Shown: one piece after another, positions 1 to 50,636 of the stretch | Numbering within the stretch: position 1 is the stretch's first letter | Layout of the letters: every line of letters starts with the position of its first letter | Assembly (NCBI GenBank): GCA_937951415.1 | Contig: CALFBW010000014.1 | Coordinates: 1-50,636 of the forward strand | DNA length: 50,636 bases | Source of the DNA: an uncultured Chitinophagales bacterium | Lineage (GTDB): Bacteria; Bacteroidota; Bacteroidia; Chitinophagales; UBA2359 | Direction of reading: 5' to 3' | Translations under genes and position numbers: made by a program | The notes under the pieces: model-generated | The model's input: the letters and a program-made list of their open reading frames with translations, nothing else | Database searches by the model: none | Told to the model about the DNA's origin: nothing

Positions 1-787
1 CCCAAAGAGCGGAAACACCCGCAGAAATCGCCGCGTACAATGGTGCGTGTGAAGAACCTACTACACGAACCGTTGCCGTAGAGCAGTTTTGCTCGTGATC
101 TGCGTGTAAAATCAACAGTTTGTCCATTGCTCTGGCAATCACTGGATCTACTTCCCCGTCGTTGGTAGGCAAACCAAAGAACATGTTCAAGAAGTTGGTC
201 ACGTAGTTCATCGAGTTGTTCGGATATACTACTGGATGCCCTTGCGATCGCTTGTAGATCCAAGAAACCATCGTCGGCATTTTCGCCAACAAACGAACGA
301 TCGTTTTGTCCACTTCAGCAGGTCCACGATGTGGATCTAAAGATTCTGGATAGAAAGCTGCCAAGGAACAGATTAGAGAAGACAATTGCCCCATCGGGTG
401 CGAACGCTCCGGATATGCATCCAAAAAGCGCTTGATGTCTTCGTGCACCAAAGTGTGGTTGGTAATGCTTGTCGTGAACTCAGCGTATTCGCTTTTGCTT
501 GGTAATTCACCATTTATTAGCAAATAAGCCACCTCCAAGAAAGAGGATTTTTCCACCAGCTGCTCAATCGGATAACCGCCGTACCGTAAGATTCCCTTCT
601 CCCCGTCCAGGAAAGTAATTCCACTGCTGGTAGAACCTGTGTTTTTGAATCCGATATCTAGGGTTGTGTAGCCACCAGTAGCAGCACGCAATTTAGAAAT
701 ATCGATTCCCTTTTCGTTCTCACTTCCTGTGATGATTGGGAGTTCATATTCTTGCCCTCCTAAGATGAGCTTGCCTGTTTCCGACAT
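1..787 (-). CDS. gltA: citrate synthase, N-terminal part (runs off the window)
   Basis: This encodes the first ~262 residues of a citrate synthase, which condenses oxaloacetate and acetyl-CoA at the entry to the TCA cycle in the cytoplasm. Translation from the ATG at 787 gives MSETGKLILGG, and the frame is open to base 1. The diagnostic motif LHADHEQNCSTATVR lies near residues 225-240; its histidine belongs to the active-site set. The N-terminal domain with the SGITFLDGEKGILRYGGYPI block is typical of the hexameric type II enzyme of about 430 residues, so roughly 165 residues are outside the window. A TAAATTTG promoter-like box lies 37 bases upstream. It is transcribed away from, but on the same strand as, the NAD kinase run. 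Confidence 0.96.
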   Translation of the reverse strand, partial: MSETGKLILGGQEYELPIITGSENEKGIDISKLRAATGGYTTLDIGFKNTGSTSSGITFLDGEKGILRYGGYPIEQLVEKSSFLEVAYLLINGELPSKSEYAEFTTSITNHTLVHEDIKRFLDAYPERSHPMGQLSSLICSLAAFYPESLDPHRGPAEVDKTIVRLLAKMPTMVSWIYKRSQGHPVVYPNNSMNYVTNFLNMFFGLPTNDGEVDPVIARAMDKLLILHADHEQNCSTATVRVVGSSHAPLYAAISAGVSALW

Positions 788-824
788 CTTTTATTGAACT
801 GTTTAGATTACTGATTTAGAGTTG

Positions 825-832
825 CAAATTTA
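825..832 (-). promoter_or_regulatory. Bacteroidota -7 promoter box ahead of citrate synthase
   Basis: The minus strand reads TAAATTTG, an exact fit to the TAnnTTTG consensus, 37 bases before the citrate synthase ATG. I see no clear TTG -33 element 19-21 bases further upstream, so the call rests on the -7 box and its position only. Confidence 0.5.
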
Positions 833-897
833 CGATAATTCAAGCAGATGTACCTAATTAACAGGGCGGCCTGAGCGAATAGTTGCCCTCGGAAAGA

Positions 898-1791
898 CTA
901 ATATCTTTTTTCCCAGTTGCGTTGATCCGCTCCCCACATCATCTTCATTCGAATATTGTGCAAGAAACTGTAGTCATTCAATCGCAACATTTGAAATTTG
1001 AACTTGGCTTTTTTAACACTCAAACGGTAGAGCGCATCGAAGGTATCATAGCGTGAATCCATGCTCGACAAGAACTTGTCACTCCTACCCGTCACCTCAA
1101 AAGAGATTTTCTTATCGTCTGAAATCACTAGCGGACGTACCGTCAAATTGTGTGGAGCTACGGGTGTAATCACAAAACTCGAAGAGCCCGGATGCAAAAT
1201 AGGTCCTCCACAACTTAGCGAATAACCTGTCGATCCCGTAGGTGTTGCAATGATAAGTCCATCGGCCCAATAGGAATTCAAATACACATCATCCACAAAA
1301 GTGTGCACCGTTATCATGGATGAAGATTCCTTCTTTAAAATGGTAAACTCATTTAAGGCAAAGGGCGATTCTTCAAAAAGGGCGGGCGAAGAATCTAATT
1401 GCAAGACGGTCCTTCCATCCAAATGAAAGTTACCTTCTGCAATCATTCTCAAGGCAATTTGCACCTCTCCTTTTCCGGCACTTGTCAAAAAACCTAAGCG
1501 ACCCGTATTTATTCCCATCACGGGAATTTGCGTATTTCGCAACATGGAAACGGTATCGAGAATGGTTCCGTCCCCTCCAATGGTAAAAAGCACTTCAATT
1601 TTATCAGCGATTTTCTCTCCATCGGGAAGCACCAGCATTTCTGGCAGCTCGTCTAAATTCTCTTTTAAACAAGCATAATATTTTTCTTGAACATACAAGG
1701 GACTGAAGGTTTTTGCCATTTCAAAAACAACCGCCTTAACAAAGGTTCGATCATCTTCAGCAATAGTTCGTCCGTATAATCCGGCTCTCAT
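898..1791 (-). CDS. nadK: NAD kinase
   Basis: This encodes the ATP-dependent NAD kinase that makes NADP in the cytoplasm. The 297-residue product has the family GGDGT motif near residues 72-76, followed by MGINTGRLGFLT, an NE motif in LNEFTI, the NAD-binding stretch TPTGSTGYSLSCGGP and the conserved TPVAPHNLTVRPLV block. I use the ATG at 1791 (MRAGLYGR) because it sits 2 bases after the stop of the upstream outer membrane protein gene and matches the usual start; a longer start would overlap that gene. It is the last gene of a four-gene minus-strand run (hydrolase, CBS, OMP, nadK). Confidence 0.95.
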   Translation of the reverse strand: MRAGLYGRTIAEDDRTFVKAVVFEMAKTFSPLYVQEKYYACLKENLDELPEMLVLPDGEKIADKIEVLFTIGGDGTILDTVSMLRNTQIPVMGINTGRLGFLTSAGKGEVQIALRMIAEGNFHLDGRTVLQLDSSPALFEESPFALNEFTILKKESSSMITVHTFVDDVYLNSYWADGLIIATPTGSTGYSLSCGGPILHPGSSSFVITPVAPHNLTVRPLVISDDKKISFEVTGRSDKFLSSMDSRYDTFDALYRLSVKKAKFKFQMLRLNDYSFLHNIRMKMMWGADQRNWEKRY

Positions 1792-1793
1792 GA

Positions 1794-3260
1794 TTAGCGT
1801 TTTTTCCAGTAATCCCAAGTCACGTTAAAGTGTAAATATATACCTTTTTCTCCTCGGCCATTGACTGTAAAATCAAGGGTCATTAACATGTCGTAAAAGG
1901 TATATAAATCCAAACCAATGCCTGTCCCTCTCAAGAGCTTTCCATTAAGTGGATTATCCAAATCTTCTTCCATTTCCGTCCACCCCATTTCATGGTGAAT
2001 TTTCACAAAAAGCTTTAGAGGAATAGTGGCAAATTCATCTTGGCCCAACAATGGATTATCGAATTTCAAATCTAGCAATTGATACCTCAAGACCAATTTC
2101 CCTAAAGCAAAATGATTGGCATCTACCACATAATATTCATATCCTCGAACAAAATTCTCTAAAAATCCAACTCGACTTCTATTAAAATAAGGCACAGTTC
2201 CGTTCAATAAAAAGCGCCCTTTCATATTTATTCCCGCATAAAATTTGGGTGCTAATTTTTGATACTTAGAGAAAGCTATATCAGAAAATAAAACATCCAA
2301 ATCATCAAAAAGTCCTAGCCCCCACTTTTGAAGCCTCGAACGAAAATAATATCCATTCAAAGGAAATCGATGAACATCTCTACGATCTACCTCAAAAGAA
2401 TATTCTAAAGCCACGTACTTTTGTTGTGTTCTACCTTCACCATAGAAATCCGAATTTTCGGATACAATATTTTCTGTAATCGAATTTCGATGATAAAAAG
2501 CAGAGAGGTAATGCGCGTTTGTAATCTCCTTCCGTCTAGAAATGGTAAAACCACTACTAAATCGATTATTACTAAAACCGTCATTCCGAATAAATTGCCA
2601 TTTATTATCCAATGTATTCGCTCCTAATTCTCGATCGGCATAATAATGCGTAGACAAACTCAGACCGTATATTTTCTTTTTATCAATAAATGGGAAATTA
2701 TAGTCGAATAATACTTTCCTATTGTAGCCCCACCTAAAACCCAAACTTAAAGTTTCGTTTCGTCCACGCATATTATAACGCAATAAGCTGAAACCGTATT
2801 TAGTTCTCGACCAATCTCTATTTTGTTCTGTCCACCAAACATTAAAATTTCGATCTGCCAATTCAAAAACGGGTATTACAAACCAATACCAGCGTTCAAT
2901 TAATTCAATGCGAATCGCGGTTCTGTTTTCCCTGGAATTTGTTCCTAAAAGAATACGCACCTCATTAAAAAGTGCAGTATTGTAAACAAAACTTTCGTTT
3001 TGCTTCAAACGCTCCTTGACATTTTCCAGCAGAAGCGTATCCCCTACTTGAAAATCGAGTTCCCTTAGAATCGTTTTTGTCTTTGTTTTTTTTGCTCCTT
3101 CTACCAGTATTTCCTCTACAATAATAAAAGCCTCCGATTGCGCTGAAACTTCTAGGGAAAAAACGAAAAATAAAACAAAAAACGCAAGGAAGGTATAAAC
3201 CTTCACTTGAGGTCTCTTATTTATTAACAAACGATATCTAGGAAAGTCGATAGGGAACAT
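1794..3260 (-). CDS. Omp85/BamA-like outer membrane protein with one POTRA domain
   Basis: The 488-residue product has an N-terminal hydrophobic export signal ending near VSAQ (about residues 20-41). A single POTRA-like domain follows (about residues 47-120, VEEILVEGAKKTK). The remainder is rich in alternating aromatic/polar strands, typical of a 16-stranded Omp85 beta barrel, and contains the VRGYE-type loop motif. Members insert or translocate proteins or lipids at the outer membrane. It is much shorter than BamA (usually five POTRA domains), so it is a paralogue rather than the main assembly factor. It lies between a CBS gene (36 bases upstream) and nadK (2 bases downstream). The C-terminus ends in WDYWKKR rather than a terminal aromatic residue. 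The exact substrate is unknown. Confidence 0.85.
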   Translation of the reverse strand: MFPIDFPRYRLLINKRPQVKVYTFLAFFVLFFVFSLEVSAQSEAFIIVEEILVEGAKKTKTKTILRELDFQVGDTLLLENVKERLKQNESFVYNTALFNEVRILLGTNSRENRTAIRIELIERWYWFVIPVFELADRNFNVWWTEQNRDWSRTKYGFSLLRYNMRGRNETLSLGFRWGYNRKVLFDYNFPFIDKKKIYGLSLSTHYYADRELGANTLDNKWQFIRNDGFSNNRFSSGFTISRRKEITNAHYLSAFYHRNSITENIVSENSDFYGEGRTQQKYVALEYSFEVDRRDVHRFPLNGYYFRSRLQKWGLGLFDDLDVLFSDIAFSKYQKLAPKFYAGINMKGRFLLNGTVPYFNRSRVGFLENFVRGYEYYVVDANHFALGKLVLRYQLLDLKFDNPLLGQDEFATIPLKLFVKIHHEMGWTEMEEDLDNPLNGKLLRGTGIGLDLYTFYDMLMTLDFTVNGRGEKGIYLHFNVTWDYWKKR

Positions 3261-3296
3261 CCGTTTGACTTAAGCGTCAAATAAAGAAGTATGGTG

Positions 3297-3962
3297 CTAA
3301 ATATTTAGATAGCTCATCAGCGCGTCGAGTCGTTCTTGAAGCAACTCTGGGTCTTCGGTTTCTTGATAGACTGCTCGAACCGTATAATTGTATCTTTCGA
3401 AAGTGGCGATGATTCCTTCTACTTCGAGTTTACTTATTTTCAGCGTAACTGTCAGTTTTTCCGTGTCGCTTGAACTTACAGAAATAAAAGAGGCCAAAAT
3501 TGTCGCGTTATTGGATTCAATAATTTGCGCAATTTCTACTAGGGAATAGTCTCTCGATTTCATCTCAAGAACAATTACACCTCCTGGATCTTGAAAGGCA
3601 TTAGTGGTGGCAAAATAGTGCAGTATGCTTTCACTATTTATTACTCCAATATAATTATCCTTATCGTCAACTACCGCAATGGCTCCTAGCTTGGCATGGT
3701 GCATTTTCTTCACGATGTCGTAAACCAGTTCGAACTCGCGCACTCGCTCTACTGTGTCATCGAAGTCGAGTGAAGACAACAAAAGCTGAGGGTTTTCCAT
3801 ATCGAGGATATCGAACTCGGAAACCATTCCTACAAACTTTTTACCTGAGACTACTGGGAAGTCCGGTAGATGAAACTCTCCCATCCAGCTAAGGGCCTTT
3901 ACGCCGTTATCTGTATCCTTCAAGGGAGGAACCAATTTACTTATGAGACTTCTCGCAATCAC
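3297..3962 (-). CDS. tandem CBS domain protein with ACT-like C-terminus
   Basis: The 221-residue cytoplasmic protein has two CBS motifs in residues 1-120 (LPDFPVVSGKKFVGMVSEFD and KLGAIAVVDDKDNYIGVINSE). A C-terminal ACT-like segment (about residues 130-205) follows, as in AcuB-type proteins. CBS pairs usually bind adenosine nucleotides and regulate a partner; none is evident here. Its ATG is 2 bases after the stop of the alpha/beta hydrolase gene, so the two are almost certainly cotranscribed. Regulation of the adjacent NAD kinase or OMP is possible but is only a guess from position. Confidence 0.88.
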   Translation of the reverse strand: MIARSLISKLVPPLKDTDNGVKALSWMGEFHLPDFPVVSGKKFVGMVSEFDILDMENPQLLLSSLDFDDTVERVREFELVYDIVKKMHHAKLGAIAVVDDKDNYIGVINSESILHYFATTNAFQDPGGVIVLEMKSRDYSLVEIAQIIESNNATILASFISVSSSDTEKLTVTLKISKLEVEGIIATFERYNYTVRAVYQETEDPELLQERLDALMSYLNI

Positions 3963-3964
3963 AA

Positions 3965-4735
3965 CTATTTATTTAACGGCAATTTCGTCAAGAAGTTCTT
4001 CAATAATTCATTGAATTTTTTCGGTTGCTCCATCATAGGCGCATGTCCGCATTTATCAATAAAAAACAGTTCTGAATCTTTGATATGCTCGTGAAAATCT
4101 TCTCCTACAAAAGGCGGCGTAATAATATCATCATTACCCCAAATCAGGAGGGTTGGTATTTTTATTTTTGACAAATGTTCACTTAAGTTATTTCTAACGG
4201 CACTCTTCGCCATTGCAATTACTCGAATCACTTTTTCGCGGTTGTTTACAATGCCAAAAACTTCGTCTACTAATTCTTTGGTCGCAAATTCAGGGTCGTA
4301 AAAAGTGCAAGCTGTTTTTTCGTGAATAAATTCGCGATTACCTCTTTTTGGGAAAGTGTCTCCTAAGGTATTTTCAAATAATCCCGAGCTGCCGGTCAGC
4401 ACCATCGCTTCCATGCGACCAGGAAAAGTGAGTTGATACAATAGCGCCAAATGACCGCCTAAAGAATTTCCAACCGATATAAAAGACTTGATTCCTTTAA
4501 ACTCAACAAACTTGTGAGCAAATTCCACTAAGCTGGGCAAATTGGTTTGTTTAACCGGTAAATCGTAAAGTGGCAACATGGGAATAAGCACTCTGTGATT
4601 TTGCGAAAATTCGCCAATTAAATCGGAAAAATTACTCAGGGCGCCGAACAGCCCGTGAAACAATAGGATTGTTTTTCCCTTACCTACTTCGAGGTACCTA
4701 AATCCTCCCTCTTCTTGAAGTTCGAGCTGCTGCAT
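3965..4735 (-). CDS. alpha/beta hydrolase
   Basis: The 256-residue protein has the alpha/beta hydrolase fold signature. An oxyanion-hole HGLFG lies near residue 28, the nucleophile elbow GNSLGG supplies the catalytic serine near residue 92, an acid occurs in WGNDDIITPP, and the catalytic histidine is in KCGHAPMMEQP near the C-terminus. There is no export signal, so it is cytoplasmic. It is the promoter-proximal gene of the run hydrolase-CBS-OMP-nadK, with a good promoter-like box 20 bases upstream. The substrate cannot be told from sequence. Confidence 0.9.
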   Translation of the reverse strand: MQQLELQEEGGFRYLEVGKGKTILLFHGLFGALSNFSDLIGEFSQNHRVLIPMLPLYDLPVKQTNLPSLVEFAHKFVEFKGIKSFISVGNSLGGHLALLYQLTFPGRMEAMVLTGSSGLFENTLGDTFPKRGNREFIHEKTACTFYDPEFATKELVDEVFGIVNNREKVIRVIAMAKSAVRNNLSEHLSKIKIPTLLIWGNDDIITPPFVGEDFHEHIKDSELFFIDKCGHAPMMEQPKKFNELLKNFLTKLPLNK

Positions 4736-4754
4736 AGACTATGTGGTTACTTAA

Positions 4755-4788
4755 CAAAAGTACAGATTAGTTTCTCGTAAATGGTCAA
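4755..4788 (-). promoter_or_regulatory. promoter of the hydrolase-CBS-OMP-nadK run
   Basis: The minus strand reads TACTTTTG (4755-4762), a full match to TAnnTTTG, with a TTGAC-like -33 element whose TTG is at 4786-4788, 23 bases upstream. The box ends 20 bases before the hydrolase ATG at 4735. The spacing is slightly long but both elements are in place. Confidence 0.6.
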
Positions 4789-4812
4789 CTAAAGTGGCAA
4801 TATGCCGACGAG

Positions 4813-7800
4813 CTATCGAATTAATGTAATATTGCCTTTTTCGAATCTAAACTTGCCTTCATTGTCAATGGCTTCAATCCAATACAGGTAAACGCCTAAT
4901 TCTTGTGGTTTTTCTTTGTAGGTTCCGTCCCATTTCTCAAATCTTGGATCGGCATCGAATATTTTCTCTCCCCATCGATTAAAGATAACCACACGCATTT
5001 CGGGAAGTCCTATCGCAAAGGAACCCCATTCTTCATTGATCCCATCACCATTGGGGGAAAAGGCGCCTGGAATCATAAAATCAAAATCTATATAATAGGA
5101 CTCGCAGTACACATCATCGCAGGGAGATCCTGGATTGCTCACCGTCAAACAGACTTCTACTGAATCCAAGAGTGTAAAGGCGTGCATGGGCTCAAACTCC
5201 GTAGAACTGGCTTCCCCCGAGAAGTCCCAGAAGTAATCCATGCCCGGTGTACTCAAGTTATCAAAGGAAAGCGGTTGACCTACGAACAAATCGGTGGCAG
5301 GTGAAGCTTCAAACAAAGCATTTGGCTGAAGAAATACTTGCACTTGTGCATAGGCAGTATCAGCTAGGTTGCAGGCATTTTCGTCACTGGCAATCAATAC
5401 TATATCGTAGATTCCGGGCGTATCGTATTCGTGGGTAACCGTAGGGCCTTCTCCAAAAGTTCCATCTCCAAAATCCCATAGATACTCAGCTGCTTGGCTT
5501 TCTGTACTAAATATTTCGGTGATACTCGTACAAGCTGTATCGTTCAATTCCATCTCTAAATCGATATAGAAGCTCTCTGGAATCGTAATGGTTTGCACCA
5601 ACGAATCGGGCAGACAAGGTGACGGACCCGAAACCATCAAACTGATGTCAAAATCTCCAAAGTCGCTGTATTCGTAAGTTGGCTCGAAACCTTCTAGGAT
5701 GGTTCCATCACCCATGTCCCATGTAAAAGTGTAATCGCTAATATCGTCCTCTACAATCGAGTTATTCGTAATGGTTACGATAGGCGGCACACAAGCCGGT
5801 GGTTCCGTTACGGTGTAACTAATGGTTGGATTAAAGAAAATCGTTACTTGGGTAGTTGCCGTATCCGATAGATTACATGCGGTAGAATCAATGGCGATTA
5901 ACTCTATATCGTAGGTTCCTACTTCGTCAAAGACATGCGTAACTTCTTGCCCAGAACCTGTTTCACCATCCCCAAAATCCCAGATATATTGTTGCGCTGT
6001 TTCTGTTACTGAAAAGACTTGCTCTATGGTAGTACAGCCATCTATCGCTGGAGGTAATTCCAATTCGACTAGGGGCGGCTCGGGAATCACTACTTCTACT
6101 TCCGCGGTATTTCCTGTAAAACATGGAGGTGGACCATCTACTACTAATACCGCGGTATAGCTTCCAGGACCGGGGTATTCATGTGTAGGCTCAAATGCCT
6201 CTACCGGTGGACTGCCATCGCCGAAATCCCAAGTAAAGGTGTAGAGCGCAATATCTCCTTCTATGACTGTATTGTTCGTAAAAGGGACTTCATACGGCCC
6301 ACAGACGGGCGGGGCCTCAATTTCGAAACCTGTGGACAGTTGCCGAGGGTCAAAATCAAATTTGATCACACCCAGGTTACAGTTGTTAGCTAGGTTCACA
6401 TTAGACCAAGCTCCTGGTGTTGTCGGAAAATTGGAAGAACCCTGACATCCTGCACAAACTGCTTGATAGATGGTTCCGTCCTTACTAAAACGACTTGTTC
6501 CTCCATCCACATGTTCATCATCTCCATTTGCTCCAAAATAACTGGCGTACAATAGGCTTTCTAGGTCCTTATTAAAAACAATAAAATAGAAATCACTACC
6601 GTCACTGGCAGATTGGAAAGCATCTGCTGTTACCGGCAATCCAAGGGTGTTACCAATGATAGGATTGTGTCCCCTATTTGTTTCTCCTCCCCAACCACTG
6701 ATATAAATTCGATCACAAACATCTACCAATAAGGCAGAAGGAGCAATATTAATTTGACCACCCGCTCCAAAAACGGTGGAGATAATGGTATTACTTAATG
6801 TTGCATTCAATTGATGGACAAATTGGCGTCCACCACTATTACTGTAAACTGCTCCATTCACTTCATAAGAACCTAGTGATTGCCCTACCACGTAAACGTC
6901 TTGATTTTCATCTACATCGATCAAGAAAGTCTGATCATAACTAGTGGTCCCCAAGAAAGTACCGTTGATAATGCCAGAACCATCATTGTTTACCCGCAAG
7001 ACAAATCCATCTGCAGTACCGCCTTGATAACTTGGATTTAATCCTCCAGCTCCTACTGGGAAGTCAGCACTTTCCGTTCCTCCACAAGTGTAGAGGTCTC
7101 CTACTTCATTTATTTTAACAGAATAAATGGCATCATCATCTGATCCTCCGATGTACGACCACCAGGTAATTGCTTCGAGGCCGGGCGTAAATTTGGCAAG
7201 TATACCTTCCTGCCCGCCTGCACTTCCTTGAATGGCTGGAGCTCCGTAAATACTCGAATTCTGAATGTCGGTGGAAACGGTACAGCCACCTATGTAAATA
7301 TTATTGTCATCATCAACGATCACTTCTCCTCTAGTCACATCCCCATAATTAAAACGGAGCGAATTCGTACTGGTCTCATTTACTCCATCATTGCCCGAAC
7401 CTCCAAAGTAAGTGGAGCCTTGCAAGCTTCCTCCATTTTCATCCAGTACAGTAATCGCATAATCGGAGCCATTGAGATACTCCAATCCAGCTTGTGGGAC
7501 CGACACCAAACTTCCGCCTCTGTGATTTTGACCAAAAGCGACACTGGTTGTTGGGAAATTCAAGGAACCGGTGGTTCCCAAAATCACCAAATCATTGTTC
7601 TTATTTATTATTAAAGAATGCGGTGTTTCTCCTCCAGAACCTCCTATGTAAGTGGAGTAAACCAAGGATGTACCATCTGGCTTAAACTTCGTTATTCCCC
7701 AGTCTGTATTGCCTCCATTGAACGAGGCATCATAGGGATCAAATTCTCCTACTGTGGTTGGATAACCGCTGGCAAAAACCAAACTCCCTCCATACAAATG

Positions 7801-8592
7801 CCCATCATCGTCGTTTGCTGCCGTAAATCCAAAGGAATCAGCTGTTGATCCTACGTAAGAAGAAAAGACCAAAGTTGGATCAATAATTAGTTCGTGTTTT
7901 GGATCAAAACCTTCCGGCAATTCAAAATGTACTCTGTCTCCTTTTAATACAAAGTGACAAGCAACTTCTTGTTCCTTCCCATTTATTAACTGATAAGCAT
8001 AAGGCGCTAGCTCTGTTAACTGCCCTGTAGCCAGCTGCAGCACCAGGTTTCCTTGCTCAAGCGAAAGCTTGTTCATGCCTTCAAAGCGCAAATCAATATC
8101 GTCGGGGTTTCCACCTTCACGAACAATGAAATCGTACTTGGGATTATTGAACTTACTGTAGACCGACATATCGATGCAATCGTAGAGGTCTTCGTAATGC
8201 ACTATTTGATATTGCTGTACAAACGAGGCCCATTTATTCGGGTCATTCCCCAAGAAATAATTCACGTAATCTTCTCTCGGGTAGTTTGCCGAAACATGCG
8301 GTTTGTCATTCGCATCTTCGAACCACATTCTAAAGACATGACCGATGGCCTTCTCATCGGAGCGTTGCGCCCCGTGATTGTGTGGACGGTTGATCATTTG
8401 ATAGGTCCAGCGGTTCGATTCGAGGTACAGAATATTGTTCCCGATGGGAGCTTCATAGAGCACCTGATCAGGTCGTTGTCCTTTGTTTTCAATAAATGCC
8501 AGCTCTGGATGAGACAAATCTGCATCATCGTGCGCCCAAATTGCTTGGGAACAAAGACTTACAAGTAATATGGTGAAGGCTAATCGAATCAT
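4813..8592 (-). CDS. secreted SBBP/PKD protein with type B T9SS sorting domain
   Basis: The 1259-residue exported protein starts with a signal peptide (residues 1-20, ending IWA-HDD). An N-terminal FIENKGQ-type module (about 30-235) follows, then a beta-propeller region of SBBP-type repeats with recurring Y-x-S-Y-x-G-G/A-x-G motifs (about 240-750). About five PKD-like domains (755-1165) carry the recurrent WDFGDG motif. The C-terminus (about 1172-1259) is a gliding motility-associated C-terminal domain, with SPNGDGINE, VVIFNRWGEKIF and a final KGNITLIR. This is the signal used by type IX secretion for export and surface anchoring or release. It is monocistronic. It is probably a surface adhesin or structural protein; the ligand is unknown. 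Confidence 0.93.
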   Translation of the reverse strand: MIRLAFTILLVSLCSQAIWAHDDADLSHPELAFIENKGQRPDQVLYEAPIGNNILYLESNRWTYQMINRPHNHGAQRSDEKAIGHVFRMWFEDANDKPHVSANYPREDYVNYFLGNDPNKWASFVQQYQIVHYEDLYDCIDMSVYSKFNNPKYDFIVREGGNPDDIDLRFEGMNKLSLEQGNLVLQLATGQLTELAPYAYQLINGKEQEVACHFVLKGDRVHFELPEGFDPKHELIIDPTLVFSSYVGSTADSFGFTAANDDDGHLYGGSLVFASGYPTTVGEFDPYDASFNGGNTDWGITKFKPDGTSLVYSTYIGGSGGETPHSLIINKNNDLVILGTTGSLNFPTTSVAFGQNHRGGSLVSVPQAGLEYLNGSDYAITVLDENGGSLQGSTYFGGSGNDGVNETSTNSLRFNYGDVTRGEVIVDDDNNIYIGGCTVSTDIQNSSIYGAPAIQGSAGGQEGILAKFTPGLEAITWWSYIGGSDDDAIYSVKINEVGDLYTCGGTESADFPVGAGGLNPSYQGGTADGFVLRVNNDGSGIINGTFLGTTSYDQTFLIDVDENQDVYVVGQSLGSYEVNGAVYSNSGGRQFVHQLNATLSNTIISTVFGAGGQINIAPSALLVDVCDRIYISGWGGETNRGHNPIIGNTLGLPVTADAFQSASDGSDFYFIVFNKDLESLLYASYFGANGDDEHVDGGTSRFSKDGTIYQAVCAGCQGSSNFPTTPGAWSNVNLANNCNLGVIKFDFDPRQLSTGFEIEAPPVCGPYEVPFTNNTVIEGDIALYTFTWDFGDGSPPVEAFEPTHEYPGPGSYTAVLVVDGPPPCFTGNTAEVEVVIPEPPLVELELPPAIDGCTTIEQVFSVTETAQQYIWDFGDGETGSGQEVTHVFDEVGTYDIELIAIDSTACNLSDTATTQVTIFFNPTISYTVTEPPACVPPIVTITNNSIVEDDISDYTFTWDMGDGTILEGFEPTYEYSDFGDFDISLMVSGPSPCLPDSLVQTITIPESFYIDLEMELNDTACTSITEIFSTESQAAEYLWDFGDGTFGEGPTVTHEYDTPGIYDIVLIASDENACNLADTAYAQVQVFLQPNALFEASPATDLFVGQPLSFDNLSTPGMDYFWDFSGEASSTEFEPMHAFTLLDSVEVCLTVSNPGSPCDDVYCESYYIDFDFMIPGAFSPNGDGINEEWGSFAIGLPEMRVVIFNRWGEKIFDADPRFEKWDGTYKEKPQELGVYLYWIEAIDNEGKFRFEKGNITLIR

Positions 8593-8789
8593 TCTTTATG
8601 GCGAATCCTTGAAACTGCGTCTTTTACGCTATAAATTTAACACAAAGGCAAACGTCTGTGTTGCGTAAATATAGACGTACAAAAAGTGCTTAAGCTTAAT
8701 AAACACGAACTGTTCCTTTATCTTAAGAACGTAAAAGTGGGACGTTTGCTGCTTTGCTGAAGATACAACTCCTTTCAAAAGAACGACAA

Positions 8790-9272
8790 ATGACAAATTT
8801 ATTACTTCTTTGCCTTTGCATTCTAAGTTTTGTCGGGGGACCAAAGGAATCTCCTTACCTCGTGAGTACGGATTTTGAAGGGAAAGTCGTCAGTGGATCG
8901 ATTGAAGCACTTATCGAGGAAGTTCAAGCGGGCAAAGCCATTCGAGTGGGCTGGAAGCTAGATTTTGACGGAGATCAAGTAGCCGATCTAGAACACTGGG
9001 TGAACGCCGATTTTTTGACCGTCATGGAAGGTCATGTTTTTCATCAAATCACACCCATTTATCGTCAAATCCCAAAGAGTGAAATCCCGCAGATTGAAAT
9101 CGTAAATTCTCCTATGCAGTGGACCGGTATTATCGGCACAAATGGGAAGTTAGTGCACCGTTACCTCCTAGAAGATATAGACAGTATTGAGGATGAATTT
9201 GTAAGAAATCAAATGCGTGCTCGCTGTGAGATCAAGGAAAGAATTGTGGCTACTATGTGGGTTTTGCAATAA
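8790..9272 (+). CDS. small exported protein of unknown function
   Basis: The 160-residue product starts at the ATG at 8790 with a short hydrophobic signal (MTNLLLLCLCILSFVGG). An upstream in-frame ATG at 8754 would add 12 charged residues before the signal and is less likely. The mature part is acidic and contains a DFDGDQVADLEHW stretch resembling a calcium-loop D-x-D-x-D pattern near residues 55-67. I recognise no family. It stands alone between a divergent minus-strand gene and the convergent toxin-antitoxin pair. Confidence 0.7.
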   Translation: MTNLLLLCLCILSFVGGPKESPYLVSTDFEGKVVSGSIEALIEEVQAGKAIRVGWKLDFDGDQVADLEHWVNADFLTVMEGHVFHQITPIYRQIPKSEIPQIEIVNSPMQWTGIIGTNGKLVHRYLLEDIDSIEDEFVRNQMRARCEIKERIVATMWVLQ

Positions 9273-9407
9273 ATACGAGTGCTTAAACCGGCGTCGAGTG
9301 TATCATGTCAATAAAAAACGATCATTCATCACGGCAAGATGGTTTGAAACCCATCGCTGATATATAATCGAATTGTCTAACTATGCTATTATGAGTTTTC
9401 CCTAGGT

Positions 9408-9695
9408 TTATCCCATATTCACTGATAGATTACCCCCTAATGCTTTAATCACTTTTTGAATTGTTTCAAATTGAGGCTTAGAACCTTTTGCTAAGGCTTT
9501 ATACAAACTTGGCCGACTCATTCCTGTTTCAGATGCAATCCTTGTCATTCCTTTTGCCTTCGCTATATGCCCTATTGCTGCTATTAGGTCTTCTGTATTT
9601 CCTTCTTCTAAAGCATTATTAAGGTACTCTTCAATCATCACCTCATCATCCAGATATTCTGCAATATCAAATTTTGATACTTTTACTTTAGCCAT
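9408..9695 (-). CDS. addiction-module antitoxin with HTH domain (HigA-like)
   Basis: The 95-residue protein has an N-terminal segment (KFDIAEYLDDEVMIEEYLNN) and a C-terminal helix-turn-helix (about residues 48-90) with GMTRIASETGMSRPSLYKAL. This is the arrangement of the 'putative addiction module antidote' family (TIGR02684). It would bind DNA and neutralise the toxin encoded just upstream. Its ATG lies 3 bases after the toxin stop, so the pair is one transcript with the toxin first, as is usual for HigBA-type systems. Confidence 0.88.
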   Translation of the reverse strand: MAKVKVSKFDIAEYLDDEVMIEEYLNNALEEGNTEDLIAAIGHIAKAKGMTRIASETGMSRPSLYKALAKGSKPQFETIQKVIKALGGNLSVNMG

Positions 9696-9698
9696 AAT

Positions 9699-10007
9699 TT
9701 ATTTTTGTTCTTTGTATAATTTCAATATTGCTTGAGCCCTTTTCAAATCTCTCGATTGGCTTGTCTTTATTCCACCATTGATCAGTAATATTACTTTTCC
9801 ACCCTGCTGACTTAGATATAATCTATATCCTTTTGCATAGTGAATTCTTAATTCTCGAATTTCTCCTCCTACCGATTCGCAGTCTCCGAAATGCCCTACT
9901 TCTTCTATCCGCTGTATTCTTAGCAGTATTTTCGCTACTGCTCTTTTATCTCTTAGCTTCCTTAACCATTTGTCGAATACGTCTGTTTTTAGTATTTCAT
10001 ACACCAA
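9699..10007 (-). CDS. RelE/ParE-superfamily toxin (HigB/Gp49-like)
   Basis: The 102-residue basic protein matches the family of addiction-module killer proteins (TIGR02683). It starts with YEILKTDVFDKWLRKLRD, has the central GGEIRELRIHYAKGYRLYL strand-turn, and ends in a GGIKTSQSRDLKRAQ-type tail. Relatives are ribosome-dependent mRNA interferases. The start is a TTG (10005-10007), or possibly the GTG one codon later. A full promoter match lies immediately upstream, so the messenger may be almost leaderless. It is followed after 3 bases by its antitoxin. Confidence 0.88.
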   Translation of the reverse strand: MVYEILKTDVFDKWLRKLRDKRAVAKILLRIQRIEEVGHFGDCESVGGEIRELRIHYAKGYRLYLSQQGGKVILLINGGIKTSQSRDLKRAQAILKLYKEQK

Positions 10008-10008
10008 T

Positions 10009-10039
10009 CAAATGTATTCACTTGGATACAAAATGTCAA
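10009..10039 (-). promoter_or_regulatory. promoter of the toxin-antitoxin pair
   Basis: The minus strand carries TTG (10037-10039), then 20 bases, then TACATTTG (10009-10016), which is an excellent match to the Bacteroidota promoter. It ends only 1 base before the toxin TTG codon, so transcription would start at or next to the start codon. Confidence 0.6.
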
Positions 10040-10109
10040 TATGTGATAAGAGAAATTGCAAGTTGACATTTTTAATTCCGCTGAGTAAGAACAATCTTAT
10101 AAAAGTAAA

Positions 10110-10135
10110 AAGGGAAGCCCGATTGAGCTTCCCTT
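10110..10135 (-). terminator. intrinsic terminator after the peptide-binding lipoprotein gene
   Basis: A perfect 9-base stem (AAGGGAAGC / GCTTCCCTT) with an 8-base loop is followed on the minus strand by TTTTTACTTTT. It lies 48 bases downstream of the lipoprotein gene stop. The plus strand also has a T-rich tail, so it may work in both directions. Confidence 0.85.
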
Positions 10136-10182
10136 CTTTTGTGTTTATTTATTAAGCCAAAAAAGACTTAAGTACGTGTTGC

Positions 10183-11982
10183 TTACTCGCCTGGGAATGA
10201 AAATCCAGGAGCTGGCAAGAAGTGTCCAGGGTGGAATCCTGGGCTTCGTTGTGTTGGCTTAATATCACCGAAACGTTTATGCGATGAAATTCGGCTCTTT
10301 CCTCTCCACAAGAATAGCGCTGGAGCCTCTTCGAACATGATGTCTTGCCAACGGTGGTACAAAGCTGTTTGCTCTTCTTTGGTAACAGCTGTTGCGATTT
10401 TCTCAATCAACTCATCAGTTTCAGCATTTCCGAATCCTCCATAGTTTGAGCCTCCATTGTAAGACTCTGTGTGCCACAACTGCTTAGGATCACTAGGGCG
10501 TGGGTCCATGGTCCAAGCACCTAACCACATTTCAAGGCTGTGCGCCTTCAATCTTTCTAGCATCACTGACCACTCCAATGGATCGGCTTCTACTTTTATT
10601 CCTGCCTTTTTCCAAGCTTCCTGGAATGCTAAAATCCAGTTTTTACCCGTAGTACTTCCTGAAGGGTAACTGATGGCAATAGAGAAATCTACGAGCTTGC
10701 CGTCTATTCTTCTGTCCAAAACTCCATTCCCATCTTCATCTCCCCAACCAGCTTCCGCTAGCAATGCTTTTGCTTTTTCAACATCGTACTCACGTCGCGG
10801 AATTTCTTTAAAAATATGGCTACCCATTGCTGGCAAAACACCGTGCGAAATAGGAATACTTACACCATAATTCAATTGGTCAATCAACTCCTTGATGTCT
10901 ACTAAGTGATCAATTGCCTTTCTCGTTTTCTTATCGGTCAACTTAGGATTTCTCAAGTTGTATCCCATATAAGTGTAAGAAATAGAAGGCACCTCGGTGC
11001 GGTTAAAGTTTGCGCTGTACTTCTTTGATTTAGGCAACTCTAACCAATCTTTCATCGAGATATCCGTCAAAACGTCCAATTTTCCAGACTTTGTAGCTGT
11101 AATGGCTGTTGTTGGATCATTCACAATTTCAAAAACTACCTTGGCTGGTCCTTCGTCGAAGAACATATTGGTTCCTTTTAAAGAATTACCCCACCAATCT
11201 GCCTTTCTTTCTAGCACTAATCGTTGACCAGTATCCCAACGCTTCAATTTATAAGCACCGCCACCACTTACTTTTTCTGGTTCTCTATTAAAATCCGTAT
11301 GATTAAAGTGATTCGCAAAAGCGAGATTCTCAGGACTTTCTATCACTTTGTTGTTCAAATTCGCAATGTCGGCGAAGCTTACTTTATCGCTTAAGCCATC
11401 GGCATCATAAAAGTGCTTCGGCATAATGGTAGTTTCATAACCAGTAACATGATCTGCTAGAAAGTAAACTTTATCACAAATGAAAGTGAATTTCTGAGGG
11501 TTTTCTGGATCCTCACGAATGTCTTTGATAAACTCCAAATAAGGACGGATGTTCGCCGCATTCACTTTAGGGTTTTTGGCTGCTTTGATGCTAAAGATAA
11601 CGTCATCAACTGTTACTGGCTTTCCATCGTCCCATTTTGCTTCTTTACGCAACTCGTAAGTGATCTCTAATCCTTTGTCATCGTTTACCTTTTTCACTTC
11701 TGGTAAACCTGTTACTAAGAATGGTGTTAACTCCAAAGTAGCATGATCGTACTCTAATAAACGAGTGTTTACAAGTCTACTGACTTCTCTAGAAGGAGCA
11801 CCTGTTGTATTAATAGGATGGACCCCTTGAGGGTCAGCAGTAAAACGTACAACAACTTTGTCTTCAAAGACTTTTGAGCCATCTGCGGAATCGGAGCCAC
11901 CCGATCCACATGAGCTTGCAAGCACCATGAAGAGCATTATTGTTGCACAAGCCCAAAGGCCATGTGCGAAGCGATTTTTCAT
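10183..11982 (-). CDS. ABC transporter family 5 (peptide) substrate-binding lipoprotein
   Basis: The 599-residue product is a solute-binding protein of the oligopeptide/dipeptide/nickel class (SBP_bac_5). It has a lipoprotein signal with the lipobox LASSC at residues 21-25, then a Ser/Gly linker. The binding fold includes conserved stretches such as ITYELRKEAKWDDGKPVTVDDV, YKLKRWDTGQRLVLERKADWW and KAKALLAEAGWGDEDGNGVLD. It would be anchored in the periplasm and deliver peptides to a permease. No permease or ATPase genes are adjacent, so it is an orphan in this window. A strong terminator follows the gene. Confidence 0.93.
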   Translation of the reverse strand: MKNRFAHGLWACATIMLFMVLASSCGSGGSDSADGSKVFEDKVVVRFTADPQGVHPINTTGAPSREVSRLVNTRLLEYDHATLELTPFLVTGLPEVKKVNDDKGLEITYELRKEAKWDDGKPVTVDDVIFSIKAAKNPKVNAANIRPYLEFIKDIREDPENPQKFTFICDKVYFLADHVTGYETTIMPKHFYDADGLSDKVSFADIANLNNKVIESPENLAFANHFNHTDFNREPEKVSGGGAYKLKRWDTGQRLVLERKADWWGNSLKGTNMFFDEGPAKVVFEIVNDPTTAITATKSGKLDVLTDISMKDWLELPKSKKYSANFNRTEVPSISYTYMGYNLRNPKLTDKKTRKAIDHLVDIKELIDQLNYGVSIPISHGVLPAMGSHIFKEIPRREYDVEKAKALLAEAGWGDEDGNGVLDRRIDGKLVDFSIAISYPSGSTTGKNWILAFQEAWKKAGIKVEADPLEWSVMLERLKAHSLEMWLGAWTMDPRPSDPKQLWHTESYNGGSNYGGFGNAETDELIEKIATAVTKEEQTALYHRWQDIMFEEAPALFLWRGKSRISSHKRFGDIKPTQRSPGFHPGHFLPAPGFSFPGE

Positions 11983-12127
11983 GTTTTTATTTATTTATGA
12001 TAAAATATTTTCCAGTTTTCTGATACCAATCTAGACAGTCGTGTAATTTGAATTGGAATGGTACTTATGCACGAATTTAGGAAAAGCAGTTTATATATCA
12101 GGGAGTGACTCAAAGGAAACAAGAAAT

Positions 12128-13033
12128 ATGGGCAAGAGAGTACTAATAAGCGGTGGAACAGGGCTATTGGGGCAGTCTGTTCAAAGGTTGTTATTGAGAA
12201 AGGGCTATGAACTAGCCATTCTCAGTCGATCAAAACCATCAATTGAAGGTGTTTCTGCATTTCAATGGGATGTCGACGCAGGAAGTATTGACAAAGAGGC
12301 TTTGCATGGTGTTGATCATGTGGTCCATTTGGCAGGAGCATCCATTGCCGATCGACCGTGGAGCGAGGCCCGTAAAAAGGTGATCGTCGACAGCCGGGTG
12401 AAATCGGCAGCGCTCTTGCTTCAAGCAATAAAAGCGCAAGAAGAAAAACCGCGCAGTTTTATTTCTGCTTCAGCTATTGGCTATTATGGGCATGATGAAG
12501 AAAAGCTTTTCACCGAAGAAGATGTTCCTTCGGATTGCTTTTTGGGAGAAACTTGTCGCCTTTGGGAAGCGGCAAGTGATGAAATAGAAGCCTTGGGCAT
12601 ACGACGCGTTATTACCCGCATCAGCATCATTCTGGCGAAAGAGGGCGGTGCCCTACCCAAGATGGTACTGCCTGCTCGATTCGGATTGGGCAGCTACTTC
12701 GGATCTGGAAAACAATGGTATTCTTGGATTCATTTAAAAGACATGGCTGCCATGATCGTCGCTGCCATCGAAAATGAGGAAATGCGTGGCGTATATAATG
12801 CCGCTTCTCCTGATGTACGACCTAATAAAGTCCTACAAAAAGCGATTGCTAAAGCCCTTGGTCGACCTTTTATTCCTTTACCAGCTCCTGCTTTTGTGCT
12901 AAAAACCGCTATGGGTGAGATGTCGAGTATTTTATTAAACTCTACCAAAGTTTCGGCTTCTAAAGTAATAGACAGCGGTTTTGAGTTCCAGTTTCCACAG
13001 CTGGAGGATGCTTTGGCAGATATTCTTTCCTAA
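12128..13033 (+). CDS. NAD(P)-dependent epimerase, TIGR01777 (YfcH) family
   Basis: The 301-residue protein has the Rossmann nucleotide-binding motif GGTGLLG (about residues 9-15). It also has DHVVHLAGASIADRPWSEARK, the SDR-like SASAIGYYG with the active-site Tyr region, FGLGSYFGSGKQWYSWIH, and a C-terminal DUF1731 segment. The ATG at 12128 gives the usual MGKRVLISGGTG start with an AGGA upstream; a longer frame from 12053 adds 25 residues with no family match. The role in the cell is not established for this family. Confidence 0.92.
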   Translation: MGKRVLISGGTGLLGQSVQRLLLRKGYELAILSRSKPSIEGVSAFQWDVDAGSIDKEALHGVDHVVHLAGASIADRPWSEARKKVIVDSRVKSAALLLQAIKAQEEKPRSFISASAIGYYGHDEEKLFTEEDVPSDCFLGETCRLWEAASDEIEALGIRRVITRISIILAKEGGALPKMVLPARFGLGSYFGSGKQWYSWIHLKDMAAMIVAAIENEEMRGVYNAASPDVRPNKVLQKAIAKALGRPFIPLPAPAFVLKTAMGEMSSILLNSTKVSASKVIDSGFEFQFPQLEDALADILS

Positions 13034-13068
13034 GATTTTGTGTGCTGCTTGTTCTGGGAATCTGTCTT

Positions 13069-13247
13069 GAACAGGATTTATAAGATGTAACAAGATATTC
13101 AAGATGGAGGCGAGTGAGCATTGACGGCTGACTGCTTGATTTTTGGCAGCTCTGCACCTGCCACGATTGTAATTTATGAGTCCAGTTTATCAACTGCTTG
13201 AGTGGCTCTGATCTTGTGCATCTTTTTTCATCTTGAAAATCGTGTTC
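13069..13247. repeat. imperfect inverted repeat in a 290-base gene-free stretch
   Basis: The stretch 13034-13324 has no gene. It contains two 28-base arms, 13069-13096 and 13220-13247, that are reverse complements at 23 of 28 positions and are separated by 123 bases. The arms have an internal periodic look (GAACAGGATTTATAAGATG and so on). A GCTTGAT-like word recurs between and after them (near 13134, 13194, 13297, 13310). It may be a remnant of a small non-autonomous element or an intergenic repeat; copy number elsewhere cannot be judged here. Confidence 0.6.
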
Positions 13248-13324
13248 TGCCTTACACCTTGATTGGAGGAGAGACTTTGAGGGTTCGTGGGTGGCAGCTT
13301 GATCTTGCTGCTTGATCTTTGACG

Positions 13325-14350
13325 CTAGTCTTTTAATTGGAAGTTGAGGAAAAGCATAGAGCTGAGCAAAAGCAATCCCACTGCCTGATGTGCTACGCCG
13401 AAAAATACTGGGATTCCGTTGGTAGAGTTAAGTAAAACCAATATTCCCAAAACCACCTGTATGACCAAAAGAGCGGGAAGGCTTGGAAGTGTTTTTGCAA
13501 AAAGCGAATCCCCTGAAAATTTTCTTGCTTTCCAGAAATACCACATCAAAATCGCAAACAAGAGGTAAGCGGTTCCACGATGCATAAACTGAATCATGGT
13601 AATGTTCTCCAAGAAGTTCATAAAGAGTGGAGAGCGACTAAATAGATTCTCGGGTATCATTTGTCCGTTCATATCGGGCCAAGAAGGATAATGAACTGCT
13701 GCTCTTAATCCAGACATAAAACCACCCAACATTATCTGAAAAATAATCAGTGCTGTGATCCACCAAGCCGTCTTTTTCAATCCCGTTTGTTGCAATTTAC
13801 TTTCCTCGGGAACGAGCATTTGCACTGCAAACCAAAGTATGTAAGCAAAGAGAAATATGGCGAGCAGCAAATGCGCAGTGAGCCGGTAATGGCTGACGTA
13901 GGGATTATCAATGAGTCCGCTTTTAACCATAAACCAACCCAACAAGCCTTGGAGGGCATAGAGCACTAAGAGGGTGATGAATCGCATCACATTTTTTCGA
14001 TCCATCTTGTGCCGAAAAAGGTAATACAGAAAGATTCCAAAAAGGAGCACAAAACCCCAGCGGCCCCAGAATCGGTGAAACCATTCCCAGAAGTAGATGT
14101 ACTTGAATTCGGAAAGGGTCATGAGGTGATTGAGCTTGATAAACTGTGGGGTTTCCTTGTATTTATCGAACTCGATGTTCCATGAATCGGCCGACATAGG
14201 CGGCAACGAACCTGTAACGATGTCCCATTTTGTGATGGACAATCCCGAGCCAGTGAGCCGAGTTGTTCCGCCAATCATTACTTGAATGAGGACCACTACT
14301 AAGGTGAAAATGAGGGCGTAGCCGAGAGAACGTTGAGCCTGCTTTGTCAT
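13325..14350 (-). CDS. ctaA: heme A synthase (COX15/CtaA family)
   Basis: This encodes the 341-residue membrane enzyme that oxidises the heme O methyl group to make heme A for cytochrome oxidase. It has about eight membrane segments. The conserved RLTGSGLSITKWDIVTGSLPP and the EFKYIYFWEWFHRFWGR histidine region sit in the N-terminal half. Further heme-ligand histidines occur in YRLTAHLLL, MIQFMHRGTAYLL and VAHQAVGLLLL. I start at the ATG at 14350 (MTKQAQRS), preceded by AGGAAAT; a longer frame would add 39 residues lacking homology. It is an isolated gene here, pointing to aerobic respiration with an aa3-type oxidase. Confidence 0.93.
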   Translation of the reverse strand: MTKQAQRSLGYALIFTLVVVLIQVMIGGTTRLTGSGLSITKWDIVTGSLPPMSADSWNIEFDKYKETPQFIKLNHLMTLSEFKYIYFWEWFHRFWGRWGFVLLFGIFLYYLFRHKMDRKNVMRFITLLVLYALQGLLGWFMVKSGLIDNPYVSHYRLTAHLLLAIFLFAYILWFAVQMLVPEESKLQQTGLKKTAWWITALIIFQIMLGGFMSGLRAAVHYPSWPDMNGQMIPENLFSRSPLFMNFLENITMIQFMHRGTAYLLFAILMWYFWKARKFSGDSLFAKTLPSLPALLVIQVVLGILVLLNSTNGIPVFFGVAHQAVGLLLLSSMLFLNFQLKD

Positions 14351-14484
14351 GAATCTATTTCCTGCGTAAATATAGAACAGGGAGCTTCGAGATATGTTTG
14401 CAAGAAAATAAAAATATCTTTCTTCTAGTAATAAATGCGAACAGCTAGTTTCCATTGGCGGCGTCATTTATTACTTTTCCTTAC

Positions 14485-14492
14485 TAATTTTG
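14485..14492 (+). promoter_or_regulatory. -7 promoter box ahead of the 14505 lipoprotein gene
   Basis: TAATTTTG fits TAnnTTTG and ends 12 bases before the ATG at 14505. No good -33 element is seen. Confidence 0.45.
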
Positions 14493-14504
14493 TAAAAAAG
14501 ACTT

Positions 14505-15008
14505 ATGCGTATTTGTCTCGCACTTTCAATTGTGCTACTTAGCTTTCTAGCTTGTCAGTCGCCAGATGAAGCTGCAAAAGGCAGTTCTTCAGAAAAGTTT
14601 ATCGCTCCTGGAAATCGTGCAATCACAGAATCGGAAGCCATTCAACTGGCCGAGCAATACTTGTACGAGAAGGGCTACACGGATGTGATCCCTGAAAGTC
14701 TGACCCTGGAGAATGCCAATTTGGGAACGGATGAATTTGCGACCAGTTTGGAAGGAGTCATCAAATTGCGCAGAAATACTTTGGAACCAAAGGCTTTGGA
14801 AGCGCGCTTGTACAAGAAAAAAACGCGTTGGGCTGTTGGTTTTGAATACATCAACAAGGAGGACAATATTGGTCGCTGTGTTTCGATGGATACTTTGGGT
14901 GCGAATATAAAAGTCTTAGAAGGACAGTTGCGTTTGGATTGGTTGTACAATGATCAACCGCAGGCGGTTCGCTATTTGGAGCAAGAGGCCGACGAGCAAG
15001 CCAATTGA
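14505..15008 (+). CDS. lipoprotein of unknown function
   Basis: The 167-residue product has a lipoprotein signal with Cys at residue 17 (LLSFLAC) followed by a Ser/Pro/Asp-rich linker. The mature part has a helix-strand organisation (ITESEAIQLAEQYLYEKGYTD, then RLYKKKTRWAVGFEY), reminiscent of small PepSY/NTF2-like folds, but I do not assign a family. It is convergent with the CoA-transferase gene, sharing a small hairpin between them. Confidence 0.75.
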   Translation: MRICLALSIVLLSFLACQSPDEAAKGSSSEKFIAPGNRAITESEAIQLAEQYLYEKGYTDVIPESLTLENANLGTDEFATSLEGVIKLRRNTLEPKALEARLYKKKTRWAVGFEYINKEDNIGRCVSMDTLGANIKVLEGQLRLDWLYNDQPQAVRYLEQEADEQAN

Positions 15009-15031
15009 TTTACGCTTCCAAATTCTTATTT

Positions 15032-15052
15032 AATTCGCGGACTCAGCGAATT
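15032..15052. terminator. hairpin between convergent genes
   Basis: AATTCGC / GCGAATT forms a 7-base stem with a 7-base loop between the convergent 14505 and 15043 genes, overlapping the end of the latter. The U tract is weak on both strands. Confidence 0.35.
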
Positions 15053-16095
15053 TTGAAGCTGACCGTTTTGGGTCTTTTCGTTCCACCTTCTTCTAAAATC
15101 AAGGCTTCTGCATCTGGAAGTTCAAAAACTTCCTTCATATTTCGAATAGCACCTGCAGGAATTTTGGCCTGTATGCATGCTTGAATAAATGTTGCCCTTT
15201 CCCAAGCATTTATTCCTTTCTCTAGATGTTGTGCTAATTCTAGTCGATTTTCGACACGCTTTTTATTAGTGGCATATTTTTCTTCTAGTAATAAATGTTG
15301 GAGCTGCAATAATTGGAGGAGTTGTTCGAATTGCCGATCGCTGCCGATGGCTAACACCACTCTTTTCCCATCGGCGCAAACGAACTGTTCGCCGTAAGGG
15401 GCGATATTGGGATGAAGACTCCCCATGCGTTGGGGAATGTGCTTTGCCATTAGCCAATTGGTGGCTTGATTGGCTAAGCTTCCTACGGCAGCATCAAAAA
15501 GTGAGCAGGTAATATCGGCTCCTTTCCCTGTTTTTGCTCTTTGGTAGAGTGCCAACAAAATGCCTTCTTTCAATTGATGCGCCGATAGAATGTCTATGAG
15601 GGCTACGGGCATTTTAACGGGCGGATCATCGGGAAGACCATTCATTCCCATAAAGCCAGACTCAGCTTGCAAGACCACATCATAGGCTATTCGTTCGCTG
15701 TTTTCACCGAAGCCCGTAAGGCTGGCATAGATCAATGAAGGGTTGATCGCTTTTAAATGCTCGTAACTCAATTCAAACTTTTCCGCATCTCCGAACTTAA
15801 AATTATGAATGAGAATATCTGCCTTTTCGATCCATTCCAGTAGTGCTTTACGGTCTTTCCCTACATCGAGAAATACCACTTCTTTCCCATAATTGCAAGA
15901 AGAATAATAAGCCGATTGTTCCTCTTCTTTTTCGCTGGGTAACTTCCATTGCCGCGTGATGTCTCCACCTGTTTTGGGGTTTTCAATTTTTATTACTCTG
16001 GCCCCTAATTCTGCGAAAAACATACCGACGGTTGGACCAGCAAGCACGCTTGCCAATTCGATGACTAGGAGGTCTTTCAGTATTTTATTTTGCAT
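15043..16095 (-). CDS. CaiB/BaiF (family III) CoA-transferase
   Basis: The 350-residue protein belongs to the formyl-CoA/carnitine CoA-transferase class, which moves CoA between carboxylic acids. It shows the N-terminal LAGPTVGMFFAELGARVIKIE motif and SLTGFGENS. An aspartate at about residue 168 (PVALIDILSAHQ) lies at the place of the catalytic Asp169 of formyl-CoA transferase. The C-terminal swap segment is shorter than in ~400-residue members, but the core is complete. The substrate is not predictable. It is monocistronic or cotranscribed with the membrane protein gene 50 bases upstream. Confidence 0.9.
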   Translation of the reverse strand: MQNKILKDLLVIELASVLAGPTVGMFFAELGARVIKIENPKTGGDITRQWKLPSEKEEEQSAYYSSCNYGKEVVFLDVGKDRKALLEWIEKADILIHNFKFGDAEKFELSYEHLKAINPSLIYASLTGFGENSERIAYDVVLQAESGFMGMNGLPDDPPVKMPVALIDILSAHQLKEGILLALYQRAKTGKGADITCSLFDAAVGSLANQATNWLMAKHIPQRMGSLHPNIAPYGEQFVCADGKRVVLAIGSDRQFEQLLQLLQLQHLLLEEKYATNKKRVENRLELAQHLEKGINAWERATFIQACIQAKIPAGAIRNMKEVFELPDAEALILEEGGTKRPKTVSFKIR

Positions 16096-16145
16096 ACTTA
16101 AAATTCATAATTATAAGAAAACTAAAAGCAAATGACATCGACTAT

Positions 16146-17969
16146 TTATTTTCGTTTTTTCTTTCTTTTTCTAGAAACCTTGTCAATCCGGCGATGTAAG
16201 CGTTCGCGCATTTTCTCAAAACCTGTGGCACACTCTATAATGGGAATTGCTTCTTCTAGCTTTCCCAAGTCTATGAGCGCTTCCGACATGCGCAATCTGT
16301 AAAATTCACGGAAAGGTTCTAATGCGATGGCTTTTTGATAATTTAAAAGTGCTTCTTCAAAGTGCTTCTCCTTTCTTAAAATATTTGCCAAATAAAAATA
16401 GCAAGCTGCTGAATAAGGATTCTCTTTTATTCCCTGCAAACAAGCTTCTTTGGCCTGCTCATAATTTTTAAGATTCCAATGTGCGAATGCAAAATAAAAA
16501 ACTTGAGGCTGCTCGTGCTTGGTCAAGGTACTCATATAATTCAAGCCACTTTCTTGAACTTCTACAATTTCATCCCACTTTTTATCGCTACTCAATTGTG
16601 CCAAATCAGTATTAATATTCTCCGCATTTACCCATTGTATACTAAAGTATAGTGCGGCAGAAGCCAAAATTAATAAGCAAATACCTAAACTCTTTTCTTG
16701 ATATAATTTGCCTACTGACTTCTTGCTATTTATTTCCTGTGGAAAAAACAAACCCATCAATAGAAAGGCTATAAAACTTTCATCAAAATATCCTCTCGGT
16801 GCGTACAAAATGGAAAACATTGCCAGTCCGAAGGCAAGCATGAAAGCATACAAGCGACTGTTATCATTTCCTTTCGCAAAGGAGGGTAAACAATAAAACA
16901 GCATGCTAGCAATAAATAGCAAAAAAAGGAGCAAGGATGGAATTCCTGTTTCCCCAGCTATTTTGAGGTAATCATTGTGTGGATTTCGAAAGCGCTTCTC
17001 TAGAAATTCTTGATTTTCATCGGCAACCTCAACACCATCGATCGCAAGAGACCATGTACCTGCTCCAGCGCCTAAAATTGGTACTGTTTGAATTTGCTCT
17101 ACAGAGCTCGACCACCAAAAAACTCTCTGTGTAAAAGAGCGAGAATTCATCCAAACCGCTGGGTCGTAGCGATTTCCAAAACTGTCCCAAGTTTGTATTA
17201 TTAATAAAAATAGCAAGGGAACGCCTACCATTATTGATCGCAAGATTACTTTTCTAGTCAAATTCCCTTTCGCCCTAATCATGAGCAAAATGCATATGAC
17301 AGTTACCACTGTAACAAGGCGGGAATGTGAAAAGAGAATAGTAAAAAAAAGCAGCAAGGGTAAAGCGTAGAAAAAGAGTCTATACTTCCAAGCCTTTAAT
17401 TCACTAGCGATCCCCCAAGAAGCGACCAGTAAGAAAAAGCAATAAATACTTAACAAGTTCCTATGCCCAGGAATTCCATTAAGCATTAAAAAATAGCCGC
17501 CTTCTAACTGGGTAAATCCATTGTAGGCTTCCCCAATAGCATCGCTTACAAAAATACTTACCAAGAAAAAGACAACAATAGCAGCTGCATAATAAGCTTC
17601 CCTTTTCCATTTCTGAACTATTATTTGAGCATAGAAAAAGGCAATTACGCACAAGCATAGTTGAAGACTGTATTGAAGGGTCCAACCAACATTTATTGTC
17701 CAATAAACAGAAGCCACATTTATTGATAAAAAAAGCAGCAGTAGAAAAGCGGGGACTCTAAATTTCTTGAGCTTTAAAGAAGGCTTGGTAAAAAACAGAA
17801 CTACTCCGTTGAGCAAAAAGAAAAACGCCAATAATGCCATTCTTACAGGCTCAGACTGAAAACCCCATTGTGGCGCAAGAGATGAGCTCAAAAAAAGCAG
17901 CGGCAAAAAAAAGAAAAGACAGAGCAAGCCCATCTTCCAAATATTTATGCTGTTCACTTCTTTGTCCAT
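16146..17969 (-). CDS. O-antigen ligase/polymerase-like membrane protein with TPR tail
   Basis: The 607-residue product has about 10-12 membrane segments in residues 12-445. The Wzy_C/O-antigen ligase signature HNDYLKIAGETG is at about 331-342 in the large periplasmic loop. A soluble tail with about three TPR repeats (460-585) ends in a very basic KVSRKRKKKRK. Relatives join or polymerise undecaprenyl-linked glycans in the periplasm, though some members glycosylate proteins. The nearby glycan locus starts on the other strand 142 bases away, which supports a role in surface polysaccharide. Ligase and polymerase cannot be separated by sequence. Confidence 0.85.
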   Translation of the reverse strand: MDKEVNSINIWKMGLLCLFFFLPLLFLSSSLAPQWGFQSEPVRMALLAFFFLLNGVVLFFTKPSLKLKKFRVPAFLLLLFLSINVASVYWTINVGWTLQYSLQLCLCVIAFFYAQIIVQKWKREAYYAAAIVVFFLVSIFVSDAIGEAYNGFTQLEGGYFLMLNGIPGHRNLLSIYCFFLLVASWGIASELKAWKYRLFFYALPLLLFFTILFSHSRLVTVVTVICILLMIRAKGNLTRKVILRSIMVGVPLLFLLIIQTWDSFGNRYDPAVWMNSRSFTQRVFWWSSSVEQIQTVPILGAGAGTWSLAIDGVEVADENQEFLEKRFRNPHNDYLKIAGETGIPSLLLFLLFIASMLFYCLPSFAKGNDNSRLYAFMLAFGLAMFSILYAPRGYFDESFIAFLLMGLFFPQEINSKKSVGKLYQEKSLGICLLILASAALYFSIQWVNAENINTDLAQLSSDKKWDEIVEVQESGLNYMSTLTKHEQPQVFYFAFAHWNLKNYEQAKEACLQGIKENPYSAACYFYLANILRKEKHFEEALLNYQKAIALEPFREFYRLRMSEALIDLGKLEEAIPIIECATGFEKMRERLHRRIDKVSRKRKKKRK

Positions 17970-18088
17970 CTTCTTCTAAAATAAGCCCTCTCTCCGTAAA
18001 ATTTCGAGAACTCCACACATTGTATAGAATGATTTGGTATAAGTTCGGGAAGTGACAGTCGTACAATGCTTACGGTAATGAATAGCTG

Positions 18089-18096
18089 TATCTTTG
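18089..18096 (+). promoter_or_regulatory. -7 promoter box ahead of the 18112 glycosyltransferase
   Basis: TATCTTTG matches TAnnTTTG exactly and ends 15 bases before the TTG start at 18112, leaving a short leader. No clear -33 element. Confidence 0.5.
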
Positions 18097-18111
18097 CGAA
18101 AATTTTGAACA

Positions 18112-19041
18112 TTGATTTCAATCGTCATACCTGTATACAGAGCTGCAAAGACTTTGCCCGAACTGGAACGAAGACTAAGAAATGCAATGCAGTCCAATGG
18201 GCTTTCTTACGAGCTGATTTTAGTCAATGATGGCAGCCCCGACAATAGTTGGGAGGCTTTGGTGGAACTGTCGAAACAGCAAGCAAACATCGTTGCGATT
18301 AATTTGGGGAAAAACTATGGGCAACACAATGCTTTGGTGTGTGGACTAAGTGCGGTTCAAGGCGATTTTGTGGTGACCATGGACGATGATCTTCAACATG
18401 CTCCTGAAGAAATTCCAAGATTGGTGTCGCGATTGAATAAAGAGGTGGATGTCGTATTGGCTTCATGGAAGTCGAAAAAGCACGGAAAAGTGCAAAACGC
18501 TGGCAGCCGTTTTATGACTTGGTTGACGAATCGGATTTTTGCTTCGAAAAAGCAGCTTCAATTTTCGGCTTTTCGAGTCATTCGCAGACAGGTTGTGGAT
18601 GAAATGATACAAATGCATACGCAATTTCCATTCATTGATGGAATGATCATGCAAATCACTGATAAGATTGTCAATGTTGAAATTGAGCACCAAGAACGAA
18701 AGCATGGTTCTTCTAATTACAGCTATTCGAAGCTTGTATCTCTTGCTTTCAATCTACTTATCAACTACTCTTCGATTCCCATTAGGGTTGTAAGTTTTGC
18801 AGGCGTATCTGTTTCCATCTTGTCTTTTATATTGGGGCTAATTTATTTGATTCAGAAAATCATCGTAGGCGAAGCGCCCTTGGGCTGGACGACTCTTGCT
18901 CTAATGCTTTCCTTTTACAATGGCGTTTTGTTTCTCATCTTAGCCATCTTAGGAGAATATTTGTCAAGAATATTGGCTGAGCTAGGACGAAATCGGAGAG
19001 CGTTTACCATTAAAGAAATTATAAGATCTAGTGATAAATAA
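18112..19041 (+). CDS. GT2 glycosyltransferase, polyprenol-phosphate type (GtrB/ArnC/DPM1-like)
   Basis: The 309-residue protein begins at a TTG codon (MISIVIPVYRAAKTLPELE). The GT-A catalytic domain has the VNDGSPDNSW motif (about residue 38), NLGKNYGQHNAL and the metal-binding MDDDLQHAPEE. Two membrane helices close the protein (about 225-290). Such enzymes transfer a sugar from a nucleotide donor to a polyprenyl phosphate on the cytoplasmic face. It overlaps the downstream methyltransferase start by one base (TAATG), so the two are coupled. It is one of three GT2 proteins of this type in the window. Confidence 0.92.
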   Translation: MISIVIPVYRAAKTLPELERRLRNAMQSNGLSYELILVNDGSPDNSWEALVELSKQQANIVAINLGKNYGQHNALVCGLSAVQGDFVVTMDDDLQHAPEEIPRLVSRLNKEVDVVLASWKSKKHGKVQNAGSRFMTWLTNRIFASKKQLQFSAFRVIRRQVVDEMIQMHTQFPFIDGMIMQITDKIVNVEIEHQERKHGSSNYSYSKLVSLAFNLLINYSSIPIRVVSFAGVSVSILSFILGLIYLIQKIIVGEAPLGWTTLALMLSFYNGVLFLILAILGEYLSRILAELGRNRRAFTIKEIIRSSDK

Positions 19042-19907
19042 TGGCAAAACCAATCGATCATAGAATACTGATTTGTCCCAATTGCACATCAGACTTACAA
19101 TTAGAGGAGGCTTTCATTCATTGTTCCTCCTGTGAATCCAAGCACTCCTATAAAGAAAAGACTTTTCATTTTAGTGCAATAAAAAAGGAAGAAGAAGCAG
19201 TAGATGGTCTTGATAAAATTAAATACCGTTTCAAAGCCTTCGAAAAATTTTACCAATTTTTAGTTTTCCTCATCAGTCCTGTTTACATCAATCAGCGCGG
19301 AATGCGAAAACTCATCAGAGAGACTTTTGAAGAAAACCCAAGAGCTGTCGCAATGAATTTGGGCAGCGGCAACTCAGACATTTCTCCGCAGGTTTCGAAT
19401 GTTGATTTGATTCCTTACGACAATGTTGACCTGACTTGCGATATTACACAGATTCCGATTAAAGACAACAGTGTTGATTTAATCGTAAACATTGCGGTGC
19501 TTGAGCATGTTCCTTATCCAGAAAAAGTAGTTTCTGAAATCCTAAGAATATTAAAACCAGGAGGACAAATATATTGCGTGATGCCTTTCATCCAAGGGTT
19601 TCATGCTTCTCCTTATGATTTCTCTCGAAGAACCCGGGAAGGAATGAAAATTCTTTTTGAAGATTTCGAAATCATCGAGCTAAAAAACATGGGTGGTCCC
19701 ACTTCAGGCATGTTGTGGATTTTTCAAGATTGGTTAGCGACTCTTTTGTCTTTTGGGGTAAAACCTTTACACACCTTTTTCTACATTTTATTGTTGCTGC
19801 TTACTTGGCCGATAAAATTTCTTGATCTCTTATTGATTCATTACCCAACGGCTCATCATAGTAGTTCGGGGTTTACGGTTATTGCTAGGAAGGGGGAAAG
19901 CAACTAA
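19041..19907 (+). CDS. SAM-dependent methyltransferase with N-terminal zinc ribbon
   Basis: The 288-residue protein has an N-terminal Trm112-like zinc ribbon (CPNC near residue 12, CSSC near 28). A class I methyltransferase domain follows, with motif I MNLGSGNSD (about 110-118), SVDLIVNIAVLEHV and RILKPGGQIYCVMP. A hydrophobic C-terminal segment (about 230-265) suggests membrane contact. It is closely similar along its length to the product of 43462-44337. Translation is coupled to the upstream GT2 gene, so methylation of a lipid-linked sugar or glycan is likely (inference). Confidence 0.9.
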   Translation: MAKPIDHRILICPNCTSDLQLEEAFIHCSSCESKHSYKEKTFHFSAIKKEEEAVDGLDKIKYRFKAFEKFYQFLVFLISPVYINQRGMRKLIRETFEENPRAVAMNLGSGNSDISPQVSNVDLIPYDNVDLTCDITQIPIKDNSVDLIVNIAVLEHVPYPEKVVSEILRILKPGGQIYCVMPFIQGFHASPYDFSRRTREGMKILFEDFEIIELKNMGGPTSGMLWIFQDWLATLLSFGVKPLHTFFYILLLLLTWPIKFLDLLLIHYPTAHHSSSGFTVIARKGESN

Positions 19908-19929
19908 ATTAATCGGAGGATATTCGTAT

Positions 19930-20979
19930 TTATTCTGCAAGAAAAAGCTGCTCACAATCTAGCATCAAGTTGCCCTCATATACCGACCATTCTCGAAGCA
20001 AAGACCTGTCCCCATTCTCCTTGAATTTTTGCTTACATATAATTCTCCCCTGATCGTCAAAAAATTCAGAAGTTTGCACGGGAACGCCCTTTTGGTAGAC
20101 TTCGTGAAATTTGATCGCTCCATTCGGATAATAAGTTATGTCTAAGCCTTGTTTAATTCCGTTTACGAATTCGATCTTTCTGTGTAGCTGCCCTTTTGTA
20201 TCATAGTAAATTTGAGCTCCGTGCAACTTCCCCTTCTGATAATTCAATACTCGAAATTTCTTTCTTGTTCCGTGCCAATCTCGAAAAGGGCCCTCCAATT
20301 TTCCATTCTTAAAGTTAGCCGCTGACTTCAAATCTCCAGAGACAAAATACTTTTTCGTAATAGAATCTCTTTTTCCCTTCTTGTAAAATGCTAATTCCTT
20401 TAAATGCTGCGATGTGTAGTATTGTTCTTGTCGGCCTGTCTGTTTCCCAGCAGAATAAAAGTACTTTGCCTTCCACTCTCCTGTTCTGTAGTATTCGTTT
20501 TCTGCTCCTTCCCTTTTCCCGTTCTGATAGGTCGATAATTTTCGAATTGCGCCATTCTTGTAATAGGCAGATACCTGTCCTGCCTTTTTACCATTAACAA
20601 ATACGCCTTCACTTGAAAGTTCGCCAGTGAGAAACCAATTTTTAAAGGGGCCTACTCGAATTCCCTTTTCGAAAGACTCCATTCCTACTCGTACTTCCTT
20701 ACCTTCTTGAAAAAGGAATTTCTCTTGCAGCCCACTCAGATATCCATTATCACAATTAGAATAAATGTGGTAGCGCTTTCCTCTCTTTTCCGAAAGCTCC
20801 CGAACTGGTCCGGAATAAATCTGTCCATCTAAGCGAAATCGCAAGTCATCTCCTAGCACTAAATTTTCTATTGACTCGAATCTCGGCGCCCTAGCATCTT
20901 CACATGAAAAAAAAATCACAAGAAGGCAGCCCAGTAGAAAACCAAAATAAGGCCCTATCGCCAAATTACCTTTATTCAT
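19930..20979 (-). CDS. MORN_2 (YwqK-like) repeat lipoprotein, copy 1
   Basis: The 349-residue product has a lipoprotein signal with the lipobox FFSC at about residues 23-26 followed by acidic residues (CEDA). About ten repeats of roughly 23-24 residues follow, with the pattern Y-x-x-G-x-x-x-G, aromatic, NG, basic. Databases often call such proteins 'YwqK antitoxins'; nothing toxin-like is adjacent, so I reject that role. Its start overlaps the upstream 571-residue membrane protein gene by 8 bases. It is probably anchored at the outer membrane. Three paralogues lie in the same locus. Confidence 0.85.
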   Translation of the reverse strand: MNKGNLAIGPYFGFLLGCLLVIFFSCEDARAPRFESIENLVLGDDLRFRLDGQIYSGPVRELSEKRGKRYHIYSNCDNGYLSGLQEKFLFQEGKEVRVGMESFEKGIRVGPFKNWFLTGELSSEGVFVNGKKAGQVSAYYKNGAIRKLSTYQNGKREGAENEYYRTGEWKAKYFYSAGKQTGRQEQYYTSQHLKELAFYKKGKRDSITKKYFVSGDLKSAANFKNGKLEGPFRDWHGTRKKFRVLNYQKGKLHGAQIYYDTKGQLHRKIEFVNGIKQGLDITYYPNGAIKFHEVYQKGVPVQTSEFFDDQGRIICKQKFKENGDRSLLREWSVYEGNLMLDCEQLFLAE

Positions 20980-22687
20980 GATTTTCTCGATCTGAATTTT
21001 GTACTGAACTACTTAGCTTATACACCTGTAATTTACCATAAGTATTAAGATGTTCATATTCTACATATAAATCAAAATGCTCTGCTAAATACACTTGCAA
21101 ACTTTCAATGCGCTGTTTTGTTCGAACCAACAACATTGCATTATCACTTTCCCCTAGAAAAGTAGATAAATCTTGTATGTCATGTTTCTCGAGCAAGCCA
21201 AGACTAGATGGACTCCGTTGAAGGCTCCCCAAACTAAAGATGTCCAGCTCTTTCATGAAATTAATTGACTCAAAAGGAAGTATATTTTCCCAGGGAAAGG
21301 CAGAACCCCAGTTAATAAACAACTTGTCTTCTTGAGATTTCGACAAATCCTTCACTAAAGCATGTAATTCCTTGTTTCGTTCTTCTAATAAAGTGGCCTC
21401 AGTGCTTAGTTCATTGAATCGGATAAAACTCAAAGCAATACAACCGATGATAAAGAAATACTTAAAGCTCCCTTTCCATTTTCTAATCGAATCTACAGGG
21501 TGAAAATCGTAAAACAGCAAAAATAAAACACTGCCATACAATCCTGCATAAACTCTAAACGGTGGCCATCTGTACGAAAAGGCTATTGCCAGCAGTAGAC
21601 TGCTTAATAAAACAAAAAGTGCTGTCACTTCCAGCAAACGTCTCTTTCGCCCGATAGCATAGAGGAGAAAGAAACAGAAAAAGAACAACAAATAAATGCT
21701 GATCGGATTGCTCGACATCTTTTTCAATTCAACGATCATATAATCCAAAGACACCCGCTTAACCGAAGGAGCATTTTTCAAAACGTGTTCCAAATTTTCT
21801 GTAGAAAAAATAGTCGGTTCAATAAAAAAGAACGTATTCAAAAGCAAGTAATCATTAACAGTCCAGTCGATTTCCTGCAGTATCTTTTTTCGCTTTTCAA
21901 AGGGTAAACCGTCTAAGGGTTTGTTTCCAGAGAGCTTTCCTCTGACAGCTTGAAAAGCGTAAAAATCCTCCCATTCTTGATCACCCGATCGCAATAAGTC
22001 ATTTGACTTACCAACAAAAACAAACAACAGCAGTATCCCCATTACTTTCAATAGAAAAGACTGCCAATGTTTGAATTGCTCAAAAATCATTCGACCAAAG
22101 AAATAAATTCCAACCAAAAGTCCGATCAAAATTGAGGTTTCTGTTCGAATCATCAGGCCTATTGCAAATAAAATTGCTCCAAACAAAATACTGTACTTTT
22201 CGGATTTTTGATGAAAATACAGTAGCAAGCCTGCTGCAGAAATTAGAGCCGAAGAAAGAGAAAACTGCAGCTGCAATGCAAAGGTGCTTCCAATAAAGAC
22301 AAAATAAGCGCCATAGAAGATCAAGCCCTCTAACAATGCAGAACCCTTAAATATCCTTTGCAAAACAACAACATGAGCAATAAAAACAGCAGCCAGTAGA
22401 AACAAAGGATACCACATAATGCTTTCAGTAATTGCATAGAGTTTTTGCAAAAACATGCCGATAGAAATGTGAGAATACGTAAGATAGGGACTACTTTCAG
22501 CAACTCTAGTAATTCCCAGAAGTTCCATCATTTGCCCTACATCATCATTTGTATTAAATGAAGCATCAAAGAAAAGAAAAGACAGTCCGAATAAAATCGA
22601 ATTTACGACTACGCTAAAAAGTGAAGCTTTTATTCCTTGCAATGGATTGCTTATCGATGTTCGGATATTTGAATGGCTTGAGGACAT
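20972..22687 (-). CDS. polytopic membrane protein, putative GT-C-type transferase (TNDDVG family, copy 1)
   Basis: The 571-residue protein has about 10-11 membrane segments up to residue ~430, then a soluble tail. The first extracytoplasmic loop carries TNDDVGQMME (about residues 46-55); paired acids at this place are typical of GT-C glycosyltransferases that use polyprenyl-phosphate sugars. It is a clear paralogue of the 582-residue product at 41730-43478, sharing TNDDVG, RGxLxGNxPLDxL, NDYxLxxTF and a QRxPSSLxxLE block. I recognise no named family. It sits 11 bases downstream of a YfhO-like gene and overlaps the MORN_2 gene. Confidence 0.7.
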   Translation of the reverse strand: MSSSHSNIRTSISNPLQGIKASLFSVVVNSILFGLSFLFFDASFNTNDDVGQMMELLGITRVAESSPYLTYSHISIGMFLQKLYAITESIMWYPLFLLAAVFIAHVVVLQRIFKGSALLEGLIFYGAYFVFIGSTFALQLQFSLSSALISAAGLLLYFHQKSEKYSILFGAILFAIGLMIRTETSILIGLLVGIYFFGRMIFEQFKHWQSFLLKVMGILLLFVFVGKSNDLLRSGDQEWEDFYAFQAVRGKLSGNKPLDGLPFEKRKKILQEIDWTVNDYLLLNTFFFIEPTIFSTENLEHVLKNAPSVKRVSLDYMIVELKKMSSNPISIYLLFFFCFFLLYAIGRKRRLLEVTALFVLLSSLLLAIAFSYRWPPFRVYAGLYGSVLFLLFYDFHPVDSIRKWKGSFKYFFIIGCIALSFIRFNELSTEATLLEERNKELHALVKDLSKSQEDKLFINWGSAFPWENILPFESINFMKELDIFSLGSLQRSPSSLGLLEKHDIQDLSTFLGESDNAMLLVRTKQRIESLQVYLAEHFDLYVEYEHLNTYGKLQVYKLSSSVQNSDRENHE

Positions 22688-22698
22688 CGATGTATTGA

Positions 22699-25416
22699 TT
22701 AAAAGCTAGTTGTAAATTCTCCAATTGTACCTTTACCAGAAAGAAAAGCGGCTTTCACAGCCAAATCGAGTCCAGCCTCACCTTCCAAAAGCTTCACTAT
22801 TTCACCATTAACTCGGAAGGCCATTTTTGAACCCAATCGCACAATTTCCAATCGATCACCTGTACGGTAATAGCCAAAAGTCCCCTCATATCTTCCTCTA
22901 TGGTGAATCGTAATCAAACCTTTCTTGGTTAAGACAAATGCGTAATTGATCTGATTGTGCTTTTTATCAATTTTTTCTACTTCACAAAAACCAATTGAAG
23001 CATGGAGCTTGTCAGGACCAACAGTAAAGGAAAAGAGTCCATCTTCGTTAGCAGAAAGACTATTTTGAGAAATCATCTTAGAATTATTCCAGCCTTTTTG
23101 CGCACATTGAAAGTAGTCATCTTGTTGGTTTACCCCTTCTAAATCTTGCCACACTATTTGATCTCCCCTTGATAACTGAAGCACTTGTTTTTGCATAGCA
23201 TCATTGAGAGCTTCTTGTTCATCACGATACGCTAAAAACCAGTCCTCCTTGTACGAAGGCATCGAACGAAACCAACTAAAAGGGCTGGGGTTGTAATAAA
23301 ACAAAATTTCACTTTTCCCAGCGGGCACTCTTAAAGACTTAAAGGTACCGAATAGCTTTTCAATTTCCGTTGGATTTTCATTAATACTAGCGAACCACTC
23401 TTCATCCCAATTGTCTATGAAATTCAGATAGCCTTCTTTATTCACATCTAGCTCCAAGCGTAATTGGTCACCATCGTAGTGCATAACTTTAAGACTCTTT
23501 AAATATTTATTTTCATGTAATGAACAATCGTTTAAAAATGGTTTTATTTCTGTTTGGTCATTATTCTCTGAAAAATACAATCTCTTGCCATCTATTACAC
23601 CCAAAAGCTCATCTAGCTCATCGGGACGGTCTTCTTCATCTTTCAACTGATTTTTTATTTCCCCTATAATAAATGCTCCTTTTGTAGCTCCAGATCTCAC
23701 CATGAAATCCGTATAGGTTTTGTAATACCATCGCTTTCCATGTAAAACAGAAAAGGGGGTAGGTGAATAAACTTTAGAGAGAAATATCACATAAGAACGC
23801 TTTGTACTAAATGCATATTCGTTCATTTTCTTTACATCAATTTGCTTTCTAAAAGCGTTAGCAGAGGTTGGATAAGAACGTACTTTCGCCGCAGCCCAAC
23901 CTATGTCATAGCTTGTAAAGCCTAGCAACAAAATAAAAACCAAAGCAGTGACAAATTTTCCATTCTTTTTCAATAAAAGAAAAACAGAAATAGAAATAAG
24001 TGCAAATGCTATCCAATTTGATAGTAGATATCCGAAGTCTTTGAATGTAAAGACATTTAAGGGATTTTCGATTAAACGCACTCGCCATACCTTTGTCATC
24101 TCTTCTACATAAGGAATTCCAAGTTGAATAAAAAAGATTGATACAGTTAGCAGAAATGTGCCGGCAAATACTCTTGTAAGGTTCTTACTAAACTCCGCTG
24201 TTCGTTCATATTTATTACCAAAAACATCTTTCCAATATTGAAAAGAAAAGGCCAGTAAGAAGGCAAAAGCTGGAACCAGCATTAAATTGAGTCGACTCCA
24301 AACTCTTAGAAAACCGAATCCTGGCATAAACTCATATAGAAGTTTGAAAATGGGGCCATTTTGATAAGTGACCAAAGAAACCGATATCAGAAAAATCAAA
24401 GGCACTCCAAAAATCCATTTAGATTTTTCTTTCTTAATTAAGGGAAAGGCATAAGTAAGTAAAAAACTTCCAATAATTAACAAGCCTATAAATCCGAAAT
24501 AGTAATAACCTCTCAAATCTGAATAGGCAGGTAGTACAAAGGAAGCAAAGGTATCTACCAAACGAAATGGAGCTTCGCTGGCATTTTCAATAGTCACATC
24601 GCTTCTCCCTGAAACTATTTTCTGTAAATGTAAAGTCTTCAATAAAATAGGAATACAAAACATCGTTGGAATTGCCACTGCAGCAGCAACTTTGACAAAA
24701 TATTTACTGGGACTAAACTCAATTTCACCTAGAAGTGCGGTCCTAATTCCTTTGTGAAAAAACATGAAAAAGAAGGGAACAAAAAGGAATATACTTTGAT
24801 AGGTATAATAAGGATAGTTTGCTAATAAAAAATTAAAAGTTCCAAAGGCAAGTATAAGCCATGCCCAAATTGATTTTCGGTTTGCAGCGAGCATAGTAAT
24901 ACCCAATAACATACAAATAATCCAAGCTGCCGAATGCGTTGCATTGAGTCGATTTAGGATGCCGACCCACTTAAAGGAAACACTGAAAGTAAGTGTACTA
25001 AAAAGTGCTGCTGCAATTCCGACACGAAACACTCTTAGCCAGTTATAGAGAAAAACCGCTCCTAGGGACAAACCCAGTACGGAGAACCTTTGATAATCTA
25101 GGTAGGAAAAGCCCCCCATGTATTTGTACCACAAGGCCATCAAAAAATTCAGTGGATAAAAGGCTTGATTAAAGGGACTTGAAAAAAACGGAAAACCCGC
25201 AGACTCGTTGGGAGACCACAAAGGAAAATTCCCTTGACTAAGGGTGTCCAACAAATACACCTTTGGATAGTAGAAGTACATCACATCTACACTTATTCTC
25301 AAAGAGCAAGCTAGATCAGGAAAGATCAGAGGAAACAAAAAGACGAAAGGCCAGACAAAGACGCAAAAACTAGCGAGACCATCTTTGAGCGTAGATGCAT
25401 TTGAAAGTTTTGTCAT
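22699..25416 (-). CDS. YfhO-like large membrane protein with C-terminal sandwich-like domain, copy 1
   Basis: The 905-residue protein opens with VFPLIFPDLACSLRISVDVMYFYYPKVYLLDTL-type sequence and then PLWSPNESAGFPFFSSPFNQAFYPLNFL, the signature of the YfhO family. About 12-14 membrane segments extend to about residue 510. A periplasmic region follows, ending in a ~120-residue beta-rich module (DGLFSFTVGP, NGEIVKLLEGE) resembling a LamG-type sandwich. YfhO proteins glycosylate teichoic or other envelope polymers from polyprenyl-phosphate sugars. It is paralogous to 28449-31154. It is the first gene of a three-gene set with the 571-residue protein and a MORN_2 lipoprotein. Confidence 0.82.
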   Translation of the reverse strand: MTKLSNASTLKDGLASFCVFVWPFVFLFPLIFPDLACSLRISVDVMYFYYPKVYLLDTLSQGNFPLWSPNESAGFPFFSSPFNQAFYPLNFLMALWYKYMGGFSYLDYQRFSVLGLSLGAVFLYNWLRVFRVGIAAALFSTLTFSVSFKWVGILNRLNATHSAAWIICMLLGITMLAANRKSIWAWLILAFGTFNFLLANYPYYTYQSIFLFVPFFFMFFHKGIRTALLGEIEFSPSKYFVKVAAAVAIPTMFCIPILLKTLHLQKIVSGRSDVTIENASEAPFRLVDTFASFVLPAYSDLRGYYYFGFIGLLIIGSFLLTYAFPLIKKEKSKWIFGVPLIFLISVSLVTYQNGPIFKLLYEFMPGFGFLRVWSRLNLMLVPAFAFLLAFSFQYWKDVFGNKYERTAEFSKNLTRVFAGTFLLTVSIFFIQLGIPYVEEMTKVWRVRLIENPLNVFTFKDFGYLLSNWIAFALISISVFLLLKKNGKFVTALVFILLLGFTSYDIGWAAAKVRSYPTSANAFRKQIDVKKMNEYAFSTKRSYVIFLSKVYSPTPFSVLHGKRWYYKTYTDFMVRSGATKGAFIIGEIKNQLKDEEDRPDELDELLGVIDGKRLYFSENNDQTEIKPFLNDCSLHENKYLKSLKVMHYDGDQLRLELDVNKEGYLNFIDNWDEEWFASINENPTEIEKLFGTFKSLRVPAGKSEILFYYNPSPFSWFRSMPSYKEDWFLAYRDEQEALNDAMQKQVLQLSRGDQIVWQDLEGVNQQDDYFQCAQKGWNNSKMISQNSLSANEDGLFSFTVGPDKLHASIGFCEVEKIDKKHNQINYAFVLTKKGLITIHHRGRYEGTFGYYRTGDRLEIVRLGSKMAFRVNGEIVKLLEGEAGLDLAVKAAFLSGKGTIGEFTTSF

Positions 25417-25606
25417 TTTACCTTTTGCTTAAGACTGACATTAGATGCTGCAAGTTACTATTAGTGCCCAAAAGTGCCCCTGTCTTTACATATCGTTCAG
25501 CAGCAAATATTCACGGTCTAGGTGAAAAATAGTAAGTATTGTGACTATATGTACCGAACATATTTTCCTACCTTGTGGATGGAGCTGGGATAATATCTGT
25601 TTTGTT

Positions 25607-27163
25607 ATGAGATTTAGTAAGTGTAAAGTCAATTCTTTCCTCTCATTGAGGCTATCAATTGTTGGAAGTTTTTTGTCATTTCTACTGTTTTCAAATTTTA
25701 CCTGTGGATCAACAGACAGTAGCGCAAGTTCTGCTAGCGTTCCCGTTTCAAGTATTGCACCAAAAGAAAGCACGCAATCAAAAAAGAACATTCTTTTCAT
25801 CTCCATAGATGACTTGAGACCTGTTCTAACTTGCTATGGGAACCAAGAAGTACAGACCCCGAACATAGATAAGCTGTGTAGCAATTCTGCTGTATTTACA
25901 AAAGCCTACGCGCAATATGCTTCTTGTAATCCATCTAGATCAAGTTTACTGACAGGACTACTTCCCGAGGCTACTGGAGTAATAAGAAATAGTCAGATTT
26001 TGCGAAATGAACAACCAGATATAGTAACACTCCCACAAAATTTCAGAAATCAAGGATACAAGACCTATGGATTAGGCAAGGTGTTTCATGAGTTTCACGA
26101 TGCTAGAACACTTTTAGAAGACCCAATGTCTTGGGATTATGAATTTCATGTGCAGCGAGACCCGCTGAACGTTATTGAGTATCATGATCCAGTAAATCTT
26201 GACAAGCGGAACATCACCAAACGAAAACGAATCAAGTCGATCGAATTTTACGATGATCCTGACGAGTCCTATGACGACGGAAAAATTGCTTCTAAAGCTT
26301 GTTCGCTTTTAAAGTCTCATCGAGATTCAGAACCATTTTTCTTGGCTGTAGGTTTCAAAAAACCGCATTTGCCTTTCGTAGCTCCTAAGAAGTACCGTGA
26401 TTTATACGATGAGCTTAATACTCGACTGCCGCAAAACACCTCTGCACCTCAAGGAGCTCCAACGGAGGCTTTAATCGATTTTAATGAATTAAGAGGCTAT
26501 GATGATATTCCCAATGAAGGTAAACTTAACGACTCTGTTGGCATTGAACTGAAGAAAGCCTATTACAGCTGTGTCAGTTTTATTGATGCGCAGATTGGTA
26601 GAATCATGAAAACACTTGAGCAAGAAGGCTATGCAGATAATACCATTGTTGTTATTTGGGGTGACCATGGTTTCAAACTTGGGGAATATGGATCTTGGGC
26701 GAAGAATAGCAACTACTCCGTCGATATTCATGTTCCTCTAATTGTTCATCACCCTGGAACAAGGGGAAGAAAAACGGTAAAAGAAGTAGTAGGTTTAATC
26801 GACCTTTTTCCCACTTTATGTGAGTTGGCGGGTGTAAACAATCTTCCAGACTTACACGGCAATTCTTTTGCTCAATTGTGCACAGGTTCTTCTACGGAGA
26901 AAACCACCAATGCCTATGCTTTTTCCCAAGTTCGAAGAAAAGGCATGATGGGCTACAGTATAATCAATGAAGATTTCCACTACATCAAATGGGTCTCCAC
27001 GTCGAACAAGAAGAAAGAAAAAATTGAATTGTATGACCTAAAGGTGGATTCGAAAGAGACTAAAAACAGAGCTGCAAATCCACAGAATAGATCAATATTG
27101 GATCAAATGGATGTTTTACTTGAAGAACAACTAGCTCTTATCGCGAAAAGAAAGAAGGCTTAG
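25607..27163 (+). CDS. sulfatase, iduronate-2-sulfatase-like, active site intact
   Basis: The 518-residue exported protein starts at the ATG at 25607 (MRFSKCKV); an earlier ATG at 25541 adds 22 residues unlike a signal. The signal ends near NFTC, so it may be a lipoprotein. Catalytic residues are all present: metal-binding DD in FISIDDLRP (68-69), the formylglycine site CNPSR (Cys107), GKVFH (Lys158, His161), the FKKPHLPF histidine (254), GDHG (353-354) and the WAK lysine (366). The Cys-type site can be matured by FGE or by anSME. It removes sulfate esters, so it probably trims a sulfated glycan. It overlaps the convergent MORN_2 gene by 4 bases. Confidence 0.93.
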   Translation: MRFSKCKVNSFLSLRLSIVGSFLSFLLFSNFTCGSTDSSASSASVPVSSIAPKESTQSKKNILFISIDDLRPVLTCYGNQEVQTPNIDKLCSNSAVFTKAYAQYASCNPSRSSLLTGLLPEATGVIRNSQILRNEQPDIVTLPQNFRNQGYKTYGLGKVFHEFHDARTLLEDPMSWDYEFHVQRDPLNVIEYHDPVNLDKRNITKRKRIKSIEFYDDPDESYDDGKIASKACSLLKSHRDSEPFFLAVGFKKPHLPFVAPKKYRDLYDELNTRLPQNTSAPQGAPTEALIDFNELRGYDDIPNEGKLNDSVGIELKKAYYSCVSFIDAQIGRIMKTLEQEGYADNTIVVIWGDHGFKLGEYGSWAKNSNYSVDIHVPLIVHHPGTRGRKTVKEVVGLIDLFPTLCELAGVNNLPDLHGNSFAQLCTGSSTEKTTNAYAFSQVRRKGMMGYSIINEDFHYIKWVSTSNKKKEKIELYDLKVDSKETKNRAANPQNRSILDQMDVLLEEQLALIAKRKKA

Positions 27164-28449
27164 GGATTTTCAACTAGTATGCCTTCATGAGTCCACTCTT
27201 CTTCTTCAATTAAGCTATCGTAAGAATACAGCGCCCTACTTTTTAGTTGGCCGTTGGGATACCATAATTCCTGCCAACCATTTTTTGCGCCATTTGCATA
27301 ATTGGTCTTTTTCTTCACTTTTTCTCCTAGGAAGTACATGGTTTCTTCTTGATCAATCTTTCCGTCTACATAGCTGGCTAACAACTTAATATCGCCATTG
27401 AGGTACCAAGATTTAGAAAAGCCATTTTTCAATCCTTGCTTATACTCAGCTGTTTCCTTTACTTGACCATTTCGGTAATATTCCTTTTGCTGCCCATCTT
27501 GCTTTCCGTTTACATACGCTTTCTCAAATTGAAGCATTCCATCAGAATACCATTCTTTACAATTGCCGTGCAAAAGATCAGCACTAAAACTCAGTTCCTT
27601 TTTGGGTTTGGTATTCTCATGCCACACCTTTCTAAAGCCTTCTCGCAAACCATTGACAAATTCTGTGGATTCTTTCAAAATACCGTTCTTGTACCACATT
27701 TTACGCTCGCCAATCAGCAATCCCTTTTCATACCATTCTTCAATTTCCAGTCGACCAGTAGGATACCAAAACTCCCACTTTCCTGTTTTCTTACCATTCT
27801 TGTAGCTTCCTTGCGCCCTTTGCAGACCATCTTCGTACCACTCTCTTGAGAGCTTCTCCAAGTTCCCAGAATCATAAAATCGCTTCAACTTTTCTTTGCC
27901 GCTCCGAAACCACTCTGTTTCAAAACCGTTCTTTTTGTTCTTTTCGTAAATCGTTTCTTTCCATTTTAGGCTCTCAGCATCATCGTAAAACTCAAGCGTC
28001 GTACCTTGCAAGAGGCCCTTCGACCATTGTTCAACTTTTCTCAAATTTCCACTTGGATGATAGTATTTAGCCTCGCCTGCTTGCTTGCCTCCCTCAAAAT
28101 ACTTTGATAGTTGAACCGCTTCATTGGGATGATAAAATACCTGCTCACCATCTAACACATTTTTATTGTAGTTACTTACCGTCCTAATCGTACCCCTTTG
28201 ATAATATTCGACTTCTGTTCCATGAATCAATCCGTCTACATACGGAACTTTCTTTGTTAGAATATCCTTTTTCTTTGACCGGTAAGTGATGGTTCCGGTA
28301 AAAAGTTTATCGTCTAAGTAAGCCAGCTGATCAACTATTCTAACATCGGTAATCTTGATTTCAGCAACTCTTCCATCACAAGACGCAAAAAGTACAATTA
28401 GCAGAAGAAGGCTGCCATAAGCTCTTAGTATGTCAAATCTAAACACCAT
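27160..28449 (-). CDS. MORN_2 (YwqK-like) repeat lipoprotein, copy 2
   Basis: The 429-residue product has a lipoprotein signal with the lipobox FASC (about residues 22-25), then about 14 MORN_2 repeats. The recurring core is W/Y-Y-x-x-G plus N-G-K (GTTLEFYDD, GKWEFWYPTGRLE, GWQELWYPNGQLK). Its ATG overlaps the stop of the upstream YfhO-like gene by one base (TAATG), giving translational coupling. It is the last gene of the long minus-strand operon. Its 3' end overlaps the convergent sulfatase gene by 4 bases. Function unknown; see paralogues at 19930, 38004 and 39198. Confidence 0.86.
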   Translation of the reverse strand: MVFRFDILRAYGSLLLLIVLFASCDGRVAEIKITDVRIVDQLAYLDDKLFTGTITYRSKKKDILTKKVPYVDGLIHGTEVEYYQRGTIRTVSNYNKNVLDGEQVFYHPNEAVQLSKYFEGGKQAGEAKYYHPSGNLRKVEQWSKGLLQGTTLEFYDDAESLKWKETIYEKNKKNGFETEWFRSGKEKLKRFYDSGNLEKLSREWYEDGLQRAQGSYKNGKKTGKWEFWYPTGRLEIEEWYEKGLLIGERKMWYKNGILKESTEFVNGLREGFRKVWHENTKPKKELSFSADLLHGNCKEWYSDGMLQFEKAYVNGKQDGQQKEYYRNGQVKETAEYKQGLKNGFSKSWYLNGDIKLLASYVDGKIDQEETMYFLGEKVKKKTNYANGAKNGWQELWYPNGQLKSRALYSYDSLIEEEEWTHEGILVENP

Positions 28450-31154
28450 TAAAAACTGGATTTTACATTTGAAACACTAGCTCCTTTTCGAACAAGTGAG
28501 GCATCTATGAACATTAATCCTTCGTGGGTTTGCTGACTTTCAAAAATCACTTTCCCATTCAATGAGCAGATGAAATGTCCTTTTATTCGAGAAATCTGTA
28601 CCTCATCTCCCAACTGAAAATCTTCAAAAACTTTTTGGTTTTTTCCTCCTTCAAATACTTGCAATTCTCCTTTTGCAGAAACCAACACTCCTACCAACAT
28701 GCTCTGATAATGAAAGTCGGCATCTTCTTCTGAAAACCCAACAATGGTTCCCTTATTGAATTCCTCAATTTTAAAACCAATGGCCGCATCATCTTTCGAC
28801 AGAGCCATTTGCTTTGAACTTGCTCCTGCATATCCCCAAGCCACTTGCTCAGCGTTTACGAGTTTCCCTTCACTTTCCTCCAATCCAAAAATATTTTGCC
28901 AATTCGGTTTTCGATTTATCTCTATAGCTAACTGATCAAAACTCGCTTGTGCCTCTTCCCTGGAAAAGGTGGCCGAAGATCTGGATATTTTTGGTTGAGC
29001 TCTAAATCGTCCGAAAAAAGGAGGTGAAAAATAAAACTCTACCGTACTAATTCCTCTATCTATTTCTACAGACTTAAAGGTCTCAAACAATCGATTTATA
29101 GGTACTTCTTCTCCATCAATTTTTGCGTACCACCAAGGAGCATGATTATCGATAAAACAAAGATTTCCCTTTGACAAAGACTCTACTTTGAGCTTTAGAT
29201 AATCCCCATTATATTCTTCAATTTCATAGGTAAAGCGCGCTTGTTTTTCTTTCCTCTTTGTCTCATCAAGAAACGCATTCACCTCTTCCAATTTGTAGTC
29301 GAGATGCGGAGCAAGAAATATTTTCTTTCCATCATTCATTCCCATTAGCTGCTTCATCCGTTCCCGAAAAATGAGCAACTTCTTCCACATGGGACGAGGA
29401 ATAACTTCACTGTTAGCCATTGCTAAACGCTGGTAAGAACCGAACCACCAACTCATACCTGGTCGGGCCGAAAAAGAAGGCGCATCCTTCTGAAAAAGCC
29501 AAACAATGTTGAAGGTATGATAAGGATCGTAAACACGAGGTGTCTCAAATGAATTCAAAAGAATCTCCTCAATTTCCAAGTGATTGTTCTCGGTATGAAC
29601 ATCATTCTCAAAGGGCCCTAATGACACCAAAGATCTTAATTCTACAGCATGATATCGAACATCTAAAGATGCATTTATTACCAAAAAAAGCAAGAAGACC
29701 CACTCAAAAGTTCGTCCCGTTGTGGCTCTTGTGAAGCGACCTAAAGTAATAAATAGCAACAATGCCACTAAGGAAACTCCCAAAACCGCGGGGTACACCA
29801 GAGCATTGAAATTCGGAATTTGAGGTGCCAATAAAAGCTTCCACAAATAGGAATTGTCAACATTAACATGTAAGTAAAACTGAGTAGATAAGGCTGCAAC
29901 TCCCATCAATAGTAAAGCCATTATACTTTTTGCAAACAGCCGTTTATCCTTTATTGACTCAGCTTTAAAATTCTGCAGCAAGCCGATAAAGTAACGAAAA
30001 GCACGCGCGAGTAAATAGGCGATAAAAGGCAAGAGTAAAACATTGAATCGACTCCACGATTTAAAGTTGCCAAAGCCTGGCACATAATTCATCAACCACT
30101 CGAACCAAAAAGATTCACTGTAAGTAACCATACTCACAACTACGGCAAAGACGGAGAATATACCTATTAGGAGTTTGGGCTCTTGCCGCTTGTGCCATGC
30201 AAAAGAGCTGAGGTAAAAGCTTATCAATAAAAAGCAAACACTGCCAAAAAAGTACCAGCCCAAAGAGTTTGAACAGGGCGGATAAAGCAGTGCTCCTAAA
30301 GAGTCAATAAAGGAAAATCCTCCTTGTTTTACGTATGCAGCTCCTCCACCAGTTCGTGCAGTTACCAGCGATTGCATAGTCTTGACTTGCCACAAATAGG
30401 GCAAGCAAACAAGCAAAGGCAATCCGAATGAAGCGATCAATAAAAGTAAATACTTCCCGGCATGAAGGCTTTTAACTCCAATGAGTTGCCACCTCGTTCT
30501 CGGTATGATGATCAGGACAAACAGAAAGGCCAGTAAAAAGACCGAATAGTATAAGTAATACGGGTAGAGGTTGGTCACGAACATGAAAAAGCTCAGCGAA
30601 ATAATGAAAAAGGCTTTCTTGCGCTCTCCCGCCGAAGCCATGATCGTCATTCCCCACATGAGTGCCGTCATCCAAGCTAGGCCATGTTCGGCAGAAGCCC
30701 TGTTCAGCATCCCTAGTGTTTTGAAACTCACAGAGATAATCAAAGTAGCCAAAAGCGCACTTTTCCAATCAATCTTGAAGCGCCGCAAAAGGTTGTAAAG
30801 GAATACTCCGAACATGGATATCCCTAGTATGGTGTATCGTTGGTAGTCGAACCACGAAAAGCCACCCGTTATTTTGTAGTAAATCGCCAACAAAAAATTG
30901 AAGGGATACATGGCTTGGTTGAAGGGACTGGTATAAAAAGGAAATCCTGCTCCTTCCGCTGGAGACCATAGCGGAAAACGACCTTCTGCCAAGGAATTCA
31001 AAAGATATACCTTGGGATAATAAAAGTCGTGCATATCTAGAACAACCATTCTCGACCACTCCATTCCACTAACCACATAGGGAAGTAAAAAGAGGAAAGG
31101 CCAAAAGAAGGCACAGACACGAGCAAAATTATCCTTGTTCAGGTACTTCTTCAT
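28449..31154 (-). CDS. YfhO-like large membrane protein, copy 2
   Basis: The 901-residue product is paralogous to 22699-25416 over its whole length. It shares the first-loop DMHDFYYPKVYLLNSL region (about 40-55), PLWSPAEGAGFPFYTSPFNQAMYP, about 12-14 membrane segments, a periplasmic region and a C-terminal beta-rich domain (about 780-901, ending VSNVKSSF). The family acts in the membrane as a GT-C-like glycosyltransferase. It lies 12 bases after a sulfotransferase gene and is coupled to a MORN_2 lipoprotein gene. The duplicate may act on a different polyprenyl-linked sugar (inference). Confidence 0.82.
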   Translation of the reverse strand: MKKYLNKDNFARVCAFFWPFLFLLPYVVSGMEWSRMVVLDMHDFYYPKVYLLNSLAEGRFPLWSPAEGAGFPFYTSPFNQAMYPFNFLLAIYYKITGGFSWFDYQRYTILGISMFGVFLYNLLRRFKIDWKSALLATLIISVSFKTLGMLNRASAEHGLAWMTALMWGMTIMASAGERKKAFFIISLSFFMFVTNLYPYYLYYSVFLLAFLFVLIIIPRTRWQLIGVKSLHAGKYLLLLIASFGLPLLVCLPYLWQVKTMQSLVTARTGGGAAYVKQGGFSFIDSLGALLYPPCSNSLGWYFFGSVCFLLISFYLSSFAWHKRQEPKLLIGIFSVFAVVVSMVTYSESFWFEWLMNYVPGFGNFKSWSRFNVLLLPFIAYLLARAFRYFIGLLQNFKAESIKDKRLFAKSIMALLLMGVAALSTQFYLHVNVDNSYLWKLLLAPQIPNFNALVYPAVLGVSLVALLLFITLGRFTRATTGRTFEWVFLLFLVINASLDVRYHAVELRSLVSLGPFENDVHTENNHLEIEEILLNSFETPRVYDPYHTFNIVWLFQKDAPSFSARPGMSWWFGSYQRLAMANSEVIPRPMWKKLLIFRERMKQLMGMNDGKKIFLAPHLDYKLEEVNAFLDETKRKEKQARFTYEIEEYNGDYLKLKVESLSKGNLCFIDNHAPWWYAKIDGEEVPINRLFETFKSVEIDRGISTVEFYFSPPFFGRFRAQPKISRSSATFSREEAQASFDQLAIEINRKPNWQNIFGLEESEGKLVNAEQVAWGYAGASSKQMALSKDDAAIGFKIEEFNKGTIVGFSEEDADFHYQSMLVGVLVSAKGELQVFEGGKNQKVFEDFQLGDEVQISRIKGHFICSLNGKVIFESQQTHEGLMFIDASLVRKGASVSNVKSSF

Positions 31155-31166
31155 CCAAGAAAAACT

Positions 31167-32168
31167 TTAAAGCGTGCCCGTCATTCTACGATAGGTGTCG
31201 ATGATGGGAACTCTTATAGACATCGGACAAAAATAAACCTTTGATTCTAGCCAATTTGCCAGTTTTGCCAACACAATTTTGGGTCGAGCCTTCAGTTTCT
31301 CCATTCCTGAAGGTTCTTGCTCAAGTGTTTCGTAGTCAAATTTCTCTAACATAGCCTTTGACCACCAACTTGCCAAACGCTGATCTTCTTCAGACATGTT
31401 CTTTTTCCACTTGCTAATCTTTGATGCTTCGAGCGGACGATTATAGAAATACCTCCAACTCTCCAACTTTTCTTGACCTTGATGGAAATTCAACATCTCG
31501 TCAGAATAAGTGAGACCCACTTTTGCGCAAACATTTTGCAAAGTTTCTTTTGGGTTTCCAAGCAAATCTTCAAAACGAACCAGCAAGACTCGTTCTTTGT
31601 ATTTGTCTGCAAAACGCAGAATGTGTTCGTTGCAGTTGACCCAACGTTCTGCCAAAATTGCTGTATCGTTAAAATCAAAGCTCACATTTTTACAAGAAGT
31701 GATATTATCACGAACATCCCGAATCATGATGACAAAATTCGAATCGGGAAATGCCTCCGCAAGTTCTGGCAAGAAATAACTATACGATGGATTTTTATCT
31801 CCTAAAATGGGTGCATTTTTATTAGAACGATTCAAAGATTGGTGATGAAAAACCACTTTGCAAAGTTTTTCAAAAGTGGCTTTATTTCCTAGAGCCAACA
31901 GATCTTCTTTAAGCTTTTCTTTTACTTGATCCAACTTCCAAAACTGTGTAAGTCGAATCTCTTTCCACATGTCGTCGTAGAAGTTCAAGATTCTCTTTTC
32001 ATCAAATGCTCCCTTGTGATACTTGGTGTATAAATGCATAATAAAAGGCGATTCCTGTGGAAGGAAGACCTCTTCATGTGCATTCAAAATACGGTTCAAC
32101 AAAGAAGTTCCTGAACGGATTCTTCCCGCGATAAAAAACAGCTTATAATTATCAGGATTCGTAGCCAT
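31167..32168 (-). CDS. sulfotransferase (PAPS-dependent), copy A
   Basis: The 333-residue protein has the 5'-phosphosulfate-binding loop FFIAGRIRSGTSLLNRIL (about residues 11-28) and the 3'-phosphate-binding FVIMIRDVRDNITSC (about 145-159), typical of the Sulfotransfer_3 group. It would move sulfate from PAPS to a hydroxyl or amine of a glycan or lipid in the cytoplasm. It overlaps the flippase-like gene upstream by one base. It is one of three sulfotransferases here. Confidence 0.9.
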   Translation of the reverse strand: MATNPDNYKLFFIAGRIRSGTSLLNRILNAHEEVFLPQESPFIMHLYTKYHKGAFDEKRILNFYDDMWKEIRLTQFWKLDQVKEKLKEDLLALGNKATFEKLCKVVFHHQSLNRSNKNAPILGDKNPSYSYFLPELAEAFPDSNFVIMIRDVRDNITSCKNVSFDFNDTAILAERWVNCNEHILRFADKYKERVLLVRFEDLLGNPKETLQNVCAKVGLTYSDEMLNFHQGQEKLESWRYFYNRPLEASKISKWKKNMSEEDQRLASWWSKAMLEKFDYETLEQEPSGMEKLKARPKIVLAKLANWLESKVYFCPMSIRVPIIDTYRRMTGTL

Positions 32169-33148
32169 TATTGCTCGTTCTCGTTCTTAGTGATTAGGGT
32201 GTTGCTCCCTTTTACTAGAACTCTTTCATAAAAATAAATCACAGCACCTACTAAAGCTGTAATGGTAAATATCAAGAGAGAGCCTAAGGAAATGATCCAG
32301 GCCTCTTCTTTCGTTAATCCTACCTGAGAAAAGAAAAACAAAAATGCTCCTTCTCGCAAACCATGTCCTCCCAAACTAATGGGAAGGAGTGTAACGATGT
32401 TGATCAACGGTATAAAGACTAAAAAAGACAGAAAAGACACTTCTATTCCCACAGAATATGCTATCAAATAGCGCATTAATATGGAAACGAATTGAAAAAC
32501 GATGGAAACACCGAATGCGTAAACAATCAGTTTTCGTTCTTTTCTTAGTTTGTTATAGGAGCTAATAAGCGATCCTATCACTGGTAAATTTTGTCCGAAA
32601 TCGGGAGCCTTTAACATGGTGACAAAAAGCACAAAATAGACCACACTCATCCCTACCACTGCTAACTGAATAGCTGGAGAGATGGAAATAAAAAAGCAAC
32701 TGAAAAGAGAAAACAAGATAAAGCCAAAAAAACCGATAAATCGTTCCAGTAAAACTAGGGCCGTTCCGTCCTTTACAGGAATGGAGCTTTCTTGACTTAA
32801 AAGTGCTACCCGCACGCCATCTCCTCCAATCGAAGTTGGAAGAAAAAGATTAAACATTGAGCCAATAAAGTAATGCTTAGTGAGTAGCCAAGTTGATAAC
32901 TTTTTTATGCTTGAGCACAGAATTTTGAAGCGGAAACCCGAAATAAAGTTTCGAAAGAGCACCAAAAAGAGAATGACAGGAATCCACTTTAGGTCAATTT
33001 TTTCCAGAATCTCCCAAAACTTAAGCCAATCAATGAAATAGACGAGGCCACAAATAATAGTAATGCTGACCAGTAGCTTAATGACCTGACCTGTAGTACT
33101 GTTTAAAAATCCACGTACTTTCCCAAGAATGGCGGTCAGTTTAGACAT
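32168..33148 (-). CDS. flippase-like membrane protein (LPG synthase TM domain family)
   Basis: The 326-residue protein has about eight membrane helices and the family motifs FNLFLPTSIGGDGVRVALL (about residues 97-115) and a C-terminal LLPISLGGHGLREGAFLFFF (about 255-275). The family (UPF0104/LPG_synthase_TM) includes lysyl-PG synthase flippase domains and AglD-like proteins of glycan loci. Between a GT2 gene (8-base overlap) and a sulfotransferase gene (1-base overlap), it may flip or handle a lipid-linked intermediate; this is inference. Confidence 0.85.
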   Translation of the reverse strand: MSKLTAILGKVRGFLNSTTGQVIKLLVSITIICGLVYFIDWLKFWEILEKIDLKWIPVILFLVLFRNFISGFRFKILCSSIKKLSTWLLTKHYFIGSMFNLFLPTSIGGDGVRVALLSQESSIPVKDGTALVLLERFIGFFGFILFSLFSCFFISISPAIQLAVVGMSVVYFVLFVTMLKAPDFGQNLPVIGSLISSYNKLRKERKLIVYAFGVSIVFQFVSILMRYLIAYSVGIEVSFLSFLVFIPLINIVTLLPISLGGHGLREGAFLFFFSQVGLTKEEAWIISLGSLLIFTITALVGAVIYFYERVLVKGSNTLITKNENEQ

Positions 33149-34121
33149 TACTGCTCGGTCTATTTCGTGCCAGCGGCTCTTCCTTCTCGTGACAGCTTTC
33201 GTGCACTTCGTCTAAGATAAAAATGGGTCGGCCTTTACTTTCGATGTATATCCGCCAAATGTATTCGCCAATGATTCCCAAAATAAACAAAATCATACCT
33301 CCCAAGACCAATTGGATAACGATGATTGGCCCATATCCAGGCAAGGGCAAGCTGTCGAAGTATTTTAAATACACTATTCTGCAGGCATACAGAAAACCTA
33401 AAATCGTTGTTACAAAACCCATCGTAGAGGCCATACGTAGAGGCCAATAGGAAGTACTTAGCAATTGATTCAGTGCTACTGTAAGTCGTTTCTTGAAATT
33501 GTATTGCGAAACACCTATCTCCCGCTTTCTTCTTTCGTAATAAAGATGTGCGACTTTAAAACCCATAGATAATATATCCACTTGTGCGGAGCGAATCACA
33601 TCAGGATAATCTACGAAAGTCTTAAGTGCCTTTCTGTTCATCATCCAAAAATCGAATCCGCCACGAGGATAAGTTGGATTAGAGATTCGAATGATTTTAA
33701 AGTGCACTGCCGCTGTCAAGTTTCTAAAGAAGCTGTCATTACGCGCTTCTCTACATCCTAATACGATGTCAAAGCCTTGCTCCATTTGACGACACATATC
33801 GGCAATCATTTGAGGAGGATCCTGCAAATCAGCTGACATGCAAACAATCACATCTCCTTTGGCTTTGGTCATTCCAGCATTGAGCGCTGCAAATTGTCCA
33901 AAATTTCGAGAGAGCTTGATCACGCATACTCGCTCATCTTTGTCTCGCAGTTCGTACAAGCGATCAATTGATCCGTCGTCCGATCCGTCATCGACGAATA
34001 CAAATTCGTATTCGTAATCTTTCAATTGCTCAACGATTACAGCTCGACACTGATCATACATCAAGTGCAATGATCCTTCGTTTCGAAAAACAGGTACAAC
34101 TACGGTTAATAATTTTCGCAA
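33141..34121 (-). CDS. GT2 glycosyltransferase, polyprenol-phosphate type
   Basis: The 326-residue product starts at TTG (MRKLLTVVVPVFRNEGSL). It has VFVDDGSDDGS (about 40-50), LSRNFGQFAALNAGM, MSADLQDPPQMI and two C-terminal membrane helices (about 230-300) before a basic tail. Compared with the other two GT2 proteins here the metal motif is SADLQD instead of DDDLQ, so donor preference may differ. It would form a polyprenyl-phosphate sugar at the inner face of the membrane. It overlaps the flippase-like gene by 8 bases. Confidence 0.92.
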   Translation of the reverse strand: MRKLLTVVVPVFRNEGSLHLMYDQCRAVIVEQLKDYEYEFVFVDDGSDDGSIDRLYELRDKDERVCVIKLSRNFGQFAALNAGMTKAKGDVIVCMSADLQDPPQMIADMCRQMEQGFDIVLGCREARNDSFFRNLTAAVHFKIIRISNPTYPRGGFDFWMMNRKALKTFVDYPDVIRSAQVDILSMGFKVAHLYYERRKREIGVSQYNFKKRLTVALNQLLSTSYWPLRMASTMGFVTTILGFLYACRIVYLKYFDSLPLPGYGPIIVIQLVLGGMILFILGIIGEYIWRIYIESKGRPIFILDEVHESCHEKEEPLARNRPSSNV

Positions 34122-34136
34122 AACTTGCTTTCTTAT

Positions 34137-35126
34137 CTATTTAAAATAACTAAATGCTTCTTCAAACTTTAATAAATCTGAAGATTCAGCAGGGGTCTTT
34201 CGAAATTTCCCTGGACCGTGATAATCTCCCTCCAAATTGTAGTCGAGCATTTTCAATTTTGACTTGATTTGCTCGAAGCTCTCCTTAGGGTCTGCACAAA
34301 ACTTTTCGTATTCAAAGCTAAGGCGATTTTCTTCAGGTATCTTCCCCAAACCCTCTCTAATCGCTGCATTCGTGAAATGTACTTGCCCCGCCAATTGTTT
34401 CTCTGGTGAAAGTGCCTTCAAGTCATGAAACTCTGGTGGTTTATAGGAGTACCAAGTCGAACTGTTTTTAAAAAATCGCAATCGAGCCTTTTGCAGAGAA
34501 AGCATGTTCTCTATGGGATTGCGTTGCATGTGAATGAAGAGACTGTTTGGAAATAAATTGTGCAGATAAGGAATATGCCAGTTGAGAATCATGGCTTTCA
34601 TCACCATTGGCCGTTCAAAAACTTCTTGAACTCCCATGAGCTCTTTCTTGAAGGCCTCTCCATCTACTTTGTCTAGTTCTTCTTTGGAAAGTTGTTGAAT
34701 TTCCCCAAAGGCAAAAAAGCGCTTCCAGAAGTACCAAAACTCATGCGGACTACTCGCTCCAATGGTCTTACCCATATTGGACTTAAAGTTCAATTGCTCC
34801 TTTTCCTCTCCAAAGATTTCCCCATTAGCGTCCAGATCGATCAAAATCTGATGCATTTTGGCGGCTAAGATGGGAGCTTTGTAAAAGCGCGACATCAAAT
34901 TAGAGAAGTAGGCGAACGGACCTAGCTGCGACAACCATTGTAATAGCAAAGTGGTTCCACTGCGAGCACAACCCACAATAAACACCATTGGATACCTTGG
35001 CAAATTTCCTTTAACACTCTCCAATAGCACCTCTTCTGAATCAGACAATAAACCATTTACTTCGTTTAACAGCTGCTCAAGATTCAAGTCCTTTTTGTAA
35101 GCTTCCGATCGTTGTTCGTTCTTCAT
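34137..35126 (-). CDS. sulfotransferase (PAPS-dependent), copy B
   Basis: The 329-residue protein carries the P-loop-like MVFIVGCARSGTTLLLQWLSQ (about residues 48-68) and the 3'-phosphate motif HMQRNPIENMLSLQ (about 200-213). It is only distantly similar to copies A and C, so the three probably modify different acceptors. It overlaps the upstream PLP-dependent gene by 4 bases (ATGA) and is 15 bases from the GT2 gene downstream. Confidence 0.87.
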   Translation of the reverse strand: MKNEQRSEAYKKDLNLEQLLNEVNGLLSDSEEVLLESVKGNLPRYPMVFIVGCARSGTTLLLQWLSQLGPFAYFSNLMSRFYKAPILAAKMHQILIDLDANGEIFGEEKEQLNFKSNMGKTIGASSPHEFWYFWKRFFAFGEIQQLSKEELDKVDGEAFKKELMGVQEVFERPMVMKAMILNWHIPYLHNLFPNSLFIHMQRNPIENMLSLQKARLRFFKNSSTWYSYKPPEFHDLKALSPEKQLAGQVHFTNAAIREGLGKIPEENRLSFEYEKFCADPKESFEQIKSKLKMLDYNLEGDYHGPGKFRKTPAESSDLLKFEEAFSYFK

Positions 35127-36082
35127 AAAGAAGCCTTTTCTAATAAAAATTCTACCAATGGTTCCAATTCTTTTATTCCGTAGCGATGATCTACAGGCAA
35201 GGGAAGCATTTCACTGCTTATGGTTTTTTCTAAGTCAAAATCACTGCCTTCTCTGTTTGCAGTATCGGCCCAATAAGTTGGGATAAAAAAGTTGCGTTGA
35301 TACAGTTCACTGCGGTTGATCTTTCCGAGCTCTGGCCAGTAAGGATAGCAAAATGGAACAGCTTCATGTGCCCTACTCCAATCCCATTTATTATTTACAG
35401 CCAAACGCTCGTTCAAATAGTCAAAATTGGCTTTTCTTTTATTAGCAACAAATTCATAGTCCACATTGGATAAGAGCATTTCCGTTAAGAGGCTCATTCC
35501 CAAAATGTCATTGTTTAATTCTGCTTCAAAGGCTTGATACTGTTGAAAAGCCAATTGCTGTTTTCCTAATAAACGATTCACCGAAAAGTCTACGCGTACA
35601 TTGTGGTTCCTCTGTGGTTTTTCCTTCGGCAAATTTGGTCCATCCAAGTAAGCTCCATCTGGTACTCCATAATATTTTCGACAAACGGTAAAAGACCAAT
35701 ATTCGCTATTTGTTTGCTGAAAAAAGGCATGGGTTCGGTCCAGTATAAGTCTTTGTCCGTAAGTTTTTTTGAGCTTTTCTACTTGTTTATTCTTAAGACC
35801 AAAAAAGTCGGTGTAAAGCAAATAATCCCCTTCTTCGAGCTGAGGCAAAATTGGATCAAGATTCTTTTCAAGCCCATAAAACTTGAAATTGATTTGCGCT
35901 TCCAAAAGTGGACTAATAAGGGCATTACAGCAATAAAAGGGGATGTACAAGCACTTCGGTCGTACCAGTTTCACGATCTGGTGTAAACAGCTGCGGCCTG
36001 TAGTTAATGCCATTGCATTGGCATGATAAGCTTGCTTTTTATTCACTAGCTCCAACTCAAAGAAACCGCCGAGATTTACCAT
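35123..36082 (-). CDS. divergent DegT/DnrJ-like PLP-dependent protein
   Basis: The 319-residue product is not a standard sugar aminotransferase but keeps fold-type I landmarks. These are a GR-x-x-L start (ALTTGRSCLHQIV, near 26), an aspartate at about 115 (LILDRTHAF) at the place that holds the pyridine nitrogen, and a lysine at about 136 in CRKYYGVPDGA at the place of the Schiff-base lysine. It is shorter than the usual ~370 residues. It is coupled by 4 bases to a sulfotransferase and follows a WbqC gene by 12 bases. Activity may be transamination, dehydration or none; unresolved. Confidence 0.65.
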   Translation of the reverse strand: MVNLGGFFELELVNKKQAYHANAMALTTGRSCLHQIVKLVRPKCLYIPFYCCNALISPLLEAQINFKFYGLEKNLDPILPQLEEGDYLLYTDFFGLKNKQVEKLKKTYGQRLILDRTHAFFQQTNSEYWSFTVCRKYYGVPDGAYLDGPNLPKEKPQRNHNVRVDFSVNRLLGKQQLAFQQYQAFEAELNNDILGMSLLTEMLLSNVDYEFVANKRKANFDYLNERLAVNNKWDWSRAHEAVPFCYPYWPELGKINRSELYQRNFFIPTYWADTANREGSDFDLEKTISSEMLPLPVDHRYGIKELEPLVEFLLEKASL

Positions 36083-36094
36083 AAAATACTACAA

Positions 36095-36808
36095 TTATGC
36101 CTTTATGAGTTCGTAGTCTTGAACAAGTTTCAAAGCATCTTCAGGACTATTGAACATGAGCGCATCCACGATTGACAGTCCTGCTTCAAATTCTCCTCCT
36201 TTTTGAGTGTAAGGAGTCAATCGATTTTTCACATAAATCAAATCGATCCCGCTACTGTTAAATTGCTCTGGTTGAAAAATTGCTTCTCCACCTGGAGGGT
36301 TTAGGTATTCCTTAGCCCCTAAAGCTTCCGAAATTCGCCAAGCCCATTCTCCTGGGTGTTTCACCTCTTTATGCTCAAGCTCCATCTCTGAATAAATCTT
36401 GTACTCAAATGCAATTCCAAGGTATTGGCAAACGAGATCAAGTCCCTTTGTATTGATCGCTGTTATTGAAGCCTCTTTTTCAGAAAAGGCTTCCTTTAGC
36501 AAGTCCAAAACCTGAGCGTAGTAGGGAGCTCTTTTCTTGTAATGAATCAGTTGTCCAAATATCTTAGCCCGCCAATCTTCTCCCTCTGAAACTTGAATGT
36601 CGCGAATCAAGGTGTTGCGACTGTGTTTTGCAACGGGAACCCGAAAATACTGCCACGATCCATCGCCTTTGAGCACTCGATTTCGATTCACCCAAGCTTT
36701 TCTCTTATACTGCACTGGATCAAAGACTATCCATTGATCAGTTGCTTCAATTAGAGATAGGTAACCCAAATAGGGAAAGAAATAAGGCTGCATGATCCCT
36801 AATCTCAT
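36095..36808 (-). CDS. WbqC family protein
   Basis: The 237-residue protein has the WbqC signature at the N-terminus: MQPYFFPYLGYLSLIEATD, FDPVQYKRKAWVNRNRV and YFRVPVAKHSRNTLI. WbqC proteins occur in O-antigen and glycan loci and have been linked to amide or acyl transfer onto amino sugars or similar products; the reaction is not settled. Its ATG overlaps the stop of the DegT aminotransferase gene upstream (ATGA). The pairing of the two suggests it acts on the aminated sugar. Confidence 0.9.
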   Translation of the reverse strand: MRLGIMQPYFFPYLGYLSLIEATDQWIVFDPVQYKRKAWVNRNRVLKGDGSWQYFRVPVAKHSRNTLIRDIQVSEGEDWRAKIFGQLIHYKKRAPYYAQVLDLLKEAFSEKEASITAINTKGLDLVCQYLGIAFEYKIYSEMELEHKEVKHPGEWAWRISEALGAKEYLNPPGGEAIFQPEQFNSSGIDLIYVKNRLTPYTQKGGEFEAGLSIVDALMFNSPEDALKLVQDYELIKA

Positions 36809-37905
36809 AATGCTTTTCGAATCATTTTGGCAATGCTAGCAACCTCTTCTAAAGGTAAGTTCACAGCAGAAGGAAGGCACAATATTCTTTTAGCAATATC
36901 TTCCGAAATCGGTGCAGGCGAATAGGGTCCACAAGTTCTAATTTGATTGAGTGCAGGGTAGAAGTATCTTCTTCCAAAAACCTGATTCTTCGCCATTTCT
37001 TCCTTGACTTTCAGCAACTGCTCTTCCGAGGAAAAGATCACTGGCACATAACCGTAATTATAAGATTTTGGGTCAATTTTTTGCCAAGTCAAATCCTCCA
37101 CATCGCTAAGGATCTCATGGTACAACTCGTAGGTTGCTTTTCTCATCCGCAACACTTCTCCTTGGTATTTCAAGTTTGCCAAACCAAGCGCAGCATGAAT
37201 CTCCGTCATCTTCCCGTTGGTGCCGTCTTCAGCATAATTGCGTTCTTCGTCATAACCAAAGAAGCGAATGCGTCGCAATTTCATGTGTAGGTCGTCATTT
37301 GACGAGAAGCAAGCTCCACCTTCACCTGTGTTGAAGATTTTAGTCGCGTGAAAGCTTGTGGTAGAAATGTCGCCGTAGTCAAAAACACTTTGCCCTTTAT
37401 GCTGGACATACACAGCGTGAGCTGCATCGTAGATAACGGGTAAATCATGCTTTTTCGAGATACTTTCTATTGCCAGTACCTCACAAGGGTTGCTAAATAC
37501 ATGAACCGGCATTATTCCCACTGTTCGATGACTGATAGCAGCTTCGATCTTATTCGGGTCTATATTGAGGGTTTCAGGGTCAATATCAACAAATACAGGT
37601 ACGCAGTTTTCCCACAAAATCGCGCTGCAAGTAGCAATCCAGGTAAATGGTGTGGTAATAATTTCTCCTCCATTTATTCCCAGAGCTTTCATCGCCATTT
37701 GAATAGCAATGGTTCCATTGACACAACTCACAATATTTTTCACCCCAAAAGCTTCTCGCAATTGGTCCTCTAGACGAAGCAAGAGCGGACCATCATGCGT
37801 TAAGCGACCTGTTTGCCAAGGCTCTTCCAAAAGCTCCATCACCTCCGCTAAGGGCGGAAGCGCTGGAAACGTTACGTTAATTTCTTTGCTTACCATTTTT
37901 GCCAT
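36805..37905 (-). CDS. DegT/DnrJ/EryC1/StrS sugar aminotransferase
   Basis: The 366-residue PLP enzyme has VSCVNGTIAIQMA for PLP phosphate binding, VIYDAAHAV with the pyridine-binding aspartate and TSFHATKIFNTGEGGA with the Schiff-base lysine at about residue 189. It would convert a nucleotide keto-sugar into an amino sugar in the cytoplasm. I chose the ATG at 37905 because AGAGG lies 5 bases upstream; a GTG at 37911 in the same frame overlaps that ribosome site. About 98 non-coding bases separate it from the MORN_2 gene upstream, the largest gap in the run. Confidence 0.93.
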   Translation of the reverse strand: MAKMVSKEINVTFPALPPLAEVMELLEEPWQTGRLTHDGPLLLRLEDQLREAFGVKNIVSCVNGTIAIQMAMKALGINGGEIITTPFTWIATCSAILWENCVPVFVDIDPETLNIDPNKIEAAISHRTVGIMPVHVFSNPCEVLAIESISKKHDLPVIYDAAHAVYVQHKGQSVFDYGDISTTSFHATKIFNTGEGGACFSSNDDLHMKLRRIRFFGYDEERNYAEDGTNGKMTEIHAALGLANLKYQGEVLRMRKATYELYHEILSDVEDLTWQKIDPKSYNYGYVPVIFSSEEQLLKVKEEMAKNQVFGRRYFYPALNQIRTCGPYSPAPISEDIAKRILCLPSAVNLPLEEVASIAKMIRKAL

Positions 37906-38003
37906 TGTCACCTCTCGTTATCTTTAAATACTGCTCTAGCAATGCTCAGTCCTTTTGACGTTCAAATAAATTATTCGTAACGACTTTAGACTCTTTTGAT
38001 GAT

Positions 38004-39197
38004 CTATTGATCCAATTTTTCGCCGTCTTCAGAATAATAAATCGCTTTACCGATCATCAAATCCTGCTCATATTCTGCCACTTTCTTTACGGCTCCAGTC
38101 GCAAACCATTCTTTCCATTCCCCGTTTTTAAGGCCCTTCTGGTACTGCGCCACCAACTTTTTTTGTCCCGACTTATAATAAGTCTTGAAAGCGCCGTTAA
38201 GTTGCCCATCCGCAGAAAAAGACTCTTCCATAAGCGACCCGCTTGCAAACCACTTTTTTGTACTCTTCAGTCCATCTTTTTCTTGCTCTTCCAAGCTCTT
38301 TTTTCCATTCGTATGGTATTTCACTAAAGAAGTAACCACTCCGTTTGCATCTACAGACTTACGCATTTCTAATTGGCCAGACTCAGTCCAAACAGTCTGT
38401 TCGATGGTACGATTTGGACGCACAATGCGCTCCTCTTTGGGCTCCCCACTTTGGTACCAAGTTTTGAGTACGCCTTCCTGTTTGCCTTGAGAAAAGGTTC
38501 CTTCTGAGGCCAACTGTCCATTGGCGTGCCAATTCTGAACCAATCCAACGCGTTTGCCTTCCACAAAACTCCCCTTAAACTTTTGCATTCCATTGGGATG
38601 CCATTCTAATCGCTCACCTTCCAATTTTCCATTGGCGTAAGTTTCAGATGTTATCAGTTTCCCTTTATCGTCCCATTCTTTCTTATTTCCATGCAGTAAA
38701 TCGTTCTTAAAGAAGGATTCTACGCGGACTTGTCCATTCTTGTGCCAAGATTTTCGCTGACCTTCCTGTTTCCCGTTTAAGTATTGAACAGTCGACATTG
38801 GGTTTCCATTGGGGTAAAACTGTTCTTCTTGCCCGTGCTTGAGGTCATCGACAAAAGCAGCTTTTAATTTCTCCTTCCCATTCTTGTGGTAATGGATCAC
38901 AACGCCTTCCCTTTTTCCATCTTTGTAAGTAAGGGTTTTCTTAGGCTTCCCATCGGGACGGTATTCATGATACTTCCCTACTTTTTTACCCTTTTCGAAA
39001 TGAGCCTCTACACTTAAACGACCGTTCTTATGAATACCTACTGCTTTTCCATTGTAGGCTTGATCTCCGAGCACAAATTCTCCTTGCACTTCCTTCAAGT
39101 CTTCTATTAAGACTTGTCGATTGTTACAGGCCATGCTGCCAATCAAAATAGAAATGACTAGGGTAATAAAAATTATGATCTTGGAGAATGCTTTCAT
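38004..39197 (-). CDS. MORN_2 (YwqK-like) repeat lipoprotein, copy 3
   Basis: The 397-residue product has the lipobox SMAC (about residues 21-24) and about 14 MORN_2 repeats of 24 residues. These have W-H-x-N-G and Y-x-N-G-K-x-x-G cores (QRKSWHKNGQ, GERLEWHPNG, GEWKEWFATG). Its ATG directly abuts the stop of copy 4, and a GGGAGG ribosome site lies inside the end of copy 4, so it is efficiently translated. It ends with a non-repeat MIGKAIYYSEDGEKLDQ. Function unknown. Confidence 0.86.
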   Translation of the reverse strand: MKAFSKIIIFITLVISILIGSMACNNRQVLIEDLKEVQGEFVLGDQAYNGKAVGIHKNGRLSVEAHFEKGKKVGKYHEYRPDGKPKKTLTYKDGKREGVVIHYHKNGKEKLKAAFVDDLKHGQEEQFYPNGNPMSTVQYLNGKQEGQRKSWHKNGQVRVESFFKNDLLHGNKKEWDDKGKLITSETYANGKLEGERLEWHPNGMQKFKGSFVEGKRVGLVQNWHANGQLASEGTFSQGKQEGVLKTWYQSGEPKEERIVRPNRTIEQTVWTESGQLEMRKSVDANGVVTSLVKYHTNGKKSLEEQEKDGLKSTKKWFASGSLMEESFSADGQLNGAFKTYYKSGQKKLVAQYQKGLKNGEWKEWFATGAVKKVAEYEQDLMIGKAIYYSEDGEKLDQ

Positions 39198-40598
39198 TTA
39201 CCTCCCTTTATTCGCTTTAGCTCTATTCTTCTTTGCGTTAGCCTTTTTTCCAGTCTTGCCCTTTTTCTTAGAATTATTCTTTGATCCTTTATCGTTATTC
39301 TTATCAAATCGAACTCGCTTTCCTTCCTTGTTCCACATTCTTATGGGAGCTGATAGGGTATCCTCTGCAAAAATCGCTTCCTTTTTAACTACCCCGTTAG
39401 GATACCAGTGGGTATGATTTCCCTCTCTCTTTCCTGAATTGAATAGTTCCTCGCTTTTCTTACGACCGTCGGGATACCAGCTCTTTCTAAGTCCGTTAAT
39501 GTTCCCCCTTTCGTAGGGAATTTCGGTTATCTTTTTACGTGTTTTACTATCCCACTCAACGTGTAGACCATCTTTTAGTCCATTCTGATAGTAAGTCTCC
39601 TTAACTTTTATACCTGACTTATTCCACCCTTGTTCTATTCCCACAGCTAAACCTGCTTCGTAGTTAGTAGTTAGGCGCATTTTCCCATCTTCATGCCATT
39701 CTTCTCGCTGACCATTCAAGTAACCATCAATGTAACTTGCCTTTACTTTATCTTTTCCACTGTCGTACCATTCTCGATACGATCCAACTTTCTTACCATT
39801 TTCATAAACTACTTCTTTGGCTTTCTGTCCATTCTCATGAAAAGCAGTCCACTTACCGTTCAGCTTACCATTATTGTAATTGGCCGAAACTTCTAACTGT
39901 CCATTTTCGAATCGAGAAGTATATATACCTGTCAGCTCTCCCTTAGCATAGGTAGCTTCCACTTTTGATTGGCCCAACTCAAAGAACTCCTGATATTCTC
40001 CGTCCAGCTGCCCTTCTTCGTTATAGAAAGCTTTTCTCCTTAACTGCTGGTTTGGATAAAACGAATTTTGCTCTCCAATAATCAAGTCGTCCTTTAAGTT
40101 TGTTTTACTCTTAATAGTACCATCGAAAAAGTAAGAGGTTTGCATACCTTCTCGCTTGCCAGCATTCATATAAATCTCTCTCTTCTTGTTCCCATTGGAA
40201 TGATAACTGGCAAACAGGCCATTCATTTCTCCCTCTTTAAAATTCACCTCTTCCTTTTTGGAACCGTCAGGGAAGTACGAGATCTGCAATCCTTCTTGTA
40301 AACCGCTTTGATAATTAGATACTTCTTCTAGAACGTAGTTTTCTCCTTCTTTTCTGTAGGTTTCGCACTTACCTTCCAGCAAACCATTGTTGTATTCGCA
40401 ACGATGTTCAATTTTGCCCTTTTGCTTTTGAATCGACTTCCCTGTAAAAGCTGCTCCTTTCAAGAGCATCCTTCCTTCACCATCATTACTCTTTCTCAAA
40501 CTAGAAAAAGGAACGGATTCTCCGCTATCTCCACAGGAAGTGATTAATAACAACAGGATAGTAAATACAACTAAACTAGCGGCTTTCATAAAATTCAT
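39198..40598 (-). CDS. MORN_2 (YwqK-like) repeat lipoprotein with polylysine tail, copy 4
   Basis: The 466-residue product has a lipoprotein signal with the lipobox ITSC (about residues 19-22) and about 14 MORN_2 repeats. Unlike its three paralogues it ends in a ~33-residue tail (434-466) made largely of Lys, Asn, Gly and Arg, with almost no hydrophobic residue. It overlaps the RffA-like gene upstream by 23 bases (14 if the ATG three codons later is used). The tail could bind anionic glycan or nucleic acid; this is inference. Confidence 0.86.
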   Translation of the reverse strand: MNFMKAASLVVFTILLLLITSCGDSGESVPFSSLRKSNDGEGRMLLKGAAFTGKSIQKQKGKIEHRCEYNNGLLEGKCETYRKEGENYVLEEVSNYQSGLQEGLQISYFPDGSKKEEVNFKEGEMNGLFASYHSNGNKKREIYMNAGKREGMQTSYFFDGTIKSKTNLKDDLIIGEQNSFYPNQQLRRKAFYNEEGQLDGEYQEFFELGQSKVEATYAKGELTGIYTSRFENGQLEVSANYNNGKLNGKWTAFHENGQKAKEVVYENGKKVGSYREWYDSGKDKVKASYIDGYLNGQREEWHEDGKMRLTTNYEAGLAVGIEQGWNKSGIKVKETYYQNGLKDGLHVEWDSKTRKKITEIPYERGNINGLRKSWYPDGRKKSEELFNSGKREGNHTHWYPNGVVKKEAIFAEDTLSAPIRMWNKEGKRVRFDKNNDKGSKNNSKKKGKTGKKANAKKNRAKANKGR

Positions 40599-41706
40599 TT
40601 ATTGCTTCACAAATTTGATCTACCTGCTCTAACTCCAAATCGAAAAAGAGTGGCAAACGAACCAATCTATCGGCAAACTTATCACAGTTAACAAGCTCTC
40701 CTCCTTCGTATTTATCAAGGTAGAAGGGACTTTTATGCAAAGAAAGGTAATGAAAGACGGCTTTTACCGATCTTTCACGCAAAAAGTTAATTAAGTCTGA
40801 ACGATCTGCTAAGTTATTACAAACAACATAAAACATATGAGCGTTATTCGTTGCATAATTGGGAACATGGGGCAGTTCCAGTTTGGCAGTTGCTCCTAAG
40901 GAAGAAAGCCCTTCATAATAACGATCCCAGATTTGTTTTCTTTTGGTTTGAATCACTTCAATGTTTTCCAATTGAGCATAAAGAAAGGCAGCTATGATAT
41001 CGGAAGGCAAAAAAGAAGAGCCTACATCTACCCAGCCGTACTTATCAATTTCACCTCTAAAGAATGCCGAACGATTTGTTCCTTTTTCCCAAATGATCTC
41101 AGAACGCTTTTCGAAACGCTCGTCATTAACGACTAACATTCCTCCTTCTCCAGCGATTACATTTTTTGTTTCATGGAATGAAAAGGCCGACAAATGACCA
41201 ATACCACCAAGCGGCTTCCCTTTGTAAAAAGAATCGATTGCTTGCGCAGCATCTTCTACGACATACAAACCCTTCTCTTCTGCAAGTTCCATGATGGCGT
41301 CCATATCGCATGCGTGGCCTGCATAATGTACAACAACAATGGCCTTCGTCTTTTCAGTAATAAGGCTGCGCACAGACTCAACATCAATGTTGGGATGGGA
41401 TTCTGTAGAGTCTGCAAAGACAATCTTTGCTCCTCGTAAAACAAATGCGTTACAAGTAGAGACGAATGTATAAGAAGGACAAATGACTTCATCTCCGGGT
41501 TGAATATCCAGTAAGATGGCCGCCATCTCCAAAGCATCCGTACAAGATGTTGTCAGTAAAACCTTCTTAAAACCATACTTCTTTGAAAAAAAAGCATGAC
41601 ACTTTTTCGTAAAAGTACTATTGCCCGAAATCTTACCGGAAGTAACAGCTTGAGCTATGTAGTATAGCTCTTTGCCCGACATATATGGCTTATTGAAATT
41701 TATCAT
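40576..41706 (-). CDS. rffA: dTDP-4-amino-4,6-dideoxygalactose transaminase (RffA/WecE-like)
   Basis: The 376-residue PLP enzyme matches WecE/RffA along its length. It has the start FNKPYMSGKELYYIAQAV, TSCTDALEMAAILLDIQPGD, VVEDAAQAIDSFYKGKPLG and SFHETKNVIAGEGGM with the Schiff-base lysine at about 181. It would aminate dTDP-4-keto-6-deoxyglucose to dTDP-4-amino-4,6-dideoxygalactose. The matching N-acyltransferase-like gene is at 47159. The enzymes making the precursor (RmlA, RmlB) are not in the window. It is followed by an overlapping MORN_2 gene. Confidence 0.93.
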   Translation of the reverse strand: MINFNKPYMSGKELYYIAQAVTSGKISGNSTFTKKCHAFFSKKYGFKKVLLTTSCTDALEMAAILLDIQPGDEVICPSYTFVSTCNAFVLRGAKIVFADSTESHPNIDVESVRSLITEKTKAIVVVHYAGHACDMDAIMELAEEKGLYVVEDAAQAIDSFYKGKPLGGIGHLSAFSFHETKNVIAGEGGMLVVNDERFEKRSEIIWEKGTNRSAFFRGEIDKYGWVDVGSSFLPSDIIAAFLYAQLENIEVIQTKRKQIWDRYYEGLSSLGATAKLELPHVPNYATNNAHMFYVVCNNLADRSDLINFLRERSVKAVFHYLSLHKSPFYLDKYEGGELVNCDKFADRLVRLPLFFDLELEQVDQICEAINEFYESR

Positions 41707-41729
41707 GCAATTTTGTCTTCAGCAGTTAT

Positions 41730-43478
41730 TTAATTGGCTTGATAGTCCACCAAGCTCGTTCTATAAAAATTAAAGCGTCCTGTTGAAAAAATTTGATCAA
41801 CAGTAGAATAGAGTCCAAAGTGCTCTTTTAAATAATTACGATATAGTCTTTCTTTAAACTTTCCCTTACTCACCAACACCACATCTTTTCGATCAGCCAT
41901 ATCACGAAATACGTTCTTCATATTGTAATTCTCCAGTGTTTGTAAGCTACTGGGGGTTCTTTGGCTACAGCCAATGTGAAACGATTGCATTTTACTGAGT
42001 TGATAGAGATCTGCAAACGGGTTCATGTACTCGTAAAAGAAGCTCGCACCCCAAGTCACAATCAATTGGTCAGGATACTGTTCTCCGATGTATCGCACCA
42101 TATGATCAAACTCAGCTTGTTGGTAACTGTGTTTGTCGTTTTCTGCTTGATAAAAAGCCAAAGTACTGGGAACGATCAAAATCAACAAAGTGATACCGGC
42201 AATTCCTTTAACAATACGCAAGGGCATACCAATTTTCTCACCTCTTTGTTTTCTAATAAATAAAAGAGGCAACAGTGATAAGAATGCAAACATGGGCATG
42301 TAAACCCTAGCGGGTGGAGATCGTAAGTAGAAAATAAGACCTAAGATCAAACCCAACAGCAAAAAGAAACAGCCTACAAGGAAAACTTTTTCTCGCCAAG
42401 TACTAGGCAAGAAAAGCAAGCTGCCCAAAAACAAGACTAAACATTTAATCGTAAAGTCGTCCATCAAAATTCCTTTGAACGATTCGAAAACTTCTTCCAG
42501 GGAAACTCGCTTTAATGCTGGCAATTCCGCAATAATAGCATTCAATGTTTCTTTGTTGTAAACTTCTTCATCTTGGAAATAAAAAGTCTTGAACAACTGG
42601 TAATCATTTAAAGACCAACCTACCTTATCCAAAACGGCTAGGCGATCTTCCCTTTCTAAGTAATCCAAGGGGTTGTTGCCGTGCAGGGTTCCTCTTGCAA
42701 CATTGAAGTCGAATATCTCCCCCCATTCAGCCTCTTGATGCCAAACGTAGTTGTTCACTTTTTGGATGGCAATGGTTAGAAACGCTCCTATTAATAAGTA
42801 AAGTAATTTCCGCTTCCAATAGATGTCGCGGAAAATCATAAAGTAGAAAATCGTTACAGGAATCCCTAAGGCCAGTACCAGCCAAGAAGCCTTCCAACGC
42901 ACCATAGCCGATCCACAGATTAAGACCATAGATATGATCCCTACTAAGTTGAGCCTTCTTTTTTCGGCACTTGTGCTTTCTGTCTGATCTTCTTCTTTCT
43001 TAGCCGAAAATTGCGCCGCCAACAAAAGCGTAACCCCAGCTAATCCAAGCATGGAGGCACTAATGGTAAATTGTAAGTGTTGTGCAAAATCGGTCGCTAC
43101 CAAAAGAAAAAAGAAAGGCAAAAGAAGCAACTTTTCCCATTGTTTTTCTCTCAGTGAAGAATAGGTAAAAACAGCAAAGGCAATGGCTAGAATACCAATA
43201 ATGTAAAACGAATACCAAGGCGTAGAAAAGGAGCCTATGCTGTATAATGTTTTTAGAAAAAATCCACAAATAAAATTAGAGTGGAGCAAATATGCGGATG
43301 CCACATGAGACCTGCCAACTCCTGCTACTTCCAATAGCATTCCTACATCATCATTCGTTACAAATGTGGGAATGATAAATTGATAGACAGCTACCATAAA
43401 GAGCAAAACCATTCCCATAATGAGAAAAGTTAAAGCTCCTCCAAAGAAAGACTTTTGCTGGTTATTTTGAAGTTCCAC
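41730..43478 (-). CDS. polytopic membrane protein, putative GT-C-type transferase (TNDDVG family, copy 2)
   Basis: The 582-residue product has about 10-11 membrane segments and the motif TNDDVGMLLEVAGVGR in the first outer loop (about residues 37-52). It shares RGTLHGNNPLDYL, NDYQLFKTF, LPALKRVSLEEV and SQRTPSSLQTLEN with the 571-residue paralogue at 20972-22687. Position between a methyltransferase (17-base overlap) and an RffA gene, and the acidic first loop, suggest a periplasmic transferase of a polyprenyl-linked sugar. No named family is recognised. Confidence 0.7.
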   Translation of the reverse strand: MELQNNQQKSFFGGALTFLIMGMVLLFMVAVYQFIIPTFVTNDDVGMLLEVAGVGRSHVASAYLLHSNFICGFFLKTLYSIGSFSTPWYSFYIIGILAIAFAVFTYSSLREKQWEKLLLLPFFFLLVATDFAQHLQFTISASMLGLAGVTLLLAAQFSAKKEEDQTESTSAEKRRLNLVGIISMVLICGSAMVRWKASWLVLALGIPVTIFYFMIFRDIYWKRKLLYLLIGAFLTIAIQKVNNYVWHQEAEWGEIFDFNVARGTLHGNNPLDYLEREDRLAVLDKVGWSLNDYQLFKTFYFQDEEVYNKETLNAIIAELPALKRVSLEEVFESFKGILMDDFTIKCLVLFLGSLLFLPSTWREKVFLVGCFFLLLGLILGLIFYLRSPPARVYMPMFAFLSLLPLLFIRKQRGEKIGMPLRIVKGIAGITLLILIVPSTLAFYQAENDKHSYQQAEFDHMVRYIGEQYPDQLIVTWGASFFYEYMNPFADLYQLSKMQSFHIGCSQRTPSSLQTLENYNMKNVFRDMADRKDVVLVSKGKFKERLYRNYLKEHFGLYSTVDQIFSTGRFNFYRTSLVDYQAN

Positions 43479-44337
43479 CGTTTAGCGGTTTTTCACCTAA
43501 TAATATGAAGCCCGATGTTATGTTATGTGCTAAGGGATGGTGAACCAACAAGACATCCAAAAATTTAATGGGCCAAGTTAGCACCAACAGTAGCATGAAC
43601 CAAAACATATGCAAGCGCTTACTACCCAAAGATAAAACAATAGCTAACCACTCTTGCACGACCCATAACATTCCAGATGTAGGTCCTCCCAAGTTGTTTA
43701 ACTTCTTAATTTCGAACTCTTTGTACAAGACTTTCATCCCTTCGCGGGTTCTACGACCAAAATCCCAAGGAGAAGCGTGAAAACCCTGGATAAAGGGCAA
43801 ACGTGAGTAAACAATTCCTCCCGGTTTCAATACTCGGTAAATCTCTGAAACAACCTTTTCGGGATCGGGTACATGCTCCAATACAGCAATGTTAAAAATC
43901 ACATCTACCGAATTGTCCTTCAGTGGTAACTGCCCTATATCACAACTAATGTTAACGTTTTCGTAGGGGAATATATCAATATTGGATACTGAGTCAGAGA
44001 TATTTGAATTACCAGCGCCTAAATTGATCGCCACTAAATCTCCATTCGACTCTACGTCTTTGATTAAATTCTTTAAAACCTTATCTCTTCTGTACACAGG
44101 ACTAATAAGATCCATTAAGAAGATATAAAACTTCGGATTCTTCTTAACGAAATACTTGATTTTATCTAATGAGTTACTGACATCATCATCACCCAAGTTG
44201 GTAAAAACTATTTTATCGCCTCTTACTGCAAAATCAGAATTACAGGAACTACAATGCATTTTTGTATCGTCAAAAGAAACTTCTGACGAACCACAGTCAT
44301 AACACTGAATGATACTTTTAGGTATTATTTTACTCAT
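43462..44337 (-). CDS. SAM-dependent methyltransferase with zinc ribbon, paralogue
   Basis: The 291-residue product is a close paralogue of 19041-19907. Both have a four-cysteine ribbon (CYDC, CSSC), AINLGAGNSNIS (motif I), NIAVLEHVPDPEKVVSEI, RVLKPGG, LPFIQGFHASPWDFGRRTREGM, GGPTSGMLW and a hydrophobic tail with LTWPIKFLD. Such identity over the whole length suggests a duplication inside the locus. Target unknown; it is coupled to the 582-residue membrane protein (17-base overlap). Confidence 0.9.
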   Translation of the reverse strand: MSKIIPKSIIQCYDCGSSEVSFDDTKMHCSSCNSDFAVRGDKIVFTNLGDDDVSNSLDKIKYFVKKNPKFYIFLMDLISPVYRRDKVLKNLIKDVESNGDLVAINLGAGNSNISDSVSNIDIFPYENVNISCDIGQLPLKDNSVDVIFNIAVLEHVPDPEKVVSEIYRVLKPGGIVYSRLPFIQGFHASPWDFGRRTREGMKVLYKEFEIKKLNNLGGPTSGMLWVVQEWLAIVLSLGSKRLHMFWFMLLLVLTWPIKFLDVLLVHHPLAHNITSGFILLGEKPLNGGTSK

Positions 44338-44344
44338 CTTTTAC

Positions 44345-44650
44345 TCAATAGTTATAAATCAATATTCCAACAATCACTAGGAATGCCCCGAACAGTTGTT
44401 TACTATTTATTTTTTCATTCAAAAAAAATGCCCCCGCCAAAATCACTCCTGCAATGGCCGCTGCAGCTGCCATATACACAATATCCATCGGCAAATCTCT
44501 CAAGGCCATATAATTACAAACCGGCACAGAAACAAAAAATAGCACCGTTAGTATTAGAAATATTATCTTTTTATTCAAAAAATACAATCGGTAAAATATC
44601 TGCCCTAATACCGTTGCAAAAATGGCGCTTGCTAAAAAAACGTAACTCAT
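44345..44650 (-). CDS. half-size EamA/DMT membrane protein (ArnF/ArnE-like), subunit 2
   Basis: The 101-residue protein consists of four membrane helices in the small drug-metabolite transporter fold and ends NSKQLFGAFLVIVGILIYNY, the typical EamA closing helix. It overlaps the neighbouring half-size protein by 4 bases (ATGA). Two four-helix partners, as in ArnE and ArnF, can form a flippase for a polyprenyl-phosphate amino sugar; a GT2 of the ArnC class is two genes upstream. Base composition is AT-richer than the flanks. Confidence 0.75.
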   Translation of the reverse strand: MSYVFLASAIFATVLGQIFYRLYFLNKKIIFLILTVLFFVSVPVCNYMALRDLPMDIVYMAAAAAIAGVILAGAFFLNEKINSKQLFGAFLVIVGILIYNY

Positions 44651-44985
44651 GACAAACTCGTTTTTTTCTCCAAGAGCACGACGCCCAATACTATCAATCC
44701 CAAACCGATCAACTTCCCAAAGGCCAATTCAGTCTCTCCTTGAAAATATGCAATGGCATAAGTCAGTGGGAAAAACAAGGAAACAATATGATAAGTAGAA
44801 GTCACTTCATACTTCCTATGGATGACTCCCCACAAACCAAACTTCATGGCATTTATAAACAAAGCAATTCCAACACCCCAAAAAAGATACTGCATCGCCT
44901 GATTGTCATTTTCAGACAAATAATCCAAAACGACCGATGAGGCAATCGACAGCACAACCGTTAATAACACTAGTACTACTCTCAT
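44647..44985 (-). CDS. half-size EamA/DMT membrane protein (ArnE/ArnF-like), subunit 1
   Basis: The 112-residue protein has four membrane helices (MRVVLVLLTVVLSIASS onward) and an EamA-like end GKLIGLGLIVLGVVLLE. I use the ATG at 44985, which overlaps the sulfotransferase stop as ATGA; a start at 45003 would add six residues. It pairs with the next gene, and each is about the size of ArnE or ArnF. The likely job is translocation of a lipid-linked sugar across the inner membrane (inference). Confidence 0.75.
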   Translation of the reverse strand: MRVVLVLLTVVLSIASSVVLDYLSENDNQAMQYLFWGVGIALFINAMKFGLWGVIHRKYEVTSTYHIVSLFFPLTYAIAYFQGETELAFGKLIGLGLIVLGVVLLEKKTSLS

Positions 44986-45734
44986 GATATAGTGTTCCAA
45001 CAATGTAGTGATCGCCCGAGCAATTTGGACAATTCGTCATTATGTGATTTGTAATAAGTTGCCAAAGCAGCCTCTACTTCCGAAGAAACTGATTCTGGTG
45101 GACTGGCGTTTATTTTATCTCCTAACTTCTCCCCTTCAATATTTTCCACTCCTAGAAAATCAAAGAGTTCTTTTTTCGACGAGGTTTCAGAATTTACCAA
45201 ATCTTCCAAAACCAATATGTGTAATTGTTCTTTCGGAAAGGCCTGGAAGAATGGTCGAATGTAATCAGCGTATCTACCACGTTCCAAATAGGCAAAAGGG
45301 GAAACAGAAATTTTTCGTTCTAAAACCGGAGCCTCCTTCTTTTCCAGAAACACTTCGGCTAAACTTCGAGTTTCTACTCCGTGCTGTTTCGAAAAGCGAT
45401 AGTTACTTAAGGCTCGCTTTACAGGATTTCTTAAAATCATCAACGCCTTTGCCTTTGGATCAAACCTCAAGATTCGCTCCGAAATATCAGCACACTCTAT
45501 GTAGCTGGTTGACTTTTCTCCCAGTAGATTTTCCGATGTTCTGTGCGCAAAACAAGTCTGATAATATTGTTCCCTCGCTGCTCTGCTACTGATGTCATGA
45601 TCCAATAGAAACCTCGGTTCAGGCCGAACAGGTCTGTTCATACAAATTTCTGGATGTTGATCCAGCAAAGTGTATAAAAAAGTAGTTCCACTTCGTTGGG
45701 CTCCAACAATAAAAAAGTGTTCAGGCTTAGTCAT
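44982..45734 (-). CDS. sulfotransferase (PAPS-dependent), copy C
   Basis: The 250-residue protein has FFIVGAQRSGTTFLYTLLDQ (about residues 7-26) for 5'-phosphosulfate binding and LMILRNPVKRALSNY (about 98-112) for the 3'-phosphate. This resembles the heparan sulfate sulfotransferase-type group more than copies A and B. It overlaps the GT2 gene upstream by one base and the EamA gene downstream by 4 bases. It would sulfate the sugar intermediate or the assembled glycan before export. Confidence 0.91.
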   Translation of the reverse strand: MTKPEHFFIVGAQRSGTTFLYTLLDQHPEICMNRPVRPEPRFLLDHDISSRAAREQYYQTCFAHRTSENLLGEKSTSYIECADISERILRFDPKAKALMILRNPVKRALSNYRFSKQHGVETRSLAEVFLEKKEAPVLERKISVSPFAYLERGRYADYIRPFFQAFPKEQLHILVLEDLVNSETSSKKELFDFLGVENIEGEKLGDKINASPPESVSSEVEAALATYYKSHNDELSKLLGRSLHCWNTIS

Positions 45735-46720
45735 CAGTCAACCTTCTTTTTTATTTTATAAGCCTCATCCACCGACATTTGGCGAATCATCCGAATCATA
45801 TACTCGCCCATCACTCCCATCATTAGGATGGTAAAGCCATTAAAGACAGAAATCAAAACCACCAAGGTGGTCCACCCTTTCACTTCTGAGCCATAAATAA
45901 ATCCGCGAATCAAGAAAAAAGCACCAATCAAAGCGCTTCCAATCGCTAATAGACCGCCTAAAAAAGTGAGTACTTTCAATGGAAAAGAACTGTAGTTGAA
46001 TAGCAAACGGCTCACCAACTTCAAAATCTTCATCAAGGAGTAGTTCGATTGTCCAACCATTCTTGCATGGTGATCTGTTGGAACATTTGCGACCTTTGAA
46101 GAATACATCAGTAATAGACCAGGAATATAAGGATAGAAAGTTCTGTGCCCTACTGCCATTTCCGCCACTTCCTTCGTGAATATTCTAAAATTTGTCAGCG
46201 TAATCTCCTTAGGTTTGTCAAAAACCTTTGCATTGAGATATCCAACCACTTTGGATCCCACTCGCCTTCCCAAAGAATGCTTCTTTTGATGAAAACGGGC
46301 AAAAACCAAATCGTAACCTTCATTGATCTTGCGAATCAAGTGAATCAATTCTGCAGGTGGATTCTGCAAATCATCGTCCATCGTCACCATGTAATCTCCG
46401 GTGGCATTTGCCATACCGCACAAAACAGCCGAATGCTGCCCATAGTTTTTCAATAGATCAATCGACTTAACTTCTTCGTATCGCTGCGCTAAATCTTTTA
46501 TTACCTCCCAAGAGTTATCCTTACTTCCGTCATTAACCAAAACAATTTCAAAGGATAAACGATGACTTTCAAAGAAATCAACGATCTGCTTAACGGTATC
46601 CCTGACAACGTCTTCACTGTTGTAGACAGGAATGACAATGGAGTATACCGACTGTCGATAAAGTTCCATGTTCAAAGGAAGCTCTTGAGCTACATCTTGT
46701 GCAATAACTGCTGTTGTCAT
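45734..46720 (-). CDS. GT2 glycosyltransferase, polyprenol-phosphate type (ArnC-like)
   Basis: The 328-residue protein has a ~27-residue N-terminal lead before YSIVIPVYNSEDVVRDT. It then has LVNDGSKDNSWEV, LLKNYGQHSAVLCGM, MDDDLQNPPAEL and two C-terminal membrane helices (about 235-310). It resembles ArnC/GtrB enzymes that attach a sugar to undecaprenyl phosphate. It is the first gene of the long minus-strand operon. A 231-base leader with a short ORF and a hairpin separates it from the nearest promoter-like box. Confidence 0.92.
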   Translation of the reverse strand: MTTAVIAQDVAQELPLNMELYRQSVYSIVIPVYNSEDVVRDTVKQIVDFFESHRLSFEIVLVNDGSKDNSWEVIKDLAQRYEEVKSIDLLKNYGQHSAVLCGMANATGDYMVTMDDDLQNPPAELIHLIRKINEGYDLVFARFHQKKHSLGRRVGSKVVGYLNAKVFDKPKEITLTNFRIFTKEVAEMAVGHRTFYPYIPGLLLMYSSKVANVPTDHHARMVGQSNYSLMKILKLVSRLLFNYSSFPLKVLTFLGGLLAIGSALIGAFFLIRGFIYGSEVKGWTTLVVLISVFNGFTILMMGVMGEYMIRMIRQMSVDEAYKIKKKVD

Positions 46721-46789
46721 AGGAGTGTTCCCGTTATTCTAATCCGTGTTCAGACGTTTTACAAGGTCATTCTGTCACTAAGAAGCCGA

Positions 46790-46818
46790 ATTGATTGAAC
46801 AGGAAGTAGTCAATCAAT
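46790..46818 (-). terminator. perfect hairpin after the 38-codon ORF, possible attenuator
   Basis: ATTGATTGA / TCAATCAAT forms a 9-base perfect stem with an 11-base loop, directly next to the stop codon of the small ORF and 69 bases before the GT2 start. No U run follows on the minus strand, so it may be an attenuator, an RNA-processing site or a translational element rather than a classic terminator. Confidence 0.5.
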
Positions 46819-46935
46819 CTATACTTCGTAAGGAGGCTCTTTGCCTTTGCACTCATCTCTCCTATTCTTTCCTGCTGCGCTTTCTCCAGTCATGAGAGCT
46901 TTGCAGAGATACTCCCAGTAACTGCAATTCATCAT
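46819..46935 (-). CDS. 38-residue small ORF upstream of the long operon
   Basis: The frame from ATG at 46933-46935 to TAG reads MMNCSYWEYLCKALMTGESA and continues with a Lys/Arg/Glu-rich end closing KEPPYEV, 38 residues in all. The composition looks like a real protein and not a random frame: an aromatic/hydrophobic first half and a charged second half. A TACCTTTG box lies 16 bases upstream. The hairpin begins right after its stop. It may be a leader peptide or a small protein. No family is assigned with confidence. Confidence 0.45.
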   Translation of the reverse strand: MMNCSYWEYLCKALMTGESAAGKNRRDECKGKEPPYEV

Positions 46936-46951
46936 GGAGCCAATTTGACCG

Positions 46952-46959
46952 CAAAGGTA
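46952..46959 (-). promoter_or_regulatory. -7 promoter box for the small ORF and/or the long operon
   Basis: The minus strand reads TACCTTTG, an exact TAnnTTTG match, 16 bases before the small ORF and 231 bases before the GT2 start. No convincing -33 element is seen. The intergenic stretch 46721-47158 otherwise holds the small ORF and the hairpin, plus an AT-rich stretch near 47000-47030 that shows nothing I can name. Confidence 0.5.
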
Positions 46960-47158
46960 TTCGACCTTTTACATAGTAGCACGCAGAACACACTTAAAGA
47001 TTAAATTTGTTGATATTTATCATATTAGCGAACACCCTCACTCGGTATCCTTACGTATTTTGCACGCTTTCTAGTAAATGTGCTTTTACAAATCTTTGTT
47101 CAGGTAGTCAATGATTTGGAATAAATGTCGATACTTGCCTGCAATCCACAAATCAAAC

Positions 47159-47887
47159 ATGAATCACCTGCGTTTTCAGACCAAAGAATGGGACTCCAAT
47201 TTTTTTGGAATCCGGGTAGCCAGCTTACAGGTCTCGGAGGCAGATGACTTATCGAACTTTGAAGAAAAGTATGCAAATGAGATCAAAGCATATGATTTAA
47301 TCTACATTTTTGCTGAAAAGCCGCTGCGTGCAGAAATCACAGGGAAGACCCAAGGTCGCGTATCACTCGTTGATGAAAAAGTAACCTTCCACAAGACGCT
47401 ACGGAAAAAATTTCCCAAAGAAGACTTTATAGTACCTTACAATGAACACTTCAGAAAAGAAGACATCATCAAAATCGGTATTCAATCAGGTACCCAGTCG
47501 AGATTTAAGATCGACCCGCAAATTAGCGAGGAAAAATTCGAAGAGCTTTACCGACTTTGGATGGAAAAATCACTTCAAGGGGAGCTTGCCGATTTAGTCT
47601 TGGTTTGTCGAGAAGAGGAAGAAAATCGTGGGATAATTACCTTGGGAATCAATGAAGACCAAGGATTTGTTGGTTTGTTTGCCGTAAAAGAACAATTTCG
47701 AGGGAGAGGTTATGGCTCACTATTGCTACAAGCAACCGAAAATTGGCTATTAGATCAGAAAGTGAATCAATTAGAAATAGTAACACAGGGATTTTCGAAA
47801 CTCTCGGTTGATTTCTACAAAAAAAGCGGCTTCGAGATCAAAAAAACGCAATATGTTTACCACTATTGGAGTCAAAAGGAAGCTTAA
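47159..47887 (+). CDS. GNAT acetyltransferase, RffC/WecD-like
   Basis: The 242-residue protein starts at the ATG at 47159 (MNHLRFQTKEWDSNFFGI); an upstream start at 47111 adds 16 residues without family match. The WDSNFFG motif and the later VSLVDEKVTF resemble RffC/WecD, which acetylates dTDP-4-amino-4,6-dideoxygalactose. The GNAT acetyl-CoA loop is VGLFAVKEQFRGRGYGSLLL (about residues 181-200). An RffA-like aminotransferase in the same locus supports this role. It is 24 bases from the ATG of the sulfatase-like gene and probably cotranscribed. Confidence 0.85.
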   Translation: MNHLRFQTKEWDSNFFGIRVASLQVSEADDLSNFEEKYANEIKAYDLIYIFAEKPLRAEITGKTQGRVSLVDEKVTFHKTLRKKFPKEDFIVPYNEHFRKEDIIKIGIQSGTQSRFKIDPQISEEKFEELYRLWMEKSLQGELADLVLVCREEEENRGIITLGINEDQGFVGLFAVKEQFRGRGYGSLLLQATENWLLDQKVNQLEIVTQGFSKLSVDFYKKSGFEIKKTQYVYHYWSQKEA

Positions 47888-47911
47888 TTAGCGTTGAAAA
47901 GAATAGAAAAA

Positions 47912-49312
47912 ATGGATCAAACCAGTTTCCACATGCCTTTGCTGGCGATTTTCTTGCTGTTCATTTTGGGCAACAACTCCAACTTGCTGTGTCAAGATGC
48001 TCAAAGCCCTAATGTCATCGTAGTGGTGGTCGACGACCTAGGATGGAAAGACCTCGGATATCACGGCAGTGCCATTCTAAGCCCAAACATCGACAGCTTG
48101 GCGGCCAATGGCACATTACTCGATCGATTTTATGCCTCCAATCTCTCCTCTGCAAGTCGGGCTGGAATACTGACTGGTCAGCATCCAGGAAGGTTTGGAC
48201 TGAGTGAAGAGAACATTTCCCCCAAGAAGTACGGCGGCTTAAACCCCAACGCAATCACTTTGGCGGAAATGCTGAAAAAAGAAGGCTATGAACACCGAGC
48301 TTGCATCGGAAAATGGCAGTTAGGACATTCCAATGTGAAATACCACCCGCTCAATCACGGATTCACACATTTCTATGGAAATTACGGTGACAAGGTAGAC
48401 CACTACAGCCACCAGAGAGACAAATTTGTGGACTGGCATCGCAATTACGAACTAGCCGATGATGAGGGCTATAGCACATCTTTACTAGCAGATGAAGCTG
48501 TTAGTTTTATCGCTTCCGTCCCCAACGAACCTTTTTTCTTGTACTTGTCTTTCAACGCACCTCAAAGCCCTTTACAAGCTCCTCAGGAATATCTTGATCT
48601 TTACGACTTCGACGAGAGCCAAGCTGCTTTCTCTGCCAAAGAAAAAAAGAAAACAACTGATCAGGCAAGCCGAGTAGGCCAAGGGAACAGTAAAAGGCAG
48701 ACCTACTCAGCGATGGTCTCGGCTATTGATGACGCAATCGGACAAGTAGTTTCAGCGCTAGAACTTTTAGAGATTAGAGAAAACACCCTAATCGTATTCG
48801 TTTCGGACGGTGGTGGTAATCCCAAAGAAGGAGCAGCAAGCTTTTTGCAAACTGGAAATATTGGGGAGTTTTACGAAGGTAATCTAAGAACTCCTGCCTT
48901 CGTAAATTTTCCTTCAAAAGTAAAAGCTGGACAAAAAACTGACGCCATTTGCGCGACCATCGATATTGCTCCTACAGTACTTTCACTAATTAATGCAGAA
49001 CACGAATATGCCTTCGATGGTATCGATCTCAGTCCCATCTTAAGCGACAAAAAGAACAGTGAATCCTTGCAAAATCGCATCCTGTACTTAGGTCCTGATG
49101 CCCTCGTGTCCGAAAAATTTAAATTTTACAAGGGAAAACTTTTCTTTCTTCCCAAGGACAAAAAAGAAAAACGAAATCTAAGCAAGCGCAATAAAAAGAC
49201 GGCTGAAAAATTCAGACAACTATTGGAAACGAAGAACAAAGAGTTCGAGTCTCCTGGAGTCATAAAAAAGGGCTTCCATCTCAGTCGTGATTGGAAAATG
49301 CCCATCGACTAA
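47912..49312 (+). CDS. sulfatase-like protein with degraded active site
   Basis: The 466-residue exported protein has a signal peptide (to about residue 28, ending LLCQ). The arylsulfatase fold is kept, but key residues are changed (numbering from ATG 47912). The formylglycine site is S-S-A-S-R (Ser79, Ala81) instead of C-x-P-S-R. GKWHLG has become GKWQLG (Gln136). APHTP has become APQSP (Gln218). SDNGG has become SDGGG (Gly300). The lysine before YEGG is Ile317. Only the DD metal pair, the Arg and the GK lysine remain. It is likely a pseudoenzyme. A TTG at 47894 in the same frame is an alternative start. Confidence 0.85.
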   Translation: MDQTSFHMPLLAIFLLFILGNNSNLLCQDAQSPNVIVVVVDDLGWKDLGYHGSAILSPNIDSLAANGTLLDRFYASNLSSASRAGILTGQHPGRFGLSEENISPKKYGGLNPNAITLAEMLKKEGYEHRACIGKWQLGHSNVKYHPLNHGFTHFYGNYGDKVDHYSHQRDKFVDWHRNYELADDEGYSTSLLADEAVSFIASVPNEPFFLYLSFNAPQSPLQAPQEYLDLYDFDESQAAFSAKEKKKTTDQASRVGQGNSKRQTYSAMVSAIDDAIGQVVSALELLEIRENTLIVFVSDGGGNPKEGAASFLQTGNIGEFYEGNLRTPAFVNFPSKVKAGQKTDAICATIDIAPTVLSLINAEHEYAFDGIDLSPILSDKKNSESLQNRILYLGPDALVSEKFKFYKGKLFFLPKDKKEKRNLSKRNKKTAEKFRQLLETKNKEFESPGVIKKGFHLSRDWKMPID

Positions 49313-49320
49313 ATTAAGAA

Positions 49321-50385
49321 CTACTTGTTTAGGTATTTCTCCGCCAATTGCTGCGCCAGCTTTTCAGTAAAAAGCTGCGCTCCCTTATTATTTACATGAT
49401 TCCCATCCCAAACATTTTCCTCTTGGTAAAGCTCTGGATACAAAGAAGCTGAACTCAAATTAAGTCTGTTCTTTTCGGGAAGCTCAAAAAAGACAGCAGC
49501 TAATTCTGCATAGGAATCTGGTGCCATCATCGGAGGAGCTACGAATATCAATTCAATAGATCTCGATTCACAGTAACGAATTAAATCTAACAATTGATCC
49601 AGATATTCTTGGTTAGTGGGCAAGCCCTCCATCTTCCCATCAAAGTAGCGAATACTGTTCCCTCGTTTCGTTTCATTCAACTTTCGTTTACTTTTCAAAA
49701 AACCCTTTCGAGCTTTCTTCGCTCCGCGGTCTTTCAATTTCTGAATGTTATTATAGCCGTCTCTATTTTCTCCCAGTCCTTTCTCTGCGGGATATTCCGA
49801 CATTGCCAATTCCATTGCCTTAGGCAACATGCCGATATTGAATAAGTTCTCTACCCAATTTATGCTATAGTTCTTTTTTATTAAATATTTATCTACCGAA
49901 TTAAAGTCATCTGCGTAGCCCTCCGTATTTTTCCAACTAAAACCCCAACTGTCTTTATCTAACCAGTATTTATTTCGATTGGTGTGCAAATTTTCTTTGC
50001 AAAATTTATCCCCTAAAGAAGTACCAATAGAACACAATTCAACTACCACCGTTTTTAATTGCTTTGGTTGGTCGGACAGCAAGTCATTTAAAACAAAAAA
50101 CACTTCCCCTGCCGAAGCTCCTGAAATTCCAAAGTTAAAAGACTGCACTTCTAAGCCCGTTTCATCTTGGTAGGTCTTATCAAAACTACTAGGATCTATC
50201 CCGTGATTTATTCTACTTGTTCCTAGGAATAAAAATTCGTATTTATCTTTTTCCTGCTCCCATACTTGCGACTTATTATAAATGACTGGCCCAGCGAAAT
50301 AAGTGGGCACCAATGACCGAATCAAAAACGAAGCGCCCAAGACAAGTAAAACCAATAAGATGAGCTTACTAATAAATCGAAGCAT
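49321..50385 (-). CDS. SGNH-hydrolase-like envelope protein, MBOAT partner
   Basis: The 354-residue protein has one N-terminal membrane anchor (about 7-25). It then has GTSRINHGIDP (about 54-64, at the place of block I), NFGISGASAGE and a C-terminal VWDGNHVNNKGAQLF carrying the Asp-x-x-His pair. This is the arrangement of AlgX/AlgJ/DltD-type proteins that work with an MBOAT O-acyltransferase. It lies 2 bases after such a gene. It would move an acyl group onto a glycan at the periplasmic side. The block I Ser is in GTSR instead of GDS. Confidence 0.75.
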   Translation of the reverse strand: MLRFISKLILLVLLVLGASFLIRSLVPTYFAGPVIYNKSQVWEQEKDKYEFLFLGTSRINHGIDPSSFDKTYQDETGLEVQSFNFGISGASAGEVFFVLNDLLSDQPKQLKTVVVELCSIGTSLGDKFCKENLHTNRNKYWLDKDSWGFSWKNTEGYADDFNSVDKYLIKKNYSINWVENLFNIGMLPKAMELAMSEYPAEKGLGENRDGYNNIQKLKDRGAKKARKGFLKSKRKLNETKRGNSIRYFDGKMEGLPTNQEYLDQLLDLIRYCESRSIELIFVAPPMMAPDSYAELAAVFFELPEKNRLNLSSASLYPELYQEENVWDGNHVNNKGAQLFTEKLAQQLAEKYLNK

Positions 50386-50387
50386 AT

Positions 50388-50636
50388 CTAAAATTGAAAA
50401 TAAATAAATTCAGAACTGCTGAAAACACCGAAGGATAAAATACTCAGTATGAGAAAAACATAAGTCGCCCAACGCAACAGAGTATTATCACTGCGTACCA
50501 AAGGTTTCCCACTCCCCCATTCTTCATAAAAATGGTAAGCCATTAAAATTCCTATAGAGACAATAATAAGCAATAAATCAGTCTGACTCACCTTCGGAAT
50601 CATACTCATATCCAGTTGTGAACTAGAAAGGATGAA
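50388..50636 (-). CDS. MBOAT O-acyltransferase, C-terminal end only
   Basis: The frame is open through the window edge and covers about the last 82 residues. It has two membrane helices (TDLLLIIVSIGILMAYHFYEE and ATYVFLILSILSFGVF) and ends in EFIYFQF, a typical end of AlgI-like MBOAT proteins. The rest of the protein lies outside. An ATG at 50609 is internal and should not be taken as the start. With the next gene it suggests O-acylation of the polymer. Confidence 0.72.
   Translation of the reverse strand, partial: FILSSSQLDMSMIPKVSQTDLLLIIVSIGILMAYHFYEEWGSGKPLVRSDNTLLRWATYVFLILSILSFGVFSSSEFIYFQF

Follow-up and report, generated by a model that had tools for sequence, protein, structure and literature searches.

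Surveys of marine genomes widely count S1 sulfatases as indicators of sulfated-glycan degradation, and often do so from a Pfam match alone. The gene at 47912-49312 (+) of the 50,636-nucleotide stretch of an uncultured Chitinophagales genome analysed here (the window) raises the question of what such a match stands for when the catalytic residues are gone. An earlier note on this DNA had described the product as a sulfatase pseudoenzyme in which five normally invariant active-site positions are altered together.

A sulfatase fold with an altered active site

The reading frame is open throughout its 466 codons, with no stop or frameshift, and begins with an ATG at 47912 or an alternative TTG at 47894. 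The 466-residue product matches PF00884 (E 2e-51), and an AlphaFold2 model computed from a 37-row alignment (pLDDT 91.8, pTM 0.91) was matched by Foldseek to structures of S1_19 carrageenan sulfatases and arylsulfatase B with TM-scores of 0.76-0.83. By its domain and its alkaline-phosphatase-like fold the protein belongs to the S1 formylglycine sulfatases, of which these two groups are the nearest, and it shares their fold, length and domain order. A single hydrophobic signal segment (47912-47992, +; predicted helix at residues 7-20) occupies the N-terminus and has no lipobox. As a lipobox-like signal was observed in about half of the related sulfatases described below, the location of the window protein may differ from theirs.

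In S1 enzymes the formylglycine attacks the sulfur and a histidine assists. The metal is held by three aspartates and an asparagine and the sulfate by two lysines and a histidine (residues as in PMC5066984). In the window protein, whose pocket was judged from a sequence alignment, the CxPSR motif of the relatives is replaced by S79-S-A-S-R83 (48146-48160; C79S, codon TCC, and P81A, codon GCA), GKWHLG by GKWQLG (H136Q, CAG, 48317-48319), NAPH by NAPQSP (H218Q, CAA, 48563-48565), SDNG by SDGG (N300G, GGT, with D299-G300 at 48806-48811) and GxKGxxYEGG by TGNIGEFYEG (K317I, ATT, 48860-48862), all on the plus strand. The metal ligands D41 and D42 in the VDDLG motif (48032-48037, +) are retained together with R83, K134 and D299. 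The metal site therefore keeps its three aspartates but has glycine at the fourth position, where S1 enzymes have asparagine, histidine or glutamine, while among the sulfate-binding lysines and the two active-site histidines only K134 is kept. The motifs HPLNHGF and DWHRN, which characterize the related clade, are also retained. The codons and the alignment agree exactly with the changes listed in the earlier note, and the frame, the DD pair and the hydrophobic signal segment are present as it had described.

The note had also named residues displaced but present nearby as grounds for rejecting its reading; the alignment around each motif is free of gaps and no cysteine, histidine or lysine was found close by. 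N303 was considered as a displaced N300 and rejected, as the canonical sister protein (L007) has N303 as well (SDNGGN).

Canonical relatives and the S1 family at large

The 19 full-length relatives compared come from eight genomes within the same bacterial family; they share about 40-48% identity with the window protein over the full length, common ancestry and some neighbouring genes (L007, L008, L053 and others). All are canonical barring single deviations in two of them; positions 79, 81, 136 and 317 are invariant in 19/19, and positions 218 and 300 keep histidine and asparagine in 18/19. Unlike the window protein, no member of this clade departs from the full catalytic set at more than one position. 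In a maximum-likelihood tree the window protein lies inside the clade as sister to L007 (support 93/87), so its catalytic loss is derived. Its terminal branch is long, at 1.34 versus 0.43 for L007 and a median of 0.57.

No orthologue with the same losses was found in 20 genomes of the family, 398 of the order and 395 of the phylum or in a scan of the genome contigs, and the search for homologues with the same five changes, which the earlier note had recommended, thus returned none. None of about 800 genomes contained a homologue more than 48% identical, and this inactive set is known from one sequence, derived from a metagenome-assembled genome (MAG).

The description of the five positions as normally invariant is correct for the clade and too strong for S1 sulfatases at large. 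Among 4058 catalogued S1 sulfatases the nucleophile is cysteine in 78.9% and serine in 21.1%, the proline occurs in 87% and is replaced mainly by alanine, the GKWH histidine is present in 81% and the metal-binding asparagine in 61%, whereas the equivalents of H218 and K317 are found in 99% and 96% respectively (PMC5066984). Taken singly, C79S/P81A and N300G are tolerable in the superfamily, H218Q and K317I are rare, and the joint change of all five is exceptional; the losses of H218 and K317 are the most telling. In common with S1 sulfatases the window protein has D41, D42 and D299, the arginine of CxPSR and the lysine of GKW; unlike them it lacks the cysteine, two active-site histidines, the metal asparagine and one sulfate lysine, and formylglycine is not expected. 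The nearest precedent consists of S1 sulfatases of Lentisphaerae and Planctomycetes that have lost Arg55 and were flagged as possibly inactive in the SulfAtlas paper (PMC5066984). These were likewise judged by the loss of a catalytic residue but lack only the arginine, whereas the window protein retains the arginine and has lost five other positions jointly. In the literature searched for inactive or pseudoenzyme sulfatases no bacterial case was found besides this remark, nor was the term "pseudosulfatase", which we use for the gene below, met with.

A probable locus for a sulfated surface polysaccharide

Directly upstream of the pseudosulfatase gene, with a gap of 6 nt to the TTG or 24 nt to the ATG, lies a WecD-like GNAT acetyltransferase gene (47111-47887, +), and the two are probably co-transcribed. 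The earlier note had paired the sulfatase homologue with an amino-sugar acetyltransferase. This is plausible, as the neighbour is WecD-like and a WecE-type dTDP-4-amino-4,6-dideoxygalactose transaminase is encoded in the window (40576-41706, -; NF008687, 570 bits against a cut-off of 375), but the GNAT match itself (NF008212, E 1.9e-27) falls below the NCBIfam cut-off. Only three distant homologues of the GNAT gene were found in 40 related genomes, and the genomes that have them contain no member of the sulfatase clade.

The window further encodes three sulfotransferases (44982-45734, -, PF13469 E 5.9e-19; 31167-32168, -, E 1.2e-30; 34137-35126, -, E 3e-17), a GT2 glycosyltransferase (45734-46720, -; PF00535 E 3e-31) and an intact canonical sulfatase (25541-27163, +; PF00884 E 2.1e-48) with SCNPSR, GKVFH, KKPH and GDHG motifs. 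Other glycosyltransferases, a Wzy_C-domain protein and large YfhO-like membrane proteins occur elsewhere in the window, and small transporter-like proteins, a methyltransferase and a polytopic membrane protein are encoded on the minus strand near the pseudosulfatase gene. From the three sulfotransferases, the glycosyltransferases, the Fuc4NAc genes and the one intact sulfatase, we infer that this is probably a locus for biosynthesis of a sulfated, Fuc4NAc-containing surface polysaccharide.

The canonical relatives were observed in comparable surroundings, with sulfotransferases (G008:C263, G013:C524, G009:C16), Wzx-type flippases (G013:C524, G008:C410), glycosyltransferases, nucleotidyltransferases and YfhO proteins nearby, while some members adjoin unrelated genes (VWA, DUF5686, peptidase, histidine kinase). 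The sister clade also hints at sulfatases that serve the making of polysaccharides rather than their breakdown. Downstream of the pseudosulfatase gene lies a membrane-anchored protein to which no family was assigned (49321-50385, -). Its homologues share contigs with clade sulfatases in four genomes (G003:C550, G005:C381, G009:C16, G013:C524), and in G005 and G013 they adjoin an MBOAT acyltransferase, a pattern suggesting that the ancestor of the pseudosulfatase was the locus's own sulfatase.

A hetero-oligomer with an active close paralogue was also considered; no such paralogue is present among the five PF00884 matches of the genome, which is an incomplete MAG. MORN_2-repeat or MORN-like lipoproteins are scattered in the polysaccharide locus (19930-20979, 27160-28449, 38004-39197 and 39198-40598). 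Elsewhere in the genome PorP/SprF-like and GldJ/GldK-like proteins were recognized by eye (L085, L086); they point to a member of the Bacteroidota that has type IX secretion.

Probable maintenance of the gene and a possible role

Conserved columns were defined as those conserved in at least 18 of the 19 relatives, giving 102 columns, 10 catalytic and 92 other. The window protein changes 5/10 of the former versus 8/92 of the latter (Fisher p=0.0027), and four of these eight (P81, N310, P312 and G324) lie within the same two active-site segments. When the codons of L007 were evolved neutrally until 13 conserved columns had changed, a mean of 4.0 stops arose and only 4% of runs had none, in a simulation that counts stops and not indels. 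The GC3 of the gene is inside the range of its neighbours. Pairwise dN to the nearest relative is 0.51, with dS saturated and undefined.

The 84/92 other columns kept, the simulated stops, the GC3 and the fold together favour a maintained, catalysis-specific loss, and the concentration of losses at catalytic positions in an undisrupted frame favours maintained inactivation over decay. The earlier statement that the gene appears maintained is supported by the intact fold, the retained columns and the absence of stops or frameshifts. Catalytic residues are lost while the fold and the remaining sequence are constrained, as in a pseudoenzyme. We consider it likely that the gene encodes an inactive but maintained pseudoenzyme, an exported S1 sulfatase homologue with its fold under selection, and the protein is well supported by its sequence as a real, unusual inactive homologue, in a single case. 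With the nucleophile precursor gone, together with one metal ligand, one of the two sulfate lysines and both histidines, the protein should turn over sulfate esters negligibly or not at all.

The suggestion that the protein may bind a sulfated glycan without cleaving it is weakened by the same losses. H136, H218 and K317 hold or handle the sulfate, so its binding in the old pocket is not favoured and glycan binding would need outer subsites; the retained HPLNHGF and DWHRN motifs make a glycan contact at such subsites, or a protein contact, the more likely. The pseudosulfatase would have evolved in situ out of a canonical sulfatase belonging to the surface-polysaccharide sulfation locus and may now act non-catalytically on the polymer of that locus. 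While the polymer is assembled or displayed at the surface, the most likely role of the protein would be to hold either a partner protein or, at outer sugar subsites, the polymer itself, the sulfate presumably not being gripped. Such a polymer-handling role is put forward tentatively. Slightly less likely still is a sulfatase fold rebuilt for another job in sulfated-polysaccharide assembly, with either a new Ser-dependent reaction at the three remaining aspartates or a polymer-handling part, free of catalysis, in the sulfation or export machinery.

An unneeded sulfatase that has yet to acquire a stop or frameshift, with the active-site changes as the first hits of drift, is an unlikely reading. 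The long branch (1.34 versus the median of 0.57) is also expected under relaxed constraint, and the occurrence in one species with no inactive orthologue shared would fit an early pseudogene as well. Drift would not be expected to cluster the losses at catalytic positions (5/10 vs 8/92), and the scarcity of stop-free neutral runs (indels uncounted), the confidently modelled fold and the ordinary GC3 likewise count against it.

A maintained pseudosulfatase bears on how genomes are read, as a well-folded member lacking five catalytic positions, in an apparent glycan-making and glycan-sulfating locus, means that counts of S1 sulfatases can include non-degrading proteins. It is also a natural case for asking what the sulfatase scaffold does without its chemistry.

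Possible residual chemistry and maturation of residue 79

Unmodified serine nucleophiles occur in other enzymes of the alkaline phosphatase superfamily, and the window protein might be a hydrolase or transferase that uses unmodified Ser79 at the three-Asp site on another ester, possibly to transfer a group on the polysaccharide. We regard this as quite improbable. Ser79, Arg83, Lys134, D41, D42 and D299 are all in place for it, and choline sulfatase and BcPMH are slowly active without formylglycine when unmodified (PMC6189696). The raised rate could also reflect a new function. However, glycine follows the second metal aspartate, where sulfatases have a metal ligand, as do LtaS, EptA and other relatives with a Ser/Thr nucleophile. 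The residues that bind the transferred group or protonate it, K317, H136 and H218, have been lost, and no replacement histidine or lysine was seen in the alignment. The new reaction offered in the earlier note is without support, though it is still conceivable. The three aspartates, Arg83 and Lys134 may permit some residual chemistry.

The genome encodes a formylglycine-generating enzyme (FGE) with a C-x4-C active-site motif, RGGSFLCNDSYCSGYR (L083), and FGEs of this type act on cysteine. The alternative maturase, anSME (TIGR03942), had no match in this genome, which is 86% complete so that the gene could lie outside the assembly, and none over the cut-off in the 20 family genomes, where a sub-cut-off match of 275 bits was observed in G017. 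In a functional S1 sulfatase a [CS]-x-[PA]-x-R motif goes with a matching maturase; here S-S-A-S-R is accompanied by a Cys-type FGE and, in this 86% complete MAG, by no anSME. Prokaryotic Ser-type sulfatases are reported only from facultative or strict anaerobes (PMC5066984). Because of these three observations Ser79 is probably not matured, and its conversion to formylglycine is unlikely. An active Ser-type S1 sulfatase with a matured S79 is very improbable: S-x-A-x-R counts among the accepted Ser-type motifs (PMC5066984, PMC6189696) and many catalogued S1 sulfatases lack Asn300 and the GKWH histidine, but anSME was not detected in this genome or over the cut-off in the family genomes, every clade member is Cys-type, and the H218 and K317 equivalents lost here are near-universal in S1 (PMC5066984).

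Variation within the canonical clade

Clade sulfatases were observed as tandem pairs adjoining a VWA-domain protein at L058:8435-11301 (G004) and L066:4725-7572 (G013). The two members with single deviations are L066:4725-6158 (G013), which has H218Q alone (NAPH to HAPQ), and L056:2133-3527 (G003), which has N300H alone (SDNG to SDHG); partial erosion of the active site may therefore recur in this clade.
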